A stretch of DNA of 64,000 bases, from NCBI GenBank assembly GCA_014872815.1, contig WKFK01000014.1:248001-312000 (forward strand). The letters run 5' to 3'. Below are positions 1 to 64,000 of the stretch, piece after piece (the first letter of the stretch is position 1; every line of letters starts with the position of its first letter). The DNA is from Paracoccaceae bacterium. Its GTDB lineage: Bacteria > Pseudomonadota > Alphaproteobacteria > Rhodobacterales > Rhodobacteraceae. The position numbers and the translations under genes were made by a program. The notes under the pieces are model-generated. The model saw nothing but the letters and a program-made list of their open reading frames with translations, searched no databases and was not told where the DNA came from.

Positions 1-959
1 CCGTCTGTCGCGGAAGAGAAGCCGCCAAGTGCTTCGGCAATAGCCTCAAGCGACGGGCGTTCACCACGGGGGCGGGTTTCCAGCGCTTCGCGCATGGCTT
101 TGAGGTGGTTGGGCATGGTGCCGCAGCAGCCGCCAATGATGGTTGCGCCACAGTCGCGTGCCATGACGGCGTAGTCTGCCATCAGTTCCGGTGTGCCATC
201 ATAGTGGATGTGACCATCGTGGTATTTCGGAATGCCGGCGTTGCCTTTGGCCACAATCGGGATTTCGGTACCTTGCGCGGAGAAACCAAGCACAGTGCGC
301 AGTAGGTCTGGTGCGCCGGTGCCGCAGTTGGCGCCAAAACCCAGCGGCGTGTTTGGCAGGCTGTTGACCAGTTGCACCATGTCAGCAGAGGTCACACCCA
401 TCATGGTGCGGCCTGCGGTGTCAAAGCTCATGGTGCCGACCCAGGGCATATCTGCGAGGGCGAAGGCCTCGGCGGCGGCTTTGTACTCTTCTGGTGCGGA
501 GATGGTTTCGAGCCAGAGAACGTCGGCGCCACCTTCTTTCAGTCCTTCGGCCTGTTCGTGGAACATTTCGACGGCTGCAGCGTGGCTGAGTGTGCCTACG
601 GGCTCCATGATGTCGCCAGTTGGACCCACGGAGCCTGCAACGACGACCGGACGGCCTGCAGCGTCGGCCACATCGCGGCCGATTTCAGCGGCGAGGCGGT
701 TGAGTTCACGCACCCGGTTTTGGGCATCGTGCAGCTTCAGGCGCGACGCGTTGCCACCAAAGGAGTTGGTCAGAAAGATGTCTGAGCCGTTGTCGACCGC
801 AAGGCTGTAGAGTTTTTTTATATTCTGCGGTTCATCCGCGTTCCACAGTTCCGGCGCATCGCCGGAGCTCAGCCCCATATTGAACAGGTTTGTGCCGGTG
901 GCGCCGTCGGCCATGAGCCAGTCACGGGTTTCCAAAAGCTTGGAGAGGGCGTTGGTCAT
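1..959 (-). CDS. bmt: Homocysteine S-methyltransferase / betaine-homocysteine methyltransferase family protein, C-terminus cut by window start
   Basis: Manual minus-strand translation MTNALSKLLETRDWLMADGATGTNLFNMGLSSGDAPELWNADEPQNI...GGCCGTMPNHLKAMREAL; DGATGTNL and GGCCGT zinc-site motifs. Absent from the ORF track because it runs off the window. Confidence 0.85.
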   Translation of the reverse strand, partial: MTNALSKLLETRDWLMADGATGTNLFNMGLSSGDAPELWNADEPQNIKKLYSLAVDNGSDIFLTNSFGGNASRLKLHDAQNRVRELNRLAAEIGRDVADAAGRPVVVAGSVGPTGDIMEPVGTLSHAAAVEMFHEQAEGLKEGGADVLWLETISAPEEYKAAAEAFALADMPWVGTMSFDTAGRTMMGVTSADMVQLVNSLPNTPLGFGANCGTGAPDLLRTVLGFSAQGTEIPIVAKGNAGIPKYHDGHIHYDGTPELMADYAVMARDCGATIIGGCCGTMPNHLKAMREALETRPRGERPSLEAIAEALGGFSSATD

Positions 960-1053
960 CAGGAACTCCTTTGGGCACGGCGTGCCGGGTGTCAGTTGCG
1001 CAGCGATGTGCCACGGGCGGGGCCGGTACACAACTCAATTTGATGCAAGACCA

Positions 1054-2958
1054 TTATGAGGCGGAGGATAGGTGATTTTCCGCCTGTGCGGGCTGCGCGC
1101 AGGCGATGGGCGTGGCAGGCGCGCTGCGCAGGTTCACGGCGCGTGTGAGGTCCAGCGCGGCCAGGCCGAGCTGTGCCGAGCCGGGGGCTGCCATGAAGAG
1201 CGGCTCCCAGCGGGGGGCAAAGCAGGCTTTGAACTGGCGCAGGCCTGCACCGCCCGCGTGTTTGAAGTGGTAGCCGCGGATCTTGCGCTCCAGCGCGGTT
1301 TTGCCTTCGGGCAGAGCTGGCGCAGCGGCCAGTGACAGGCGCGGCACGTCAGCCTCCGCCGCGGCCTCGATGGCCTTTTGGACCAGTAAGTGCATGGTGC
1401 CGTCAGGCGCGTTGGGCAACACGCGCATGAGGTCGAGGCACCATTCATGTGTGGTGGCGTGGAAGCTGACAAAGCCGACGAGCTTATCGCCTTGAAAGGC
1501 AAGGAAGACGGTTTGGCAGCCGACATAGAAGTTGTCAAAGCGGCCCATGGTCAGACCTTTGGGAATGCCGTGTTTGGCTTCCCACGCAGCAGAGACTTGC
1601 GCCATGTCGCCCAGCGGCAGCATATGGGCCGCGGGCTGGCTTAGGATCACGTCGGCCTTTTCGGCTTGGCGCAATTTGCGGCGCAGTTGGCGATAGGTCG
1701 ATCCGGCTGTGGAATGCTGGCTTGGTGTGAGAACAGCCTCGTCGGAGATATGTACCACGGCCCAACCTGCCTTGCGGGTTTTCACGGCTTGTCGAGCGGA
1801 GATTTTGTATTTGCAGGCGATCCGATTTTGGGCGCGTGCGGCGTTTTTGAGTGGCCGCGCCATAGCGTGTGCGTCGCCCTCGATCGGGTCAAACAAGGCT
1901 ACGAGGGTCTGGCCGATCCGCACCGCGCCGTAGCGGCCTGCGTCACAAGACAGGAGCGCGCCGCCGTTTTGACGGATCACACCAAGTTCGGCGCGGCTGA
2001 CCGTGGACATGGGCGCACTGTCATAGGCCTCATAGGCGCGGTGCTGGCGCGGGGCGCGGGCTGGACGCGGCTTGGCAAGATGGCGCAGGAACACCAGCCC
2101 GGCTAGGAGCGCGGGCAGCGCGTAGTAGATGGCGCGGAAGGCCAGAACGCCGGCGAGCAGGGAGGCTTCCGGGTGGTGCGGCAGCATTGCCAGGAGCGTC
2201 AGTTCAAACGGGCCAACACCGCCGGGAGTGCCGGAAAAGATGGCGGCGCCTAGCGCGATTAGGAAGACCGGGAGCAGGACAGCGAAGCTGAGAGGCAGGT
2301 CTGGTGGCAGCAGGACGTAGAGCGCCAGCGCAGCAAAGATGGTGTCGATCAGGCAGAGGGACAGCAGAGCCGCCATTGCGGGCAGGGTTGGCAGGCTGAG
2401 GCGGCTGCCTTGACGCGGCAGGACAGGGAAAACAAAAGCCAGCACGACAACAAGGAATGCGACAGCCAGAATGACCGGCGGCAAGAAAGACGGCACGTGT
2501 GGGGTGGGCAGGATCAGTGCGGCAAGGGCAATGGTCACAGCCATGGCGGCCAAGAAGGTCACGGTGACAAAAGCAGTGATGCGCGCGGCGTCTTTGAGCG
2601 AGAGACCCGGCATCATGCGCCAGCGCACGAAGGTGCCAACGACTGCGCCTGCGCCTAAGGTTTGGCCCAGGCCAATGGCGGTGGCCCCAACAGTCATGGC
2701 CTCAGACGTGCTGCGATGCATCTGAAAATGACGTTGGGCAATCACATCATACCGCGAGACCGCCATAAAACTGATGGCGGAAAACGTGAGGGCCAGCCCC
2801 CATTGCCACGGCGTGGCAGAGAGCACGGACGCCCAAAGCGCGCCGTAGTCCACATCGTCCACTTGTTCGGAAAGCAGCCAGAGGCACACGGCGCCAAAGG
2901 CAAAAGGCCAAATCCGTCGCAGAAAGGTCTGCGCAGTCTTCATCATTGGTGTCTTCAA
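1054..2958 (-). CDS. MprF-like bifunctional membrane protein (flippase-like TM domain plus DUF2156/GNAT-like aminoacyltransferase domain)
   Basis: 634 aa; multi-TM N-terminal half (GTPGGVGPFELTLLAMLPHH) and soluble C-terminal half (DLMRVLPNAPDGTMHLLVQKAIEAAAEADVPRLSLAAAP, typical DUF2156). Confidence 0.8.
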   Translation of the reverse strand: MKTPMMKTAQTFLRRIWPFAFGAVCLWLLSEQVDDVDYGALWASVLSATPWQWGLALTFSAISFMAVSRYDVIAQRHFQMHRSTSEAMTVGATAIGLGQTLGAGAVVGTFVRWRMMPGLSLKDAARITAFVTVTFLAAMAVTIALAALILPTPHVPSFLPPVILAVAFLVVVLAFVFPVLPRQGSRLSLPTLPAMAALLSLCLIDTIFAALALYVLLPPDLPLSFAVLLPVFLIALGAAIFSGTPGGVGPFELTLLAMLPHHPEASLLAGVLAFRAIYYALPALLAGLVFLRHLAKPRPARAPRQHRAYEAYDSAPMSTVSRAELGVIRQNGGALLSCDAGRYGAVRIGQTLVALFDPIEGDAHAMARPLKNAARAQNRIACKYKISARQAVKTRKAGWAVVHISDEAVLTPSQHSTAGSTYRQLRRKLRQAEKADVILSQPAAHMLPLGDMAQVSAAWEAKHGIPKGLTMGRFDNFYVGCQTVFLAFQGDKLVGFVSFHATTHEWCLDLMRVLPNAPDGTMHLLVQKAIEAAAEADVPRLSLAAAPALPEGKTALERKIRGYHFKHAGGAGLRQFKACFAPRWEPLFMAAPGSAQLGLAALDLTRAVNLRSAPATPIACAQPAQAENHLSSAS

Positions 2959-3052
2959 GGTTCCCGCCCCAAAAATTTACCTGTCCCACGTGATCCAAAT
3001 CGCTATCTGACGTGTGGTTTCGGCCGCCTTAACAAAGACAATTGGAGCTAAA

Positions 3053-3095
3053 TAAAGCGCGCGGACTGAAAGCCCACGCGCCGTAAATTGTTTTT
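3053..3095 (-). terminator. Putative terminator downstream of the zeta-subunit gene
   Basis: Minus-strand GGCGCGTGGGC-TTTC-AGTCCGCGCGC followed by TTTATTT. Confidence 0.5.
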
Positions 3096-3106
3096 ATTGG
3101 GTGGCC

Positions 3107-3421
3107 TTAAGCCTCGGTTGCCATTTCTTCTTTGGCTTCCGCAAGGGCTTCGCGACGTTTTGCGCGGATGGTTTGCTCATCTGCCTTGTCCCCCAAATCG
3201 CCCACTACCTTGCGAATGACATCATCATGACCGGCTTCTTCAAAATCTGCGGCGATGACGGTTTTGGCGTAGGCTTCAGCGTCGGCGCCGGATTTACCAA
3301 GCAACTCTGCGGCCCAAAGACCCAGTTTCTTGTTGGCGCGGGCTTCGGCCTTGAATTTCATCTCTTCGTCATGGGCGAATTTGGCCTCAAAGGCGGCTTC
3401 GCGGTCGTCAAATGTGCTCAT
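3107..3421 (-). CDS. DUF1476 protein, alphaproteobacterial F1-ATPase inhibitory zeta subunit
   Basis: 104 aa MSTFDDREAAFEAKFAHDEEMKFKAEARANKKLGLWAAELLG; matches the DUF1476/zeta family as recognised. Confidence 0.85.
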   Translation of the reverse strand: MSTFDDREAAFEAKFAHDEEMKFKAEARANKKLGLWAAELLGKSGADAEAYAKTVIAADFEEAGHDDVIRKVVGDLGDKADEQTIRAKRREALAEAKEEMATEA

Positions 3422-3577
3422 AATTGAACTCCTCCATAATTCGTGGATGTCTTAATACCCATATGACCATTCAACGCGAATGCTGCAAGTGCAAGCGCCA
3501 CGCTTGCGACAATGTCATCCATCCATTATGAGGGCGATCAAATTCGGGACTCATCCCGGAAGAGAAGGAATGTAGCC

Positions 3578-4333
3578 ATGGCCCGCGGCAAAAAAATCTA
3601 TGAAGGCAAAGCCAAGATTCTGTTTGAGGGCCCTGAGCCGGGCACCATTGTGCAATACTTCAAAGACGACGCCACCGCGTTCAACGCGGAAAAGAAAGAC
3701 GTCATCGACGGCAAAGGTGTGTTGAACAATCGCCTGAGCGAATATTTCATGACCGGTCTTGGTCAGATTGGTGTGCCGACCCATTTCCTGAAGCGTATGA
3801 ACATGCGTGAGCAGTTGGTGCGCAACTGTGAGATCATCCCGTTGGAAGTGATCGTGCGTAACTATGCCGCCGGATCCATGAGCAAACGTTTGGGCATCGA
3901 AGAGGGCACGCAGTTGCCGCGTCCGATTGTAGAGTACTGCTACAAGGACGACAGCCTGGGTGATCCACTGGTGTCCGAAGAGCATATCGCCGCCTTTGGC
4001 TGGGCCAGCCAACAGGACATGGACGATATCCTCGGTCTGGCGTTGCGCGTGAATGACTGGCTGAGCGGTGTGATGTTTGGTGTGGGCATTCGCCTGATCG
4101 ACTTCAAAATCGAGATTGGCCGTGTTTATGAGGGTGATTTCCAGCGTTTGGTTGTGGCCGACGAGATTAGCCCGGACAGCTGTCGTCTGTGGGACATCGA
4201 GAGCGGGCAGAAGCTCGACAAAGATGTGTTCCGCCGCGACCTTGGCAATCTGACCGATGCTTATGCCGAAGTGGCGCGCCGCCTGGGCGTGCTACCGAAG
4301 GGCACCGGCCCCAAGCCGACGCTTGTAAACTGA
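3578..4333 (+). CDS. purC: Phosphoribosylaminoimidazole-succinocarboxamide synthase
   Basis: [36 protein letters not shown]...; start at 3578 preferred over 3512 (SD-like agaaggaa). Confidence 0.95.
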
Positions 4334-4438
4334 CCCTGACCTAAGGCTCCTGCGCCCTGTTGCGGGCGCCGGGGAAAGACGAATTTTGGCAAGAAAAGCG
4401 GGACAGTCCCGCCACATGCCCAATTGGAGAGAGACCAA

Positions 4439-4669
4439 ATGAAAGCCCGCGTATATGTCATGCTGAAGAACGGCGTTCTGGACCCACAAGGTGAGGCCGT
4501 GCGTCACGCCCTTGGCAGCCTCGGCTTTGATGGTGTGGAAGGTGTGCGTCAGGGTAAGGTGATCGAACTGGATCTGGCTGAGGGCACCACCGAGGCGACT
4601 GTGACCGAGATGTGCGAGAAGCTGCTCGCCAACACCGTGATCGAAAGCTACCGGGTGGAGATGGGCTGA
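4439..4669 (+). CDS. purS: Phosphoribosylformylglycinamidine synthase subunit PurS
   Basis: MKARVYVMLKNGVLDPQGEAVRHALGSLGFDGVEGVRQGK; adjacent to purC and purQ. Confidence 0.95.
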   Translation: MKARVYVMLKNGVLDPQGEAVRHALGSLGFDGVEGVRQGKVIELDLAEGTTEATVTEMCEKLLANTVIESYRVEMG

Positions 4670-5337
4670 TGAAAGCGGCGGTCATTGTTTTCCCGGGCTC
4701 CAACTGTGACCGCGATCTCGCGGTGGCATTTGAGCAGGCCGGTGCGGATGTCACCATGGTGTGGCACAAGGATACGGCGCTGCCGGAAGGTGTCGACATT
4801 GTAGGTGTGCCGGGCGGTTTCAGCTTTGGTGACTACCTGCGCTGTGGGGCGATTGCGGCAAACTCTCCAATTTGTCAGTCGCTTATCAAGCATGCTGAAC
4901 GTGGTGGTTATGCGTTGGGAGTCTGCAACGGCTTTCAGATTCTGACCGAAACCGGTTTGCTGCCAGGCGCGCTGCGCCGCAATGCCGGGCTAAAGTACAT
5001 CTGCCGCACGGTGGGCCTTGAAGTGGCGAGCGCCGACACGGCGTTTACCGCTGGCTACAGCAAGGGTGACGTTGTGAACGTGCCAATCGCGCACCATGAC
5101 GGCAACTATTTTGTCACTGACGAGAAGCTGGCTCAGCTGCGTGATGAAGACCGGATTGCGTTCACCTATACTGACAACCCAAACGGATCAGTTGCCGATA
5201 TCGCCGGTGTGGTGAGCAAGAACCGTCGTGTGCTTGGCATGATGCCTCACCCGGAACGGGCGGCGGATACCGGCCATGGCGGTACCGACGGGGTGGCAAT
5301 GTTCCGCGCGTTGATGGACCAGTTCGCCACTGCGTGA
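4669..5337 (+). CDS. purQ: Phosphoribosylformylglycinamidine synthase subunit PurQ
   Basis: MKAAVIVFPGSNCDRDLAVAFEQAG...GVCNGFQILTETGLLPGAL (glutaminase nucleophile); overlaps the purS stop by 1 nt (TGATG). Confidence 0.95.
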   Translation: MKAAVIVFPGSNCDRDLAVAFEQAGADVTMVWHKDTALPEGVDIVGVPGGFSFGDYLRCGAIAANSPICQSLIKHAERGGYALGVCNGFQILTETGLLPGALRRNAGLKYICRTVGLEVASADTAFTAGYSKGDVVNVPIAHHDGNYFVTDEKLAQLRDEDRIAFTYTDNPNGSVADIAGVVSKNRRVLGMMPHPERAADTGHGGTDGVAMFRALMDQFATA

Positions 5338-5373
5338 CTTGAGGGTGTCGGCGCGTCGGCGTAATATTCTTGC

Positions 5374-7137
5374 ATGACGCAAAACGCCTCCGACACCACT
5401 GAAAAACTGCGCCCGGCGACAACAAGCTGGCGGGCGCGTGTGACCTTGGCGTTGTTGGTCGTGGTCGCGGGGGTGACGATCTGGGTCACCAACAGTTTTC
5501 TGACAGATCGGTTTACGGCCAATACGCGCAATCGGGCAGAGCTTCGATTGGCGCTCTATTCTGGCAACCTGCTGAGTGAGTTGCGGCGAAGCGCCATTGT
5601 TCCGCAGCTGCTGGCCAAAGACCCCGCATTGATTGGGGCGTTGAACTCTCAGGATTTCTCCAGCTCGACAGCGCGGTTGATCAGCTTTGTGGATGAAATC
5701 GGTGCGGCGTCTTTGTTGATGCTGGATGAGACCGGACGCACGGTGGCGGCGACGGATCGCACGCGGCTTGGTACGATGTATCGGGAACAAGAGTTTTTTA
5801 TCAACGCGTTACGGTCCAATGTTACACTGTTTACAACGGCGAGAGACGAGACCGGTGCCTATCGGTTCATTTACTCTCGGCGATTGGAAAGCGGTGGGGC
5901 CACGCTTGGCGTGATCGCGGTTGAGGTGGACCTGCACAAGTTTGAGCGCGCCTGGGCTGGCATTTCGGATGCGGTTTTGGTGACAAACAGTGAGGGCACC
6001 ATCATCCTCAGCAGCGAGCCACGGTGGCGCGGCTTGACGGAAGAAGAGGCCCTCTCCCGACAGCCAGCATTGGGGGCCATCGAGCGCGCGATCAAAGTGA
6101 CGGCGGACTGGGCGCAAGACCCTGCGGATGCGTATTTGCGCGGCGAAGCCGTGATGCGCATGGGCGCGCGTATCCCGTTCCGGGGCTGGCAGATGACCAG
6201 TTTCACCAGCTATGCGGGCGTGCGGGAAAAGGTGAACGCGGTTCTGGCGTTGGAGATTATGGGATTTGCGATCCTGTTGGCGTTGGGTTTTTACGTGTTG
6301 GGGCGCAAAAGCGCGCTACGGATGGCGTTGTTTCAGCGCGAGAGTGTTGAGTTGCGTGGGTTGAACCAGCGGCTTCAGCGTGAAATTGCAGAGCGCGAGC
6401 GGATGCAGCAGAGTCTTGAAGTGGCGGAGCAAAGTCTGGCGCAGAGCTCCAAACTGGCGGCGCTTGGAGAGATGTCGGCGGCGGTGAGCCATGAGTTGAA
6501 CCAGCCTTTGGCGGCGATGAAGACCTATCTTGCTGGTGCACAGCTTTTAGTGAAGCGCAATCGGCCGGAAGAGGCGCTGACCTCGTTTCAGCGGATTGAC
6601 GACCTGATTGAGCGCATGGGCGCGATCACCAAGCAGCTCAAATCCTATGCTCGAAAAGGCGGGGATGAGTTCCATGTGGTTGATATGGGGGAGGCTGTGG
6701 CCTCGGCTTTGTCGATGATGGAGCCGCAATTGCGCCAGCGACAGGTGCGCATAAGCAAGATTGTGCCGACGGACCCGGTGCGCGTGATGGGGGATCGGGT
6801 GCGGATTGAGCAGGTGATGATCAACCTGTTGCGCAACGCGCTGGATGCGACGGAGTCCGTGGCCGATCCGGAGATCGAAATCCTTTTGGCAGCAGGGGAA
6901 ACCGCCACTTTGACAGTGCGCGACAACGGACCTGGCATCGAGGATTTGAACAACCTTTTTGAGCCGTTTTTCACCACCAAACAGCCGGGTGAGGGCGTTG
7001 GTTTGGGGTTGGCAATCAGCTCTGGCATCGTCAGCGACCTCGGCGGACGGCTGACAGCGCGGAATGGAGACGGGCAGGGGGCTGTATTTGAAGTTCAACT
7101 GCCTATCTTGAACGAAGATATTGAAGCAGCGGAGTAA
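5374..7137 (+). CDS. DctB-like membrane sensor histidine kinase
   Basis: 587 aa; TM plus periplasmic sensor region, H-box AALGEMSAAVSHELNQPLAAMKTYL, HATPase motifs RNALDAT, DNGPGI, GEGVGLGLAIS; DctB-like arrangement next to a DctD-like regulator. Confidence 0.85.
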   Translation: MTQNASDTTEKLRPATTSWRARVTLALLVVVAGVTIWVTNSFLTDRFTANTRNRAELRLALYSGNLLSELRRSAIVPQLLAKDPALIGALNSQDFSSSTARLISFVDEIGAASLLMLDETGRTVAATDRTRLGTMYREQEFFINALRSNVTLFTTARDETGAYRFIYSRRLESGGATLGVIAVEVDLHKFERAWAGISDAVLVTNSEGTIILSSEPRWRGLTEEEALSRQPALGAIERAIKVTADWAQDPADAYLRGEAVMRMGARIPFRGWQMTSFTSYAGVREKVNAVLALEIMGFAILLALGFYVLGRKSALRMALFQRESVELRGLNQRLQREIAERERMQQSLEVAEQSLAQSSKLAALGEMSAAVSHELNQPLAAMKTYLAGAQLLVKRNRPEEALTSFQRIDDLIERMGAITKQLKSYARKGGDEFHVVDMGEAVASALSMMEPQLRQRQVRISKIVPTDPVRVMGDRVRIEQVMINLLRNALDATESVADPEIEILLAAGETATLTVRDNGPGIEDLNNLFEPFFTTKQPGEGVGLGLAISSGIVSDLGGRLTARNGDGQGAVFEVQLPILNEDIEAAE

Positions 7138-7141
7138 ATTC

Positions 7142-8476
7142 GTGGCACAAAGCATGAAGATCGCGATCGTCGACGACGAGCAGGACATGCGGCAGTCGAT
7201 CAGCCAATGGCTGGCACTGTCGGGCTATGACACAGAAACCTTTCCCAGCGCCGAGGATGCGTTGAAGGCGCTTGGCGCGGAGTATCCGGGGATCGTGATT
7301 TCCGACATCAAGATGCCAGGCATGGACGGGATGCAGTTTCTGAAGAAGCTGATGGGCGCGGACAGTTCATTGCCCGTGATCATGATCACGGGGCACGGTG
7401 ACGTACCGATGGCCGTAGAAGCGATGCGCGTCGGTGCGTTTGATTTCCTGGAGAAGCCGTTTAACCCGGATCGTATGACGCAATTGGCGAAGAAGGCCAC
7501 CAATGCGCGACGCTTGACGCTGGATGCGCGAGCGCTGCGGCGTGAGCTGTCTGATGGCGATCAGATTATGAATAAACTGATCGGTGCGAGCCCGGTGATG
7601 GCGCGTCTCAGGGAAGACATTCTCGATCTGGGACAAGCTGACGGGCATGTGCTTATCGATGGTGAGACCGGTACGGGCAAGACCTTGGTGGCGCATGCAC
7701 TGCATGCGGTTGGCAGCCGGGCGGGCAAGAAGTTCGTGCTGGTGAGCTGTGGCGCTTTTGAAGAAGAGGCGCTTGCCAAACGCCTGTTCGGACCAATGAA
7801 CCCGGAAGACAGTCAGTTGCCAGCGGTGGAAGAAGCGCGTGGCGGGACGTTGGTGCTGGAAGACATCGAGAGCCTGAGCGACGCGCTGCAGGCCAAGTTG
7901 CTCAATGTGATCAATGAGCAGGGCACACCAGCGGAAACGCGGATTGTGGCGATTTCCAACATGCAGGAGCAGGATCGCACCTGTGAAGATGCGCTGCGTT
8001 CCGATCTGTTTTATCGCTTGGCCGCGCTGCGGATTACTGTGCCGCCTTTGCGGCAGCGTGGCGAAGACATTCTGAGCCTTTTTACGCGTCTGTCAGAGCA
8101 ATTTAGCGAGGAATATGGTTGTGATGCGCCGAAGGTAAGCGCGCAGGAAGCGGCGCAATTGTTGCAGGCCCCGTGGCCCGGAAACGTGCGCCAGTTGATC
8201 AATTTGGCGGAACGAGCTGTGCTGCAGAGCCGTCGTGGTGAAGGCACCATTGCCTCGCTGTTGATGAGCGATCACGAAGAGATGCAGCCGGTTGTGACCA
8301 CAGAAGGCAAGCCGCTCAAAGAGTACGTGGAGGCTTTTGAGCGTATGCTGATCGACAACACGATGCGCCGCCATCGCGGGTCCATTGCTGGCGTGATGGA
8401 AGAGCTGTGCCTGCCTCGCCGGACGCTGAACGAAAAGATGGCGAAATACGGACTTCAGAGGGCTGATTACCTCTGA
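7142..8476 (+). CDS. DctD-like response regulator with REC, AAA+ and Fis-type HTH domains; GAFTGA motif absent
   Basis: REC MKIAIVDDEQDMRQS...ISDIKMPGMDG; Walker A GETGTGKT; C-terminal GSIAGVMEELCLPRRTLNEKMAKYGL. Start probably GTG at 7142. Confidence 0.85.
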   Translation: MAQSMKIAIVDDEQDMRQSISQWLALSGYDTETFPSAEDALKALGAEYPGIVISDIKMPGMDGMQFLKKLMGADSSLPVIMITGHGDVPMAVEAMRVGAFDFLEKPFNPDRMTQLAKKATNARRLTLDARALRRELSDGDQIMNKLIGASPVMARLREDILDLGQADGHVLIDGETGTGKTLVAHALHAVGSRAGKKFVLVSCGAFEEEALAKRLFGPMNPEDSQLPAVEEARGGTLVLEDIESLSDALQAKLLNVINEQGTPAETRIVAISNMQEQDRTCEDALRSDLFYRLAALRITVPPLRQRGEDILSLFTRLSEQFSEEYGCDAPKVSAQEAAQLLQAPWPGNVRQLINLAERAVLQSRRGEGTIASLLMSDHEEMQPVVTTEGKPLKEYVEAFERMLIDNTMRRHRGSIAGVMEELCLPRRTLNEKMAKYGLQRADYL

Positions 8477-8498
8477 TTTCAGGCCGATAGATTATGTG

Positions 8499-8536
8499 AA
8501 CGCCGCAGGCCCGTGAAGGGCTTGCGGCGTTTTCTG
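8499..8536 (+). terminator. Rho-independent terminator after the dctD-like gene
   Basis: AACGCCGCAGGCCC-gtga-AGGGCTTGCGGCGTT followed by TTCTGTTT. Confidence 0.8.
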
Positions 8537-8586
8537 TTTGGTGACAAGGTGCGCACCGTTGGCGCTAACGGAGTTTGTGGAGGTAA

Positions 8587-9276
8587 TTGGTTGTGGCGAT
8601 GTTGAATTCCCCGGCGGCTTATTTGTTTGATATGGATGGGTTGCTTCTGGACACAGAGCGGATGTTCCTGTCGGCCTTTGTGACATTGACGGAAGACCTT
8701 CAGATTGCACGCGAAGAGGCGGAAGCGTTCTTTGGCACGTTGGTGGGCACGTCGAGCCAGCACAGTACGGCGCAGTTGCACAAGTTTCTTCCAAAGAGCA
8801 CCGATGTGGCAGAGTTTGACTTGCGGTGGCGTGCGCTTCACAAGGAGAATGTCACCAATGGTGTGCCGGTAAAGCCGTTTGCTTTGGACGTGCTGCAAGC
8901 CATTCGGAGTAAAAAGGTGCCAATGGCGGTTGTGACCTCCACCCACGGACCGGCGGCGCAGCATCATTTGGAGACCGCGGGGCTCCTGCCGTTCTTTGAC
9001 ACGGTCTGTACCGGCAATGAGGTGGCTGCTAACAAGCCGGATCCGGAGCCATATCTGGAGGGCGCGCGCCGGTTGGGAGTGGACGCGACGCATTGTGTGG
9101 CCTTTGAGGATAGTGATTTGGGCACCACGGCCGCGGTGCGTGCCGGGTGTTTCACGGTGCAGATTCCGGACCTGCGTCCGCCAAACACCCCGTTGCCGGA
9201 CTTGGGGCAGCTGATTGCCCAAGATTTGGGCCATGCTGCTGTCCAGATTGGGCTTTTTGATAAGCCGTTAACCTAA
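8587..9276 (+). CDS. HAD-IA family hydrolase (beta-phosphoglucomutase-like)
   Basis: YLFDMDGLLLDTERMF, VVTSTHGPAAQHHLE, NKPDPEPYLEGARRLG, FEDSDLGTTAAVRAG HAD motifs. Confidence 0.85.
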   Translation: MVVAMLNSPAAYLFDMDGLLLDTERMFLSAFVTLTEDLQIAREEAEAFFGTLVGTSSQHSTAQLHKFLPKSTDVAEFDLRWRALHKENVTNGVPVKPFALDVLQAIRSKKVPMAVVTSTHGPAAQHHLETAGLLPFFDTVCTGNEVAANKPDPEPYLEGARRLGVDATHCVAFEDSDLGTTAAVRAGCFTVQIPDLRPPNTPLPDLGQLIAQDLGHAAVQIGLFDKPLT

Positions 9277-9312
9277 GCCACGTATCCGTCAGACGATTCC
9301 CCATTGTGTTTT

Positions 9313-9710
9313 CCACAGGAGTGGTTTTATGTGGGGGAACGGTCTGCGCAGGTATTGCGCGCCGTAATGAGTTTCGCTGAGTGTTGCGTATCAGGTGGCC
9401 CAACAGGACCCCGAGGGGCAGAGGGCCGGGCACAATACTCAGACCGATTGGGTTCATGAAAATGAACCAGTAGAGACGCCCGCACCGCCATGGCGGAGGG
9501 CATGTAACAGGCGCAGGCTCGGACACACCGATCGCCGCGTCGGAGAAGAAACGCGATGAAGCGCGCGAGTAATTTGAGAGACCGAGCAGGGACCGTACGC
9601 GGCCCCATCGGCGGCGCGCATCCCCTCGCTCAGACAAGACACCCCCGATCAGTTCACCGACCCGATCCCCCGGGAGGGGCGCGGCGCTTGCGCGGGTGCA
9701 AACGGATAAC
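9313..9710 (+). promoter_or_regulatory. Long, apparently structured 5' leader of rne
   Basis: About 430 nt non-coding gap before rne with several nested inverted repeats: CTGAGTGTTG(9377-9386)/CAATACTCAG(9433-9442); TGGCCC(9396-9401)/GGGCCG(9423-9428); GGTTCAT-GAAA-ATGAACC(9451-9468); GCCCgcaCCGCCATGGCGGaGGGC(9478-9501). Confidence 0.55.
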
Positions 9711-12700
9711 ATGGCTAAGAAAATGCTCATCGATGCCACCCACGCGGAAGAAACCCGCGTTGTGGTGGTGGACGGAAACAAGGTTGAGGAGTTCGACTTT
9801 GAATCCGAAAACAAGCGCCAGCTTGCTGGCAATATCTATCTAGCAAAAGTTACACGGGTTGAGCCGTCACTGCAGGCGGCCTTTGTGGACTATGGTGGAA
9901 ACCGCCATGGCTTCCTGGCGTTTTCGGAAATTCACCCGGATTACTACCAGATCCCAGTGGCGGATCGTGAAGCGCTTATGGAAGAAGAGCGCGCCTACGC
10001 CGAGTCCCTGAAGGCGCGCGACGAGGAAGACGAAAAACCGAAGTCGCGGTCGCGTCGGACCCGCTCTCGCAAGAAGAAGTCTGAGGATCAGGTGGCTTCT
10101 GAGGCAACCGAGACTGAGGCAGTAGAGGCTACCTCTGAGGCGCCGGTCGCGGAAATCTCGGGTATGGAGACCATCGATCTGGTGGAAGACGCTGGCGGGG
10201 ACGAGGACGAAGGTCTTTCTCCGATGGAGCTGGTGGAAGAGACACCGGTTGAGGAGCCTGCCGAAGAAGAAGCCTCTGTAACCACTGCCGAGGTGGACGT
10301 TGAGGCTGATGCGGCTGAAATTGAGGCGACAGAAGCGGAAGAGCCTGCTGAGGAAACTCCGGTAGCGGAAAGCGATGTCGCGGCGGAAACCGAGGCTGCT
10401 GAGGCGGTTGACGCAACGGATTCGGAAGAAACTGCAGAAGCTGCGGTTGAGGAAACTTCTGAGGGCGGTGAAGACAAAGACGAAGGTCCAAAGACCATCG
10501 CGGCCAACACCGAAGGCGAAGACGCCGTGGTCAGCAAAGACCCGGAAACCGGCGAAGAAACCGAAACCGAGGCAAGCGCTGCGCCGGAAGGCGACGACGC
10601 CGCGGAAGCCGACGTTGCGGTGAAAGAGGCTGTCGAAGAGACCGACGTGGCTGCGTCGGAAAGTGCCGAAAATGCGGATGCTGAAGTTGAGCCTGCGGGA
10701 GAAAGTGCCGCGGAAGAGGCACCAGAAGATGCAGAGGCGGAGACTGCTCAAGCTGAGGAAGCAGAAGCCACGGCTGAAGAGCCAGAGGTTGCGGAAGCGG
10801 CTGATGATGCGTCGGACAGTTCTGAAGCCGACACTGAGAGCACTGCGCAGGAAAAGGGCTCTGAGGCTAAAGACGCTCCGGAAGCTGAGACAGAGCCAGC
10901 AGATGGTGCCGAAGAAGCGGATGCCGATGCGGACTCTGAAGCTTCTTCGGATGACGAAGACAGTGGTAAGAAATCCGGCCGTCGTCGTTCCCGTCGTCGC
11001 GGTAAACGTTCTGAAGCGTCTGAGAAAGACGAGAGCATTGAATCTGTAGCAGATGAAGACGACAGCGAGGACATTCGTCCGCCGCGCAAGCCGCGTCCGC
11101 GTCGTTATAAGATTCAAGAAGTGATCAAAGTGCGCCAGATCATGCTGGTGCAGGTGGTGAAAGAAGAGCGCGGCAACAAAGGCGCGGCGCTGACCACCTA
11201 CCTGTCTTTGGCAGGTCGCTATTGTGTGTTGATGCCAAACACTGCGCGTGGTGGCGGCATTTCCCGCAAGATCACCAATGCGGCAGACCGTAAGAAGCTC
11301 AAAGAAATCTCCAACGAGATTGATGTGCCGCAGGGCGCGGGACTGATTGTGCGTACGGCGGGAGCTAAGCGTACCAAATCTGAGATCAAGCGCGACTATG
11401 AGTATTTGCAGCGTCTGTGGGAGCAGATCCGCGAGCTGACACTCAAGTCGACTGCACCTGCCAAAATCTATGAAGAAGGCGACCTGATCAAACGCTCGAT
11501 CCGCGATCTGTATTCGCGTGAGATTGACGAGGTTCTGGTTGAGGGCGAGCGCGGCTATCGCATCGCCAAAGACTTCATGAAGATGATCATGCCGTCCCAC
11601 GCCAAAAACGTGAAACGGTATCAGGACAGTCTGCCGTTGTTGGCGCGCTATCAGGTAGAGAGCTACCTGTCTGGGATGTTCAATCCGACGGTGCAGCTGA
11701 AGTCCGGTGGCTACATTGTGATCGGTGTGACCGAAGCGTTGGTGGCGATCGATGTGAACTCCGGTCGGGCGACCAAAGAAGGCTCGATTGAAGAGACCGC
11801 ACTTAAGACCAACTTGGAAGCTGCGGAAGAGGTGGCACGCCAGCTGCGTTTGCGTGATCTTGCCGGTCTGATCGTGATCGACTTCATCGATATGGATGAG
11901 CGCAAGAACAACACTGCCGTTGAAAAGCGCATGAAGGACAAGCTGAAGACCGATCGTGCCCGCATTCAGGTGGGACGGATTTCGGGCTTCGGTTTGATGG
12001 AGATGAGCCGTCAGCGCCTGCGTCCGGGTATGATCGAGGCGACCACACAGCCATGTCCACATTGTCACGGCACCGGTTTGATCCGGTCCGATGATAACCT
12101 GGCACTGTCGATCCTGCGTCAGATTGAGGAAGAGGGCACGCGTGGCCGGTCCCGAGAGGTTCTGGTGAAAGCGCCAGTGGCCATCGTGAACTACCTGATG
12201 AACCAGAAGCGTGAGCATGTGGCGCAAATTGAGGCGCGCTACGGCCTGTCTGTGCGGATCGAAGCCGACCCGCATTTGGTGTCGCCGGACTTCACAATTG
12301 AGAAGTTCAAGACTGCGACACGCGTTGTGTCTGCCCCGGAAGCACCGGTTGTGTCTGGTGACATCTCTATCATGGATGAGATTGATGATGCCGAGGTGGA
12401 AGACGCCGAGGTGATTTCGGAAGACAAGCCCGAGACCGAGGACGGTGAAGGCAAGCCAAAGAAGCGTCGTCGTCGTCGTCGCCGTCGTCGCGGTAATGTT
12501 GAGAATGCTGAAGGGGACGCGTCCAACGATACGTCGTCTGAAGGGGACACTGCGCAGTCTGGGGAAGCTGAGGCTTCTGAAGCCGGCGAAGAAGAGGCTG
12601 CTGAAGCTGCAGAGAAACCTAAGAAGCGCAGCCGGAGCCGTCGGAGCCGCTCTCGTGGGAAGAAGTCTGAGGCCTCATCGGAAGAGGTGAGTGCCGAGGC

Positions 12701-13001
12701 TACTTCTGATGACGCCGCTGTAGCGGAAGTATCGGAGGTTCAGACAGCTGAAGCTGAGACGCCTTCGGTGGAGGTTGAGGAAGCCGAAGTTGCTGAGCCC
12801 GAGGTTGTAGTGGAACCGGAAGCCCAGACTTCGGTGGAAGAAAATGCGCCTGAGCCGGAGGCAAAGGCAGACGTAGCGCCAGTTGAGGAGGCACCTGTGG
12901 AAGTGGAGCCGGAGTCCGTTGCGGAAGTGGCCGTTTCCGAGCCAGAACCAACGGCGCCACCCAAGCCAAAACGGCGTGGCTGGTGGTCACGCGGAAAGTG
13001 A
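9711..13001 (+). CDS. rne: Ribonuclease E (RNase E/G family) with a large acidic insertion
   Basis: MAKKMLIDATHAEETRVVVVDGNKVEEFDFES...NIYLAKVTRVEPSLQAAFVDYGGNRHGFLAFSEIHPDYYQ; IVIDFIDMDERKNN catalytic motif; CPHCHGTG zinc link. Confidence 0.95.
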   Translation: MAKKMLIDATHAEETRVVVVDGNKVEEFDFESENKRQLAGNIYLAKVTRVEPSLQAAFVDYGGNRHGFLAFSEIHPDYYQIPVADREALMEEERAYAESLKARDEEDEKPKSRSRRTRSRKKKSEDQVASEATETEAVEATSEAPVAEISGMETIDLVEDAGGDEDEGLSPMELVEETPVEEPAEEEASVTTAEVDVEADAAEIEATEAEEPAEETPVAESDVAAETEAAEAVDATDSEETAEAAVEETSEGGEDKDEGPKTIAANTEGEDAVVSKDPETGEETETEASAAPEGDDAAEADVAVKEAVEETDVAASESAENADAEVEPAGESAAEEAPEDAEAETAQAEEAEATAEEPEVAEAADDASDSSEADTESTAQEKGSEAKDAPEAETEPADGAEEADADADSEASSDDEDSGKKSGRRRSRRRGKRSEASEKDESIESVADEDDSEDIRPPRKPRPRRYKIQEVIKVRQIMLVQVVKEERGNKGAALTTYLSLAGRYCVLMPNTARGGGISRKITNAADRKKLKEISNEIDVPQGAGLIVRTAGAKRTKSEIKRDYEYLQRLWEQIRELTLKSTAPAKIYEEGDLIKRSIRDLYSREIDEVLVEGERGYRIAKDFMKMIMPSHAKNVKRYQDSLPLLARYQVESYLSGMFNPTVQLKSGGYIVIGVTEALVAIDVNSGRATKEGSIEETALKTNLEAAEEVARQLRLRDLAGLIVIDFIDMDERKNNTAVEKRMKDKLKTDRARIQVGRISGFGLMEMSRQRLRPGMIEATTQPCPHCHGTGLIRSDDNLALSILRQIEEEGTRGRSREVLVKAPVAIVNYLMNQKREHVAQIEARYGLSVRIEADPHLVSPDFTIEKFKTATRVVSAPEAPVVSGDISIMDEIDDAEVEDAEVISEDKPETEDGEGKPKKRRRRRRRRRGNVENAEGDASNDTSSEGDTAQSGEAEASEAGEEEAAEAAEKPKKRSRSRRSRSRGKKSEASSEEVSAEATSDDAAVAEVSEVQTAEAETPSVEVEEAEVAEPEVVVEPEAQTSVEENAPEPEAKADVAPVEEAPVEVEPESVAEVAVSEPEPTAPPKPKRRGWWSRGK

Positions 13002-13009
13002 ATTTGATG

Positions 13010-13037
13010 CGCCGGGGGAAACCCCGGCGTTTTCGTT
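13010..13037 (+). terminator. Rho-independent terminator of rne
   Basis: CGCCGGGG-gaa-CCCCGGCG followed by TTTTCGTTT. Confidence 0.85.
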
Positions 13038-13164
13038 TGTGCGTGTTGAACAGCAAAAGTTTGCGAGAACCTAAGATATCGGCACTCGGTTAAGTTTAGT
13101 GCGAGCGCAGAATTTTGCATATTTGGTGTTTCTGGCAAGATTAAGGTTGATCTGCACCATTCTG

Positions 13165-13215
13165 AAAAGGTACGGAAAAATACCTTTTAGGCTTGAAGGT
13201 ATTTTAAGCTTAAAA
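13165..13215. promoter_or_regulatory. Two inverted repeats upstream of the substrate-binding protein gene
   Basis: AAAAGGTA(13165-13172)-N8-TACCTTTT(13181-13188) and palindrome TTTTAAGCTTAAAA(13202-13215). Confidence 0.5.
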
Positions 13216-13295
13216 AAAAATTCATCAGCTTATTGACGGACGCCCCTTAGAACGCCCAAGGTTCCTCTTGAAAAAACAAAGAACCAGGGAGCGAC

Positions 13296-14432
13296 ATGAT
13301 GAAGTTGCGGAGTGCGGCGCTGGCCGCGGCAATGGCATTGGCAGGCGCAACAGCGCAGGCGGATGTGAAGGTTGGAATGATCACCACACTGTCTGGCGGC
13401 GGCGCAGGTTTGGGCATCGACGTGCGCGATGGCTTCATGCTTGCTGTGAAGCAGGCGGGCCGGGATGATCTGGAAGTTGTGATCGAGGACGATCAGCGTA
13501 AACCGGACATCGCTGTGCAGCTTGCTGACAAAATGATTCAGTCTGAAAAAGTCGATGTGCTGACCGGCATCATCTGGTCCAACCTCGCGATGGCCGTGGT
13601 GCCAGCCGCGACCGCGCAGGGCAAATTTTACTTGTCACCAAACGCGGGTCCGTCGCCACTCGCAGGCAAGGGCTGTCATCCGAACTACTTCAACGTGGCG
13701 TGGCAGAACGACAACCTGCACGAAGCGGCAGGCGCATATGCAAACGACAGCGGCCTGAAGAACAGTTTTATCCTCGCGCCAAACTATCCGGCGGGCAAAG
13801 ACGCGCTGACGGGATACAAGCGTTTCTTTGAAGGTGAGTTGGCTGGTGAGCTGTACACCAAGCTGGGGCAAACCGACTACGCCGCCGAGATCGCGCAGAT
13901 CCGAGCGTCCGGCGCAGACAGCGTGTATTTCTTCTTGCCGGGCGGCATGGGGATTTCTTTCCTGAAGCAATATGCCGCGAGCGGCGTGGACCTGCCTCTG
14001 GTGGGGCCGGCGTTCAGCTTTGATCAGGGTATCCTGCAGGCGGTAGGTGATGCGGCGATGGGTGTGAAGAACACCAGCCAGTGGAACAAGGACATCGACA
14101 ACGCTACCAACGCGGCCTTTGTCGAGACCTTCCAGGCCGAGTATGGCCGTCAGCCGTCGCTCTATGCGTCCCAGGGCTTTGACACTGCTAACCTGCTGAT
14201 CTCTGCGATGGGCAAGGCAGATGTGGCTGACGCAGATGCGTTCCGTGCAGCGCTGAAAGCGGCGGAGTTTGACTCCGTACGTGGGGATTTCGCTTTTGGT
14301 GACAACCACCATCCGGTGCAGAACATCTACGTGCGCGAGGTGATCAAGGAAGGTGACGTGTACACCAACAAGATCATCGCGACGGGTTTGACCAACCACG
14401 CGGATGCCTATGCGGCTGACTGCAAAATGTAA
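13296..14432 (+). CDS. Branched-chain amino acid-type ABC transporter substrate-binding protein
   Basis: Signal peptide MMKLRSAALAAAMALAGATAQA; LivK-like ADVKVGMITTLSGGGAGLGIDVRDGFMLAVKQAG. Confidence 0.9.
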   Translation: MMKLRSAALAAAMALAGATAQADVKVGMITTLSGGGAGLGIDVRDGFMLAVKQAGRDDLEVVIEDDQRKPDIAVQLADKMIQSEKVDVLTGIIWSNLAMAVVPAATAQGKFYLSPNAGPSPLAGKGCHPNYFNVAWQNDNLHEAAGAYANDSGLKNSFILAPNYPAGKDALTGYKRFFEGELAGELYTKLGQTDYAAEIAQIRASGADSVYFFLPGGMGISFLKQYAASGVDLPLVGPAFSFDQGILQAVGDAAMGVKNTSQWNKDIDNATNAAFVETFQAEYGRQPSLYASQGFDTANLLISAMGKADVADADAFRAALKAAEFDSVRGDFAFGDNHHPVQNIYVREVIKEGDVYTNKIIATGLTNHADAYAADCKM

Positions 14433-14440
14433 GTGACTCC

Positions 14441-14462
14441 GGGGAGGCCTTAGGGCCTTCCC
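14441..14462 (+). other. Intercistronic stem-loop between SBP and permease genes
   Basis: GGGGAGGCC-TTAG-GGCCTTCCC (9 bp with one G-U); no U-tract. Confidence 0.55.
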
Positions 14463-14574
14463 ACCTCCATGCATCTTGGCGGGGTGGGTGCATGACGTTC
14501 AGTCTTCAATATCCTGAATAAACTATCTTTTCTGCGCTGAATCTATTGGCGGAGGGGTGCCGCTTTGGCACTGA

Positions 14575-15501
14575 ATGAGGGCAATGACAACACTACTATT
14601 CATAGAGCAGATGCTGAACGGGCTACAGTTTGGCGTGATGCTGTTTCTCATGAGCGCGGGCCTGACTTTGGTCTTTGGTGTCATGGGGCTGATCAATCTG
14701 GCGCATGGGTCGCTTTATATGATTGGCGCTTTTGCCGCTGCAGCTGTGGCGGCCGCAACCGGCTCCTTTGTGCTGGCCCTGATGGCGTCTTTGGCGGCGG
14801 CGGCATTGGCTGGGGCGCTGATTGAGCTGACCATCATTCGGCGCTTGTATGACCGGGACCATTTGGATCAGGTTTTGGCGACCTTTGCGTTGATCCTGAT
14901 CTTTTCCGAAGGCACGCGTTGGATGTTTGGGTCGTTTCCTTTGTTCCTAGACGTGCCACCAATGTTGGCAGGGCCAGTGACCTTGCCGGGCGGGATCGAA
15001 TACCCGGCCTACCGGTTGTCCATCATCGTGATTGGCCTGTTGGTGGCGGTGGGCATGTTTGCCCTGATCAATCGTACGCGGGTTGGCATCCGTATCCGCG
15101 CTGGCGAGGCGGATCGGGAGATGATTGCCGCCCTTGGCGTGGACATTGCCAAGCTTTACACTTTTGTCTTTGCGCTTGGCGCGGCGTTGGCCGGTTTTGC
15201 CGGGGCTTTGGTTGGGGCAATCCAATCGGTGCAAGTGGGCATGGGCGAACCAGTTCTGATCCTGGCGTTCGTGGTGATTGTGATTGGCGGCATTGGATCG
15301 ATCAAAGGCGCGTTTGTTGGTGCCTTGCTGGTGGGGATCACCGACACAATGGGGCGGTTTTTGCTGCCGCAAATCTTCGCATTGTTCCTCGAACCGTCGG
15401 CGGCGGTGTCGGTGGGATCGGCATTGGCGTCGATGCTGATTTACATCCTGATGGCGGGCGTTTTGGTGTTCCGCCCCCGCGGACTATATGGGGTGGCGTG
15501 A
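14575..15501 (+). CDS. LivH-type ABC transporter permease
   Basis: LLFIEQMLNGLQFGVMLFLMSAGLTLVFGVMGLINLAHGSLYMIGAF. Confidence 0.9.
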   Translation: MRAMTTLLFIEQMLNGLQFGVMLFLMSAGLTLVFGVMGLINLAHGSLYMIGAFAAAAVAAATGSFVLALMASLAAAALAGALIELTIIRRLYDRDHLDQVLATFALILIFSEGTRWMFGSFPLFLDVPPMLAGPVTLPGGIEYPAYRLSIIVIGLLVAVGMFALINRTRVGIRIRAGEADREMIAALGVDIAKLYTFVFALGAALAGFAGALVGAIQSVQVGMGEPVLILAFVVIVIGGIGSIKGAFVGALLVGITDTMGRFLLPQIFALFLEPSAAVSVGSALASMLIYILMAGVLVFRPRGLYGVA

Positions 15502-15502
15502 G

Positions 15503-16486
15503 ATGACACGGGAAACCTGGATCAATGTGGCCGCGCTGGCGGTTTTGCTTGGGGTGCCGCTTTGGGCGTTGATGGCGGATGAGCCGTTTATCATCACGCT
15601 GGCGACACGTGCGGTGATTTTTGCGCTGGCAGGTGTGGGGTTGAACCTCGCGCTCGGGACCGGTGGTTTGGTCAGCCTTGGACACGCGGCGTTTTTTGGC
15701 ATTGGCGGCTATGCGATGGGCATTTTGGCAAGCCACGCGCAGGCCTATACGCCAATCATGGAAGCGCCGTTTCTGATCGAAGGCACGAAGTCTATGCCGG
15801 TGATCTGGCTGGTGGCGATGGTGACAAGCGCCTTGGCCGCGTTGGCGATTGGGGCGTTGAGCCTGCGGACCTCGGGCGTTTATTTCATCATGATCACCTT
15901 GGCCTTTGGGCAGATGATCTACTACTTCGCGATCAGCTGGCCGGCTTATGGTGGTGAGGATGGTCTGTCGATCTATAAGCGCAATGAATTTCCTGGGCTG
16001 AACACACTGGTGCCGATGCAGTTCTTTGGCCTGTGCTTTGCGATCCTGTGTCTGACCTTGTTGTTGATGAATGCGATTCACAAATCGTCTTTTGGGCTGG
16101 CCTTGAGCGCGGCGCGGCAGAATGAGACACGAGTGCTGTCTGTTGGCATGAAACCCTACCATCTGCGCCTGGTCGCCTTTGTGATTTCCGGCGCTGTGAC
16201 TGGTCTGGCCGGGGCGTTGTTTGCGGATCTCAACCGCTTTGTCAGCCCGACGATGCTGAGTTGGCAGATGTCTGGGGAGATCATCATTTTCATTATCATT
16301 GGCGGCGTTGGGCGGCTGTTTGGGCCGGTGATTGGCGCGATGATTTTTATCCTTCTGGAGCATACGCTGGGCGGGTTGTCGGAGTTTTGGCATGTTTACC
16401 TTGGCGCGCTGCTGCTTGGCATCGTGCTTTTTGCAAAGGGTGGTGTGATTGGTGCCCTTGCGGGTCGGGAGAAAGCCCATGACTGA
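15503..16486 (+). CDS. LivM-type ABC transporter permease
   Basis: GVGLNLALGTGGLVSLGHAAFFGIGGYAMG...; start ATG at 15503. Confidence 0.9.
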   Translation: MTRETWINVAALAVLLGVPLWALMADEPFIITLATRAVIFALAGVGLNLALGTGGLVSLGHAAFFGIGGYAMGILASHAQAYTPIMEAPFLIEGTKSMPVIWLVAMVTSALAALAIGALSLRTSGVYFIMITLAFGQMIYYFAISWPAYGGEDGLSIYKRNEFPGLNTLVPMQFFGLCFAILCLTLLLMNAIHKSSFGLALSAARQNETRVLSVGMKPYHLRLVAFVISGAVTGLAGALFADLNRFVSPTMLSWQMSGEIIIFIIIGGVGRLFGPVIGAMIFILLEHTLGGLSEFWHVYLGALLLGIVLFAKGGVIGALAGREKAHD

Positions 16487-17234
16487 TGTGGTGTTGAGCA
16501 CAGAGCGGCTTTTCAAAAGTTTTGGCGCGTTGAAGGCAACCAACGATGTGTCGCTGAATTTGCGCAAAGGGGAAATCCACGCGCTTATTGGCCCGAACGG
16601 GGCAGGGAAGTCGACGTTGATCCAGCAAATCACCGGTCATTTGGCCTCTGATAGCGGCACAGTGCGGCTTATGGATGAGGATCTGACCGGAGTCGGGCCA
16701 GCGGAGCGCGCGCGCAAAGGGCTTGGACGGACCTTTCAGATCTCGTCCTTGGCGATGGAGCACACGGTTTTGCAAAATGCGGTGCTTGGCGCGTTGGGAC
16801 AGCGCGGCAATGTGATGTCGTTTCTCAAACCCGTGATGAAGGACGACCAACTTGTGTCGGCGGCCAAGGCGGCCTTGGCGCAGGTTGGCTTGGCTGAATT
16901 TGCAGCAACGCGGACAGCGGATTTGAGCCACGGGCAACGGCGGCAACTGGAAGTGGCCGTTGCGCTGACCTTGAAGCCAAGAGCGTTTCTGATGGATGAA
17001 CCGATGGCTGGCCTCGGCCTAGAAGGCGCGCAGCAGATGATCGGACTTTTGACGGAGTTGCGCAAAGAAGCCCCCATTCTGTTGATTGAGCACGATATGG
17101 ATGCGGTTTTTGCGCTGGCGGATCGGATCAGCGTGCTTGTTTATGGCGAGGTGATCGCCACTGGCACGCCAGAGGAAATCAAAGTGAATCCGGAAATCCG
17201 GCGGGCCTATCTGGGGGATGAGGTGCCAGCATGA
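16479..17234 (+). CDS. LivG-type ABC transporter ATP-binding protein
   Basis: Walker A GPNGAGKSTL; signature LSHGQRRQLEVA; MDEPMAGL. Confidence 0.9.
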   Translation: MTDVVLSTERLFKSFGALKATNDVSLNLRKGEIHALIGPNGAGKSTLIQQITGHLASDSGTVRLMDEDLTGVGPAERARKGLGRTFQISSLAMEHTVLQNAVLGALGQRGNVMSFLKPVMKDDQLVSAAKAALAQVGLAEFAATRTADLSHGQRRQLEVAVALTLKPRAFLMDEPMAGLGLEGAQQMIGLLTELRKEAPILLIEHDMDAVFALADRISVLVYGEVIATGTPEEIKVNPEIRRAYLGDEVPA

Positions 17235-17920
17235 GTTTGATCGAGCTAAAAAATGTCGCGGCCTTTTATGGTCCCAGTCAGGCGCTGTTCGATGTGTCGC
17301 TGAGCGTGGGCGAAGGCGAGGTGCTGGCGCTTATGGGGCGCAATGGCATGGGGAAGACCACTACTGTAAAGGTCATGTGCCGTATGCTCAAAAACTCAGA
17401 AGGCGCAGTGCAGTTTGGCGGGCAGGATATTGGCGGTTTGCCGTCGTACAAGGCCGCGCGATTGGGTATTGGACTGGTGCCCGAGGGGCGGCGGTGTTTC
17501 GCAAATCTGTCGGTGTATGAGAACCTGATTGCGGCGGCCCGCAAAGGGGCTTGGGACTTTGCGGCAGTGTGCCGTTTGTTTCCGCGCCTTGAAGAGCGGC
17601 GGGATCAGTCCGCGGCCTCGCTTTCTGGGGGAGAGCAGCAGATGCTGGCGATTGGCCGGGCGCTGATGACTAACCCAAAGCTGCTCATTCTGGATGAAGC
17701 GACCGAAGGTCTGGCACCGGTGATCCGACAGGAGATTTGGGAAGCTGTTGCCAAGCTTAAGGCTGAGACAGGCATGGCGATCATCGCTATCGACAAATCG
17801 CTCAAGGAGTTGGGGCAGGTAGCTGACCGTGCGGTTATCCTTGAAAAGGGCCGCACGGTCTGGACCGGTGGTTTTGACGCGTTGGGACCGGAAGAAACCG
17901 ACCGTTACCTTGGCGTCTAA
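17231..17920 (+). CDS. LivF-type ABC transporter ATP-binding protein
   Basis: Walker A GRNGMGKTT; LSGGEQQMLAIGRALMTNPKLLILDEATEGLAP. Confidence 0.9.
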   Translation: MSLIELKNVAAFYGPSQALFDVSLSVGEGEVLALMGRNGMGKTTTVKVMCRMLKNSEGAVQFGGQDIGGLPSYKAARLGIGLVPEGRRCFANLSVYENLIAAARKGAWDFAAVCRLFPRLEERRDQSAASLSGGEQQMLAIGRALMTNPKLLILDEATEGLAPVIRQEIWEAVAKLKAETGMAIIAIDKSLKELGQVADRAVILEKGRTVWTGGFDALGPEETDRYLGV

Positions 17921-19029
17921 GGCATTGTTTTTGGCAATATCGGCGCGGTGCGGTCTGTGGACAGGTCCGCGTCGGAAAACAGCCAAGGGCCGCGCAGGCC
18001 ACGCACGCCTTCGGCCTCCACAACCATACCACGCGCTTGGATTTGTGGGTCGGTCAGGGCCTGCTCAATAGAGTTGATTGGACCGGCAGGGACTGTGGCC
18101 GCTTCCAGTGCTGCCAAAAGCTCTACTGAAGACCGTTTGCTGGTTTCCAGCTCAATTTGTTCGGTGAGGGCATCGCGATTGGTAACGCGCAGTTGGTTGG
18201 TGGCGTAGTCGGCCGCCTCTCCAAGGTCACCACGCGACAGCACCCCGCAAAGGCGTTGGAATTGTCCGTCATTCCCAACCGCGATGATGATGTGACCGTC
18301 GGAGGTGGGGACCACTTGGTAAGGCGCGATGTTGGGATGCGCATTGCCTTTGCGGTTTGGGCTGTCGCCAGTGGCGAGATAGTTCATCGCCTGATTGGCT
18401 AGCATTGCTGTGGCGCAATCCAGAAGGGACATGTCGATATGCTGTCCGCGCCCTGTGGTGTGGCGTTGTTCAACCGCAGCCAAAATGCCGATGGTGCCAT
18501 ATAGACCGGTGACCACATCTGTGACGGCAACGCCGACCTTTTGCGGCTGCCGTTCAGGCTCGCCAGTGATCGACATCAGGCCGGACATGCCTTGCAACAG
18601 GAAGTCATAGCCTGCGCGGGTGGCGTAGGGTCCGGTTTGGCCAAAGCCGGTGATTGAACAGTAGATCAGGCGCGGGTTGATTTGGGACAGGGCGTCATAA
18701 TCCAGACCGTATTTTTTCAGGCCGCCAACTTTGAAATTTTCAATCAGGATGTCAGCGTCTTTGATCAGCTCCAGCACCTGAGCACGGCCTTCTTCGGTGC
18801 GGAAATCCGCGACGACAGAGGTTTTGCCGCGGTTGGCGGCGTAGAAATAGGCGGCGGTCTTATCACCCTCGCGTTCGATGAAGGGAGGGCCCCAGGTGCG
18901 GGTGTCGTCACCCTGCGGGGCTTCCACTTTGATGACCTCGGCACCAAGATCGGCGAGCGATTGGCCGATCCACGGGCCAGCCAGAATGCGGGCGAGTTCT
19001 ACTACTTTGAGACCTTTGAGTGGGGTCAT
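17917..19029 (-). CDS. CaiB/BaiF family CoA-transferase (possible succinyl-CoA:glutarate CoA-transferase by context)
   Basis: MTPLKGLKVVELARILAGPWIGQSLADLGAEVIKVEAPQGDDTRTWGPPF; class III CoA-transferase motifs; neighbours glutaryl-CoA dehydrogenase. Confidence 0.85.
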   Translation of the reverse strand: MTPLKGLKVVELARILAGPWIGQSLADLGAEVIKVEAPQGDDTRTWGPPFIEREGDKTAAYFYAANRGKTSVVADFRTEEGRAQVLELIKDADILIENFKVGGLKKYGLDYDALSQINPRLIYCSITGFGQTGPYATRAGYDFLLQGMSGLMSITGEPERQPQKVGVAVTDVVTGLYGTIGILAAVEQRHTTGRGQHIDMSLLDCATAMLANQAMNYLATGDSPNRKGNAHPNIAPYQVVPTSDGHIIIAVGNDGQFQRLCGVLSRGDLGEAADYATNQLRVTNRDALTEQIELETSKRSSVELLAALEAATVPAGPINSIEQALTDPQIQARGMVVEAEGVRGLRGPWLFSDADLSTDRTAPILPKTMP

Positions 19030-19038
19030 GGGAAGCCT

Positions 19039-19608
19039 TCAGAGATAGGGCGGCGTGCAGGCGGAAATCACCTCTGCCGGTTCATTGGAGATATTGCGAA
19101 AGCGGTGGGGTTGCCGGCTGTTAAAGAGGTAGCTGTCCCCGGCGCGTAGAATTTGTGTTTGGTTGCCAACCGTTACCTCAAGCTCGCCAGATACCACGAT
19201 GCCGCCTTCGTTGGCGGGATGTGAGAGCATGGTTTCGCCAGTATCCGCGCCGGGCGCATAGTGTTCCTTAAGAATTTGCAAGCCGTGCTCCTTGGCGTTG
19301 CCTACCTGTTTCAGCGTAAGTTTCGAAGACGTGTCGCCAAGCTGTGACGTAAGGTCGAGTAGGGCATCCGACGAGAAGAAAACTTGGCCCGGGGATTGGC
19401 CATCTGGTTCAAAAAACTCGGTCATGGACATGCCCATGCCGCCCAAAATTTTGCGCAAGCTGGCGACAGATGGGCTGGATCGATTGGTTTCGATCATGGA
19501 AATCTGACCGTGGGGCACACCGGCATACTGTGCCAGTTGTCGCTGACTCAGGCCCGCCGAAACGCGTAACTTTTTAAGGCGTTCGCCCACATCGAACGGA
19601 TCGTCCAT
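19039..19608 (-). CDS. XRE family transcriptional regulator with C-terminal cupin
   Basis: HTH LRVSAGLSQRQLAQYAGVPHGQISMIETNRSSPSVASLRKI; cupin LRAGDSYLFNSRQPHRFRN. Confidence 0.85.
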   Translation of the reverse strand: MDDPFDVGERLKKLRVSAGLSQRQLAQYAGVPHGQISMIETNRSSPSVASLRKILGGMGMSMTEFFEPDGQSPGQVFFSSDALLDLTSQLGDTSSKLTLKQVGNAKEHGLQILKEHYAPGADTGETMLSHPANEGGIVVSGELEVTVGNQTQILRAGDSYLFNSRQPHRFRNISNEPAEVISACTPPYL

Positions 19609-19846
19609 CGGGTCCTCCGTGTTGCTGAGGCACTTGTGCTATCATGGCGCAGGCGGTTGCAACCAAACTTTGATGATTTGGGTCTAGCAATGCTCAATAT
19701 TCTGCGCAATAGAAGGCAAAAAAGTTTTCGCGACGTAGCGACGTTTCATGTCTGCAACCTTGACGTTGAGGCAGGGGCGGACATGTTGGGCGGCAACGGA
19801 AATAGATGTTTTGCGCCTCGAGATGAGGCGGACGGAAGGAGAGACC

Positions 19847-21061
19847 ATGGCCAAGGATCTGGCACCACAGTCCAAACCGGAATTGGGTTCGTTCAACTGG
19901 GAAGACCCGTTTCTGATTGAAAGCCAATTGGAAGAAGATGAGCGCATGGTGCGGGATGCCGCGCGTGCCTATTGCGACGAAAAGCTGGCGCCGCGTGTCA
20001 TGGCAGCCTACGAAAACGAAGAGACCGATCCAGCGATCTTTGCCGAAATGGGTGAAATGGGCCTGCTGGGCACCACTATTCCAGAAGAATACGGTGGGAT
20101 TGGTGCGGGCTACGTCACCTATGGTCTGGTGGCGCGTGAAGTGGAGCGCGTGGACAGTGGCTATCGTTCGATGATGTCGGTGCAGAGTTCGTTGGTGATG
20201 TATCCGATTTATGCCTACGGGTCTGAGGAACAGCGCAAGAAGTACCTGCCAAAACTGGCGTCTGGCGAATGGATTGGCTGTTTTGGTCTGACCGAGCCAG
20301 ATGCAGGTTCTGATCCTGCGGGTATGAAAACCACCGCCAAAAAGGTCGATGGCGGCTATGTCCTCCATGGGTCTAAGATGTGGATCTCCAATTCCCCAAT
20401 TGCGGATGTGTTTGTTGTTTGGGCCAAGTCCGATGCGCACGGCGGCAAGATCCGTGGTTTCGTTTTGGAGAAGGGCACCAAGGGCCTCTCCGCGCCAAAA
20501 ATCGCGCACAAAGGGTCTCTGCGGGCTTCGATCACAGGCGAGATTGTACTCGACAACGTAGAAGTGTCTGAGGATGCGCTGTTGCCAAATGTTGAAGGTC
20601 TGAAAGGGCCGTTTGGCTGTTTGAACCGCGCGCGTTATGGCATTGCATGGGGCGCGATGGGGGCTGCGGAGTACTGCTGGCACGCGGCGCGTCAGTATGG
20701 TTTGGACCGCAAACAGTTTGGCAAACCGCTGGCACAGACCCAGTTGTTCCAATTGAAACTGGCAAATATGCAAACCGAGATTTCTTTGGGGATGCAGGCA
20801 GCGCTGCGCGTGGGGCGTCTAATGGATGAGGCCAAGGCGGCGCCAGAGATGGTGTCTATCATCAAACGTAACAATTGTGGTAAAGCACTGGATATCGCAC
20901 GTCTGTCGCGGGACATGCATGGTGGCAACGGCATCAGCCTTGAGTTTGGCGTGATCCGCCACATGGTGAACCTCGAAACTGTGAACACCTACGAAGGCAC
21001 GCATGACGTGCATGCGTTGATCCTTGGGCGGGCTCAGACCGGCTTGCAGGCGTTCTTCTGA
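19847..21061 (+). CDS. gcdH: Acyl-CoA dehydrogenase, glutaryl-CoA dehydrogenase-like
   Basis: [51 protein letters not shown]...[50 protein letters not shown]...[18 protein letters not shown]; GcdH-like. Confidence 0.88.
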
Positions 21062-21094
21062 GTTCAGAAGCAAAAAGAACAGAAAAGTAGAAAT

Positions 21095-21125
21095 CGCGCT
21101 GCCGGAAGGCGGCGCGTTTTTTTGT
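21095..21125 (+). terminator. Rho-independent terminator after gcdH
   Basis: CGCGCTGCC-GGAA-GGCGGCGCG followed by TTTTTTTG. Confidence 0.85.
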
Positions 21126-21202
21126 TTTGGATCTCCGCAAAGCTCTGGGTGAGGGGCGCTTTTTGAGGTTTGATCTGCTGGTGGCCGATTTCCGGGCGCA
21201 AA

Positions 21203-21222
21203 TCCATTTGTCGACAAATGGA
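21203..21222. repeat. Perfect 20-bp palindrome TCCATTTGTCGACAAATGGA
   Basis: Read directly; a second core TTGTCGACAA lies at 21313-21322. Confidence 0.6.
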
Positions 21223-21244
21223 ATGCACAGGTGATTTTTGTCCA

Positions 21245-22030
21245 CTATTGGCCTTTCAGCGTCGCCGAAGCTGTCACCGGGATGTCATTTACGACATAAG
21301 CACGGTGGTCGTTTGTCGACAAGGTCACGCGAATCTCGTGCTGACCGGGAGGTAAGTTGCCGATGGTTGTGGTCGGGCGATACAGACGACCGAGCTTCAG
21401 TCCGTTGATGTAGATATGCCCGTGACCAGTGCCCGGCACATGTGGACCATCGACCAGATCGGGGGTAAATTCAAAATCGTCTGAAACGACTGTGACTGTC
21501 CAACCCACGTCAGTGCGTGCCGTTGTAAGCGCAATCTTTGGAGCGGGTTCACCTTTACCCACCTGACAGATGTCACCTATCCCAAAAAGACCGAAGGAGG
21601 CTGCAGCGCCTTCTTCTTTAGGCGCGCTCAATCTGGCGCGGGTGGTTACAGGTCCCGCATTGGCAAAAGTCAGTGAAATCGGGAAGGTACGCCCGTCTTT
21701 GAGGGCGCCGGAAACGCCGGACAGTTTAATAAAAACACCGTCTGCAGCCAAGGAAGCACCACTGTTTTCCGGTATCGCAAGGACGCCGTGAGTCTCACTA
21801 AATGTTGTGGTAGACGCATCCGGCGCATGGGCCGAGAGCAGGTGATCATAGGGGCCAGAGTTCGTGATTGAGACAAAAACGGCCAGTTGATCAGCTTGTC
21901 CAATGAGAGGTGCAGCTGTTGCGTTGGAGAGCAAAATTGTTGACGTTTTGGTCGGTTTAAGAAGCGTTGTTCCGCCCCAGACTGCCAGGGCGCATAGCAC
22001 CAAAATGAGGAGAAAGTTTCGCGCTTTCAT
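21245..22030 (-). CDS. Exported/membrane-anchored protein with an apparent degenerate PCu(A)C-like domain and a second C-terminal domain
   Basis: N-terminal TM anchor MKARNFLLILVLCALAVWGG; SITNSGPYDHLLSAHAPDASTTTFSETHGVLAIPENSGASLAADGVFIKLSGV...LKDGRTFPISLTFANAGPVTTRARL resembles PCu(A)C folds. Confidence 0.55.
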   Translation of the reverse strand: MKARNFLLILVLCALAVWGGTTLLKPTKTSTILLSNATAAPLIGQADQLAVFVSITNSGPYDHLLSAHAPDASTTTFSETHGVLAIPENSGASLAADGVFIKLSGVSGALKDGRTFPISLTFANAGPVTTRARLSAPKEEGAAASFGLFGIGDICQVGKGEPAPKIALTTARTDVGWTVTVVSDDFEFTPDLVDGPHVPGTGHGHIYINGLKLGRLYRPTTTIGNLPPGQHEIRVTLSTNDHRAYVVNDIPVTASATLKGQ

Positions 22031-22058
22031 CTTTGCGTTCCGTCGCTATAGTCGCCGA

Positions 22059-23492
22059 ATGACTGCGAAATTGTCCGACAGCGCCCGTGAACTCAAGTGC
22101 GGGCTCATCGCGCGCATTTTCCTTTTTGGTAGTATAGCAACGATTGGCACGCCGGCGTTTGCCCACACCTCCGAGGGTGGGTTTGTGCTCCTTCTGCCAA
22201 CTGATCTGTATATTGCGTCTGGCGTTCTGGCTGTCGCGTTGACGGTCCTGCTTCTGGTGTTCCTGTCCGACAAATGGGTGTCGAGGATCTTTCGCCCCGT
22301 CGCTTTGTGGCCGTTGCCTGTTGGGAATCTCCCTTTAGCGACGAGTTTGATGTCTACGGCGTTCTTGCTGTGGTTGGTCTATGTCGGATTGAATGGTCCG
22401 CGCGATCCTTTGGCCAATCCTTTGCCGCTTACCGTTTGGACAGTTTGGTGGGTCGGCCTGGTGTTCGTGCAAGGATTCCTGGGAAATGTTTGGCGCTGGA
22501 TTGATCCCTGGCGCGGTGCGGTCTGGGCGATGCGCCGTGTTTTAGGGCCGCGCCCTGTTTTTCGGTTCCCGACCTTCTTGGGCCACTGGCTCGGTATTCT
22601 GTCATTTGGTGGGTTTGCCGCTTTCTTGTTGGCGGACATTGCCCCATCTGATCCGGCACGACTCGCGCGAGTTGTTGCGTTCTACTGGGCTGTGCACTTC
22701 TTAGGTATGGTGTTGTGTGGGCGGCGGTGGTCCCTGCGTGCAGAGGGCCTTGGCATGGTGATGCAGCTCTATGCGCGTCTGTCGCCACTTGGCAAACGCG
22801 GAAAGCAAACCGCAATTGGGCTTTGGGGATGGCGACTTGCTTTGGGGCGGCCGGTTCCCTTTGGGCTGGCGGTGATGAGCCTCTTGTTGTTGGGTTCCGG
22901 CAGTTTTGACGGCGTGAATGAAACCTTTTGGTGGTTGGCGCAACTGGGGATTAACCCGTTGGAGTTTCCGGGACGTTCGGCGGTGGTGTGGCAAACCCTG
23001 ATCGGCTTGATTGTGGCCAACCTGCTATTGTTGGCGATCTTTGTTGCAGCGCTTTGGTTGGGCTTCACGCTGGGCGGCGTTCAGAAGATCCGGCTTGGCG
23101 AGGCGTTTTGCATTTTTGCACCTGCGGTTTTGCCGATCGCACTAGGGTATCATTTTGCCCATTACTTCACGAGCTTCCTCGTAGAGGCGCAATACGCAAT
23201 GATCGCGGCGACCGATCCGTGGGCGCGAGGGCAGGACCTCCTTGGCCTAGGAGAGATGTACGTCACAACCGGGTTCTTTAACGTGCAAGAAAGCGTCCGC
23301 GTTCTGTGGCTATGCCAGGCTGGAGGCGTTGTGATCGGCCACATAATCGCTGTGCTGCTCTCTCACGCGCTGGCGGTGCGGCATTTGGGGGCAGGACGTA
23401 TGGCGGTGGTGTCTCAAGCCCCTTTGGCGCTGTTTATGATTGGCTACACATTTTTTGGCCTTTGGCTACTTGCATCGCCGCGTGGCTTCTGA
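22059..23492 (+). CDS. Polytopic membrane protein of unknown function (possibly the family labelled 'fenitrothion hydrolase' in databases)
   Basis: MTAKLSDSARELKCGLIARIFLFGSIATIGTPAFAHTSEGGFVLLLPTDLYIASGVL; many TM helices. Family name from memory only. Confidence 0.5.
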   Translation: MTAKLSDSARELKCGLIARIFLFGSIATIGTPAFAHTSEGGFVLLLPTDLYIASGVLAVALTVLLLVFLSDKWVSRIFRPVALWPLPVGNLPLATSLMSTAFLLWLVYVGLNGPRDPLANPLPLTVWTVWWVGLVFVQGFLGNVWRWIDPWRGAVWAMRRVLGPRPVFRFPTFLGHWLGILSFGGFAAFLLADIAPSDPARLARVVAFYWAVHFLGMVLCGRRWSLRAEGLGMVMQLYARLSPLGKRGKQTAIGLWGWRLALGRPVPFGLAVMSLLLLGSGSFDGVNETFWWLAQLGINPLEFPGRSAVVWQTLIGLIVANLLLLAIFVAALWLGFTLGGVQKIRLGEAFCIFAPAVLPIALGYHFAHYFTSFLVEAQYAMIAATDPWARGQDLLGLGEMYVTTGFFNVQESVRVLWLCQAGGVVIGHIIAVLLSHALAVRHLGAGRMAVVSQAPLALFMIGYTFFGLWLLASPRGF

Positions 23493-23597
23493 AACAACAC
23501 GCGCCCTCTAAACGGAACGGCGGTTTATTTGCACACCAACATGGGCATTCGACCGGACTAGTTCCAAAAGAACCAAGTGGACACAGAGGGCAAATTG

Positions 23598-24905
23598 ATG
23601 ACCACAACCAAGACAATAGCGGAAAAAGCTGTCTCCAAGCCGACACGCCGTGATGCGCTTAAAACCCTGGCATTGGGCGGAGCGGCGGCAGCCTCGATGC
23701 CTCTGTGGGCAAGATATGCTGGTGCACAAACGTCTGAGCCGATCAAAGTTGGGTTTCAGGTGCACCGTACGGGCATCGGCGCCGCCTATGGTCGTTGGTA
23801 TGACCGCACAACATCCGCAGCTGCGGCGCTGATCAATGAGCAGGGTGGCATTAATGGCCGTCCTTTGGAGATCATTGCAGAAGACGATGGGACCGATCCG
23901 AAGCGTGGCGCTGAAGTGGTCGAGAAATTCGCGGCTAAGCACAACTGTGACATCGGTTTTGGGACGTTGTTTTCCCATGTTGTCATCGGGTCCGCACCGC
24001 GTGCCGGGGAATTGAAACTGCCGTATTTTGTGGTGTCGGAAGGGCATCATGTGGCGAGTGGCATGCTGAACCGATACACGCTTCAGCCTGGGATCACCGA
24101 TGTGAAGAGCCAAGTGCAAGCGATGGCGCCGTTTGTTGCCGACAACCTTGGTAAAAAAGTGACCATGGTGTTCCCGGATTTTGCATTCGGCCATGACCAC
24201 CGCGACTATTTTACCGCGGCGATTGAGGCGCAGGGTGGCGAAGTCTTGGAGCACATTGCTATCCCGCCGACCGAGACGTCCTTTACCAAGTACTTCCCGA
24301 AAATCCCGCGTGAGACTGAAGTGATTTATCACGTGATGGTTGGCCCCGCAGTGCTGACCTTTGTCAAAGAGCTTGGCGAGTTCTTTGGGCCGCAACGCCC
24401 GGAAATCTTTGGATTTATTGACAGCCTTGAGGCGGTGGATATTACAAGCCCGGGGCTTGAATTCCTGGAAGGGACATATTTCTGGGAAGGCAATCCGCGG
24501 TATGCGCAGGAAAACCAATCCGAATATGACGCCTTCTTCCGTGAGCGGGTTGGGGTGGATGCCAACGGCGCGTCTGTAAGCGATCCGCGAGATGTCTCAA
24601 CCTACGCCCACATGTTTGGCTGCTGGGAAACATTGCATGTGGTCAAAGCAGGTATGGAAGCGTCGGGCTACCGCGGCACGCAGGATCGCGCAGCGTTGAT
24701 CGAAGCGGTCGAAGCGATGACAGACATGCCACACTCCATTGCACATCCACAGGGCGCGAAAGTGTTCAACGGAAAAACACACCAGGTGTTTGGCAAGCAA
24801 TACATCTCCAAAGTGGTCGATGGCAAATTGCTGTTGGTGCACACAACGTCGATTGAAGACACGTTCTATCCGGACGAAGTCGACTACACGACTCAGTCTC
24901 TTTGA
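23598..24905 (+). CDS. ABC transporter substrate-binding protein (Liv/urea-amide type) with Tat-like signal
   Basis: TRRDALKTLALGGAAAASMPLWARYAGAQ twin-Arg signal; SEPIKVGFQVHRTGIGAAYGRWYDRTTSAAAALINEQGGINGRPLEIIAEDDGTDP. Confidence 0.88.
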   Translation: MTTTKTIAEKAVSKPTRRDALKTLALGGAAAASMPLWARYAGAQTSEPIKVGFQVHRTGIGAAYGRWYDRTTSAAAALINEQGGINGRPLEIIAEDDGTDPKRGAEVVEKFAAKHNCDIGFGTLFSHVVIGSAPRAGELKLPYFVVSEGHHVASGMLNRYTLQPGITDVKSQVQAMAPFVADNLGKKVTMVFPDFAFGHDHRDYFTAAIEAQGGEVLEHIAIPPTETSFTKYFPKIPRETEVIYHVMVGPAVLTFVKELGEFFGPQRPEIFGFIDSLEAVDITSPGLEFLEGTYFWEGNPRYAQENQSEYDAFFRERVGVDANGASVSDPRDVSTYAHMFGCWETLHVVKAGMEASGYRGTQDRAALIEAVEAMTDMPHSIAHPQGAKVFNGKTHQVFGKQYISKVVDGKLLLVHTTSIEDTFYPDEVDYTTQSL

Positions 24906-24913
24906 TCCGAGAT

Positions 24914-24943
24914 GCGAGGCGCGTCATGTGCGGCGCGCCTTGC
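24914..24943 (+). other. Intercistronic stem-loop between SBP and permease genes
   Basis: GCGAGGCGCG-tcatgtgcgg-CGCGCCTTGC (10 bp, one G-U); no U-tract. Confidence 0.55.
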
Positions 24944-24960
24944 AATAGGCAGGTGTAGGA

Positions 24961-25887
24961 ATGGATTTTGGACCTTATTTGATGCTCGCCATCATGGAGG
25001 GAGCGTTGACCGCGGCGGTGCTCGCTCTGACTGCGTCTGGGCTAGCATTGGTGTTTGGTGTAATGCGCGTGGTCAATGTGGCGCATGGCGAGTTCTTTAT
25101 GCTGGGCGCAGTTTTGGCATGGTGGGTATCACAGCTGGCCGGGGGCTCACCTGTGTGGGGCTTTTTATTAGCGCTTTGTGTCGTCCCCCTTTTGGTTGGT
25201 GTCCTAGCTGCAGCCGTGGACATGACGATCCTCAAGCGTATCAATTATGATCCGGAGCGTACCATCGTTGCGACCATCGGCATCCTTTATATCTTGCAGC
25301 AGGTGACATTGATGACCTATGGGCCGGAAGCCCGTCCGGTTGCGCCGCCGTTCAATACACGCGTAGCCCTGCCTTGGTTTGAGATGTCAAACGGGGCGCT
25401 GCAATTGTATTGGCCGTGGGGGCTTTCCATCACCAGCTATAAGCTCTTTGTGATTGGGGCAGCTTGCGTTGTTTTGTTGGGCTTATGGGCCCTTATGACG
25501 CAAACAAAACTGGGGTTGCTGATGCGGGCCACAGAGCAAGATCGGGAGATGGCACACGCCTTCGGAATCCCGGTTCAGCGTGTATACGCAATTGCTTTTG
25601 GGCTTGGTGCAGGGATGGCAGCATTGGCGGCCGTTTTGATTGTGCCAATCCAACAGGCGCACTATTTGATGGGAGGTGATCCGCTCCTCCTGAGCTTCAT
25701 CGTCGTGATCATAGGCGGCTTGGGGAGTTTGCCAGGGGCAATATTGGCCGCACTGCTTATTGGTCTTTCTGACGGGATCATTTCCGTATTCTTCTCACCT
25801 ACACTGGCAAAAATCTTTGCCACGCTCTTGGTGGCCTTTGTACTGGTGTTTCGCCCCAATGGACTCTGGGGGACGCGAAATTCATGA
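24961..25887 (+). CDS. LivH-type ABC transporter permease
   Basis: ALTASGLALVFGVMRVVNVAHGEFFMLGAVLAWW. Confidence 0.9.
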   Translation: MDFGPYLMLAIMEGALTAAVLALTASGLALVFGVMRVVNVAHGEFFMLGAVLAWWVSQLAGGSPVWGFLLALCVVPLLVGVLAAAVDMTILKRINYDPERTIVATIGILYILQQVTLMTYGPEARPVAPPFNTRVALPWFEMSNGALQLYWPWGLSITSYKLFVIGAACVVLLGLWALMTQTKLGLLMRATEQDREMAHAFGIPVQRVYAIAFGLGAGMAALAAVLIVPIQQAHYLMGGDPLLLSFIVVIIGGLGSLPGAILAALLIGLSDGIISVFFSPTLAKIFATLLVAFVLVFRPNGLWGTRNS

Positions 25888-26831
25888 CGACGGACCTCAA
25901 AAAATCCGTGATCTTGCACGCTGGCGTCGTATTGGCCTTGTTTGTCCTGCAGTTTGTGCTTCCTGCTTACCACCACGGGAATATGGCCCGGATCATGGTG
26001 CTGGCCAGTTATGCCATCGGGTATAATCTGTTGTTTGGCTATACCGGATTGTTGAGCTTGGGGCATGCGCTGTTCTTTGCTGCGGGTCTCTATGGCGCTG
26101 GACTGGCAATGTCGCAGTTTGGCCTGTCCGCTGGGCCAGCTTTGGTTATCGGAGTGGTGGCGGGCGTTGTGATCGGCGCTGTTGTTGGCGGTTTGGCTCT
26201 GCGGACCGAAGGCGTTGCGTTTATGATTGTGACGTTGATGTTTGCGCAGGCGGGGTACCTCACCATTTTGTATTTTGGCGCGTATACGCGGGGAGATGAG
26301 GGCTTTGTGATCGCACAGACAGAGAGAGTGCTTTTTGGAGTCGATCTCTCTGCCCCTTTGGTGAGGTATTTTGCTGCCTTTTCATTGTTTTGCGCCGCGA
26401 TCCTCACTTGTTTTCTTGCTGTGAAATCCCGGTTTGGCAGAGTGTTGGTCGCGATACGAGAGAACGAAGAACGCGCCGCAATGCTGGGATATGACGTGGC
26501 CAAGTACAAACTTGGGGCGGTAGTGCTGTCTGCTGGCCTCTCGGCATTGGCTGGGGCTGGCTATGCGCTATTGTTTGGCTATGTCGGTGCTTCCTTTGCT
26601 TCGGTTCAGTATTCAATCTTTCCATTGCTGTGGGTTTTGCTCGGCGGGGCTGGCACTGTTCTTGGTCCCTTGGTCGGGACGGTTTTCATGTTTTATTTGA
26701 TCGATCTGAGTTCGGGGTTGACCACCGCCTACATGTTGATTGCCGGTCTGGTTTTGGTGGTGTTGACGGTTTTTGCGCCTCAAGGCGTCATGGGGGAAGT
26801 TCGACGTCGCATGTGGAGGTGGCTGCCATGA
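25884..26831 (+). CDS. LivM-type ABC transporter permease
   Basis: ASYAIGYNLLFGYTGLLSLGHALFFAAGLYGAGLA. Confidence 0.9.
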   Translation: MTTDLKKSVILHAGVVLALFVLQFVLPAYHHGNMARIMVLASYAIGYNLLFGYTGLLSLGHALFFAAGLYGAGLAMSQFGLSAGPALVIGVVAGVVIGAVVGGLALRTEGVAFMIVTLMFAQAGYLTILYFGAYTRGDEGFVIAQTERVLFGVDLSAPLVRYFAAFSLFCAAILTCFLAVKSRFGRVLVAIRENEERAAMLGYDVAKYKLGAVVLSAGLSALAGAGYALLFGYVGASFASVQYSIFPLLWVLLGGAGTVLGPLVGTVFMFYLIDLSSGLTTAYMLIAGLVLVVLTVFAPQGVMGEVRRRMWRWLP

Positions 26832-27550
26832 GTCTGCTGTCTGCAAGTGGAATATCTAAGCAGTACAACGGGTTGGCTGCTTTGTCTGACGTGTCGTTTG
26901 ACGTGCCGTCCGGACAGGTGCGCGCTTTGATCGGCCCAAATGGCGCGGGAAAAACAACGCTGGTCGGGGTGTTGTCTGGACGTATTCCACCGTCTAGCGG
27001 CTCTGTGCATTTTGCCGGACAGGATGTGACCACTTGGCCTGCGCACAAGCGTATTTCGCAAGGGATGGGTTATACGTTTCAGATCACCTCGATTTTTGCA
27101 GATCTGAGCGTGCGCGAAAACGTGGCTTTGGCCGCCCGGCGGCATCAAAAAAGCGCTGCCGTTGTCGACGCGATGGTGGAGGAAGCTCTGCTCAAGACTG
27201 GTCTGTGGGACCGAGTTGACGACATTGCCGGTACCTTAAGCTATGGTCACCAACGCCTGCTAGAAATTGCTATGGGATTGGCTCAGACGCCAAAACTGTT
27301 GATCTTGGATGAACCGACACAGGGTCTTACGGAAGGCGATGTGGAGGCTTTCAAGCGACTTATCAAGAGCCTACGCGGTGAAATCACCGTATTGCTGATC
27401 GAGCATAATATGGATGTGGTTATGCAACTTGCCGACGTCATTACCGTTTTGGAAGCCGGGCGCGTTTTGTTTGAAGGCATTCCAACAGATGTGAAAGCCA
27501 ACGCACTCGTGCGCGCGGCCTATCTTGGAGGCGGCGATGCTGAAACTTGA
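26828..27550 (+). CDS. LivG-type ABC transporter ATP-binding protein
   Basis: Walker [48 protein letters not shown]; start 26828 (ATGA coupled to livM stop). Confidence 0.9.
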   Translation: MSLLSASGISKQYNGLAALSDVSFDVPSGQVRALIGPNGAGKTTLVGVLSGRIPPSSGSVHFAGQDVTTWPAHKRISQGMGYTFQITSIFADLSVRENVALAARRHQKSAAVVDAMVEEALLKTGLWDRVDDIAGTLSYGHQRLLEIAMGLAQTPKLLILDEPTQGLTEGDVEAFKRLIKSLRGEITVLLIEHNMDVVMQLADVITVLEAGRVLFEGIPTDVKANALVRAAYLGGGDAET

Positions 27551-28235
27551 AACCGTTTCCGCGGGATACGGTGCTGCGCAGGTACTGCGTGGCGTATCGT
27601 TTGAAGCGCATCCAGGGCAGATTTTGTGCCTCGTTGGGAGAAACGGGGCCGGAAAATCGACAACCATGAAGGCGATCATGGGCTTACTTCCTTTGATGGA
27701 AGGCCGAGTGTTGTGTGATGGTGCTGTTCTTTCTGACCTACCGCCACATAAAGTTCCAGCGCTTGGCGTAGGGTATGTGCCTCAAGGACGACGACTGTTT
27801 GGGGCACTGACCGTTGCAGAAAACCTTGCGGTTGGTTGCTTGACGTTTGGTAAGGGGAATGCGGCTTTAGACGAGGTCCTGGAAGTTTTCCCGAGACTTA
27901 AGGAACGACTGGCGCAACGCGCGAATACTCTAAGCGGGGGAGAACAACAAATGCTCGCTATGGGGCGTGCGATGTGTTTAAGGCCAAAGGTTCTGTTGCT
28001 GGATGAGCCCACAGAAGGCCTGCAACCCTCCATGGTCGCCGCCATTCGAAGTGCCGCAGATCATATGCGACAGCAGGGTGCTGCGGTGGTGTTGGTTGAG
28101 CAGCGTCTGGATGCGATTACCGCACTGGCGGATCAAGTTGTTATGCTGGAAAACGGACATCTACGAGGCACGCTCACCCGGTCTCAGTTGATGACGGAAG
28201 ACAGGGGTCTATTGGAAGCGCATCTTGGGGTCTAG
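27537..28235 (+). CDS. LivF-type ABC transporter ATP-binding protein
   Basis: GRNGAGKSTTMKAIMGL; LSGGEQQMLAMGRAMCLRPKVLLLDEPTEGLQPSMV. Confidence 0.9.
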   Translation: MLKLETVSAGYGAAQVLRGVSFEAHPGQILCLVGRNGAGKSTTMKAIMGLLPLMEGRVLCDGAVLSDLPPHKVPALGVGYVPQGRRLFGALTVAENLAVGCLTFGKGNAALDEVLEVFPRLKERLAQRANTLSGGEQQMLAMGRAMCLRPKVLLLDEPTEGLQPSMVAAIRSAADHMRQQGAAVVLVEQRLDAITALADQVVMLENGHLRGTLTRSQLMTEDRGLLEAHLGV

Positions 28236-28270
28236 GTGGGGCTGTGAGTGTGTGTGGCCATAAAGCTCGG

Positions 28271-28723
28271 TCAGGTCAGCTTCTTAAGCAGCAGTAGAAA
28301 GATTGTTTGCTCCGCTTCGTTTAAGGGGGCAAGCGTGTCTTTCGTAATCTGATGCGCGGCTGGGGCCAGGGTTTCAAACAAATCCCACCCAGCAGCGGAA
28401 GGTTTCAGCAGCAGGCGTCTTTGATCGTTCTGATCAGGTGAGCTGATGATAAGGTCTTTGGCGCGGAGGCGATCAACAACGCCCTTGATCGTGGCTCCGT
28501 CCATGGCGGTCGCTCGCCCCAGAGCATTTTGTGACACAGCACCTAACTCACAAAGTTTGGCGAGTGCGGCAAATTGGGTTGGTGTTAGGTCCTTTATCCC
28601 TTCGGCAAAAATTGCCAGGTGTTTTTGATTGGCACGCCTCATGAGGTGGCCGACCTGGTCCTCTAGGGAGTAGCTATCGGCAGCGTCGGCAAGTGTTGAG
28701 GGCGGAGTATCGGAGGACATCAC
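28271..28723 (-). CDS. MarR family transcriptional regulator
   Basis: LTPTQFAALAKLCELGAVSQNALGRATAMDGATIKGVVDRLRAKDLIISSPDQNDQRRLLLKPSAAG winged-HTH. Confidence 0.9.
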   Translation of the reverse strand: MMSSDTPPSTLADAADSYSLEDQVGHLMRRANQKHLAIFAEGIKDLTPTQFAALAKLCELGAVSQNALGRATAMDGATIKGVVDRLRAKDLIISSPDQNDQRRLLLKPSAAGWDLFETLAPAAHQITKDTLAPLNEAEQTIFLLLLKKLT

Positions 28724-28842
28724 AGCGGGCCTTTTGTGGGCGAACAGCTTGGTCTATTGTCAGAGCTGGAGGAGCCGTCGCTTTATCTATTTGTGTACGC
28801 ACGAAAAATTCACGCTTTGCCCTGACGTTTGGAGAAGTCACC

Positions 28843-29685
28843 ATGGGGATATATCATCGACCAGGCAAGGTGAAAGATGCGCTCGCGGTATTGGCAGCAT
28901 CAAATGCGCGTCCTGTCGCTGGGTGCACGGACGTGTTTGCTGCGATGGAGAACCAAGAGCTGTCGGGCGACGTAGTTGATGTCACCCGTCTCCAAGAGCT
29001 CAAAGGTGTTCGCGAAGATTCAGATGGCTGGCGGATTGGCGCAGCAACAACATGGCGTGAGATCAGCCAGTTAGAGATGCCCCGCGCGTTTGAGATGCTG
29101 TTGCAATCCGGCAGAGAGATCGGGGGTGTCCAGGTTCAGAATTCCGGCACTATTGGCGGAAATATCTGTAACGCGTCACCGGCGGCAGACGGCGTTCCGC
29201 CTTTGTTAGCTCTGGACGCCTCTGTGGAGCTCATGTCCGTGCGCGGCACCCGATATATTAGGCTGAACGACTTTCTGACGGGAGCAGGCCGAAGTGTTTG
29301 CCAAAAAGACGAGTTGGTAAGCGCGATACTGATTCCAAAGAGCAGTGGGACCGGACACAGTCGCTTTCTGAAATTGGGTGCACGCAAACATTTGGTGATT
29401 TCAATTGCCATGGTGGCAGTCCGGTTGGACGTTGAGAATTCGGTCATAAAGACGGCCGCCATTGCTGTTGGTGCGTGCGGACCGGTGGCGAAGCGTGCGT
29501 TTGATTTGGAGATTGCTCTAATCGGCGCGGAGGTTGGCGAGGCCGCGGGGTTGGTCTCTCAGGACAATCTGGCCTCAATTATCGCACCCATTTCTGACAT
29601 CCGCGCGACCGCTGAGTATCGTGCCGAAGCGGCGCTAGAGCTAATCCGGAGAGGTTTGTTGGACGTGGCGGGTTCTTTCGCGTGA
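28843..29685 (+). CDS. Molybdenum hydroxylase FAD-binding subunit (CoxM/XdhB-like)
   Basis: MGIYHRPGKVKDALAVLAASNARPVAGCTDVFAAM...VQNSGTIGGNICNASPAADGVPPLLALDASVEL. Confidence 0.88.
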   Translation: MGIYHRPGKVKDALAVLAASNARPVAGCTDVFAAMENQELSGDVVDVTRLQELKGVREDSDGWRIGAATTWREISQLEMPRAFEMLLQSGREIGGVQVQNSGTIGGNICNASPAADGVPPLLALDASVELMSVRGTRYIRLNDFLTGAGRSVCQKDELVSAILIPKSSGTGHSRFLKLGARKHLVISIAMVAVRLDVENSVIKTAAIAVGACGPVAKRAFDLEIALIGAEVGEAAGLVSQDNLASIIAPISDIRATAEYRAEAALELIRRGLLDVAGSFA

Positions 29686-32384
29686 TTTCTTTTAAGATCA
29701 ACGGTGAAGAGCGGTCTGTTGACGGACCGTTTGGGCGCAGGCTTTCGCATGTCTTGCGGGATGACTTAGGGCTTCTTGGAACAAAGGTCGGGTGCGATTC
29801 AGGCGACTGTGGCGCGTGTACGGTGCTTTTGGATGGGCGTGCTGTCTGCGCTTGTCTCACGCCTGTGGCGCAAGTGGAAGGTTGCCATGTGGAAACCGTT
29901 GAGGGCTTAGGGAGCCCAACACCGAGTGCATTGCAGAAGGCGTTTTTGCGGCATGGAGCAGCGCAATGCGGTATTTGCACCCCTGGGATGCTGATGGCCG
30001 CTGAGGCATTGCTGAGACGAGATAAGTCACCAGAACGTGCGGCGGTAGAAGAGGCTCTTGCAGGCGTACTGTGTCGCTGCACTGGGTATCAGAAGATCAT
30101 CGACGCTGTTTTGGATGTGAGCGGTGAGAAGACGATACCTGTCTCACAAACCAGCCCGTCTGTTGGTAGCCGTTTGGAACGGGTGGATGGGGGTGAAAAA
30201 GTTCAAGGTCGAGAGTTGTTTGGCGCTGATTTTGTGCCTGATCGGGCTCTTTGGATCAAAGCCATACGCAGCCCTCATGCGTCAGCCACGTTCGAGTTAG
30301 GAGATTTTGATAATTGGGCAAACGAGAATGGCGTCCTCGTTTTTACTGCTGAGCACATACCGGGCAAGAATTGTTTTGGAGTGATTGAGCGCTTTGCCGA
30401 TCAGCCTGTTATGGCGGAAAAGGCTGTGCGTATGGTGGGCGAGTGTGTCGCGTTGGTCGCAGGCGACAAAGAGCTCATGGCGCGACTGGACTTAAGCTCA
30501 TTTCCGGTGACATGGCATCCAATGAAGGCGGTTGAGGGCGGTGATCCCGCCTGTCAGGAGCTGGTTCATGAGGCTCGTGCGGATAACGAGTTGATCAGAG
30601 GTTTGGTTCAACGAGGAAACGCGGATTTGGCTCTGTCTGAGGCTGCCTATGTCGTTGAAGGGTCTTTGGTCACGGGACATGTCGAGCATGCCTACATTGA
30701 GCCCGAAGCCGGTGCGGCTTGGATGGATGGCGATAGTCTCAATATCAGAGCCGCAACACAGGCGCCGGTGCTGGACCAGGAAACCACTGCAAAGGTATTG
30801 GGATTGCCTTTTGAGCGCGTCCGGATTCGACCAGCCGCGACGGGTGGTGGGTTTGGTGGGAAGCTGGACCTGTCCGTGGAACCCTTTGTGGGTTTAGTGA
30901 CCTTACTGACCGGTCGTCCAAGTCAAATGGTATATACGCGGCGCGAAAGCATGTCGGTCAGTACGAAAAGGCACCCAGCGGTGATGCACGCAAAAGTGGG
31001 AGCGGATGCCGACGGGCGGCTTGTCGGGATGTCATTTGATGGGGACTTTGATACGGGGGCCTATGCCAGTTGGGGCCCAACCGTGGCCGTGCGGGTCCCG
31101 GTGCACGCCAGTGGGCCTTATCTCCTTCCCAACTATCAAGCTAAAGCACGGGCTTTGCATACCAACGGCCCAATATCCGGCGCCTTTCGTGGATTTGGTG
31201 TGCCACAAGCAGCAGCATTGCAGGAAAGGTTATTTGATCAACTCGCGGATCAAATTGGAATGGATCGCTTGGCGTTTCGGCGGCAAAATGCGCTGGCGGA
31301 TAATGTGCCAACCGTTTGTGGGCAAAAACTGCAATCAGTTGGCATTGGCGCATGTTTGGAAGCCCTTCAACCTCCGTGGGATCGGGCTTTGCGGGAAGTG
31401 TCTGCTTTCAACGCGACAAGCGACCTCAAACGTCGGGGAGTAGGAGTTGCAAGTTGTTGGTATGGTTGCGGAAACACCGCCATGCCTAACCCTTCGACGA
31501 TCCGCATCGGCATTACATCTGAAGGTGAAATTTGTTTGCATCAAGGCGCGATGGATATCGGCCAAGGTGCCAATACCGTGATCACTCAGATCGCAGCAGA
31601 TACTTTAGGGATACCAATCGCCCAGTTTAGGTTAATCGGTCCTGATACTGCCGTGACCCCAGATTGTGGAAAGACATCTGCGAGCCGGCAAACAGTGATA
31701 TCTGGTAAGGCCGCCCTATTGGCGGCAAGTATGTTGCGTGCCCAGATTTTGCGACTGGCAAATATTGGGGAAAACGCGGACATCAAAGTGTCTGGCGGGA
31801 TTTTGTCTGTGTCGAACGGTGAGACGAAGCGGGAAATTCTTCTGGCATCTCTACCGGAAGACGCCTTCGGGTATGTGCTTCGGTCCGAAAAAACATATGA
31901 TCCTCCCACTGCTGCATTGGATGCAAGCGGGCAGGGGGCGCCCTATGCCGTTTATGGCTATGGCGCGCAGATGGCGGAAGTTGAAGTGGACATGAAGTTG
32001 GGCACTGTGAAAGTGCTCAAAATGACGGCTGCGCACGACCTGGGCAAGGTGATCAATCCCCTTTTGGCGGAAGGACAGATCGAGGGTGGCATCGCCCAAG
32101 GGTTGGGAATGGCACTTATGGAAGAGTATCATTCTGGCCAGACAGACAATCTGCATGACTACTTGATCCCGACTATTGGAGATGTGCCAGACATTGTATC
32201 GCATCTCATTGAGGTGCCGGATTCGGAAGGGCCCTTGGGGGCCAAAGGGATTGGTGAGCACGTGCTCATCCCGACGGCGCCTGCCATTTTGAACGCCATT
32301 CGGCATGCGACAGGCGCAGAAATTTCCCGTCTTCCGGCGCGTCCGGATCGCGTATTGGCTGCCATCAAATCAAGCCAGACATGA
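29682..32384 (+). CDS. Fused 2Fe-2S plus molybdopterin-binding subunit of a xanthine dehydrogenase-family hydroxylase
   Basis: 900 aa; N-term GCDSGDCGACTVLLDGRAVCAC, QCGICTPGMLMAAEALL, LCRCTGYQKI; then Mo motifs GGGFGGKLDLS, SGAFRGFGVPQA, GAKGIGEHVLIPTAPAI. GTG start overlaps the upstream TGA. Confidence 0.88.
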   Translation: MISFKINGEERSVDGPFGRRLSHVLRDDLGLLGTKVGCDSGDCGACTVLLDGRAVCACLTPVAQVEGCHVETVEGLGSPTPSALQKAFLRHGAAQCGICTPGMLMAAEALLRRDKSPERAAVEEALAGVLCRCTGYQKIIDAVLDVSGEKTIPVSQTSPSVGSRLERVDGGEKVQGRELFGADFVPDRALWIKAIRSPHASATFELGDFDNWANENGVLVFTAEHIPGKNCFGVIERFADQPVMAEKAVRMVGECVALVAGDKELMARLDLSSFPVTWHPMKAVEGGDPACQELVHEARADNELIRGLVQRGNADLALSEAAYVVEGSLVTGHVEHAYIEPEAGAAWMDGDSLNIRAATQAPVLDQETTAKVLGLPFERVRIRPAATGGGFGGKLDLSVEPFVGLVTLLTGRPSQMVYTRRESMSVSTKRHPAVMHAKVGADADGRLVGMSFDGDFDTGAYASWGPTVAVRVPVHASGPYLLPNYQAKARALHTNGPISGAFRGFGVPQAAALQERLFDQLADQIGMDRLAFRRQNALADNVPTVCGQKLQSVGIGACLEALQPPWDRALREVSAFNATSDLKRRGVGVASCWYGCGNTAMPNPSTIRIGITSEGEICLHQGAMDIGQGANTVITQIAADTLGIPIAQFRLIGPDTAVTPDCGKTSASRQTVISGKAALLAASMLRAQILRLANIGENADIKVSGGILSVSNGETKREILLASLPEDAFGYVLRSEKTYDPPTAALDASGQGAPYAVYGYGAQMAEVEVDMKLGTVKVLKMTAAHDLGKVINPLLAEGQIEGGIAQGLGMALMEEYHSGQTDNLHDYLIPTIGDVPDIVSHLIEVPDSEGPLGAKGIGEHVLIPTAPAILNAIRHATGAEISRLPARPDRVLAAIKSSQT

Positions 32385-32467
32385 CTGAGTGTCTGATCTA
32401 GATACGCCGACCTGTCATCACATTTGGGAACGAAGTGCACGATCGTTTAGATCGGAGAAAGTTCTGC

Positions 32468-33313
32468 CTAGTTGGCGTCTTTCATGACACGAGCGAGTGC
32501 GCAAAACTGTTCTAGGCTAACCACTTCGGCGCGATCTGTGGGTTTGATACCCGCAGCGATGAGGCGGTCTTCGATATCCGGAGCCTGTCCTTTAAGAGCG
32601 GCGCGGAGCATTTTACGGCGCTGGTTAAAGGCTGCTGCGACAATGCGAGACAGTGTATGGGCATCTGCCGGGTAACGCGGCTCGGGCAAAGCGGTTAGAT
32701 GCACGACCGCGGAGTGTACTTTGGGCGGAGGTGAAAACGCACCGGGCGGCAGAGACATAACGATGTTGGCGTTGGTACGCCATTGCGACAGGATGGCGAG
32801 CCGACCATAGGCTTTTGAGCCGGGCTGCGCCGTAATGCGCTCTGCAACTTCGCGTTGGAACATCAGGGTCAGGCTTTGCCAGAACGGCGGCCACTTTTTG
32901 GGGGTGAGCCACCGCACCAGAAGTTCCGTGCCAACGTTGTAAGGCAGATTGGCGGCGACGCGGATGGGCGGCGTGAGGTGGCTTAAGGGATCAACTTCCA
33001 GCGCGTCCCCGTTGATGACCTCGAGGCGTCCTGGATAGGCGTCCGCGATTTCTGCTAGCGCTGGCATACAACGGTGGTCTTTCTCGATCGCGAGGACTTT
33101 ACGTGCACCTTCTGCGAGCAGACCACGGGTCAGGCCGCCGGGGCCTGGGCCAATTTCCAACACATCGCAATCGGTTAGCTCGCCCGCACGGCGCGCAATT
33201 TTGGCCGTGAGATTGAGATCTAAGAGAAAGTTCTGTCCCAAGGATTTACGGGCGGAGAGGCCGTGGGTATCGATCACCTGACGCAGCGTGGGAAGATCAT
33301 CAATCGCGCTCAT
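32468..33313 (-). CDS. rsmA: 16S rRNA (adenine1518-N6/adenine1519-N6)-dimethyltransferase
   Basis: [22 protein letters not shown]...[16 protein letters not shown]...[15 protein letters not shown]. Confidence 0.95.
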
Positions 33314-33388
33314 GCAAATAGCCTTGGTTTGGGCGGCTGCGCCGCGGGTAGATGCCTCCGGCGGGGATATTTCCCGTCAAATGAAGGG

Positions 33389-34357
33389 TCAAGTGCTTTG
33401 TGCCATTCGTGCCGCCAAGCGCAAGGCGGCAATGGTACTGGACGGATTGGCCTTGCCGGTACCGGCGATATCGAACGCGGTGCCGTGATCCGGTGAGGTT
33501 CGAATAAAGGGGAGGCCAAGGGTGACATTCACACCACCGTCAAAATCGAGGGTCTTGATCGGGATCAGGGCTTGATCGTGATAGGTGCAGATTGCCACGT
33601 CATAACGCGCACGGGCAGCAGCGTGAAACATTGTGTCAGCCGGCAATGGCCCTGATATGTCAAAACCTTCGTCACGCAATTTGTCGATCACTGGAACAAT
33701 AGTGGCTGCATCTTCGTGTCCCATTGCTCCACCTTCGCCCGCATGGGGATTTAGGCCTGCCACAGCGATGCGCGGGCTTTGGATACCAAACTGTGACTGG
33801 AGACCCTTGGCGGTGATGCGGATGGTGTCTTCAAGCAGAGCGGGGGTCAGAGCTTTTGGGACCTCAGACAGCGGGATATGAATGGTTGCTGGCACCACCC
33901 GTAACAGATCAGATGCAAGCATCATGACCACGTCATCCACCCCTGCAAGATCTGCGAGGTATTCCGTGTGACCGGGAAATGGGAAATCAGCCCCGTCTTT
34001 GAGCGCTTTTTTGTGGATTGGCAGCGTGCAGACAGCACTTGCTTCGCCAGTCATTGCCAAGTCCACTGCCTGGGCAATCACATCAATGACACCTTCAGCA
34101 TTGTCTGAATGTGGGGTTCCTGGCGTCCGTGTTGCGGCAAAAGGATGCGGCAAAACAGGCAGGGCGTCTGCCATGACCTCAATTGCCTCTTCTGGGCCTT
34201 GCAGCACTCTATGAGGCACCGTGCCGGGCAAATGGGTGGGGTCTGCAATTAGAAAAAATGGAACCTCACTATTAAGTGCGGTCCAGGCCTTTTCTGCAAT
34301 CTCCAGTCCGACACCCGCGGGCTCCCCACAGGTAAGGGCGATGGGGGCAAAACTCAT
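33389..34357 (-). CDS. pdxA: 4-hydroxythreonine-4-phosphate dehydrogenase
   Basis: ALTCGEPAGVGLEIAEKAW...GLNPHAGEGGAMGHEDAATIVPVI...YHDQALIPIKTLDFDGGVNVTLGLPFIRTSPDHGTAFDIAGTG. Confidence 0.95.
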   Translation of the reverse strand: MSFAPIALTCGEPAGVGLEIAEKAWTALNSEVPFFLIADPTHLPGTVPHRVLQGPEEAIEVMADALPVLPHPFAATRTPGTPHSDNAEGVIDVIAQAVDLAMTGEASAVCTLPIHKKALKDGADFPFPGHTEYLADLAGVDDVVMMLASDLLRVVPATIHIPLSEVPKALTPALLEDTIRITAKGLQSQFGIQSPRIAVAGLNPHAGEGGAMGHEDAATIVPVIDKLRDEGFDISGPLPADTMFHAAARARYDVAICTYHDQALIPIKTLDFDGGVNVTLGLPFIRTSPDHGTAFDIAGTGKANPSSTIAALRLAARMAQST

Positions 34358-35643
34358 TTTTCAATGATCCGGGCTTGCGCGCGCAGCTGACTGAGATAGC
34401 TATTGGCATAGCTTTCCAGTCGAAGATTACGCAGGGATTGAGCGACGTCCTCACGAGAGAGTTCTGCATCGTTGATTTCGGCTGTGCGGCCACAAAGCAT
34501 CAAGACAATCAGGTTGTGTCCATCTGCCGAAGTGAGATTTGTGGAAATCTCATTGTCGTCCAGCTTTGCCAGTTCAATCGCGACATCCCGTGGAATTTCG
34601 TTTGGTTTTTGCGTTTCGCGGAACAACCGTTCCGCAGGTAATCCATGGCCGACACCGTACAAGTCGTCACATTTGTCCACTTCGGATCGTACCCGTGTAG
34701 CTTCCTCAAGAGCCTCCTCGGATCGGCCACCGGGGATGTAGAATTTTGCATAGTCAATCGCTGAGTAGCGTGGCGTGCTGCGACCCGTTTCCGCAATGCC
34801 ACGCAATTGAAACAATGCAATGGCGTTGGGCAGTTGCAGTGGAGGGGTTACCTCGCCTTTCCGCAGGCCAGAAATAACAGGGCGTAGGGGAGCGGGTAGG
34901 TTTGTGACATTCATCCAGTCGACATGTCCGCCGTTTTCTTTTGTACCCGAGGCGGAGTAGATTCGTGCTGCAGATTCAAATTCCGAGAAGCTGCTGAGCT
35001 CAGAAATTTGAGCTGCCAGGCTGTCTACCTGTGCTTTGGTTTGTGGCGTGACTGGAATGATGATTTCAGACAGTAGAACACGTACGCCGCCCTGACCGCT
35101 AGATTGGGCGATTGCGCGGTCAATTTCTTCTTCGCTGACTTGCGCGTTCGCACCGAAGCGAGTTTGGACGACGCCACCCCAAGCGATCTGGGATGAAAGA
35201 AAGTCTCTTAGGGCTTCCTCTGAAATACCTTCAGCTGCCAGCGCTTTTAGCATGTCCTCAGGTTTCATGTTTACGCGTTTGGCAAAGCTTTCCAGCCCGG
35301 AGACAATTCCTTCCTCAGAAGGTGCAATGCCAGCTTGACGGGCTGCTTGCAATTTTAGGCGGTCTTCAATCAACTGTTCGCGTGCAAGCTCAAGAGGGTC
35401 GCCCGGTGCGCTCATGATCACCAAGAGCCGAGCCCGCTGCTCAATCTCAAAATACGTTACGGCCGAGTCATTGACGATCACTGCAGGGCTAAAAGCGTTT
35501 TGTGCGTGAACAGGCATATTGAGCAGTCCGACAATGGCACAGACGCTCGAAGTTTTGGCGAGGGCGCTGAGCGCGGAACGGATCATGGTGCGTGACATCA
35601 TTTGGATGGGTACTTCCTGCAGGTCAGCCGCATTTGCGGTCAT
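34354..35643 (-). CDS. surA: SurA-like periplasmic chaperone/peptidylprolyl isomerase
   Basis: SurA N-domain-like plus parvulin-like region, between lptD and pdxA (classical synteny). Start may be internal (MIRSALSALAKTS). Confidence 0.8.
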   Translation of the reverse strand: MTANAADLQEVPIQMMSRTMIRSALSALAKTSSVCAIVGLLNMPVHAQNAFSPAVIVNDSAVTYFEIEQRARLLVIMSAPGDPLELAREQLIEDRLKLQAARQAGIAPSEEGIVSGLESFAKRVNMKPEDMLKALAAEGISEEALRDFLSSQIAWGGVVQTRFGANAQVSEEEIDRAIAQSSGQGGVRVLLSEIIIPVTPQTKAQVDSLAAQISELSSFSEFESAARIYSASGTKENGGHVDWMNVTNLPAPLRPVISGLRKGEVTPPLQLPNAIALFQLRGIAETGRSTPRYSAIDYAKFYIPGGRSEEALEEATRVRSEVDKCDDLYGVGHGLPAERLFRETQKPNEIPRDVAIELAKLDDNEISTNLTSADGHNLIVLMLCGRTAEINDAELSREDVAQSLRNLRLESYANSYLSQLRAQARIIEK

Positions 35644-37795
35644 AACTCTTATTATTCGAATTTACTGAAAAACCAAGTAGCGCGACATTGAAGCCAACTC
35701 GGGTGCTAGACTGCACATTAGTCGAAGTGGAAAAACGGCGCGAGAGGGAAAGTCCGACACGCAAACATTCGTTCCGGTACTCAAGCCCGACGCCAGCTTC
35801 GGAAGTTTCGCCGCTTACAGCATCAAAACGCCAATCCATCAGTCCGGTCCAGTGCCGATTGAGGCGATAGCTTCCATCAAAGGTCAATTCGGAAATGTCA
35901 CTCGCGCGGGATTCTGCGAGATCTTTCTCTAACCAGATGTAGCTTGCGTCGAGCCAGAGTGTTTCATTGGTCCAGCCGATACGCGCTGCCGCCTTGTCTA
36001 AGTCTCCGCGCGTGTCAAAAATGGCGCGGCCTGTGAACAAAAGGCCGTCTTGATTGCTGATTTGTCCAGCAACCAAAAGATCAGATGACGTTCCTGAAAG
36101 CCCCGAGCTTTGTGTGAAATTCGTTTCTGGATCTTGCCTAAATACCTGTCCAAACGTCAGATTTCCGCGCCACCCAGTTGTGCTGATACGCGACCAATTC
36201 AATCCAACAGCTGTAGACAAACCGCGTTCTCGTCGGTCGTGTGAAGGGAAACGAGACAGGGAAAGTAGATTTCCTTCGTCAAACTCCACAGCGGTACTTT
36301 CATCGTTGGCGATATCGAGGTTGTCGCCGCCGGTCCATGCAATTTGAGCGACTGGTTCAATGACATAGGTGGCGCCATTGTCTGCAGTTTTGGACATCGG
36401 ATAGCGCAGATATGCTGCCAAGGACGGTGCGAGCCCACTGTCAAACGAACTGACCGTGCTGTCGTTGTTTGTTGAATAGGCGTCAAAAGCCAACGCCCCC
36501 GTTACCCCTGTGCGCAGCCCGTTGCCCAAGGTCCAGTCCCCCAACCATTGCACGCTCGCATTGGCACGAGTGACATCCCGACCGACAACGTCATCTGTGG
36601 AGCGACGGACATGTCCATGCGCCTCTATATTGGTGCGCAACTCACCACCCCAAATGTTGAGGTATCGCCTCTCTGTCTCCGCTTTTAAGACGAGCGAAGG
36701 AATTTCATCGTCACTCTCGCCTTCTCGAAGGGTCTTGTAGTGATAAAGCGCAAACCGAGTGTTTTCAGTGCGGCTTGAACGCGTGATTTTGATATCACTG
36801 TTGAGGCGGTCGTAATCCGCATAGTCATAGTCGGTGAGGTATGTGTCGTCGGTTACCGCTTTGAGGTCAAAGGTCAGTTTAAAGTCTCTACGGAGCTGAA
36901 ATAAACCTTCTGCAAACACGTATCCGCGTGTTTTTTTAGTTCCGATCGTGTCGTTTGATAGAGCGCCGTTAAACTCCAAGCCTCCGTTTTTGAAAGCTTG
37001 TCGATATCGAAATTCTAGGGTCTGTGTTTCGCTGGACAGATAAGGTGTCAGCGTGACATCTTTGTCCGTCCCCCAAGGAAGAAAGTAAGGTACTTTCACA
37101 CCATATCCCAGCAAAGTCGAATGATTGAACTCTGGGATTAGGAAGCCGCGTGTGCGGTCCAATGTCGGGTCCGGCATGCGCAAGTGCGGAAAATAGAATA
37201 TGGGAATGTCGCGTACCAAAACACTCGCGTGATCAAAGTACAGTTGCTTTTCCAATTGGTCATGGACCACGCGACGGGCGCGTATCTGCCAGAGAGGGGG
37301 CTCGCCAGTCGTACAAACGTGGCATGAACTTACCGTGGTTTTATCTAAGACATTGTAACGTCCGTCTGAGCGCGTCAGCTTTGTCGCGGCCAACTGAACC
37401 TGATCGGCGAGTACAAGTCTTGCGCTATGGATGATCCCATTGCGCAACTCGCTGTCGAGTTCCGCGGCACTTGCGATGACAGTGGCTTGGTCGCCTTGCG
37501 TGATACGAATAGGGCCGGTGAGACGGATCTCGCCGGTTTCGTTATTGTAGATCACCTCTTTTGCGGTCAAGCGAATGTCTCCAGACAGCGCTTCGACATT
37601 TCCGCGTGCGATCAGAAGACCCTCTGCTGTGAGTGTCACTGCATCTGCTACCAAGACAACGTTTTGCAATTCTGAAGCCGTGCTGGGGGCTTGCTGTTGC
37701 GCTACGCTAGTGCTTTGTTGCGCTGATGCTGGCAGTGTTGTGGCCAAAGCCGCGGTTGACGCTGCCAGTAAAAAAAGAGTCGGAAAGGTCTTCAT
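35624..37795 (-). CDS. lptD: LPS-assembly protein LptD
   Basis: OstA-like N-term LVADAVTLTAEGLLIARGNVEALSGDIRLTAKEVIYNNETGEI; SSCHVCTTGEPPLWQIRARRVVHD; beta-barrel C-term. Confidence 0.92.
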   Translation of the reverse strand: MKTFPTLFLLAASTAALATTLPASAQQSTSVAQQQAPSTASELQNVVLVADAVTLTAEGLLIARGNVEALSGDIRLTAKEVIYNNETGEIRLTGPIRITQGDQATVIASAAELDSELRNGIIHSARLVLADQVQLAATKLTRSDGRYNVLDKTTVSSCHVCTTGEPPLWQIRARRVVHDQLEKQLYFDHASVLVRDIPIFYFPHLRMPDPTLDRTRGFLIPEFNHSTLLGYGVKVPYFLPWGTDKDVTLTPYLSSETQTLEFRYRQAFKNGGLEFNGALSNDTIGTKKTRGYVFAEGLFQLRRDFKLTFDLKAVTDDTYLTDYDYADYDRLNSDIKITRSSRTENTRFALYHYKTLREGESDDEIPSLVLKAETERRYLNIWGGELRTNIEAHGHVRRSTDDVVGRDVTRANASVQWLGDWTLGNGLRTGVTGALAFDAYSTNNDSTVSSFDSGLAPSLAAYLRYPMSKTADNGATYVIEPVAQIAWTGGDNLDIANDESTAVEFDEGNLLSLSRFPSHDRRERGLSTAVGLNWSRISTTGWRGNLTFGQVFRQDPETNFTQSSGLSGTSSDLLVAGQISNQDGLLFTGRAIFDTRGDLDKAAARIGWTNETLWLDASYIWLEKDLAESRASDISELTFDGSYRLNRHWTGLMDWRFDAVSGETSEAGVGLEYRNECLRVGLSLSRRFSTSTNVQSSTRVGFNVALLGFSVNSNNKSYDRKCG

Positions 37796-38889
37796 CCGTC
37801 CTCCATATGCAACAAAAACCCAAGAGCCAATAAAATGCTGGCAATGGGCGGTGCCCAGGCCGCCAACATCACAGGAATCTGGCCGTTTTCACCCAGAATT
37901 TGCGCAAAGTTTCGAATGAAATGGAGGCCAAATCCAATAAGAACCGAAATCAAAACTGCGATGCCTGTGTTACCAAATCGGGTGTGGCGCATTGTGAAAG
38001 CCGAAGCCACAAGAACCATCGCCATAAGAAACAAAGGTTGAGCAAGTTCCATCTGAAGCCAGACAGTGTGCCGACGGGCAGAAAAACCCGCATCTTCTAG
38101 TTCGGCAATAAATGACGGCAGTTTCCATACAGAGATTGAGGACGGCGTTCCAAAGCGTTCTCGAATGCGATCTGCCGTTAGAGTGCTTGGGAATACAACA
38201 ACGTCTTCACGTTTTGGGGCGCCGCCTTCGTTCAGACCTACGCTTAGAGCCCATGTCCGGACATTGCTGAGCTCCCACCCGCCTTCGATCAGTCGCGCAG
38301 TGTCCGCTTCAATTCGAGTTTTTGGACCGCTGTCTTTTGCGTAGGTAACAATAGTGATGTCCATAAAAACAGTGGCGTCAGAGTTGGTTCGTCCCGCGTG
38401 AATGACGGCTTGTCCGTCGTCCCCACCTTGCCGCAACCAAATGCCCTCATCGGACAAGGAAAGAGCGCTACCGCCGCCTGATCTCAGCATCTCGCTCTGA
38501 GTTTCGTACTGCACAGAGGTCGCGGCCACGATCGGGTTGAGCATACTGACTGACAGAAGGCCTATCATAAGGGCAACCATGGTAGGCGACAGGACTGACA
38601 CAATTCCGGAGCGGCCAGCAGCACGCACAACCACCATTTCGGAACTACGCGACAGGTTTACGAACAGCGCGATTGTCGCAAGGATGACGATCAGCGGCAT
38701 CAACTGGTAGATGCTTTCAGGCGTGCGTAGTAGCGTGAGCCCGAGAACTTTTTCAAACCCAATGGATTCTACATCGTATCTACGCAGTTGTTCCATCATG
38801 TCTACGAGAACTGTGAGCACAAAGAACACGGTGCAGATGCCAAGGAAGATCCAGAGGAACTTGCGCGCGAAATAGAAGTGAACAGTCAT
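37792..38889 (-). CDS. lptG: LPS export ABC transporter permease LptG
   Basis: MTVHFYFARKFLWIFLGICTVFFVLTVLVDMMEQLRRY; start internal to the track ORF. Confidence 0.9.
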   Translation of the reverse strand: MTVHFYFARKFLWIFLGICTVFFVLTVLVDMMEQLRRYDVESIGFEKVLGLTLLRTPESIYQLMPLIVILATIALFVNLSRSSEMVVVRAAGRSGIVSVLSPTMVALMIGLLSVSMLNPIVAATSVQYETQSEMLRSGGGSALSLSDEGIWLRQGGDDGQAVIHAGRTNSDATVFMDITIVTYAKDSGPKTRIEADTARLIEGGWELSNVRTWALSVGLNEGGAPKREDVVVFPSTLTADRIRERFGTPSSISVWKLPSFIAELEDAGFSARRHTVWLQMELAQPLFLMAMVLVASAFTMRHTRFGNTGIAVLISVLIGFGLHFIRNFAQILGENGQIPVMLAAWAPPIASILLALGFLLHMEDG

Positions 38890-40004
38890 TGGGTCGCCCG
38901 CCTGCGCCAGTTCAGAGGATGGGCGGAGATGTAGAGCAGCACGCCTGCAACAACAAAGCCCAGTGCGCTGGGGATGTACATGATCGGCCAAAGATCCGGG
39001 TTGGCGCGCACAGGATCTGAGATCGCGTTTTTCATCGCTTCCAGAATGATGAGAATGACAAAGGCTGCAATGATCTGTCGCCAAACACCGAAGCGACTAA
39101 ATCCGCCCACAAGCAACATCGCAAAACCTATCAAGGCAAAACTGATTGTGGACAGTGGCATTGCAAAACGTTCGTGCAATTCCTCGGTAATGCCGCCGAC
39201 GCTTTCCCCGGTTACTTCTGCAACAGCGTCGACTTTGCCGAGGATGTCCCATGATGAAAAATGCTTGGCCGATACGCGAGGTTTCGCGCTTGGGTCAATT
39301 AGGGCACTGATGTCGTAAGAGAAATCGGCAAAGGTTGTCGTCATCAATGTGTCAGTGTCATGCCGATGGAGTTGTGCCAGCCCATCCACCATAACAAGTT
39401 TGGGTCCGGTTTCGTCTTGAACCAGGTAGGCATCAGAAGCGGTGTAAGAGGTAGTGCGACCATGTGTGCGTTGGTCGGAAAGAAAAACATCCTTGAGCAC
39501 GCCATTGGGCGTGATTTCGCGGATGTAGAAAGTGACGCCATCAGCAGGATGCAAAAATGTGCCATCTGTCAAAAGCCGAGCCGTCACATTTTCAGTAATT
39601 TCTTTTTGTCGTTTGCTGAGTTCCGCGTTGCTTGCTGGGACCAGGAAATGCGTGAGAGCGGACAGCATGAGGGCGCAAATTAATCCGAAAACGGCCACAG
39701 GGCGCGCCAGGCGCCAAGGACTAAAACCAGTCGCCTGCATAACGGTCAGTTCACTTTCGCTGGACAAGCGGTTGGTCACATAAACGGTTCCTGCGAACAC
39801 AGCGATGGGCAGAACCAAACGGATTACGTTTGGTAGAGTTAGTACCGACAATTCCAGAAACACCGAAACGTTTTGGCCGCTGGCGATCAACTGATCAAAC
39901 AGCGACACCGCACGATTAACCCAGTAAACGGACACAAGGATCAGCGCAAAAAAACCGAACAGTGTCAGGAATTGCGACAGGATATATCTGTCGAATCTGC
40001 TCAC
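38886..40004 (-). CDS. lptF: LPS export ABC transporter permease LptF
   Basis: MSRFDRYILSQFLTLFGFFALILVSVYWVNRAVSLFDQLI. Confidence 0.9.
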   Translation of the reverse strand: MSRFDRYILSQFLTLFGFFALILVSVYWVNRAVSLFDQLIASGQNVSVFLELSVLTLPNVIRLVLPIAVFAGTVYVTNRLSSESELTVMQATGFSPWRLARPVAVFGLICALMLSALTHFLVPASNAELSKRQKEITENVTARLLTDGTFLHPADGVTFYIREITPNGVLKDVFLSDQRTHGRTTSYTASDAYLVQDETGPKLVMVDGLAQLHRHDTDTLMTTTFADFSYDISALIDPSAKPRVSAKHFSSWDILGKVDAVAEVTGESVGGITEELHERFAMPLSTISFALIGFAMLLVGGFSRFGVWRQIIAAFVILIILEAMKNAISDPVRANPDLWPIMYIPSALGFVVAGVLLYISAHPLNWRRRATQ

Positions 40005-40146
40005 CTGATAAGAATCCCCCGAACCCTATTATTGGCGGCACTTTAGGCGAAATTTTCGGGTGGTGAAACTGCTAACTGGCGAAGTGCTCTGGTCAAGCGA
40101 GCGGGTGCGCGTTAGGTGTTTGGGAACGCGATTTTGGAGGTATATT

Positions 40147-41613
40147 ATGCGCCCTGTGACGATTTCTTTTGAAGAGACCAAGCTGGATGATATTGGCAGC
40201 GTGGAGGGGCGCATTGCGGTCTTTGTACCGGCGGAAGGCAATCTGGATCAGGGCGCGCGACGCCTGAACCGCTTGACTCGTGGGGCCGTAGAACGGCTGC
40301 GGGAGGACAAGGCCGAAGAAGCCAGCCTTGGCACCGTGTTCAGCCTGTCCTATCCGGCTGGTGTGGTGGCAGAAGCTGTGGACGTGGTGATCCTGCCACG
40401 TCGCTGTTCCGTCGAAGACGCCCGCAAAGCCGGTGCTGGACTTGGGAAGGTCCGTGGCAATGCCGCGCTTACGGTTCTGGCGGGCACCAACCCAAAAGCG
40501 GCAGAAATCGCATTTGGTATCGCCATGCGCGACTATGGCTTTGACGATCACAAGACTGTAGATGCTAAAGAGGATGCCCGAGCCGTCACCATGATGGTCA
40601 GCAAGCCGGACGAGGTAGAAGCGGCAGCCGCACCACTTTTGGCCGTGGCTGAAGGCACATTTTTTACCCGCGATCTTGTAAACGAGCCTGCCAATGTGCT
40701 GACCACAACTGAGTTTGCCAATCGTCTGGTGGCGCTGAAAGACATTGGGCTTGAGGTAGAAGTCTTGGAAGAAGACAAGCTCAAGGAATTGGGCATGGGG
40801 GCGTTGTTGTCTGTTGGAGAAGGCTCGGAGAGCCCTTCAAAAGTTGCGGTGATGCAGTGGAATGGTGGCGAGAAAGATGCGGCGCCGTTGGCGCTGGTAG
40901 GCAAAGGCGTGGTGTTTGACACCGGTGGTATTTCCCTCAAGCCTGCCGCCGGTATGGAAGACATGACCATGGACATGGGCGGCGCGGGCGTTGTGGCGGG
41001 CGTGATGAAAGCTCTGGCATTGCGCAAGGCAAAAGCCAATGTGGTTGGGCTTGTCGGTCTGGTTGAAAATATGCCCTCGGGCCGCGCTACACGTCCTGGC
41101 GATGTGGTGACTTCCATGAAGGGCGACACCATTGAAGTGATCAACACCGATGCCGAGGGGCGTTTGGTTTTGTGTGACGTAATTCACTACGCGCAAGAAC
41201 GGTTTAAGCCAGCAGGCATGATCGATTTGGCCACTTTGACCGGCGCAATCATCATTGGCTTGGGTCACGAAAACGCAGGTGTGTTTTCCAACGATGACGC
41301 GCTCTGCAACGGGTTCTTGAAAGCCGCCGAAGCCGAGGGCGAAGGCGCGTGGCGGATGCCGCTCGGCAAAGGCTATGCCAAACAATTGAAGTCGCGGATT
41401 GCAGATGTGAAAAACGTTGGTGGCCGTCCGGCGGGATCAATCACCGCGGCCGAGTTCCTTCAGCGGTTTGTGCAGGACGGTACGCCCTGGATTCACCTCG
41501 ACATCGCCGGGGTGGCCAGTGTGAAAGCCGAAACCGCGCTGGCGCCAGCAGGGGCCACCGGGTGGGGTGTGAGCGCGCTGAGCCGCTTGGTTGCGGATAA
41601 GTTTGAGGGTTAA
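40147..41613 (+). CDS. pepA: Leucyl aminopeptidase (M17)
   Basis: NTDAEGRLVLCDVIHYA signature; GKGVVFDTGGISLKPAAGMEDM; SD TTTTGGAGG before ATG 40147. Confidence 0.95.
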   Translation: MRPVTISFEETKLDDIGSVEGRIAVFVPAEGNLDQGARRLNRLTRGAVERLREDKAEEASLGTVFSLSYPAGVVAEAVDVVILPRRCSVEDARKAGAGLGKVRGNAALTVLAGTNPKAAEIAFGIAMRDYGFDDHKTVDAKEDARAVTMMVSKPDEVEAAAAPLLAVAEGTFFTRDLVNEPANVLTTTEFANRLVALKDIGLEVEVLEEDKLKELGMGALLSVGEGSESPSKVAVMQWNGGEKDAAPLALVGKGVVFDTGGISLKPAAGMEDMTMDMGGAGVVAGVMKALALRKAKANVVGLVGLVENMPSGRATRPGDVVTSMKGDTIEVINTDAEGRLVLCDVIHYAQERFKPAGMIDLATLTGAIIIGLGHENAGVFSNDDALCNGFLKAAEAEGEGAWRMPLGKGYAKQLKSRIADVKNVGGRPAGSITAAEFLQRFVQDGTPWIHLDIAGVASVKAETALAPAGATGWGVSALSRLVADKFEG

Positions 41614-41616
41614 GCC

Positions 41617-42084
41617 TTGGGCGCTGCCTACTTCTACCATCTGACCCAGAATTCCATGGAGGTCACCCTGCCGCGTCTTTTGGAAAAGGCGCGCGGGGCC
41701 GGGTGGAAGATTGTCGTGCGGGGGCGGGATGAAGGCCGGATGGATTGGCTTGATCAAAAACTGTGGGCGTTGGGGGACACAAGTTTTCTCGCCCATGGTA
41801 TGGCTGGCGGGCCGCATGATGCGTTGCAGCCGGTGTTGCTGACCACATCGACGGATGTACCCGATGCCGTTGGCTGCGTGATGAGCGTGGACGGGGCGGG
41901 TGTGAGCGCAGAAGAGGTCAATGCAGTGGAGCGGGTGTGCATCCTATTTGACGGGCACGACCCGGAGGCGGTGCAACATGCGCGAGGACAGTGGAAAGCA
42001 CTGACCGATGCGGGCTGTGCGGCGCAGTACTGGTCCGAAGAGACCGGAAATTGGCAGAAAAAGGCTGAATCCGGAGGTGGTTAG
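41617..42084 (+). CDS. holC: DNA polymerase III subunit chi
   Basis: GAAYFYHLTQNSMEVTLPRLLEKARGAGWKIVVRGRDEGRMDWLDQKLWALGDTSFLAHG; TTG start. Confidence 0.9.
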   Translation: MGAAYFYHLTQNSMEVTLPRLLEKARGAGWKIVVRGRDEGRMDWLDQKLWALGDTSFLAHGMAGGPHDALQPVLLTTSTDVPDAVGCVMSVDGAGVSAEEVNAVERVCILFDGHDPEAVQHARGQWKALTDAGCAAQYWSEETGNWQKKAESGGG

Positions 42085-42093
42085 GCGTCGAAT

Positions 42094-42675
42094 CTAACGT
42101 GTTAGGATAAGCTTGCTGCCTGTGATGGTGATTTGATCGAAGAGTTGGAGATAGCTCATGCCCAGGAGGGATTGGCCCATCTCTCCTTCGTTGACGCTGG
42201 CTCGGACATTTGTGTCAACATAGCCCCCCAAAGCCACTTCCTCCAAACGGACCGGTGCGGTGCGCACTTCGCCATTGGCGGTCATCGCGCGGCCAAAGTA
42301 GGGCAGGTTGTCTGGGTCCACACCAGCGCGGCGGGCATCGGCTTGTGTCAGCACCACATCGGTGGCACCGGTATCAACGACAAAATACACCTCCGCTCCG
42401 TTCACGGACAGCGTGGCATAGTAGTGCCCGTCATTGCTGCGTGGAATTTCGATACGACCTTCGTCAGCTAAGACCACCTGAGTGGGTGTCACAGTGCTGC
42501 GGATATCTTCCCACATGCCCACCACGGCGATGGCGCCAAGAAAGATCAGCGCCCAAATGGCGCCGTAACGCAGGGTTTGACCGAGATTGATGCGGCCGGA
42601 CCCGATGGTCCAGATCAGCACCATGACCAGCAAAAGCAGAAGATAGGCGAGGTTGCCAAAGGAGATGTCGTCCAT
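42094..42675 (-). CDS. Retropepsin-like aspartic protease (TIGR02281 / clan AA)
   Basis: VNGAEVYFVVDTGATDVVLTQADARRAG; one N-terminal TM segment. Confidence 0.85.
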   Translation of the reverse strand: MDDISFGNLAYLLLLLVMVLIWTIGSGRINLGQTLRYGAIWALIFLGAIAVVGMWEDIRSTVTPTQVVLADEGRIEIPRSNDGHYYATLSVNGAEVYFVVDTGATDVVLTQADARRAGVDPDNLPYFGRAMTANGEVRTAPVRLEEVALGGYVDTNVRASVNEGEMGQSLLGMSYLQLFDQITITGSKLILTR

Positions 42676-42679
42676 GTGT

Positions 42680-43303
42680 TCAGCCCATAAACCCGAAGTC
42701 TTTCAGCCCATCCAGAATAAACTGCACCGACAGTGCAGCCAGCAACATGCCAAGTAAGCGCGTGATCACAGTAATTCCAGTACGGCCCAGCAAACGCTCA
42801 AAAAAGCCGGAAGTCAGGAAAAGGCAGAACACTATGGCCAGAACGAGAGCCGCAACGCCCAGAACAGCCAAAGTGGCCTGAACGCCAGAATCTTGACCTG
42901 CCAGAAGGATTACCGAGGTGATGGCACCGGGGCCTGCAAGCAAGGGAATGGACAGTGGAAAGATGGACGGATCAGGATAGTCTTCTTCGGCTTCTTCCGC
43001 CTGATCTTCCCGGCGTTTGGTGCGGCGTTCAAACAACATGTCAAAAGCGGTCACAAAAAGCAAAATGCCGCCGGCAATACGAAAGGCTGGCATTGAGATT
43101 CCGATGCCACCGAGCACGGCTTCTCCGAGAAAGCCAAACACAGACAAGATAACAAAGGCTGTCACACAAGCGCGGATTGCGATCTTGCGCCGCTCCTTCG
43201 CGGGAACGCCTTGAGTGAGCGAGATAAAGATCGGAAACAACCCAATTGGGTCGATGATCACAAAAAGCGTCACAAAAGCCGTGATGAAGGCGGCGCTATC
43301 CAT
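42680..43303 (-). CDS. MarC family membrane protein
   Basis: FVTLFVIIDPIGLFPIFISLTQG...AFRIAGGILLFVTAFDMLF...PLLAGPGAITSVILLA. Confidence 0.9.
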   Translation of the reverse strand: MDSAAFITAFVTLFVIIDPIGLFPIFISLTQGVPAKERRKIAIRACVTAFVILSVFGFLGEAVLGGIGISMPAFRIAGGILLFVTAFDMLFERRTKRREDQAEEAEEDYPDPSIFPLSIPLLAGPGAITSVILLAGQDSGVQATLAVLGVAALVLAIVFCLFLTSGFFERLLGRTGITVITRLLGMLLAALSVQFILDGLKDFGFMG

Positions 43304-43345
43304 GGTAAGTTTAGGTTCCTGTCAGTGGTGAAACAGACGCTACGC

Positions 43346-45196
43346 TCAGGCTTCGGCTTTTTCCAGCTTTTCCAGCGCCTTCATCCAAAGATCTTCGGCA
43401 CGGTCCTGAGCATCCCGGACTTCGGCGTATTTCTTTTGCCAGACTTCCATTTCGCCGAGTTTCTCGTCTTCATACAGCGAAGGATCAGCCAATTTCTTGG
43501 CCAGTTTGTCGGCCATGTCATTGAGTTTCTCGACACGCTGTTCGGATTTGCGTACCTCGGCCCGCAAGGCAAGGATATCATCCCGGCTGGCGCGCTTGGG
43601 GGCTGGTTTGGCTTTCGGTTTGGAGCTGACCGGCTTGTCGGCTGTCAGCAGCAACTTACGATAGGCCTGAAGGTCTTCCTCATATGGCTTCACTGTGCCG
43701 TCTTTGACCAGCCACAGGCGATCCGCCACCAAAGTCAGCAGGTGCATGTCATGGCTGACCAAAATCACGGCACCGGAATAGGCGGTGAGGGCCTCGACCA
43801 GCGCTTCACGGCTTTCGATGTCGAGGTGGTTGGTGGGTTCGTCGAGGATCAAGAGATGCGGTGCGTCCAAAGTGGCCAGCAACAGGGACAGGCGGGCTTT
43901 CTGACCACCGGATAGGCGGCCCACTTCGGTTTCTGCCTGTGCGGCGCCAAGACCGAACCCTGCTAAGCGGGCACGCAGACGTGCCTGTCCCTCAGCTGGG
44001 CGTTCCCGCATTAGGTGCTGGATGGGAGTTTCGTCGACGTAAAGTTCATCTACTTGGTGCTGGGCAAAGAAGCCGATGCGCAGCTTGGAGGAGGTTGTGA
44101 ACTTGCCGCTCATAGGCTGCAGACGGCTAGAAAGCAGTTTCGCCAGTGTCGACTTACCCTGACCGTTTTTGCCCAAAAGCGCGATGCGATCATCCTGATC
44201 AATGCGCAGGTTCAGGTTCTTGAGCACCACTGTGTCGCCATAGCCAGTGGAGCCACCTTCGATGGCGATGATCGGCGGAGAAAGCTCTTCCGGCTTGGGG
44301 AAAGTGAACACCACACGTGCCGCATCTTCTGGCGCCGTGATCGGTGTCATTTTTTCCAACATCTTCACGCGGCTCTGGGCTTGTTTGGCTTTGGAGGCCT
44401 TGGCTTTGAAGCGGTCCACGAAGGCTTGCAGGTGTTCGCGTTGCGCTTGTTGTTTCTTGGCCGCAGCGGCCTGTACGGCGCGTTGTTCCGCGCGTTGCTT
44501 TGCGAACTGATCATAGGTGCCGGTGTAGTAGGCCAGCTTGCGCTCATCCAAATGCAGGATTGCACCAACGGAACGGTTGAGCAACTCTCGGTCGTGCGAG
44601 ATGATCAGTACCGTGTGGGGATATTTGACCAGATAGTTTTCAAGCCAAAGCGCGCCCTCGAGATCGAGGTAGTTGGTGGGTTCGTCAAGCAGTAGGTAGT
44701 CCGGCTGCGAGAACAGCACTGCCGCCAGAGCCACACGCATACGCCAGCCGCCGGAATAGGCGGAGCAGGGCAGTTGTTGGTCCTCATGGTCAAAACCTAG
44801 GCCTTTGAGGATGGAGGCGGCGCGGGCCTCGGCGCTCCAAGCGTCAATGTCGCTTAGGCGAGTCTGGATCTCCGCGATGCGATTGGAATCAGTGGCGGTT
44901 TCAGACTCGGCCAGCAAGGCCGCCCGTTCGGTGTCTGCCGCCAGCACAGTGTCGATCAGCGACACTTCGTTGGAGGGCACCTCCTGCGCAACGCCGCCAA
45001 TTCGAGCGCGCTGGGGCAGGGTGATGTTGCCGCCTTCCAAGGACAACTCCCCGCGGATCAGGCGAAAAAGCGTGGTTTTGCCTGCGCCATTGCGGCCAAT
45101 CAAACCCACTTTGTGGCCGGTGGGAATCGTTGCAGAAGCGCCCTCAAATAAGGGGCGGCCTTCGACGGAATAGGAGATGTCTGAAATCTTAAGCAT
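43346..45196 (-). CDS. ABC-F family ATP-binding protein (Uup/YheS-like)
   Basis: Two ABC cassettes ([28 protein letters not shown]), linker, [32 protein letters not shown]; no TM segments. Confidence 0.92.
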
Positions 45197-45329
45197 GGGG
45201 CGGGTGTGGCGCAGTATTGCGACGGCGTCAATCATCGCTTTTCAAGTCCTCAAACCCATGGTATCGGAGCGCCAATTCGAATGCTGGCCAGACGTGGTGT
45301 CTGGCCCTCACTTTAATGGAGATACAGAC

Positions 45330-45752
45330 ATGGCTCTGGAACGCACCTTCTCGATCATCAAACCTGATGCCACCCGCCGCAACCTGACCGGCGCGATCAA
45401 CGCCAAGTTCGAAGAAGCTGGCCTGCGCATCGTCGCACAGAAGCGCATCCACCTGACCAAAGAGCAAGCTGGCGTTTTCTACGCTGTGCATGCCGAGCGT
45501 CCATTCTACGACGAACTGTGCGAGTTCATGGCGTCCGCGCCAATCGTTGCTCAGGTTCTGGAAGGTGAAGGTGCAATCGCGAAGAACCGCGAAGTTATGG
45601 GCGCAACCAACCCAGCCGACGCAGCGCCAGGCACCATCCGTGCAGAATTCGCTGAATCTGTTGGCGAAAACTCCGTACACGGTTCTGACGCTCCAGAAAC
45701 CGCTGCGGTAGAAATCGCATACTTCTTCTCCGGTCTGGAGCTGGTAGGCTAA
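45330..45752 (+). CDS. ndk: Nucleoside diphosphate kinase
   Basis: [38 protein letters not shown]...[12 protein letters not shown]. Confidence 0.97.
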
Positions 45753-45779
45753 GCCAACCGGTTTTTTGATCATTTCTTA

Positions 45780-45818
45780 AGGGGCCTGCCAGTTGCGCGG
45801 GCCCCTATTTTCTTGCCT
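45780..45818 (+). terminator. Rho-independent terminator of ndk
   Basis: AGGGGCCTGC-cagtt-GCGCGGGCCCCT followed by ATTTTCTT. Confidence 0.7.
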
Positions 45819-45897
45819 GAACCTTTAAAGCCAGACACGTTAGGATTGTTCGAGTTGTGTTGGGTTGTTTCTAAAAGGGAATTGGGGAGATTTTACC

Positions 45898-46506
45898 GTG
45901 AAGTATCACGACAATCATTGCACCATAAAAGGCAATGGATTGAAGGCTGTCAAATATGTCTCGGGTAGCTTTGAAATGACGGATGGACAAAAGAAGAAAG
46001 GCAAGCCGAAAGTTTACCAAACGGTCTTTAAGGAAACTCTGCCTGAGGTTTTCGATCATGTTTGGTATTTTAAAGTAACTTGCGGCCGCAAAGGATCTGA
46101 AGATGTCCGAGATGATTTCTTTGACTACAGCTTTGATCGTTCTGAGCAGCAGTGCATGGCACCATGTGCCTACGATGGGGCCGAGAAGTGGATTTCCGGG
46201 CACACAATGACGCATTCACCAAAAACGATGAACTTCTTCTGCAAGCTTGAGCTTACAATGTCCAATGATGAAGTGGTCCCAGTATTGCTCGGGCAAGCAG
46301 GCCGATTTGGCGAAATGAATACGCAAAATGTTTGGTTGATGCGGGGACCGGATTTATGTTTGAACGTGCACCCAAACAGGGTAACAAACGGGTTTTGTAT
46401 TGAGACACCGGACGAAAGCACCTGGGCGACAGGCGGATTGGGTCGCAAGCACTATGCGCTGGCCCCTTCTGATGAGTGTTTTGAAGTGATTGATAGGGCT
46501 TTATGA
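45898..46506 (+). CDS. Hypothetical protein, no family recognised
   Basis: About 200 aa open frame; GTG start at 45898 (VKYHDNHCTIKGNGLKAVKYVSGSF...) with upstream GGGGAG; no signal or TM; Cys/His-rich. Confidence 0.65.
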   Translation: MKYHDNHCTIKGNGLKAVKYVSGSFEMTDGQKKKGKPKVYQTVFKETLPEVFDHVWYFKVTCGRKGSEDVRDDFFDYSFDRSEQQCMAPCAYDGAEKWISGHTMTHSPKTMNFFCKLELTMSNDEVVPVLLGQAGRFGEMNTQNVWLMRGPDLCLNVHPNRVTNGFCIETPDESTWATGGLGRKHYALAPSDECFEVIDRAL

Positions 46507-46836
46507 CCGCTGGGAGGGGCGTACTCCAATCTCGTTCATAAGGCGCTCAAACCTACTTAGATTTTCATCATGGGACTTGGCCTTGAGCGCGTCGAACCTC
46601 TTGCGCAGGGCGTCTTTTTCTTTGCCCTTACAGTCGTTCCAGGGGCGGCCTTGCAGACCCATCACCAAAACGTAGTAACCAATGAAATGCGGTTTTGTGC
46701 CGGTCTTGAGCAGGCGGGCGTAGGTTTCATCCGCGCCCAGCGTGCGGACTTCTTCCGCAGTGTGGATACCGGCGCGGGCGCAGGCCTCTTCATAGGCTGG
46801 GCCCAGGTTGCGAATGCTGGAAACTGGTTCTGACAT
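46501..46836 (-). CDS. TfoX C-terminal (helix-hairpin-helix) domain protein
   Basis: SSIRNLGPAYEEACARAGIHTAEEVRTLGADETYARLLKTGTKPHFIGYYVLVMGLQGRPWNDC. Confidence 0.85.
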   Translation of the reverse strand: MSEPVSSIRNLGPAYEEACARAGIHTAEEVRTLGADETYARLLKTGTKPHFIGYYVLVMGLQGRPWNDCKGKEKDALRKRFDALKAKSHDENLSRFERLMNEIGVRPSQRS

Positions 46837-46908
46837 GGCGGCACATTAAACCGCCTGGTCCGGCAGGGGCAAGCGATGCCGTCAGCATTCTGAGTGCGAA
46901 ATCGGCGG

Positions 46909-47007
46909 TTAGATCATCGCCCAATCGCTGAAGATTGGTGTGTTGCTCGGCGCAGGCTTTGACTGCTTTTCCGGCTTGCGTGGCTGGTCTTTTTTGGACT
47001 GTGACAT
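46909..47007 (-). CDS. Putative 32-aa small protein MSQSKKDQPRKPEKQSKPAPSNTPIFSDWAMI
   Basis: Manual translation; strong SD AAAGGAGGCACACTATG. Below the ORF-track length cutoff. Confidence 0.55.
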   Translation of the reverse strand: MSQSKKDQPRKPEKQSKPAPSNTPIFSDWAMI

Positions 47008-47438
47008 AGTGTGCCTCCTTTGATGACATGCCAGCACATCTCCCTTTCCCAAATATGGAGAGCGCTGCTCAATGTCTGAATGATTTTAAGTATCAAGGTG
47101 CGGTGGTGATGCCGGAAATGGGGCGTTTTTGTGCGGATCGGCTAAGAGTTGAGGCAAAGGAGATTAGGGTTTGTCAGAGTTTGATTGTGATTGGAATAGT
47201 GCGTGAGGTTGATTTTTTGTACGTATTTCATGTGGTTGGATTCTCTTCTTCATGTAATCTCGCCGGCTTTCGCTAAGGGAATATGAGGGTTTTGAGGTTG
47301 TTTCTCTTGCGCTTCGATCGCGTTATTGGCTTTGATGGACTTAAGTGATTTGAATAGATTTGTTGGGAATTCCACCACGCGATGATCTGCGATTGTGCGG
47401 AAAATTGCGGCATCACAACGATGGATTGGACGATTAAG

Positions 47439-47696
47439 ATGGCCACAAAAGCAGAGTTGGAAGCGGAGCTGAAGCAACTGCGGGCGGAGTTGTCGGAGCG
47501 GGATGCAGCGTTGGATGCTGCGAAAGCCTCTAGAACGGACGCAGATCATGAAACTGAGTTGGAGGACGACTCGCCGAGTTTAGAAACCGACATCGGCGAA
47601 ATTCTGGCCGAGTTGGAAGAATTTCCCCATAAACAGCCATTGATGTTTGCGCTGGGGGCTTTTGCCGTGGGCTACCTGATTGGCCGGATGAAATAG
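47439..47696 (+). CDS. ElaB/YqjD-like (DUF883-type) membrane-anchored small protein
   Basis: MATKAELEAELKQLRAELSERDAALDAAK... with C-terminal TM PLMFALGAFAVGYLIGRMK. Confidence 0.6.
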   Translation: MATKAELEAELKQLRAELSERDAALDAAKASRTDADHETELEDDSPSLETDIGEILAELEEFPHKQPLMFALGAFAVGYLIGRMK

Positions 47697-47706
47697 GAGC
47701 AGGACA

Positions 47707-48180
47707 ATGAGCAATCGAATTTCGCGCAATATATCCATCATCCTCCGCTCCGAAAGATTGATCGCGCAACGGCATCTTGCTGTGTTGCGGCGTCAGACCG
47801 GCTTGATGGTGATGGCATTGGTTGTGTCGGGCATTGGGCTGGTGATGTTGAACGTGGCCGGATTCTTTGCGTTGGAAGAGGTGATGACACCGGCAGCAGC
47901 AGCCTTGATTGTTGGCGTGGTGAACTTTGTGCTCGCGGGGCTGTTTGTGGCTCTGGCAGCGTCCAAATCTGGCATCGATGAAGACGTCACTGCAGTCACA
48001 GAGGTGCGTGACATGGCGATTGAAGATCTGGAAGCGGAGGTGCGTCAGGCAGCGGATGAGGCCAAGTCCGCTGTGGATGCGGTGAAAGCCATGGCCGCGA
48101 ATCCCTTGGGCGGGATCGCACCAAGCGTCGCCGCTGGCATCGCCAAGGCGGTTGTAAAATCTATGAAGTCTAAAGAATAA
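47707..48180 (+). CDS. Putative YqjE/phage-holin-superfamily-like membrane protein
   Basis: Two TM segments (GLMVMALVVSGIGLVMLNVAGFFALEEV...AAAALIVGVVNFVLAGLFVALAASK), directly downstream of the YqjD-like gene. Confidence 0.6.
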   Translation: MSNRISRNISIILRSERLIAQRHLAVLRRQTGLMVMALVVSGIGLVMLNVAGFFALEEVMTPAAAALIVGVVNFVLAGLFVALAASKSGIDEDVTAVTEVRDMAIEDLEAEVRQAADEAKSAVDAVKAMAANPLGGIAPSVAAGIAKAVVKSMKSKE

Positions 48181-48202
48181 GCGGCTGAATCTGCGGACTA
48201 GC

Positions 48203-49360
48203 CTACAACGTAACGATTTTGACGTTGTTGCCTTTCGCTGCCAGAGCCACTTTGCCTTCACATAGGCGCAGCGCATCTGCGCCGAAGACCTCATGACGCC
48301 AGCCATGCAGTGCCTGCACGTCGCGGCTGCCAGACGCGAGTGCGTCCAGATCGGCAGAGGATGCGATCAGTTTGGGAGCGACGCTGGAGCTTTCGGTTTT
48401 GGCTTTCAGCAGGACACGCAACAGATCAGCCAAAGCCGGGTTCACCTGGAGCTTGTCATCGCGTTTGGGAAGGCGCGGCATCTGATCTTGGGGACACTCT
48501 TTGCCAGCTTTCACCGCGGCTAGAATGCCATCGGCAATCTCGCCCTTGCGCGCCTCGCGCAACAGTAGGCGAGAACGGCCAAGCTCGTTCATATTGCCTG
48601 GTTTGGTAGAAGCCAGCTCGACAAGAGCGTCGTCCTTGAACACACGGTTACGAGGGATGTTGCGGCTTTGGGCGTGGGCTTCACGGAATTTCGCCAACTC
48701 GCGCACGATGGCGAGAAATTTTGGCGATGTGGTGCGGGTTTTCACGCGCTTCCAGGCGTCTTCCGGATCGATGATGTAGGTTTCCGGGCGGGTCAGAAGC
48801 TGTAGCTCTTCCTCAACCCAATGGGCGCGGCCGGTTTCAGCGAGTTTGGCGGAGAGAAACTCGTAGATCTTGCGTAGGTGGGTCACGTCACCAATGGCGT
48901 AGGTTTTCTGCGCATCGGTCAATGGGCGGCGGGACCAGTCGGTGAAGCGGGAGCTTTTATCCAAGCTCTGTTTGGCAATTTTGCGCACTAATGTTTCGTA
49001 ACCTGCCTGCTCGCCAAAGCCGCAAACCATGGCGGCAACCTGCGTGTCAAACAGCGGATCGGGGAACACACCCGCTTCCACAAAGAAGATTTCCAGGTCC
49101 TGACGCGCAGCGTGGAACACCTTCACAACATTGGTGTCGCGAAAGAGCTCAAACATTGGCTCCAGGGACATGCCGTCTACCAGCGGATCGACCAGAACGG
49201 CGTTTTCTGTGCCGTCGCCAGGCATCGCCATCTGCACCAAGCAAAGCTTGGAATAGTAGGTACGCTCGCGCAGGAATTCCGTGTCGATGGTCACATAAGG
49301 CTCTTTGCGCGCCATTTCACAGAATTGCGCGAGCTCTTCGGTCGTCGTGAGGGTTTTCAT
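48203..49360 (-). CDS. rnd: Ribonuclease D
   Basis: YVTIDTEFLRERTYYSKLCLVQMA...VFHAARQDLEIFFVEAGVFPDPLFDTQVAAMVCGFGEQAGYETLV DEDD exonuclease plus HRDC region. Confidence 0.95.
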   Translation of the reverse strand: MKTLTTTEELAQFCEMARKEPYVTIDTEFLRERTYYSKLCLVQMAMPGDGTENAVLVDPLVDGMSLEPMFELFRDTNVVKVFHAARQDLEIFFVEAGVFPDPLFDTQVAAMVCGFGEQAGYETLVRKIAKQSLDKSSRFTDWSRRPLTDAQKTYAIGDVTHLRKIYEFLSAKLAETGRAHWVEEELQLLTRPETYIIDPEDAWKRVKTRTTSPKFLAIVRELAKFREAHAQSRNIPRNRVFKDDALVELASTKPGNMNELGRSRLLLREARKGEIADGILAAVKAGKECPQDQMPRLPKRDDKLQVNPALADLLRVLLKAKTESSSVAPKLIASSADLDALASGSRDVQALHGWRHEVFGADALRLCEGKVALAAKGNNVKIVTL

Positions 49361-49445
49361 ATGCAGCGTGTCTTCTTGGTGTGTTCTGTAAAGCTGTGGA
49401 TAACAGCACTACGCACAAACGTAGAGGAAAGCAATTGATCCACTC

Positions 49446-50039
49446 TTAAAGAGTGATTGGTGTGGTATTTCCTGCCGCAAATTGGCGCAGAACCGCTGGG
49501 TAGAGCTTGTGTTCCTGTACCAAAACGCGTGCTGCCAGCTTCTCTGGTGTGTCGTCAGCCTCTACTGGCACGCGGGCCTGGCCTAGGATTGGACCGTCGT
49601 CCAGTGCAGGAGTCACAAGGTGCACCGTACAGCCATGTTCATTGTCGCCAGCTTCCAATGCGCGGGCATGGGTGTGCAGACCTTTGTATTTTGGCAGCAG
49701 GGACGGGTGGATATTGAGCATCCGGCCTTCCCATGGCGCCACAAAACCTTCTGTCAGAACACGCATGAAGCCTGCAAGACACAGTATGTCCGGTTGGACC
49801 TTATTAAGTTCCGCCTGAAGCGCGGCCTCAAACGCGGGACGGTCGCCTTTGTAGGGGCGGTGATCAACTGCGACGGTTTTCACGCCCATGGCTTCGGCCT
49901 TGGCTAAGCCGCCCGCTTCGGCACTGTTAGCGAGTACCAAAACGGGTTCCGCCGCGTGGCCGGGTTGCGCCATGTCTTCGAGCAGGCGAACCATATTGGA
50001 TCCGCTGCCCGAAATGAAAATCGCGACGCGTTTCTTCAC
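49446..50039 (-). CDS. purN: Phosphoribosylglycinamide formyltransferase
   Basis: [20 protein letters not shown]...[47 protein letters not shown]. Confidence 0.95.
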
Positions 50040-51085
50040 AGGAGGGACCCTGTGTATGAGACGCCTTCACCGACTTTTACTGTGCCCAGTGTGTAAACGG
50101 TTTCGCCTTGCTCTTGCAGCAGGGCGGTCAGGGCCTCGGCTTGGTCGGCTTCAACGGAGAGGATCATGCCAACGCCACAGTTGAAAGTTTTGAGAATTTC
50201 GGCTTCTTCCATGCCACCAGTTTTGGCGAGCCATTGGAACACGGGTGGCAATTCCCATGCGCTGAGGTCGATGTGACCGGACAGGCCTTCCGGCAGCACA
50301 CGCGGCAGGTTCTCGGTCAGGCCGCCGCCGGTGATGTGGGCCAATGCGTGCACACCGCCTGCGCGGACTGCGGCGAGGCATTGTTTCACATAGAGACGGG
50401 TCGGGGTCAGAAGCGCCGCGCCAAGGGTTTGGCTGTTGTCCCATGGGCATGCGTCGTCCCACTTGAGGCCAGACACTTCGACGAGCTTGCGGACGAGGCT
50501 GTAGCCGTTGGAGTGCACGCCATTGGAGGCAAGGCCCAGAAGCACGTTGCCTTCTTTCACACCTGCGGGCAGGTCCGCGCCGCGCTCCATGGCGCCAACA
50601 GAAAAGCCTGCGAGGTCAAAGTCACCAGCTTCATACATGCCAGGCATTTCGGCGGTTTCGCCGCCGATCAGGGCGCAGCCGGATTGGTAGCATCCTTCGG
50701 CGATGCCTTCGATGATGCGCGCTGCTGTTTCGGTTTCCAGTTTGCCGGTGGCAAAATAGTCTAGGAAGAAGAGCGGCTCTGCACCCTGGCAGACCAGATC
50801 GTTCACACACATGGCAACCAGATCAATGCCGACGCCGTCAACGTTGTCGGTGTCGATCGCAATGCGCAGTTTGGTGCCAACGCCGTCGGTGGCGCCGACG
50901 AGGATTGGATCGGTGTAGCCCGCGTCCTTGAGGTCAAACAAAGCGCCAAAGCCGCCCAAGCCTGCCATCACGCCGGAACGTGAGGTGCGTTTTGCGGCGG
51001 GCTTGATGCGCTCCACCAGTGCGTTGCCTGCGTCAATGTCCACACCTGCATCCGCGTAGGTGATGCCGTTTTTGCCGTCGCTCAT
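50036..51085 (-). CDS. purM: Phosphoribosylformylglycinamidine cyclo-ligase
   Basis: [47 protein letters not shown]...[14 protein letters not shown]. Confidence 0.95.
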
Positions 51086-51157
51086 GGGGTATGTCCTTAC
51101 AATCCGATGCTTGGCGTGGTCCTTACTGCATTGGCTCGGCGATTGGAACAGGGGAAT

Positions 51158-51183
51158 GCACCGCCTGTGGTGACAGGCGGTGC
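51158..51183. other. Perfect 10-bp stem-loop between purM and the MBL-fold gene
   Basis: GCACCGCCTG-tggtga-CAGGCGGTGC; no U-tract on either strand. Confidence 0.5.
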
Positions 51184-51193
51184 AAGTGCAGCA

Positions 51194-52159
51194 TCAGGTG
51201 CCGTATTGCCATGGGGCAGGTTGGTAAGCGTAGCCATTTGCAGACTTGCGCACTTTGCCGAGGCCGGGGAAGTCGAGGTGCGCGCCGGTGACCAGCAGGT
51301 TGTCGGCAGAAGCCCGATCAAACATGCTGAGACGGGTGTCCACCGTTTGAGTGGCGTCGGTGTCAAAGGCGATGGTGAGGCTTGGATTGTCAAACTGCAG
51401 TGCGGTCATATGCACCAGATCGCCCCAGAACAGGAGTTGATCGTTGCCAGTTTGCAGCAGATACCCTGCGTGGCCGGGGGTGTGACCTGGTAGCGGTAGG
51501 CTGGTTAGGCCGGGTAGAATGTCCTGTTCACCGTTGTGCAGGATCATGCGGTCGGCATAGGGGGCAACGGTGTTGCGTGCAATTTGGAAGAAGCCACGCG
51601 AACTTTCTGGCACGCTCGCCATAATTGCGTCGTCATGCCAGAACCCATACTCGGTTTGTCCGACAGCCAATTGCGCGTTCACAAAAACAGCCTGTCCATT
51701 TGCATCAATCAACCCGCCGGAATGATCGGGGTGAATGTGGGTGAGCGCGACCATGTCTATTGAGGCGGGACTGATGTTGTGAGCATTTAGGGCTTTGCTG
51801 AGGTCGCCCATGGTGTCACCAAGGAAGGAACTGGTGCCCGCATCGATCAATACGCGGCGCCCGCCAATTTCTACCAGAAATGCGTTGACCGGAATGCGCA
51901 CGCCGGCTGGGTAGAGTTTCTGTTGAGCTCTTTCCAAAGCCACGCTGACGCTTGCCTCGTCGAAACCAGGTATAATTGCAGGCGCTGCATCCAGATACCC
52001 GTCGAGTAGGGCGATGACCGTCGCATCTCCTACGGTGAAGCGATAGGTGCCCTGGAACGGTTTTTCGGACGTTTGCGAGGCCAAGACCGGCGCGGGTGCG
52101 GCCGCAAGGGCAGGGGCTGCGGCGGCGCTGAACAGGAAGTTTCTGCGGGTGATCGACAT
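51194..52159 (-). CDS. MBL-fold metallo-hydrolase with Tat-like/signal peptide
   Basis: MSITRRNFLFSAAAAPALAAAPAPVLA; THIHPDHSGGL; PLPGHTPGHAGYLL. Start internal to the 608-aa track ORF. Confidence 0.88.
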   Translation of the reverse strand: MSITRRNFLFSAAAAPALAAAPAPVLASQTSEKPFQGTYRFTVGDATVIALLDGYLDAAPAIIPGFDEASVSVALERAQQKLYPAGVRIPVNAFLVEIGGRRVLIDAGTSSFLGDTMGDLSKALNAHNISPASIDMVALTHIHPDHSGGLIDANGQAVFVNAQLAVGQTEYGFWHDDAIMASVPESSRGFFQIARNTVAPYADRMILHNGEQDILPGLTSLPLPGHTPGHAGYLLQTGNDQLLFWGDLVHMTALQFDNPSLTIAFDTDATQTVDTRLSMFDRASADNLLVTGAHLDFPGLGKVRKSANGYAYQPAPWQYGT

Positions 52160-52285
52160 AAGGGTCTCCAATATCCCTGAAGCAAATTTTGGGTCCAGCT
52201 TGTGCTGGTATCGGCTATCTATGCTTGATAATTTGACCGCGGTACCGATGTGATGGTGATATCGGGTATAAGGAGTGCTTATAGC

Positions 52286-53218
52286 ATGGACCGAATGAGT
52301 TTGATGGAGACCTTTGTGAGTGCGCTTGCGGAGGGAAGTCTCTCTGGTGCGGGACAGCAGCGTGGTATCTCGCAATCTGCGGCCAGTCAGCAAATTCGCC
52401 AGTTGGAAACCCACATCGGACAGCAATTGTTGCATCGGTCTCCGCAAGGTGTGTCTGCCACCCGGGCCGGGGTTTTGGTGCAGGAGCATGCGCAAAAGCT
52501 TTTGGAGCGTTACGAGTTGATGCTGGCCGAATTGGAAGCATTGGATGGGGATGTTGCGGGCACCATACGGATCAATACTGGCAACTTCCTGGGACGTGTG
52601 GTGTTTGGACCTGTGTTGATTGAGCTGGGTAAGGCGCATCCGGATTTGGACATCGTGCTTCGGATGGAAGATCGTTTGGTCGATGTGGTGCGCGAAGGCT
52701 ACGACTTGGCTATTCGCGCAGGAAGATTGGGCGACACCTCCGGATTTGGACGCAAAATTGCGTCTCTGGAGACGGTGTTTTTTGCGACCCCAAGTTATTT
52801 GGACAAGCAAGGGCGCCCCGAAGCGCCGGAAGATATGAAACGACTGAAATTTATTCAGCACCACGAAGATAAGACCGCGGGCTTTTTTGATGTGAAGCGT
52901 GATGGTCAAACCTATCAAGCGCCTATTCGTGTGGGTTTCACAGCGGACGATCCCGAAATCATCCTGAAAGCCGTGCGCACGGGCATGGGCTATACCCGCG
53001 CCGCGCGTATGCTGATCCAAAAAGAGTTGGACGCGGGCATCTACGAAGTGGTGCTTCCTGAGTTTGGAGCGCCAAGCAAAGACGTGTTTGCAATTTCGCC
53101 AACAAAGACCATCGCCGGGTCAAAAATTGATCTCGTGATCAATGCTTTCGTCGACAAATTGGTTGCGTTACGCCGCCAAGCGGAAATCAAATTGGTGGAA
53201 GGCAAACTGTCCGCTTGA
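52286..53218 (+). CDS. LysR family transcriptional regulator
   Basis: MDRMSLMETFVSALAEGSLSGAGQQRGISQSAASQQIRQLETHIGQQLLHRSPQGVSATRAG. Confidence 0.9.
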   Translation: MDRMSLMETFVSALAEGSLSGAGQQRGISQSAASQQIRQLETHIGQQLLHRSPQGVSATRAGVLVQEHAQKLLERYELMLAELEALDGDVAGTIRINTGNFLGRVVFGPVLIELGKAHPDLDIVLRMEDRLVDVVREGYDLAIRAGRLGDTSGFGRKIASLETVFFATPSYLDKQGRPEAPEDMKRLKFIQHHEDKTAGFFDVKRDGQTYQAPIRVGFTADDPEIILKAVRTGMGYTRAARMLIQKELDAGIYEVVLPEFGAPSKDVFAISPTKTIAGSKIDLVINAFVDKLVALRRQAEIKLVEGKLSA

Positions 53219-53253
53219 CGCCACTGGCGGCATTTCATAACCAAGCACTTGGC

Positions 53254-53330
53254 GGGCCTGTAGCTCAATTGGTTAGAGCAGAGCGCTCATAACGCTTTGG
53301 TTGCGGGTTCAAGTCCTGCCGGGCCTACCA
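53254..53330 (+). tRNA. tRNA with anticodon CAU, probably tRNA-Ile2 (lysidine-modified)
   Basis: 77 nt: GGGCCTG-TA-GCTC-AATTGGTTA-GAGC-A-GAGCG-CTCATAA-CGCTT-TGGTT-GCGGG-TTCAAGT-CCTGC-CGGGCCT-A-CCA. Anticodon and T-arm region resembles E. coli ileX (GAGCAGGCGACTCATAATCGCTTGGTCGC...). Confidence 0.88.
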
Positions 53331-53373
53331 AAAATCCGCCAATTTACCCAAGGCAACTGGCTTTCTCTCTCGA

Positions 53374-53874
53374 TCAGCGAACGCGACGGTCTATACTATT
53401 GGTAAGCGCCTTGACGCGAATGGTGCGCACGCCGGCCATTTGCTGTTCTGTAAGGACAACAGCTGTGGTGACTTCTCGCGTCTGATCTGACCCGCCAATC
53501 ACGGGTTCTAACGGTGGACGGCCCATCAAATTTAGGGTTAGTACGCCACCATCAAGTGCAGCCTCTTCCGGTATAATCAAACGCGTATCTGATGTGCCGT
53601 GCACGGAGGACACGCCAATAGCCATGATCAATCTGCCTTCTGTGACACGATGCACTTCGACAGAGGTGACTTTATCGATTGGTAGGCCACGATACTCTTC
53701 GGTTTCCTTGGCAGCAAAGAAAGATCGTCCGTCTTCCGTTTTGTCTGGAATCAGAGGATTTACGGCTTCTACTGCAGCTGTGTCTTTGTCCCACCAATTT
53801 GCAGGGTTCCACCGTGATTGACAGGCGGACAACGCCAAGGTGGCGGTGAGCAATACTAAAACAGGTGTGCGCAT
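53374..53874 (-). CDS. Hypothetical lipoprotein
   Basis: MRTPVLVLLTATLALSACQSRWNPANWWDK, lipobox LSAC. Confidence 0.75.
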   Translation of the reverse strand: MRTPVLVLLTATLALSACQSRWNPANWWDKDTAAVEAVNPLIPDKTEDGRSFFAAKETEEYRGLPIDKVTSVEVHRVTEGRLIMAIGVSSVHGTSDTRLIIPEEAALDGGVLTLNLMGRPPLEPVIGGSDQTREVTTAVVLTEQQMAGVRTIRVKALTNSIDRRVR

Positions 53875-54023
53875 CGATAGGCCTCATTCTTTGCATCATG
53901 GGTTAACCTATTCGTTTCGCCTTGAAAAGCTTCTGATGCGAGCACGGCGCGTAGGGGTGGACCTTTTTGATTGTGCAACATAGGTGAAAGAGCACCATTT
54001 GACGTCGCAGGAGTGATCGCACC

Positions 54024-54434
54024 ATGGCAACCGAGGCCTTTGAAGACATCGTTGAGGACTTTGAGTTCATTGAGGACTGGGAAGACCGCTATCGCTATGT
54101 GATCGAGCAAGGTAAAGACATGCCAGTACTGGATGAAGCACTTCGGGTTCCTGCAACGAAGGTGGATGGCTGTGCCAGTCAGGTGTGGCTGCATCCCACC
54201 ATTGAGGGCGGCGTGTTCCATTTTGAGGGCGCCAGTGACGCAATGATTGTCAGCGGGCTGATCGCGGTGTTGCGCAAGCTTTACAACGGCCTGAGCCTTG
54301 CCGAGGTGATTGCTGTGGATGCGCGGGCCGAGTTGGAGCGGTTGGGGCTCAACGAACATCTGTCGTCACAGCGCTCCAACGGGTTGCGGGCGATGATCGA
54401 GCGGATTCGTCTGGTCGCTACGGAAGCCGCTTGA
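54024..54434 (+). CDS. sufE: SufE family Fe-S assembly protein
   Basis: FEFIEDWEDRYRYVIEQGKDMPVLDEALRVPATKVDGCASQVWLHP. Confidence 0.92.
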   Translation: MATEAFEDIVEDFEFIEDWEDRYRYVIEQGKDMPVLDEALRVPATKVDGCASQVWLHPTIEGGVFHFEGASDAMIVSGLIAVLRKLYNGLSLAEVIAVDARAELERLGLNEHLSSQRSNGLRAMIERIRLVATEAA

Positions 54435-54468
54435 GATGTCCTTTGGGCGTTGCCTCCGGCGGGGATAT

Positions 54469-54699
54469 TTAGGAGCCAATTGAAGCGCGGGCGCGGAAAT
54501 ACGCAAGAACGTACAGGCGGATCGCTGTCGCAAGTCCAGCTTCCAGATCGCGCTCTGCATCAATTTGGGCCGCTAGGGCATTGATCGGGATGTTCTTTTC
54601 CTCCGCAATGTGGCGGAAGGCATGCCAGAAATCATCCTCCAATGATACGCTTGTGCGGTGTCCGCGCAGCGTGAGAGAGCGCTTGATTGGCCGGCTCAT
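54469..54699 (-). CDS. Ribbon-helix-helix domain protein
   Basis: MSRPIKRSLTLRGHRTSVSLEDDFWHAFRHIAEEKNIPINALAAQIDAERD. Confidence 0.8.
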   Translation of the reverse strand: MSRPIKRSLTLRGHRTSVSLEDDFWHAFRHIAEEKNIPINALAAQIDAERDLEAGLATAIRLYVLAYFRARASIGS

Positions 54700-54866
54700 T
54701 CGCGTTCTTTTCCGTCTAGATCCCGGCAGTTTTTTTCCGCCTGCGTCTCTTCCAGTATTTTCTGTGCTTTGGTGCGGCCAAATTTTACGGCGTTTTGATC
54801 CGCCTGCGCTTTTTTGTCAGAGCGGGCTTTGGCTTTACGGAACTTGTTGAGATTCACCACAGTCAT
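54696..54866 (-). CDS. DUF4169 family protein (56 aa)
   Basis: Manual translation MTVVNLNKFRKAKARSDKKAQADQNAVKFGRTKAQKILEETQAEKNCRDLDGKERE; ATGA overlap with the RHH gene; missing from the ORF track. Confidence 0.8.
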   Translation of the reverse strand: MTVVNLNKFRKAKARSDKKAQADQNAVKFGRTKAQKILEETQAEKNCRDLDGKERE

Positions 54867-54913
54867 GCCAGCAGGTTACTTTGAAAACGTCAGCTTGCCC
54901 AGACCATCAGCGT

Positions 54914-55051
54914 TTATGAAAAGATGGCCTCTGCTTCGCAAATTTTAATCTCGTCAATCACCATGGCAAAAACCGGCGTCGTGGCCAAGGATAGCCCTCC
55001 CATAATTAGGATGAGGATCAGGTAGAGGGGACGAATGCTCTGTTTTTTCAT
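54914..55051 (-). CDS. Putative 45-aa secreted or membrane small protein
   Basis: Manual translation MKKQSIRPLYLILILIMGGLSLATTPVFAMVIDEIKICEAEAIFS; signal-peptide-like; missing from the ORF track. Confidence 0.5.
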   Translation of the reverse strand: MKKQSIRPLYLILILIMGGLSLATTPVFAMVIDEIKICEAEAIFS

Positions 55052-55110
55052 AGCAATTACCTAGGGTGGCTGTTGTTTAATTTCAAACGTTTGACCAGCA
55101 TTTTTCCGTC

Positions 55111-55145
55111 GAAAAAGAAAAGGCGGCTCAGGTTTGAGCCGCCCT
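55111..55145 (-). terminator. Rho-independent terminator of fumC
   Basis: Minus strand GGGCGGCTC-AAACCT-GAGCCGCCTTTTCTTTTTC. Confidence 0.85.
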
Positions 55146-55169
55146 TTAGATTGCTTTTGATGTCAGAGA

Positions 55170-56564
55170 TCAGTCTTTGGGGCCAATCATCTGTTCTGGA
55201 CGCACGACAGCGTCAAAGGTTGCTTCATCGACAAACCCAAGCGCGATGGCTTCCTCTTTCAATGTGGTGCCATTTTTGTGCGCGGTCTTGGCCACGGTGG
55301 TCGCGTTGTCATAACCAATGGTTGGGGCCAGCGCGGTCACCAGCATCAGACTTTCTTTCATCAGCTTGTCGATACGCGGCTCATTGGCTTTGATGCCGTT
55401 GAGCATGCGCTCTGTGAAGCTGTCCGCAACGTCGCCGAGAAGCTGCATGGATTGCAGAAGGTTGTAGGACATCATCGGGTTGTAGACGTTGAGTTCGAAG
55501 TGGCCCTGAGAGCCAGCAAAGGTCATGGCGGCGTTGTTGCCCATGACGTGTGCGGCGACCTGTGTCATCGCTTCAGCCTGCGTTGGGTTTACCTTGCCTG
55601 GCATGATCGAAGAGCCTGGCTCGTTTTCTGGCAGGATCAACTCGCCAAGACCCGAGCGCGGGCCGGAGCCGAGGAAGCGGATGTCGTTGGCGATTTTGTA
55701 CATCGCGCCAGCCACAGTCGCCAGAGCGCCAGACATAAAGACCATGGCGTCATGCGCCGCCAGTGCCTCGAATTTGTTGGGCGCGGTCACAAATGGCAAG
55801 CCTGTGATCTCGGCCATATGACCCGCCACAGCTTCGCCCCAACCGGGTTGCGTGTTCAGGCCGGTGCCAACCGCGGTACCGCCTTGTGCCAGTTCATAGA
55901 TGCCAGGCAGAGCTGCCTCGACGCGGGCGATGCCTTGACGGATTTGGTGGGCGTAGCCGCCAAACTCCTGACCCAGTGTCAGGGGGGTTGCGTCCTGGGT
56001 GTGGGTTCGGCCGATCTTGATGATGTCTTTGAACTCTTCGGACTTGGCTTCCAGTCCTTCGGCCAGTTTGTTCAAGCCCGGAAGCAACACGTCGCGCACG
56101 GTCATAGCGGCGGCAATGTGCATGGCGGTTGGGAAGGTGTCATTGGATGACTGGCCCATGTTACAGTGATCGTTAGGATGCACTGGATCTTTGGAGCCAA
56201 TCACGCCGCCGAGGATTTCAATTGCACGGTTTGCAATCACCTCGTTGGAGTTCATGTTGGATTGTGTGCCGGAACCGGTCTGCCAAACCACCAGAGGGAA
56301 GTTGTCGTCAAATTTGCCCGCAACCACTTCGGAAGCCGCCTGAATAACTGCGTCCGCGATTTTGGCGTCCAGTTTGCCTGTGGCTTTGTTTTGCATCGCG
56401 CAAGCTTGCTTGATCACGCCAAGCGCACGCACGATGGCCACGGGTTGCTTTTCCCAACCGATTGGGAAGTTCATGATTGAGCGCTGAGTTTGTGCACCCC
56501 AATACTTGTCGGAAGGGACCTCAAGTGGGCCAAAGCTGTCGGTTTCAGTACGGGTATCTGCCAT
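55170..56564 (-). CDS. fumC: Class II fumarate hydratase
   Basis: [29 protein letters not shown]...[20 protein letters not shown]. Confidence 0.96.
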
Positions 56565-56734
56565 GACGACCTCCGGTAAAAAATGTCAGGAGTGTCATAG
56601 CGCAAGTGAGGTAAAGTGCAATACTGTATACCGTGGAATACCGCTAACAAGGTGCGGCAGAACAGCTTCGAAATGCGGGTTTGGAGGCCGCGGCAAGACC
56701 ACGAGGACTTTGATTAAGCAATCGACCGAGTGGA

Positions 56735-57205
56735 TTACTTGCGGAAGCTGTCCAATGACACAACTTCTGCGTCCTTGCGCGGCTCTTCGACAATCTCTTC
56801 GAGATTGATTTCGTCAGGCAGCTCGTCCAGCACCTCATCCCCTTCCTCTTCATCCTGAGTTTCAAACCGCAGGCCGAATTCCACCGAGGGATCCACGAAG
56901 GTCTTGATGGAATTGTATGGGATATACAGAGGTTCTGGCGCATCGCCGAAGTTGAGTGTCACAGCGAATCCTTCGTCTGTGACCGTCAAATTGTCATACC
57001 AGTGCTGCATCACCACAGTCATTTCGCCGGGGTAACGGTCCGCCAACCATTCGGCAATTTCGACGTCCGGATGTTGGGTGTCAAAGGTGATGAAAAAATG
57101 GTGCTCACCGGGTAGGCCGTTCTGTTGAACATCGGCCAAAACCGTCTGAATCAAGCTGCGCATCGCGCGATGCATGAGATTTCCGTAGTCAATGGTCCCG
57201 GACAT
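56735..57205 (-). CDS. sspB: SspB-type ClpXP adaptor
   Basis: IDYGNLMHRAMRSLIQTVLADVQQNGLPGEHHFFITFDTQHPDVEIAEWLADRYPGEMTVVMQHWYDNL. Confidence 0.88.
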   Translation of the reverse strand: MSGTIDYGNLMHRAMRSLIQTVLADVQQNGLPGEHHFFITFDTQHPDVEIAEWLADRYPGEMTVVMQHWYDNLTVTDEGFAVTLNFGDAPEPLYIPYNSIKTFVDPSVEFGLRFETQDEEEGDEVLDELPDEINLEEIVEEPRKDAEVVSLDSFRK

Positions 57206-57286
57206 GGCAGTGCTCCGATAGTCTGTTGTTTTGACAATAGACCATTGCGCGGGAAACGAAAGATGATCTAGCGCAAAAAAGTTGGT

Positions 57287-58543
57287 TTAAAGCAGCCCAA
57301 TTAGCATCGCAGCTGAGGCTGAAAGCACCAGCACAGCGAAAAGTGGTAAGCGTAGTTTCAGCATGGCGAAGATTGCCGCCGCTGTCAGCATGCCCGCGAT
57401 GGGGTCAAAGCTGGTCAAAACGGGTAAAGTGCCAATAGGACTTGGCAGGGTTTCGGCGAACAAGAGATTGATCGTAAACCACAGGCTCAGGTTGGCAATT
57501 ACGCCCAAAACGGCCGCGGAAATGACCGCAAGCGCAGAGCTTAACCGTGGGTTTGATAGAATGCGGGAAACGTGGGGCGCACCCGCGAAAATCCATAGAA
57601 AACAGGGAATAAAGGTACACCACAGCGCAAGAAGACCAGCCGTCAAGGCGAGGCCAGCGCCGCCTTGAAGCTGACCCGCAAGAGTAGCGACAAACTGAGT
57701 GACAAGGATCAAAGGCCCTGGAGTGGTTTCTGCCAGACCCAGCGCGTCCATCATCTGATCGGTGGTGAGCCAGCTGAAGTCCTGCACCACGGCTTGAACC
57801 ATATAGGCCAGTACAGCGTAAGCGCCCCCGAAAGTGACCACCGCCAGCTGTGAAAAAAACAAAGCGACGTCTTTTAGAAAGCCGCCGACTGATATGGCAA
57901 AAATCACAGGTATGAGCCAAAGGAAGCCCCATATGCCAATGGCTGTTGCCGTTTGTTTCCAAGGGTTCGAGATGTGAGCTTCAGAGCGCGAGGCGGTCGA
58001 CGGTGTGGTTTGAGAAGGCAGAGCAAAACCTAAAGCCGCAGCCAAAAAGATAACGGCAGGAAAAGGCAATGCTGCCGTGTAAAGAGCGATAAAGCTGGCC
58101 AGTGCGATTCCGGTGTTTAACTTATTTGTCAGTACCTTGCGCGACAATACTATCGACGCTTGTACAATGATGGCGACGACAGCCGCTTTCACCCCCACAA
58201 ACGCAGACGCAACCAGAGGAAGCTCGCCATACGCCGCATAGCCCGCAACGAGAAGGAAGATCAGCGTGGCACCGGGGAGTACAAAAAGACTTCCGGCGAT
58301 CACGCCTCCGATCGTCCCGCGTAGCCTCCAACCACAGAAAGTGGCGAGTTGCATGGCCTCCGGTCCAGGCAACAACATGCAAAAGGACAGTGCGCCAAGA
58401 AAGTCTTTTTCTTTCAACCAGCCTGTGCGCTCAACAAGCTCTTGATGCATTAAGCCAATTTGGGCCGCAGGTCCACCAAAGGATAAGAGGCCAATGCGTC
58501 CAAAGACGCGCAGTAGTTCGGAGAGGTGGGGCATCTGCGTCAT
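57287..58543 (-). CDS. chrA: Chromate efflux transporter (two-domain ChrA)
   Basis: FGRIGLLSFGGPAAQIGLMHQELVERTGWL...LPGPEAMQLATFCGW; second half LAVVTFGGAYAVLAYM, LGLAETTPGPLILVTQFVA. Confidence 0.9.
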   Translation of the reverse strand: MTQMPHLSELLRVFGRIGLLSFGGPAAQIGLMHQELVERTGWLKEKDFLGALSFCMLLPGPEAMQLATFCGWRLRGTIGGVIAGSLFVLPGATLIFLLVAGYAAYGELPLVASAFVGVKAAVVAIIVQASIVLSRKVLTNKLNTGIALASFIALYTAALPFPAVIFLAAALGFALPSQTTPSTASRSEAHISNPWKQTATAIGIWGFLWLIPVIFAISVGGFLKDVALFFSQLAVVTFGGAYAVLAYMVQAVVQDFSWLTTDQMMDALGLAETTPGPLILVTQFVATLAGQLQGGAGLALTAGLLALWCTFIPCFLWIFAGAPHVSRILSNPRLSSALAVISAAVLGVIANLSLWFTINLLFAETLPSPIGTLPVLTSFDPIAGMLTAAAIFAMLKLRLPLFAVLVLSASAAMLIGLL

Positions 58544-58593
58544 GGCGTATGGCTAGCGCAAGATGCCCAGAGTGCAAGGGTTTTGTTGCGGCC

Positions 58594-59025
58594 TTAGGCG
58601 ACCTTTTGTCCAGTCAGGCACATGGCCATCGTCTGTTCTGGCAGGAAACCCATTTTCTCGAAAAATGCAACAAAGTCAAAGTTGTTATAGGCTTCAACCA
58701 TGACGCTGCCTTCAAAGCGAACAAAGAGTTGACCAAACCCTGTGATCCGATCTCCGCTTACTGGATTGAGGATGCTCATGGTCCAAAGCGCTGCGGCCCA
58801 GTCTCCATCCACCATGACTTTTTCAACACATACAAACGGATCTTCTACCAGCGCCAAATACATTGTCGCCATTTCGCGGAAATCTTCAGGTCCAACGTCG
58901 AACCCGGGAAGAACCCCTTCCGCGGTGCTATCAGGACGGAACATCTCGTCGATGGCGTCCATATCTGCTTCTACCCAAACACGCCGAAACCAGTCTTCGA
59001 TTATCTTACGTTTATCAACAGACAT
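58594..59025 (-). CDS. SnoaL/NTF2-like polyketide cyclase-family protein
   Basis: KIIEDWFRRVWVEADMDAIDEMFRPDSTAEGVLPGFDVGPEDFREMATMYLALVED. Confidence 0.75.
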   Translation of the reverse strand: MSVDKRKIIEDWFRRVWVEADMDAIDEMFRPDSTAEGVLPGFDVGPEDFREMATMYLALVEDPFVCVEKVMVDGDWAAALWTMSILNPVSGDRITGFGQLFVRFEGSVMVEAYNNFDFVAFFEKMGFLPEQTMAMCLTGQKVA

Positions 59026-59125
59026 TTTCAGTGCCTTTCAGTTGTATCCCCACGATGCACGCTAGGTTCCAAAGAGTAAGCGAATGGTTAAAAAGAAAGG
59101 TCAAATCGTGGCGAAAATGAGATTT

Positions 59126-59234
59126 TTAACAAATAAAGTGTTTTGGCGGTGCAAACCTTAACAACAGGTCGACCGTTAACCAATTTTCGCCGAGAAATTA
59201 ACCATTTCCTTTGCGGAAACGTAAAAAGGTTAAC
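59126..59234. promoter_or_regulatory. Cluster of five TTAAC motifs (CtrA-like half-sites) upstream of the SnoaL-like gene
   Basis: TTAAC at 59126, 59158, 59176, 59198 (TTAACCAT) and 59230, read on the + strand. Confidence 0.35.
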
Positions 59235-59259
59235 GGGCAGATTCGGTTCTTGTGTCCAA

Positions 59260-59590
59260 AGATTCGGGAGATAAAGTGCAGGATTCTGTTGCCAGGTTCC
59301 TGCGGACCCCGCCTGAGGCAGCTAGCGTCAGGACTTAGATTTCGGTGTTAGGCACTGCTTACGCAGCGACTGCTACCGGAGCACGATTGTCATTTGCAAT
59401 TGTACAGTTTTCGCCGATAACGGTGGCAGACAGCCGAGACAAAGCTAACTTCTTTAGACGTCCGTCGATCCTATTTCGTCCCCATGATCCCCAAATGAAG
59501 GATGTTTGGTGGAGACGCCGGGTACCGCCCCCGGGTCCGATCCGTTTATTACAAGCGCGTTTATGTCCATAGTCCCCGAAAGGACATCTC
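59260..59590 (-). ncRNA. ssrA: Permuted two-piece tmRNA gene
   Basis: Acceptor piece ends GGACCCGGGGGCGGTACCCGGCGTCTCCACCA (3' end at 59507); 23-nt intervening segment 59484-59506; coding piece starts GGGGACGAAATAGGATCGACGGACG at 59483; tag GCA AAT GAC AAT CGT GCT CCG GTA GCA GTC GCT GCG TAA = ANDNRAPVAVAA. GGGGACG pairs with CGTCTCC, giving G3-U70. Outer ends approximate. Confidence 0.92.
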
Positions 59591-59748
59591 TTAGATAGTG
59601 CTGTTGCGCGGGGGGTGCAAGCGCCGTTAACCGGTTTTTGGCACGTCGGTAATGTGTCGGTATCACGTCTGTATCGCGGAGGTGGCGCAAATGGCGGTCC
59701 GCCAGAGGTTATCGGACCGCGCGTTGTCACGAAAAAAGTTAAGAGCCG

Positions 59749-60402
59749 TTAGGCATGTTCGGCGTAAGAGGCGTCCCAGAAATCCCGTTCCAATTTCACG
59801 GCTCGTAGGAAAAGGGCTTCGACGTCGGCTTGCGCCTCTGGGGAAAGAGTTGGCCAAACTGCGTCCAGCTGACTACGCAAATACTCCACGACTCCCTCAA
59901 AACCGTCGCCGGCATGCAGGGTGATCCATTCGGCAAAATAGAACGGCAGAGTGTCATTGGGCGGGTTCACCGGAGTGGCCCAGCTGAGATAGACCCACTC
60001 TGCCACGACCAACACGGCCAGCATGAGTTCGTAACGGCCGGAGGCAGCGGCCTCGGCCATCAGCGCGTTGAAGCCTTCGGTGGGCGGCGCGGGGGGCGGG
60101 TTTTGGTCCGCCTCGCTCATATCCAGGGCCGCAAAGGAGCGTAGGAAATATGTGTTCTCGGGGCCAGTGACCAGCGCCAGGAACTGCGCTGCCGGGACCG
60201 AGTCAGCCAAAGTTGGCGCATGGGCGATGGCACTCGCGAGCAGGCGTACGAAGTTGCCGACAAACTGGTAGTCCTGCGCCAGATACCAACGCATTTTGTC
60301 CAAGGGCAGGGTGCCCTCTGCCAATTCGGTGCAGAAGGGATGCGTGGTGGCGGCGGTCCAGTCGTCACCCGCAAGGGTGCGCAGATGGTCGGTTGGGCGC
60401 AT
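59749..60402 (-). CDS. TenA family protein
   Basis: MRPTDHLRTLAGDDWTAATTHPFCTELAEGTLPLDKMRWYLAQDYQFVGNFVRLLASAIAHAP. Confidence 0.88.
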   Translation of the reverse strand: MRPTDHLRTLAGDDWTAATTHPFCTELAEGTLPLDKMRWYLAQDYQFVGNFVRLLASAIAHAPTLADSVPAAQFLALVTGPENTYFLRSFAALDMSEADQNPPPAPPTEGFNALMAEAAASGRYELMLAVLVVAEWVYLSWATPVNPPNDTLPFYFAEWITLHAGDGFEGVVEYLRSQLDAVWPTLSPEAQADVEALFLRAVKLERDFWDASYAEHA

Positions 60403-60536
60403 GTGAGACTCCTGTTGATTGGCTCTTTGGCCGTTTGGGCGGAGAAAACGCAGATTGTGGGAGAGGTGCAAGCAGGTTTTGCTTTGATCACCTTGTCCGG
60501 GATTCAGTACCGGTAATTTCTACGGCTTGCGGATTT

Positions 60537-60812
60537 TCACAAAGTGTAAGCTCTGACCACTGCGGCTATCAGCGAGAGCATAAGGCCAAGGCGACCAAGA
60601 AGGCCTAGCGCTGCGCAGAAGCGCGCCCCTATCGAAGCATTGCACACCTCTGCTGCCACCGATTCACCGGTAATAAGAATGTCAAATGCGCTTCGAATGG
60701 ACTGCTCTCTTCCTGTAGCGCGCCACAGGCAAAAGATTCCGATCACTTCAAGGAAGATCGACGCCAAAAAGCTGACAAAGATCCATGTGCCTAAGGTCCA
60801 GTTTACGATCAT
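60537..60812 (-). CDS. Hypothetical small membrane protein
   Basis: MIVNWTLGTWIFVSFLASIFLEVIGIFCLWRATG... two TM segments; immediately downstream of the gntR gene. Confidence 0.55.
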   Translation of the reverse strand: MIVNWTLGTWIFVSFLASIFLEVIGIFCLWRATGREQSIRSAFDILITGESVAAEVCNASIGARFCAALGLLGRLGLMLSLIAAVVRAYTL

Positions 60813-60837
60813 TGTTTGTCCTGGGAGTCTGGCGACG

Positions 60838-61566
60838 TCATCGCCGCGCGCGGGCCTCCATGGCCTCTTCGCCCAGAGTGAGCGTGTATGCGGTGAGTTC
60901 CGCAAGGGCGGCATCCGCATCCGAGCCGTTTTGCATTTCCAACGCGTCGGCGATGCGGGTGTGCAGACCGATGATCACATCGCGGTTGCGCTGGGTGAAG
61001 GTGATCATGTTCATCAGAGGCTGCATGGCTTCCACAGCGCCGGCGAGTTGGTAAGACAGCACAGGATTGCCGGCGCCATCCACCAGCGCGCGGTGGAAGG
61101 CCACGTCGCTGTCACAGAAGCGCTCGTCGGATAGGCCCGGCTGCGCCTGACGGTGGATTTCCGCGCGCATAGTGGCGAGATGGTCCGGCGTGCGGCGTTG
61201 GGCCGATAGAGGCGCGCAGGCGCGCTCCAGGGCAAAGCGGGCTTCGCAGGCCGTTTCAAAATCCACCGCGTTCATCGACAGCAAGAGCGTGCTGGTTGTG
61301 ATATGTTGGGCGTAGGCTTCGTCATAGGACAGGCGCCGTACAAAGGCCCCGCCGGTGGCACCACGTTGGGTGCGAATGAGGTTCTGCGCCGCCAGACGTT
61401 TGAGCGCCTCGCGCACGGTGGGGCGGGAGACGTCAAATTGATCGGCCAGCTCGGATTCCGAGGGCAGGCGTTCATCGACAATCATGTCTCCAGAGATGAT
61501 CGCATCGCGGATGGCTTTGGCGATTTGAGCGGAGAGGTCGGCTTTGTTCTTGGGGTCTATTTTCAA
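60838..61566 (-). CDS. GntR family regulator, FadR/FCD subfamily
   Basis: LSAQIAKAIRDAIISGDMIVDERLPSESELADQFDVSRPTVREALKRLAAQNLIRTQRGATGGAFV; FCD domain; TTG start. Confidence 0.9.
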   Translation of the reverse strand: MKIDPKNKADLSAQIAKAIRDAIISGDMIVDERLPSESELADQFDVSRPTVREALKRLAAQNLIRTQRGATGGAFVRRLSYDEAYAQHITTSTLLLSMNAVDFETACEARFALERACAPLSAQRRTPDHLATMRAEIHRQAQPGLSDERFCDSDVAFHRALVDGAGNPVLSYQLAGAVEAMQPLMNMITFTQRNRDVIIGLHTRIADALEMQNGSDADAALAELTAYTLTLGEEAMEARARR

Positions 61567-61615
61567 TTGTCTGACATTTAGTGTTTGCTGCGCGTTTAAT
61601 TGTCTGACATTTTAG
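61565..61615. promoter_or_regulatory. Duplicated operator in the gntR/DUF2182 divergent region
   Basis: AATTGTCTGACATTT at 61565 and again at 61598; each contains the palindrome TGTC-t-GACA; 33 bp apart. Confidence 0.7.
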
Positions 61616-61655
61616 TCTCAAGAAGTGAGTCGCGGCAAGAGGAGGAATGTCGACG

Positions 61656-62417
61656 ATGATCGCAGATCGCATTCGTTCCATGACTGGCACCCATTGGCTT
61701 GCCTTGTTTGGCGGCATTCTGGCCGCGTGGGCCGTGCTGTTTCTGATGGCTATTCCGGCAGAGATGCGGGAGCTCAACGCGATTTATGGCGCGGACTTCT
61801 GGGTCAGCCTGTGCACGATCACACCGGATGCCAGCGGCTTTGCCCGGGTGTTGCTGATGTGGGTCGTGATGAGCGCCGCGATGATGGCGCCGACGGCTTT
61901 GCCAGCCTTTGCCACCTACGATGATCTGGCGCGCCAAGCGTCCGGCGCGAAGTTTTCCGCGCTGGTGGGCGGCTATCTGGCGGTGTGGATCGGGTTTTCC
62001 CTACTGGCCGCGGCGCTACAGATGGTGTTGTTTCAAGCGGGACTGCTGGGCGCGTTGGGCGAAAGCCGGTCGGCGTTTTTCTCTGCGTTCCTGTTGACGG
62101 TGGCGGGGCTGTATCAGTTCTCCCCCATGAAGGAGGCCTGCCTCTCTAAGTGCCGCATGCCGATGACGTTTTTCATGCAGCATTGGGACGAGGGGCCTTG
62201 GAAGAACGGGCTGCGCTTGGGGCTGACCTGTCTGGGATGCTGTTGGGCGTTGATGCTTTTGGCCTTTGTGGGCGGCGTGATGAACATCGGCTTCATGGGG
62301 CTGGCCACGCTGATCATGATTTTTGAGAAACTGCCCGACGTCGGGCGTTGGGTGACAAAGCCACTGGGGCTCGTGCTGTTGTGCAGTGCGGCCTATGTGG
62401 CGGCGCACGCCCTGTGA
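61656..62417 (+). CDS. DUF2182 predicted metal-binding integral membrane protein
   Basis: MGTHWLALFGGILAAWAVLFLM...VVMSAAMMAPTALPAFATYDDLAR...FSPMKEACLSKCRMPMTFFMQHWDEG...LGLTCLGCCWALM. Start may be 61647 or 61656 (SD AGGAGG at 61640). Confidence 0.85.
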   Translation: MIADRIRSMTGTHWLALFGGILAAWAVLFLMAIPAEMRELNAIYGADFWVSLCTITPDASGFARVLLMWVVMSAAMMAPTALPAFATYDDLARQASGAKFSALVGGYLAVWIGFSLLAAALQMVLFQAGLLGALGESRSAFFSAFLLTVAGLYQFSPMKEACLSKCRMPMTFFMQHWDEGPWKNGLRLGLTCLGCCWALMLLAFVGGVMNIGFMGLATLIMIFEKLPDVGRWVTKPLGLVLLCSAAYVAAHAL

Positions 62418-62440
62418 GGAATACTTAAGGAGGAGCAACC

Positions 62441-63133
62441 ATGGCATCGGACCGCATTCAAGCGCCCGCCAAGATCGACAACCGCCACCCGGACGCAATG
62501 AAATCCGGACTGGGCACCATTCCGTGGACCATCAAAGGGGAGTTGATCCTCAACTGTAACTGTACAGTGTTCTGCCCTTGCGTGGTGAGCCTTGGCCTGC
62601 ATCCGCCCACCGAGGGACACTGTCAGACCTGGGGCGGCGTGCGCATTGACGAGGGTCAGTACGGTGACGTGGACCTGTCTGGCCTGAACATCGGTCTGTT
62701 GATCGAGATTCCAGGCATGATGAGCCGTGGTAACTGGAAGGTGGCGCTGTTCATTGACGATCGCGCGAGCCCTGAGGCCTACAACGCGCTGGTCGATATC
62801 TTTAGCGGTAAAGCCAAAGGCACCACCGGCCTGTTCCAGATTTTGGTGGGCGAGATCATTGGGGTGGAACGTCAGCCGGTGTCTTATGACACGTCTGAGG
62901 ATGGCAAGACCCGTCACATCACCGTCGGCAAGAAAATCGAGGGTGTGGTCTATCCGGTGGAAGGCAAGAACAAAGACGAGGAGATTGTGATCTCCAACAC
63001 CAAATACTGGATGGGGCCAGACATCACAGTGGCGACAGCCTCCAAGGGCCGCGTGCGTGCCTTTGGTCGGGTTTGGGATTTTGGCGGGCGCTCTGCTGAG
63101 ATCTGCCAGATCGACTGGCACGGGCCTCGCTAG
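62441..63133 (+). CDS. DUF1326 domain protein
   Basis: TIKGELILNCNCTVFCPCVVSLGLHPPTEGHCQTWGGVRIDEGQYGDVDLSGL, Cys-rich CxCx4CPC motif. Confidence 0.88.
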   Translation: MASDRIQAPAKIDNRHPDAMKSGLGTIPWTIKGELILNCNCTVFCPCVVSLGLHPPTEGHCQTWGGVRIDEGQYGDVDLSGLNIGLLIEIPGMMSRGNWKVALFIDDRASPEAYNALVDIFSGKAKGTTGLFQILVGEIIGVERQPVSYDTSEDGKTRHITVGKKIEGVVYPVEGKNKDEEIVISNTKYWMGPDITVATASKGRVRAFGRVWDFGGRSAEICQIDWHGPR

Positions 63134-63138
63134 GACCG

Positions 63139-63660
63139 ATGTCGATGATCACGCCTGAATACTGCCAGATGATGGCCAAGTATAACGCCTGGCAAAACCG
63201 GAATATGCGTGCGGCGTGTGAAACCCTGACCGAGGCAGACTTGCGGGCCGATCGCGGTGCGTTTTTTGGCTCGGTCATGGCGACAATCAATCACATCCTC
63301 TGGGGTGATGCCCTGTGGATGAGCCGTTTGGACGGCGGGGATGGCCCGTCCAAGCCGGCGACTGAACATGCAGATTTGTGCCCAACCTTTGCGGTCTGGG
63401 CGCAGGAACGGACACGCATGGACCAGCGAATCGTGCAGTGGGCAGAAAGTGTTACCATCGAAAGTTTAAGTGGATATTTGAGCTGGCATGCCCAGATGCT
63501 GAACAAAGACATGCGCAAGCCAATGGCGCTGTGTGTGGTGCATCTGTTCAATCATCAGACCCACCACCGCGGCCAAGTACATGCCATGCTGACCGGCTTT
63601 GGTCGCAACACAGAAGACACGGATTTGGTTTTGATGCCTGAGGAGGTTTCATGGCTCTGA
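63139..63660 (+). CDS. DinB family protein
   Basis: YCQMMAKYNAWQNRNMRAACETLTEADLRADRGAFFGSVMATINHILWGDALWMSRLDG...HLFNHQTHHRGQVHAMLTGFG, three-His DinB pattern. Confidence 0.9.
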   Translation: MSMITPEYCQMMAKYNAWQNRNMRAACETLTEADLRADRGAFFGSVMATINHILWGDALWMSRLDGGDGPSKPATEHADLCPTFAVWAQERTRMDQRIVQWAESVTIESLSGYLSWHAQMLNKDMRKPMALCVVHLFNHQTHHRGQVHAMLTGFGRNTEDTDLVLMPEEVSWL

Positions 63661-64000
63661 TTTCTCCATCGCGGCGCCTGCGCCGTACGCCGTTTTCGGA
63701 CGGTGTCGAGGCGGCGGGTGTTAAGGCTTACACGGTCTACAACCGCATGTTGCTACCGACTGTGTTTCGCTCTGTGGAAGAGGACTACCGCCATCTCAAA
63801 ACCGCGGTGCAGGTTTGGGATGTGGCGGTGGAGCGTCAAGTTGAAGTGCGCGGTCCAGATGCCAGCAAGCTGATGCAGATGCTGACGCCGCGGGATCTGC
63901 GCGGTATGCTGCCGGGGCAGTGCTACTACGTGCCCATCGTGGATGAAACCGGCGGCATGTTGAACGATCCGGTGGCGGTGAAACTCGCCGAGGACCGGTG
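63651..64000 (+). CDS. dmdA: Dimethylsulfoniopropionate demethylase, truncated at window end
   Basis: Manual translation MALISPSRRLRRTPFSDGVEAAGVKAYTVYNRMLLPTVFRSVEEDYRHLKTAVQVWDVAVERQVEVRGPDASKLMQMLTPRDLRGMLPGQCYYVPIVDETGGMLNDPVAVKLAEDR; resembles remembered roseobacter DmdA N-termini. Not in the ORF track. Confidence 0.85.
   Translation, partial: MALISPSRRLRRTPFSDGVEAAGVKAYTVYNRMLLPTVFRSVEEDYRHLKTAVQVWDVAVERQVEVRGPDASKLMQMLTPRDLRGMLPGQCYYVPIVDETGGMLNDPVAVKLAEDR

Follow-up and report, generated by a model that had tools for sequence, protein, structure and literature searches.

Bacterial handling of DMSP determines how much marine sulfur is turned into DMS or methanethiol. The 3' end of the window, i.e., the whole 64,000-nucleotide stretch of Rhodobacteraceae DNA that was analysed, carries three little-studied genes, encoding a DUF2182 membrane protein, a DUF1326 soluble protein and a DinB-fold protein, immediately before dmdA, and the question raised by this locus is whether the trio serves demethylation itself or some other part of DMSP catabolism.

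Layout of the locus and identity of dmdA

The preliminary description had reported a tight run on the + strand, with a 23-nt gap, a 5-nt gap and a 10-nt overlap, and the open reading frames and their spacings were borne out by ORF and Pfam checks. The relevant features of the window are as follows:

60838-61566, - strand: gene for an FCD-type regulator of the GntR family, transcribed divergently from the operon (PF00392 and PF07729)
61567-61576, + strand: predicted operator site 1, TTGTCTGACA (motif overrepresented between GntR and DUF2182)
61600-61609, + strand: predicted operator site 2, a second copy of TTGTCTGACA spaced 33 nt from the first (motif enrichment in relatives)
61647-62417, + strand: DUF2182/PpoB2-family membrane protein, 256 aa (PF09948, 202 bits)
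62441-63133, + strand: DUF1326 soluble protein, 230 aa (PF07040, 174 bits)
63139-63660, + strand: DinB-fold protein, 173 aa (PF05163, 87 bits)
63651-64000, + strand: dmdA, first 350 nt in the window; the gene end would be at 64754 (NF009133)

The dmdA gene was completed from the window's own genome (L003:3652-4755, 367 aa), where acuI follows 88 nt after it, just outside the window (L003:4844-5836). A sigma-70 and terminator scan was uninformative, revealing no promoter before dmdA and no terminator signal above that of shuffled sequences. From the gaps and the operator position we infer a single transcript for the trio and dmdA-acuI. The nearest named relatives belong to Shimia, whose DUF1326 is 98% identical. 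A 127-aa ORF between a TenA-like gene and the GntR gene (60537-60920, - strand) matches no Pfam or NCBIfam family. The flank 3' of acuI, beyond the window, contains a TrgA-family (tellurite-resistance type) gene (L003:10292-10813) as well as a cysteine desulfurase-like gene, a photolyase and a CFA synthase, in an order common to many genera.

The identification of the last gene as dmdA, for which a GcvT-like protein had been named as the refuting case, was upheld on the full-length protein, for which NF009133, the DMSP demethylase equivalog, gave 690 bits (cut-off 410) as opposed to 112-154 bits, i.e., under the cut-offs, on GcvT models. Its closest solved structure (E 1e-111) is 3tfh, an entry named GcvT-like which we take to be Pelagibacter DmdA. 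By sequence, the gene is thus a genuine dmdA, with a predicted THF-dependent conversion of DMSP to MMPA.

Conservation of gene order in the Rhodobacteraceae

The neighborhood of dmdA was surveyed in one genome from each of 150 genera of the family, in which dmdA was counted above the cut-off, gene calls were approximate (ORF scoring and tblastn), and the DUF2182-DUF1326 pair was scored as upstream when both genes lay within 4 kb of dmdA on the same strand. The gene dmdA was found in 65 of the 150 genera, 48 of which carry the pair just upstream, as the apparent operon of the preliminary description would lead one to expect, while 17 lack an adjacent pair; DinB joins 28 of the 48 pair-dmdA loci. 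The DUF2182>DUF1326 order was observed at 72 loci, adjoined by dmdA in 48 cases and not in 24, whereas none of the 19 loci with the reverse order (DUF1326>DUF2182) lies beside dmdA.

Among 80 named loci, 24 have the arrangement pair-DinB-dmdA-acuI, 20 pair-dmdA-acuI, 11 pair-acuI and nine pair-DinB-acuI, in addition to rarer forms, which include the pair with dmdA yet without acuI (six named loci, of which some lie on cut contigs, and two more that have an acyl-CoA ligase). Many loci share flanks, i.e., fum-sspB-chrA upstream and aminotransferase-photolyase-CFA downstream. The fetched pair loci without dmdA mostly occupy this same chromosomal place, with acuI after the pair, and DinB-acuI without pair or dmdA occurs there too. 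On the tree of the pair, the presence of dmdA switches approximately 20 times while the pair stays, as estimated by a quick method with no inferred root, and it varies even inside Shimia (L139 against L137 and L138). These changes, together with the loci without dmdA, indicate that the block is modular, with dmdA, DinB and the pair as separate units. Any of the three can be absent independently, and the most constant components of the block are acuI and the GntR gene, the latter in those loci that have it.

The specific tie to demethylation and methanethiol production that had been proposed for the trio is not supported, since 24 of the 72 pairs lack an adjacent dmdA, most of those fetched standing before acuI, since DinB-acuI stands without pair or dmdA, and since the predicted operator (see below) precedes the block regardless of dmdA. 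One record (L202; JAHVJD010000001.1) bears the name of an actinobacterium, Nocardioides marinus DP1N28-1, but holds a typical Rhodobacteraceae locus with the full gene order and looks mislabelled or contaminated.

GntR-type regulator and predicted operator

A GntR gene is adjacent in 62 of the 79 named relatives scored. The pattern TTGTCNGACA, first seen in the window and afterwards checked in the relatives, occurs 75 times in 1.17 Mb (80 named loci), and 66 of these sites fall inside GntR-DUF2182 gaps. Such gaps total 13 kb, in which 0.8 sites were expected, a number that is only approximate because the relatives are not mutually independent and the motif was picked from the window; the size of the enrichment is nevertheless beyond doubt. 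The site is present in 54 of the 62 loci with a GntR gene as opposed to none of the 17 without, although contigs that were cut, or regulators that have diverged, may account for some of the latter. Within the GntR-bearing loci it was found in 41 of 47 with dmdA and in ten of 11 with acuI only, while a pattern search of the 160 nt preceding dmdA returned no site in 54 named loci. Where the pair is absent, the site lies before DinB or dmdA, whichever comes first.

What ties the members of the block together would appear to be the divergent GntR gene with its predicted operator, and the trio very probably belongs to a GntR-controlled DMSP/acrylate regulon. No useful literature was found on DmdR, or on dmdA in connection with GntR or copper. 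One locus (L253; G003:C1) displays a GntR-operator-DinB-acuI block without pair or dmdA (GntR 6031-6738, DinB 7991-8482), and a methanethiol oxidase-like SBP56 gene (2835-4259) is located approximately 1.8 kb beyond that block.

Association with DMSP genes and occurrence outside the family

Across genera, dmdA, DddP or the PF16867 lyase was found in 67 of the 71 genera with the DUF2182>DUF1326 pair versus 43 of the 79 others, in a test that treats genera as independent and thus retains effects of phylogeny and habitat. The reverse-order pair, which served as an internal control, exhibited no association with DMSP genes. In the window's own genome, no DddP, PF16867 lyase or SBP56 was found.

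The pair also accompanies dmdA on plasmids of Marinovum and Antarctobacter and at other places in several genera. Pairs found elsewhere on plasmids had neither a common neighbor nor a consistent copper-related one. Outside the family, the order DUF2182-DUF1326-dmdA-acyl-CoA ligase is present in another alphaproteobacterial family (L217, genome G341), and three genomes of yet another family (L218-L220) show the pair followed by an acyl-CoA ligase, with a DddP-like gene in the vicinity. In all four genomes, DUF1326 shares 65-73% identity with its counterparts in Rhodobacteraceae. The ligases and DddP-like genes are named tentatively, because the ligases score higher on a model for acyl-CoA synthetases in general than on that for MMPA-CoA ligase, and the DddP-like proteins score under the DddP cut-off.

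Conserved residues of the three accessory proteins

In alignments of DUF2182, M71-W72, M75, M79-M80, C169 and C195 are invariant and C165, C198 and C199 nearly so, and the motifs MW..M..AMM.P, C...C and C..CC are kept almost without exception in both gene-order subtypes. DUF1326 has an N-terminal CxC...CPC motif, with C39, C41, C45, C47 and C61 invariant and no evident signal peptide at its start. In 30 DinB sequences H52, H139, H142 and H143 are invariant, representing a three-His metal site, and H148 was also scored invariant; together with the Pfam score given above, this agrees with the three-His DinB-fold protein originally described, while the DinB of one locus (L079) has lost the His motif. 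The metal/thiol character previously attributed to the three proteins is likewise consistent with these Cys (DUF1326), Met and Cys (DUF2182) and His (DinB) residues.

DUF2182 had been said to have no assigned role, a statement that is outdated, as PF09948 is now named PpoB2, 'Copper chaperone', after the Marinomonas mediterranea protein that functions in copper transfer to tyrosinase (PMC2855505). The window's protein is by its sequence a PpoB2-family member with a putative role in copper movement, and its Met/Cys make-up would suit Cu(I). A literature search on DUF2182, DUF1326, COG5588, PF09948 and PF07040 returned nothing, while COG5486 led to one review, and a fold search with the predicted DUF2182 model matched no solved structure. 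The predicted DUF1326 model weakly resembles acetoacetate decarboxylase-type and phosphosteroid lyase folds (best E 1e-4), which may be a hint at the family fold; an acetoacetate decarboxylase-type assignment was set aside at a TM of only about 0.3-0.4. Copper/thiol chemistry of the trio is put forward as a tentative proposal, with slightly less than an even chance of being right.

Comparison with known systems

In Ruegeria pomeroyi, as in the present locus, dmdA directly precedes acuI, and the two respond to DMSP or acrylate with an induction of approximately 10-14 fold but do not respond to MMPA (PMC3338564), which also speaks against a demethylation-specific tie. Its promoter lies just upstream of dmdA, whereas here two to three genes come first. 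Judging from the 350-bp promoter fragment (PMC3338564), R. pomeroyi apparently has no trio genes between promoter and dmdA, so that the trio would be dispensable for DmdA.

The DMSP cluster of Marinovum algicola plasmid pMaD9 (CP010864) shares the divergent GntR gene, DUF2182, DUF1326, dmdA and acuI with the present locus, but it is plasmid-borne and lacks DinB, its dmdA is preceded by an acyl-CoA ligase, and SBP56 lies downstream; its annotation labels both pair genes '(transmembrane) protein involved in DMSP breakdown'. PpoB2 of M. mediterranea (COG5486/PF09948) belongs to the same Pfam family as the window's DUF2182. The M. mediterranea gene stands beside a tyrosinase gene, however, while the window operon has no partner copper oxidase or other cuproenzyme among DUF1326, DinB, dmdA and acuI, and its copper role is putative.

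Pairs annotated as the same two families in Streptomyces, Novosphingobium, Bradyrhizobium and others differ in having the reverse order in those read, approximately 30-33% DUF1326 identity and no nearby DMSP or acrylate genes. The reverse-order type within the Rhodobacteraceae (L117-L128), with approximately 25% identity, is likewise unrelated to DMSP genes; it shares the conserved Cys/Met residues with the DUF2182>DUF1326 type.

Possible functions of the accessory genes

The reading that we favor, at about an even chance, is that the trio is an accessory metal/thiol-handling module of a GntR-controlled, acrylate-inducible DMSP operon; such a role beside AcuI is favored because of the copper role of PpoB2, the conserved residues and the acrylate induction in R. 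pomeroyi. Operator, DUF2182, DUF1326, DinB, dmdA and acuI would constitute one GntR-controlled transcription unit, in which the Met/Cys-rich membrane protein DUF2182 and the Cys-rich soluble protein DUF1326 may be the two halves of a system that handles a metal, most likely Cu(I), and DinB may act as a metal-dependent thiol transferase or hydrolase. If the R. pomeroyi response to acrylate and DMSP is valid here, the trio would be made under acrylate stress, as acrylate/acryloyl-CoA and thiols accumulate, and would protect or service the cell alongside AcuI, not as catalytic partners of DmdA; acrylate induction, copper as the metal, and the thiol chemistry and substrates of DinB are what we infer in this scheme. 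What speaks against it is that plasmid-borne pairs elsewhere show no regular copper neighbor, that the DUF2182 model resembles no solved structure, and that R. pomeroyi apparently has no trio genes ahead of dmdA. An extended form, in which the pair is a Cu(I)/thiol-handling membrane-soluble unit recruited into acrylate-induced DMSP catabolism and DinB an acrylate/acryloyl-CoA thiol transferase, together representing a new protective DMSP branch in most sampled dmdA-bearing genera of the family, is considered unlikely.

A related and rather unlikely explanation holds that the trio detoxifies acrylate/acryloyl-CoA, with DinB adding a low-molecular-weight thiol and the Cys-rich pair buffering the thiols or metals that this electrophile displaces. 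It would fit the invariant His residues of DinB, the persistence of DinB beside acuI at loci that have neither pair nor dmdA, some of which carry the GntR site ahead of DinB, and the acrylate induction of an operon whose AcuI protects against acryloyl-CoA (PMC3338564), but the pair and DinB come and go independently of each other and the L079 DinB has lost the His motif. Copper loading by the pair into the Cu-dependent methanethiol oxidase MtoX (SBP56; PMC5739008), clearing methanethiol after demethylation, is suggested by the pMaD9 order GntR-DUF2182-DUF1326-acyl-CoA ligase-dmdA-acuI-SBP56, by SBP56 genes close by in L210, L193 and G043, and by the co-occurrence of pair and SBP56 over all genera. 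Nevertheless, mtoX usually has its own SCO1/mauG genes (PMC5739008), the pair-SBP56 link is not significant within dmdA genera (34/53 versus 5/12, p 0.20), and the window's genome, with no PF05694 match, lacks an SBP56 gene, which makes this role unlikely there; as a general role it was rejected on the latter two findings and is judged improbable.

Direct assistance to DmdA, e.g., protection, by metal or redox means, of the step that passes the methyl group to tetrahydrofolate, would account for the adjacency and overlap with dmdA and for the pair-dmdA loci that lack acuI. Pair and DinB persist without dmdA, however, and 17 dmdA genera have no adjacent pair; to our knowledge, DmdA has no metal requirement, which also counts against such assistance, and we regard it as highly improbable. 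That the linkage merely reflects an order of genes inherited at a single chromosomal site, and has no functional meaning, is suggested by the common flanks of many loci. This last explanation is disfavored by other families in which the pair stands beside dmdA or an acyl-CoA ligase and by an operator kept with the first gene, whichever gene that is; furthermore, plasmids and loci outside these flanks also carry pair and dmdA together, and the pair is retained through the repeated changes in dmdA presence, so that inherited order is the most improbable of the explanations considered.

Significance of the conserved block

The dmdA-acuI operon is already known, and the extra genes were apparently noticed by the Marinovum annotators; no open-access paper describing the pair or DinB in this operon was found. 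Three little-studied genes sit in a conserved, very probably jointly controlled block with enzymes for DMSP and toxic acrylate, and their role is thereby testable. For DUF1326, a widespread family of no known function, the block provides a physiological context that can be tested by gene deletion. If a metal/thiol module is part of most dmdA operons in the family, studies confined to dmdA-acuI, like those in R. pomeroyi, would miss part of the system.
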